Positions 1-5,246 of a stretch of DNA of 5,246 bases are shown here, piece by piece. Position 1 is the stretch's first letter; every line of letters starts with the position of its first letter. Source of the stretch: a bacterium (lineage in GTDB: Bacteria > ARS69); assembly GCA_025774805.1 (NCBI GenBank), contig JALGZR010000171.1, positions 1 to 5,246 on the forward strand. The letters run 5' to 3'. Position numbers and translations under genes: made by a program. A model generated the notes under the pieces. It was not told the origin of the DNA, made no database searches, and saw only the letters and a program-made list of their open reading frames with translations.

Positions 1-767
1 AGTTCCACCGCGAGGGTGACCGTTTCACGGCGGAGGCGCGGGGGGGAGCGGCCCGGGTCGAAGCCGTCGTCTTCCCGGACGGCGCCGTCTTCGCGAGAAA
101 GCGGGAGGCGGCCGAGGGCGAGGACGGGGAGCGGGCTCTCGCGTCCATCGCGCGCGCCCTCAAGGAGGATTGCGCCCGATCGGGCGCGCGGGTCCTCTCC
201 TGGGAGCGGGAGGCCGACGCCGACTGGAACCGCCAACTGATCGCCGCCGGCTTCGAGATCCACCGCAGGAAGATCTTCGTCCGGCGCGACCTCACGACTC
301 TCGGGCAGGTGGAGTCCCCCTTCGCCTGGAAGACCCTCGCCGAGATCGGGGACGAGGAGTTCCTGGGCTGGCTCACCCGTGCCTCGGAGGGGGACCCGTT
401 CGAGGAGGGTGAGCCCCGCGACTACGAGCGCGAGTACAAGGAGCTACTCGAGCACGCCGGGGAGAAGCTGGACCGGCACCTCTGGCGCGTCGCGCTGCTG
501 GAGGGCGAGCCGGTCGGGGTGGTCCTGCCCCTGTCGTTCGGGGGGGATCCGCCGGAGGGGACCCTCTCCTACGTGGCCGTCCTTCCCTCCTGCCGCAAGC
601 GCGGCATCGGGCAGCGTCTGCATCGAGCCGGGCTCGCCCTCCTGGCCGAGGCCGGCATCCGGCGTTACGTCGGCTCGACGGACCTCCGGAACGAGCCGAT
701 GGCGCGGGTCTTTTCGAAGAACGGCTGCGAGACCGTCCGGGAGCAGCTCTTCTTCCGCGTTCCCTGA
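1..767 (+). CDS. Tandem-GNAT N-acetyltransferase, 5'-truncated by window edge
   Basis: The reading frame is open from base 3 to a TGA at 765-767, giving 254 visible residues; the true start lies upstream. The C-terminal half (about residues 103-254) is a complete GNAT fold. It has a beta strand with LSYVAVLPSCRKRGIG (about 188-203), whose R198-K-R-G201-I-G203 is the Q/RxxGxG/A acetyl-CoA pyrophosphate-binding loop, and a late VGSTDLRNEPMARVFSKNGC segment (223-242) typical of GNAT motif B. The N-terminal part ends in LIAAGFEIHRRKIFVRRDL, which is how GNAT domains usually end, so I infer a two-domain protein with the first domain cut by the window. A GTG at 309 is in frame but is not a credible start, because matching coding sequence continues upstream. 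GNAT enzymes move acetyl from acetyl-CoA to an amine. The substrate cannot be inferred here. The protein is probably cytosolic: no signal peptide or membrane segment is visible in this part. Confidence 0.85.
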   Translation, partial: FHREGDRFTAEARGGAARVEAVVFPDGAVFARKREAAEGEDGERALASIARALKEDCARSGARVLSWEREADADWNRQLIAAGFEIHRRKIFVRRDLTTLGQVESPFAWKTLAEIGDEEFLGWLTRASEGDPFEEGEPRDYEREYKELLEHAGEKLDRHLWRVALLEGEPVGVVLPLSFGGDPPEGTLSYVAVLPSCRKRGIGQRLHRAGLALLAEAGIRRYVGSTDLRNEPMARVFSKNGCETVREQLFFRVP

Positions 768-804
768 TCGGGGACTCGGGGGGCCGCCGCCCCGGCGCGG
801 CATC

Positions 805-810
805 TATGAT
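805..810 (+). promoter_or_regulatory. Possible -10 element (TATGAT) for the SDR gene
   Basis: TATGAT matches the sigma-70 -10 consensus at five of six positions and stands out as an AT-rich island in a GC-rich spacer. There is no recognisable TTGACA-like -35 box 16-18 bases upstream, where the sequence is GC-only. If used, transcription would start near 817, inside the first copy of the direct repeat, leaving a leader of about 65 bases before the SDR start codon. Tentative. Confidence 0.3.
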
Positions 811-812
811 TG

Positions 813-851
813 GGCCCCACGATTAGAGGGCTTCGGCCCCACGAACAGAGG
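813..851 (+). repeat. Two-copy direct repeat, 22-bp period, upstream of SDR gene
   Basis: GGCCCCACGATTAGAGG (813-829) and GGCCCCACGAACAGAGG (835-851) are identical at 15 of 17 positions. They are separated by five bases, so the copies repeat every 22 bp, about two helical turns. The pair lies between the candidate -10 element and the Shine-Dalgarno site of the dehydrogenase gene. That position would suit a transcriptional operator, but a chance local duplication is also possible. No other copy was seen in the window. Confidence 0.5.
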
Positions 852-870
852 ACATCCGTCCCAGGGGCGG

Positions 871-876
871 GGAGGA
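871..876 (+). promoter_or_regulatory. Shine-Dalgarno site for the SDR gene
   Basis: GGAGGA ends six bases before the ATG at 883, a near-ideal spacing. This decides the start codon of the dehydrogenase: the same frame is open far upstream, through the acetyltransferase region, but only this ATG is preceded by a strong site and is followed directly by the Rossmann-fold N-terminus. Confidence 0.75.
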
Positions 877-882
877 CGAATC

Positions 883-1770
883 ATGGGCGGCGAGAACGAC
901 CGGGGAGCGGTTCTGATCACGGGCGCCTCCACGGGGATCGGCCGCTCGACCGCGCGCCGGCTGGACGGCCTGGGGTTCCGGGTCTTCGCCGGAGTCAGAC
1001 GGGACGAGGACGCCCGGACGCTCCGCGACGAGGCCACCGACCGACTCACACCCGTGCACCTGGACGTCACCGACGAGCGGGCGATCGCCGACGCCGCCCG
1101 TGCCGTGGAAGAGCAGACGAGCGGCGCCCTCTTCGGCCTGGTCAACAACGCCGGCCTGGGGTTGGGGGGCCCGCTGGAGATGCTGCCGGTGGCCGACATC
1201 CGCCGGCTCATGGAGGTCAACCTGACCGGTGTCCTGGCCGTCACCGGGGCGTTCCTCCCGATGCTCCGGCGGGCCCGCGGTCGCATCGTCAACATCGGGT
1301 CCGTCGCCGGCGTGATCGCCTTCCCGGGCGCGAGCGCCTACTCCGCGTCGAAGTTCGGCCTCCAGGCCGTCACGGACTCCCTGCGGGTGGAGCTGAGGCC
1401 GTTCGGCGTTCACGCCACCATCATCCTGCCGGGCCGGGTGGAGAGCGCCCTCTGGGAGAAGGGGCGGGTCCAGCGAGAGGCGCTCCTCGAGCAGGCTCCG
1501 GCCGAGCTGAGGGGACTCTACGCGCCGCTGCTCGCACTCGGGCGTCGCATGCAGGAGCGGCCCCGCGGGGTGACCTCGGCCGAGACGGTGGCCGGAACGG
1601 TCGCGCGCGCTCTGACCGACCGGCGCCCGCGCCCGCGGTACCTGGTCGGCGCCCATGCCCGCCGAGCGGCCCGGCTGGGACGGCTCCCCCGCGGCCTGAG
1701 GGAGTGGCTCATGGGCAAGGCGATCGCGCTCGCCGCTCGACGCTGCGCCCGCGGCGAGATGGGGGAGTAG
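883..1770 (+). CDS. Classical short-chain dehydrogenase/reductase (SDR), NAD(P)-dependent
   Basis: The 295-residue protein is a complete classical SDR. The cofactor loop TGASTGIG is at 13-20, HLDVTD (59-64) supplies the adenine-contacting Asp, and NNAG is at 88-91. The catalytic tetrad is intact: N113, S140, Y153 and K157 (YSASK at 153-157). PG at 183-184 follows the sixth strand. Basic R39-R40 after the second strand (FAGVRR) favour NADP(H) over NADH; this is inference. The overall pattern (GFRVFAGVRR, GPLEMLPVADIRRLMEVN, and a PRYLVG-containing tail) resembles the 17-beta-hydroxysteroid/retinol-dehydrogenase-like SDR subgroup, so an alcohol or ketone substrate is likely but unidentified. 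The last 45 residues are rich in Arg and Ala and may form an amphipathic helix. The gene starts 115 bases after the acetyltransferase stop and may have its own promoter. Confidence 0.93.
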   Translation: MGGENDRGAVLITGASTGIGRSTARRLDGLGFRVFAGVRRDEDARTLRDEATDRLTPVHLDVTDERAIADAARAVEEQTSGALFGLVNNAGLGLGGPLEMLPVADIRRLMEVNLTGVLAVTGAFLPMLRRARGRIVNIGSVAGVIAFPGASAYSASKFGLQAVTDSLRVELRPFGVHATIILPGRVESALWEKGRVQREALLEQAPAELRGLYAPLLALGRRMQERPRGVTSAETVAGTVARALTDRRPRPRYLVGAHARRAARLGRLPRGLREWLMGKAIALAARRCARGEMGE

Positions 1771-1774
1771 CCCT

Positions 1775-1795
1775 CCGGGGGCCCGATCGGCCCGG
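1775..1795 (+). terminator. GC-rich hairpin after the SDR gene, candidate terminator
   Basis: Beginning five bases after the SDR stop codon, GGGCC (1779-1783) pairs with GGCCC (1789-1793) across a five-base loop. CC at 1775-1776 can extend the stem against GG at 1794-1795 with a two-base bulge. No T-tract follows (AAGAGGGGAG), so it is at best a non-canonical terminator. Confidence 0.35.
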
Positions 1796-1804
1796 AAGAG
1801 GGGA

Positions 1805-1830
1805 GGGCCCCGGTCACGAACCCGGAGCCC
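1805..1830 (-). terminator. Hairpin between convergent genes, candidate terminator for the PilX-like gene
   Basis: The arms 1805-1813 and 1822-1830 pair around an eight-base loop. On the - strand all nine positions pair, counting one G.U (GGGCTCCGG with CCGGGGCCC). On the + strand the same position is a C.A mismatch, so the - strand hairpin is the stronger one. It begins 31 bases after the TAG stop of the PilX-like gene and is followed on that strand by pyrimidine-rich CTCCCCTCTTCC. It may also slow read-through from the SDR side. Confidence 0.5.
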
Positions 1831-1861
1831 TGCATCAATTCGACACGAAGGCCGCGTGCAA

Positions 1862-4126
1862 CTAGAAGTCGTCGCGCACGGCCAGAACGGGGGCGTAGTA
1901 GGTGAGCACGGGACGGGGGACGACGACGAAGTTCGGGGGCGGGTTGTGGAGCAGGCTGATGTCGAACTTCATGTTCCCGCGCTTGAAACCCGCCGTGACC
2001 TGGCTGGATCCATCCTCCATGGTCACGTAGGTCTCCATGATGCGATTGTTCGAGATGAGTCCGCCCGTCCTCCGCAGGGAGTTCTTGACGAACGGCATCG
2101 TCTTGTAGTCGCTGTGGCGGTCGTAGGCGCGTTCCTTCTCGCGTTGCTCGGCCGTGAGGTAGGTCTCGCGGTTGCTTTCGCTGTCGGGGTGGAGTTCTCC
2201 CGTGCTGTCCGCCCAGAAGGCGTCGATCCCGACCCGGCCCTGGGCGGCGAGGAACGTTCCGGTCAGCTCCGTACTCGAGGGCAGCTCGTGGGTGAAGACG
2301 ATGTCGTCGCGCGCGATGACCCCCAGGACGTTCCGGGCGTCGTAGTCGGGATTGCGCTCGTAGACCTCCCGGTAGTCGGTCCCGTTGAGCATCGCCGTAT
2401 CGCCGTCGTCATCCACATACTGGATGTTGCCCGTGACGCGGATCTTCTCGTTGCCGACGACCGTGAGCCGTCCCTGGAGCTCTCCCTCCATGGACGTGAT
2501 CCGGCCGTCGATGTAGATCATCCCGCCGTCGGTCCCGGAGAGCTGGACGTAGGTCGTGTCCACGAGCGTCGGGGGATTCCAGACCTCCTCGTCCCAGGTG
2601 GTCGTAACCGGCTCGTAGTCGTTGACCTGGATCTCCTTCTCCACCTCCTGCCACTCGTAGATGTCCTCCATCCGCGTCTGCGTGACGGTTACGTAGACCG
2701 GGATCTGCCGGGTCTTCAGGACATCCTGGTCCTCGAACACCGGCACCGTGACCGTGTAGTCCTCCGTGACGGTCTCGAAGACCGGCTCGGTGACGGTGTA
2801 CTCGATGATCTCCTCGCCGACCTGGACCTGCTCATCGGAGTCGTAGGGCTCCTGGACCCACTCGTACTCGCCCAGCTCGCCGGCTCCGCCGCCGCCCACG
2901 GAGGTGCCGCCGTCGGCGCCGGAGTTGTAGGGCACCCAGACCTGGACCGACCGGTATCGCGTGACGGTCTGCCACTCGTAGATCGGCTCCGTCCGGGTAT
3001 GGACGACCTCCTCGGTGCCCACCTGGACCTCGACATCGCGGGTGCGGTCCTCGATGTTCTCGCCGATCTGCACCTGCTCCGTCGTCCAGTAGTCCTCGTC
3101 GATCCAGTGGTCGATGACCTCTTCCTCGTAGGTCACCTCCTGCTCGCCGACCTTGACCAGCTCCTCGGTCTCGTCCGTCCTCGACTGCGTCACCATCTCG
3201 AAGTAGGGCGGAGTGAACTCCTGGATGCGCGCCTGCCCGTCGGCCGTGAAGAGGATCTCGGCATCGAGGCCGTCCTGCCCGACAAAGAAGTCCGCCTTCG
3301 ACTTCAGGTCCTCGAAGTCGACGGCAGCGAGATCGATTCGCCTCGCCTCCGGGTTCGCGTTCATGAGACTCGTGTTGTCGGGCGTCGCACCCGCCTGGAA
3401 GCCGAAGCCCTCCACGGAGGAGACGTCGTCCTGGTAGAGCCCGTCCGGGAAGTAGAAGTCGATGCTCTCGTTGGCGTGGATGAGCCCCCGGGGTGCCCCC
3501 GAGATGCCCAGCGTGCCGCGGTTCTGGAAGAAGACGAAGGAGCTGAAGGGCTCGTTCTCCCGCACCAGGGCGGAGACGAGGCGGACGACGTCCCCATTCC
3601 GTCCGGCCGCCTCGAGGACGAAGTAGCTGTCGGAGAGGCCCGTCGGGTCGACCGGCGCGATCGTCGTGTCCCGCAGGCGCTGGATCCGCTGGACGTAGTC
3701 CCGGGCGGCATAGACGCGGACGTTCGTCCCGACGAGGAAGCCGTAGGGCGGGTCGACGGTGGAGTCGAGCCACGCGACGCTGCCGTAGGCGGTCTCCTCC
3801 GCCTCGGTGGTGTAGAGGGGCTCGGTCTGCGTCGCACCCGCGACGGTCCCTCCGTTGTCGCCGGCAACCGCCGCTCGCAGCTCCAGGTTGCGGTTTTGGC
3901 CGTCGTACGCGCTGTTCGTGACCACGTTCATGGCCAGGTGGATCTGCGCGAAGGCGGCATTGAGGGCGCGAGACTCGCCTTCGAGGACCCCCTGCGCGTT
4001 CGTTTCTGCCACGACTCGCGAGGAACTCACGAAGGAGAGGGCGGCGATGGCGACGGCGATGTAGAGGACAACGACAAGAACTGCGCTGCCCCGTTCGGCG
4101 CCTGTTTTCCGGCCTGTCGGTTCCAT
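1862..4126 (-). CDS. PilX/DUF4900-like pilus-associated or surface protein with beta-repeat insert
   Basis: The 754-residue protein has a short basic N-terminus ending ERG and then one hydrophobic helix (about 14-34), the layout of PilX-type pilin-like proteins. Gly13 could be a prepilin-peptidase site, but the usual Glu5 is absent. Residues about 35-320 form an exported domain with GLIHANESIDFYFPDGLYQ (214-232), resembling the 'vhTNg...F' segment of DUF4900-type proteins. Residues 323-515 are Val/Thr/Glu/Tyr-rich repeats. Residues 536-754 resume the family pattern: IYIDGRI, GRLTVVGNEKIRVTGNIQY (552-570), LGVIARDDIV (601-610), a GGLIS step (688-692) and LLHNPPPNF near the end. I infer an envelope protein linked to type IV pili or a similar secretion machine; no pil genes are visible nearby. 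It has no cysteine. The ATG at 4126 is the only plausible start; its Shine-Dalgarno is weak (GGAAG only two bases away). A 129-base gap separates it from the upstream peptidase gene. Confidence 0.85.
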   Translation of the reverse strand: MEPTGRKTGAERGSAVLVVVLYIAVAIAALSFVSSSRVVAETNAQGVLEGESRALNAAFAQIHLAMNVVTNSAYDGQNRNLELRAAVAGDNGGTVAGATQTEPLYTTEAEETAYGSVAWLDSTVDPPYGFLVGTNVRVYAARDYVQRIQRLRDTTIAPVDPTGLSDSYFVLEAAGRNGDVVRLVSALVRENEPFSSFVFFQNRGTLGISGAPRGLIHANESIDFYFPDGLYQDDVSSVEGFGFQAGATPDNTSLMNANPEARRIDLAAVDFEDLKSKADFFVGQDGLDAEILFTADGQARIQEFTPPYFEMVTQSRTDETEELVKVGEQEVTYEEEVIDHWIDEDYWTTEQVQIGENIEDRTRDVEVQVGTEEVVHTRTEPIYEWQTVTRYRSVQVWVPYNSGADGGTSVGGGGAGELGEYEWVQEPYDSDEQVQVGEEIIEYTVTEPVFETVTEDYTVTVPVFEDQDVLKTRQIPVYVTVTQTRMEDIYEWQEVEKEIQVNDYEPVTTTWDEEVWNPPTLVDTTYVQLSGTDGGMIYIDGRITSMEGELQGRLTVVGNEKIRVTGNIQYVDDDGDTAMLNGTDYREVYERNPDYDARNVLGVIARDDIVFTHELPSSTELTGTFLAAQGRVGIDAFWADSTGELHPDSESNRETYLTAEQREKERAYDRHSDYKTMPFVKNSLRRTGGLISNNRIMETYVTMEDGSSQVTAGFKRGNMKFDISLLHNPPPNFVVVPRPVLTYYAPVLAVRDDF
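2582..3160 (-). repeat. Repeat-encoding segment of the PilX-like gene (residues 323-515)
   Basis: This segment encodes diverged beta-like repeats in two halves split by a Gly-rich linker (about 402-420). VxVGE-type units start at residues 324, 352, 367 and 434. YEW recurs at 383, 421 and 490. VQVGTEEVVHTRTEPIYEW (367-385) aligns without gaps to VQVGEEIIEYTVTEPVFET (434-452), with 10 of 19 identical. A 14-residue unit, YTVTEPVFETVTED (443) then YTVTVPVFEDQDVL (457), is also a 42-bp DNA repeat, with TCGAA-led copies at 2733 and 2775. Alternating V/T residues with Glu and aromatics suggest stacked beta-hairpins; this is inferred from the pattern only. Confidence 0.75.
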
Positions 4127-4212
4127 GGCTTCCGAGGCATCAGAATGGGCGTACGGTCCTGAGACAGTCGGCCGCCACGGCCTCGCGGGTCCCGCGGGAA
4201 CGCGACGGAGGC

Positions 4213-4248
4213 CGGTCTCAGCTCGGCTGCCCGGCGGTGGTGAGACCG
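4213..4248 (-). other. 8-bp perfect inverted repeat after the peptidase gene
   Basis: CGGTCTCA (4213-4220) and TGAGACCG (4241-4248) are exact reverse complements around 20 bases. The structure begins seven bases after the peptidase stop codon on the - strand and lies about 85 bases ahead of the PilX-like start codon. No T-tract follows, so a classical intrinsic terminator is not supported. It could be an RNA stem-loop that affects decay or termination between the two genes, or a protein-binding palindrome. The rest of the 129-base spacer shows no convincing promoter. Confidence 0.45.
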
Positions 4249-4255
4249 CCCACGG

Positions 4256-5246
4256 TCACTTCAGCCTCGCGACGTGGAGCCGGACGTCGGCGTCGACCTG
4301 CCGGACGGACTTGCCCATCATGGCCTCGAAGGCCTTCACCTTGTCGGTCCCCGCCACGACCGCCGCGACGTAGGCCGTCATCCGCGCGCGGGAGATGCGG
4401 CCGACCATGTAGTGGGCGATCGCCCATGACTGGGCGTAGTGGATGTCGGATGTCCGCCGGTCGGTGTGGCCGGCGACCTGGAACTGCAGGGGCGTGGCGA
4501 CGAGAAGGTCCTCGATCCGGAGCAGCGTCCCCTCGCCCTGGGCCTTCTTGAAGATCGTCACGAACGCGGGGAACGGGGCACTGTGGACCAGTTCGTCCCC
4601 CTCCACGACGCTCATCTCGTAGTAGGACGCGAGGCCCTCGTCGAGCCAGAGGGGAACGAAGACAGTCCTCCCCGCGGGCCAGAGGAAGTTCCGCGAGAAC
4701 GCGTGGAAGCCCTCGTGGAAGAGCTTCTCGAACATCACCCGATTCGCGGCATGCCGCGTTCGGCGATTCTTCGCGATGGCATCGCGGTTCTTGGCCTTCC
4801 CGTCGTGTATTTGCTTCAGGAGCCCGTCGAGTGGGTCCAGTTGCTCCTTCTCCCACTTGTTCACGCGGTTGAGATTCTCCCTCCTCCAGTTCTCGACGAT
4901 CCGAAGCCGCTTCTTCTTGTCTCCGCCGAGATCGCCCAGGATCTTGGCCCTCCACCGGTCCGCTTCCCTGTTGATCTTACCGCGCTCCTTGGCCGCCTCC
5001 TTGCGGATCCTGGACTTCTCCTTCTTGATCTGCTTCTCGGCTTCCTTGGCCTTCCGCTCGATCGTGAATACGTCGTCCCGGATCTGGTCCGCCTTCTGCC
5101 CCTGGACCATGTCGTAGGCCACGATGTAGTTCCTCACGATGTTGTAGAAGGCGGGGTTCCGGATGGCCGTCCCGAGCTTCTCCTTCTGGAACGCGAGGTA
5201 CTCGTCGAGATTCGAGAGGAGGAAGACGCGAATCTTGCGGCCCGTG
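4256..5246 (-). CDS. Gluzincin-type zinc metallopeptidase-like protein (DUF1570-like), N-terminus outside window
   Basis: The frame is open from the right edge to a TGA at 4256-4258, giving 329 visible residues. A GTG at 5137 is not the real start, because sensible sequence (VFLLSNLDEYLAF, NPAFYNIVRNYIVAYD) precedes it. The zinc motif HEGFH (bases 4703-4717) is followed 22 residues after its last His by WLDEGLASYYE, whose Glu is the expected third ligand. YAQSWAIAHYMV then fits the Y-x-x-S/W-A-hydrophobic helix of this superfamily. This HExxH...WLxEGLA layout is that of DUF1570-like and related gluzincin families, so I infer a zinc peptidase or a descendant. Between the N-terminal strands and HEGFH sits a Lys/Arg/Glu-rich, probably coiled-coil stretch (4760-5062). 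Any signal peptide would lie outside the window. The substrate is unknown. Confidence 0.82.
   Translation of the reverse strand, partial: TGRKIRVFLLSNLDEYLAFQKEKLGTAIRNPAFYNIVRNYIVAYDMVQGQKADQIRDDVFTIERKAKEAEKQIKKEKSRIRKEAAKERGKINREADRWRAKILGDLGGDKKKRLRIVENWRRENLNRVNKWEKEQLDPLDGLLKQIHDGKAKNRDAIAKNRRTRHAANRVMFEKLFHEGFHAFSRNFLWPAGRTVFVPLWLDEGLASYYEMSVVEGDELVHSAPFPAFVTIFKKAQGEGTLLRIEDLLVATPLQFQVAGHTDRRTSDIHYAQSWAIAHYMVGRISRARMTAYVAAVVAGTDKVKAFEAMMGKSVRQVDADVRLHVARLK

Follow-up and report, generated by a model that had tools for sequence, protein, structure and literature searches.

The stretch of DNA analyzed here, hereafter the window, comprises the whole of contig C72 (5,246 bases), which belongs to a metagenome-assembled genome (G000) with an estimated contamination of about 5%. 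A GNAT acetyltransferase and a short-chain dehydrogenase are encoded on the plus strand. On the minus strand, a 754-residue pilin-like protein, the reading frame of which runs across positions 1862-4126 without an internal stop, lies beside an incomplete DUF1570/peptidase MA-like protein (Table 1). The same genome contains other prepilins and two secretins elsewhere, and the pilin-like protein is not repeated in it. Neither the pilin-like gene nor its DUF1570-like neighbor was found in four other genomes of the same GTDB phylum; the nearest relatives found for both are in the Planctomycetota genomes G060 and G061, and the tetranucleotide composition of the contig is about as close to that of G060 as to that of its own genome. 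The contig may be binned contamination, which bears on the host and not on the protein.

Table 1. Features of the window and of a tandem gene pair in genome G060; residue numbers refer to the pilin-like protein of the window.
Feature	Coordinates	Strand	Basis or remark
GNAT acetyltransferase	3-767	+	Pfam scan
Short-chain dehydrogenase	883-1770	+	TGASTGIG and YSASK motifs, by visual inspection
Whole pilin-like protein, 754 aa + stop	1862..4126	-	ORF; full-length relatives L002 and L003 at 51% identity
Prepilin-like N-terminus, Gly13 then hydrophobic helix, no Glu at +5	4025..4090	-	GspK model NF037980 positions 1-88 match relatives' N-termini
Conserved N-terminal core, residues 35-308 (HANESIDFYFPDG...GLDAE)	3203..4024	-	Profile A2; 30/392 Planctomycetota genomes
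Hairpin arm 1 (ascending strand), residues 309-399	2930..3202	-	AlphaFold2 strand; length co-varies with arm 2
Gly-rich hairpin tip, residues 400-418 (NSGADGGTSVGGGGAGELG)	2873..2929	-	GGGTxVGGGG-type motif conserved in almost every relative with an insert
Hairpin arm 2 (descending strand), residues 419-506	2609..2872	-	AlphaFold2 strand
Pfam YTV (PF07639) match, residues 441-467, in arm 2	2726..2806	-	26 bits, E 9.4e-6, cut-off 21
Conserved C-terminal core, residues 535-754 (MIYIDGRI...NPPPNF)	1865..2524	-	Profile A2 positions 323-545
Incomplete DUF1570/peptidase MA-like protein	4256-5245	-	HEGFH zinc-protease-type motif; long charged N-terminal region
Tandem family genes with full hairpins	L102:3419-5701 and L102:5817-9041		ORF starts uncertain

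The N-terminus of the window protein (AERG/SAVLVVVLYIAVAIAAL) consists of a charged lead, a Gly, and a hydrophobic helix. Gly13 is invariant in 31 relatives, and the residue at +5 is Val in the window protein and other than Glu in every family member read. A charged lead, Gly, and hydrophobic helix lacking Glu at +5 are likewise features of GspK and PilX. The NCBIfam GspK model (NF037980) matches the first 60–90 residues of 10 of the 31 family members with a best E of 1.5e-9; the window protein itself gives no match to this model at E ≤ 1. Unlike in GspK proper, the match is confined to these N-terminal residues of relatives and falls far below the equivalog cut-off (37.8 bits over positions 1–79 in the best relative, against 130 bits), and we file the family as resembling GspK rather than as a GspK ortholog. 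The first-pass annotation had described the host protein as PilX/DUF4900-like. An N-terminus of the GspK/PilX kind is retained from that description, with PilX_N (PF14341) itself reaching E = 0.0057 in a single relative, and the DUF4900 part is not, as this model matched none of the 31 members at E ≤ 1. The family core also differs from GspK and PilX in being larger and in matching no Pfam domain, a search with the window flanks included.

In some relatives, the setting of the gene recalls that of GspK and PilX, with prepilin genes as neighbors. Prepilin-like genes (GFSLIE, GFTLLE, GFTLVE, etc.) directly adjoin seven family members (L103, L105, L108, L109, L110, L111, and L114), with starts such as GFSLIEVIITF and GFTLLEMMVST beside L103 and GFTLVEVIVTM and GYTLVETAIAM beside L109. 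These seven include forms both with and without the insert described below. The window gene and that of L002 stand alone, without a prepilin neighbor.

Residues 323–515 (window 2582-3160) form an acidic, aromatic, Cys-free block rich in Val, Thr, Glu, Tyr, and Trp. The block is real as annotated at first pass, and its natural limits are wider: the module spans about residues 309 to 530, homology breaking at about residues 309/310 and 531. The two arms defined below contain 16% Val, 14% Thr, 17% Glu, and 0% Cys. The repeat in the window protein is degenerate (arm 1 gives the best self-match, of 15% at spacing 15) and no tandem DNA repeat was found in the window, but the periodicity is clear in relatives, at 34% for spacing 14 in L002 and 30% for spacing 15 in L059. 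Because the two nearest relatives, L002 and L003, carry the block at the same place, and because it contains a Pfam YTV match above the cut-off, the block is more than a chance feature. A match to trimethyllysine dioxygenase (E 0.063) and matches of relatives to glutathione peroxidase fall wholly or partly inside the compositionally biased region and were treated as chance.

L002 and L003, from Planctomycetota metagenome-assembled genomes, are 51% identical to the window protein and both carry the block, so near relatives alone could not settle whether it is an insertion. A profile (A2) was built from the two flanks only, with the block cut out, and retrieved relatives in 30 of 392 genomes of the Planctomycetota, the phylum of L002. 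The match runs across the join without a large gap in L019, L022, L024, L045, L046, L072, L074, and L075, in which the C-terminal core is continuous with the N-terminal core, whereas other relatives have 56 to 281 extra residues at the same point; two genomes (G103 and G074) encode both forms as paralogs. The block is therefore an insertion at a single site of a conserved core. The proposal that it splits a pilin-like protein as a separate element is thus borne out, and close homologs do not all carry it as an unbroken segment. At the insertion site, the insert-free relatives have a short stretch such as VVIKARKIATGLVETVHDGDLPPGGVIY, which looks like an ordinary small hairpin. In the distant relatives L068–L071, a different segment of ∼130–150 residues (LYLPLPSSLTSNPDDPDDTLKAYSLG...) lies near the same site and lacks the hairpin signature. 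Genome G060 encodes five copies of the family, two of which have full hairpins and are arranged in tandem.

Every long insert contains, close to its middle, a Gly-rich GGGTxVGGGG motif or near-variant, after which comes G[EY][YW] or a comparable sequence; the shortest insert, that of L047, has a different turn at its tip. The arms on either side of this tip are matched in length, with values such as 16/29, 51/57, 52/57, 93/101, 107/116, 110/116, 121/131, 137/134, and 138/132 residues, and a Pearson correlation of 0.989 across 18 proteins (a nineteenth, L038, was left out as its tip could not be parsed). To allow for shared ancestry among the proteins, which makes them non-independent, the correlation was recomputed on 17 contrasts from a tree built from the flanks, affording r = 0.966 with a sign-flip p of 0.00035. 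In the close pair L041/L042, the arms differ by 14 and 15 residues. Measured by the same anchors, the window arms are asymmetric (99 vs 115), and the AlphaFold2 model places the difference in the linker after residue 506. Seven proteins have a lone Cys on each side of the tip, 15–16 residues ahead of it and 12 residues beyond it; the remaining proteins have neither, with the exception of L063, the two cysteines of which are not opposite each other.

AlphaFold2, run with three input sequences (the window protein, L002, and L003), draws unbroken strands at residues 309–399 and 419–506 of the window protein (91 and 88 residues) with a pLDDT of about 50–71. For the segment of L002 alone, it draws strands at 23–123 and 145–245, each of 101 residues, with a pLDDT mostly of 80–89 and a tip of low confidence. 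The flanks of the window protein are unreliable in the model (pLDDT 20–45), and pTM is low, at 0.24 and 0.26. The alternating Thr/Val composition favors long strands, and AlphaFold2 may draw them by habit; the covariation of arm lengths is support independent of these models. From the models and the matched arms, the block appears to form a single giant β-hairpin with mirror symmetry, not a string of repeat domains, and a hairpin with arms of ∼90 residues around a Gly-rich tip is strongly supported, if computationally. At 3.3 Å per residue, its computed length is ∼30 nm. The first-pass annotation would have been contradicted by a predicted structure lacking a separate module, and AlphaFold2 predicts a separate one. 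The same data bear on the alternative that the block is a low-complexity spacer with little or no ordered structure, with the long strands an artifact of AlphaFold2. The biased composition, the shallow alignment, and the low pLDDT of the full-length run are consistent with such a spacer, but it gives no reason for matched arms (r = 0.97 after tree correction), a conserved and near-central tip, or paired cysteines, and a disordered linker would not normally contain so many aromatic and Val residues; we consider it distinctly unlikely.

A search of PDB sequences with the family profile returned nothing meaningful, and Foldseek searches with both models returned only weak long-hairpin look-alikes and no real structural match, such that no counterpart to a single hairpin of about 90–100 residues per arm was found among solved structures. 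The weak matches are all to long-hairpin proteins (lysenin, aerolysin, and phage tail proteins), which would suit an assembly of several hairpins into a long β-barrel or tube like those of pore-forming proteins or phage tail tubes. The TM-scores of these matches are nonetheless ≤0.15 with an rmsd mostly >20 Å, the arms lack the steady two-residue alternation of hydrophobicity that a membrane barrel would need, and the N-terminal helix is single-pass, all of which make a barrel very improbable. Unless it coils or pairs, an isolated two-stranded ribbon of such length would be expected to be floppy or sticky. The evidence for an amphipathic ribbon from sequence periodicity was mixed and was not used.

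Known pilins offer a model for how such a module might be deployed. GspK, which caps the pseudopilus, has an additional domain built into its pilin sheet, and ComZ of Thermus thermophilus has a β-solenoid module inserted into its β-sheet (PMC7248040, PMC8179133). The window protein shares with GspK a large extra module in the body of the protein, which in GspK is an α-domain (PMC7248040, PMC8179133) and here a β-hairpin, and it shares with ComZ and with PilB of Streptococcus sanguinis a functional module borne on a pilin. ComZ, in contrast, carries a DNA-binding β-solenoid and PilB a vWA domain, and these proteins are compared with the window hairpin by description. The precedents of capping with an inserted domain in GspK and of the inserted solenoid in ComZ lead us to read the window protein, by analogy, as a tip-type minor pilin with a hairpin module.

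The explanation we favor, and hold to be reasonably probable, is thus a GspK/PilX-type minor pilin onto which a giant two-stranded antiparallel β-hairpin has been grafted. Both arms of the hairpin would have lengthened together in evolution, by roughly 14–15 residues per step. Like GspK, the protein might cap a type IV-like filament or pseudopilus, a tip location that we infer from the analogy, and the hairpin would then project from the filament tip, or else from the cell envelope. It could hold the conserved Gly-rich tip a fixed distance away, and a putative role as a fiber-like spacer or adhesive spike is plausible; in some relatives, one disulfide near the tip probably locks the two arms. 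The hairpin nature of the module is well supported by computation, and its function is inferred. The stalk of the ultralong CDR H3 of bovine antibodies is far shorter and is unrelated to the pilin-like block. It resembles the block in being a two-stranded β-ribbon that holds a tip away from the body of the protein (PMC8602281, PMC11229553). Modular minor pilins are already known, and the hairpin module resembles no known domain; it may represent a novel type of surface spike that can be extended. Because hairpin length within this one gene family grades from almost nothing up to about 140 residues per arm, natural sequences can reveal the rules by which the ribbon lengthens.

The YTV match in arm 2 is the only one in the window genome, where it scores 29.8 bits in a whole-genome scan, and none was found in 14 control genomes. 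The resemblance, initially called superficial, was understated, as it passes Pfam's own cut-off (26 bits vs 21). Some YTV match is present in 6 of the 31 family members; across the 392 Planctomycetota genomes, YTV matches occur in 41, and 39 of these are outside the 30 that have the pilin-like family. The literature describes YTV proteins as cysteine-rich, located in the cell wall, and confined to Planctomycetales or Planctomycetia (PMC8567305, PMC10632474), with one member essential in Planctopirus limnophila (PMC10632474). They may contribute to the structure of the planctomycete wall. The classical definition (Cys-rich 16-residue YTVxKPVxET units in the cell wall of Planctomycetia) does not describe the block, which has units of about 14–15 residues in relatives and no cysteine in the window, and the host genome of which is not in a Planctomycetia-type set. 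Classical YTV proteins are, moreover, nearly all repeat, unlike the window hairpin with its location inside a pilin-like protein.

These observations raise the alternative that the same giant hairpin belongs to a protein that stays anchored in the membrane instead of serving as a filament-tip subunit, with ribbons pairing side by side into a wall-like sheet. In its favor are the above-threshold YTV match in the window and some match in 6 of 31 members, the nature of YTV proteins as cysteine-rich cell-wall proteins (PMC8567305), the occurrence of several copies per genome (five in G060), and the presence of some copies alone, without prepilin neighbors. A wall sheet does not sit well with the prepilin-like N-terminus and the prepilin neighbors of several relatives, or with a window hairpin devoid of cysteine, and we regard it as unlikely.

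The classical YTV proteins examined (L116–L140) are built of two near-equal halves, the first of YTVCKPVYETKTKEIC-type units and the second of YTVCHMVPEQRTKTCT-type units, both of 16 residues, around a center rich in PG and Trp. Half lengths include 258/258, 241/241, 211/210, 354/350, and 194/197, with unequal halves in L133 (389/327) and L140 (259/188), and correlate with r = 0.92 in raw values, without tree correction, over ten non-redundant proteins. Because the two halves match in length, giant hairpins may also be the form of the classical YTV proteins; both groups have a distinctive center flanked by halves of nearly the same length. The layout also bears on whether the block is a conventional repeat domain, either a β-solenoid or tandem small β domains, with the equality of its halves coincidental. 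The 14–16-residue periodicity in relatives would suit such a domain, but each half of a classical YTV protein has its own repeat type and is matched in length to the other, and AlphaFold2 predicts no solenoid, leaving this explanation barely credible.

The residue alphabet shared by the window block and the YTV proteins is small and would fit either homology or convergence. We suggest tentatively, at somewhat less than even confidence, that the pilin-like block and the YTV proteins form one structural class of giant antiparallel hairpins that grow by matched units on both arms, with arms that reach about 140 residues in the pilin-like family and span about 190–350 in the YTV halves. The mirror-image layout suggests a fold for a cell-wall family reportedly nearly restricted to planctomycetes; a single class, if true, would provide both a fold for the uncharacterized YTV family and an adjustable spike for pilus-like filaments. 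The 824-residue YTV protein L133 is alone in having a period of 30 residues, and this period is common to its two halves, as expected of a paired ribbon.
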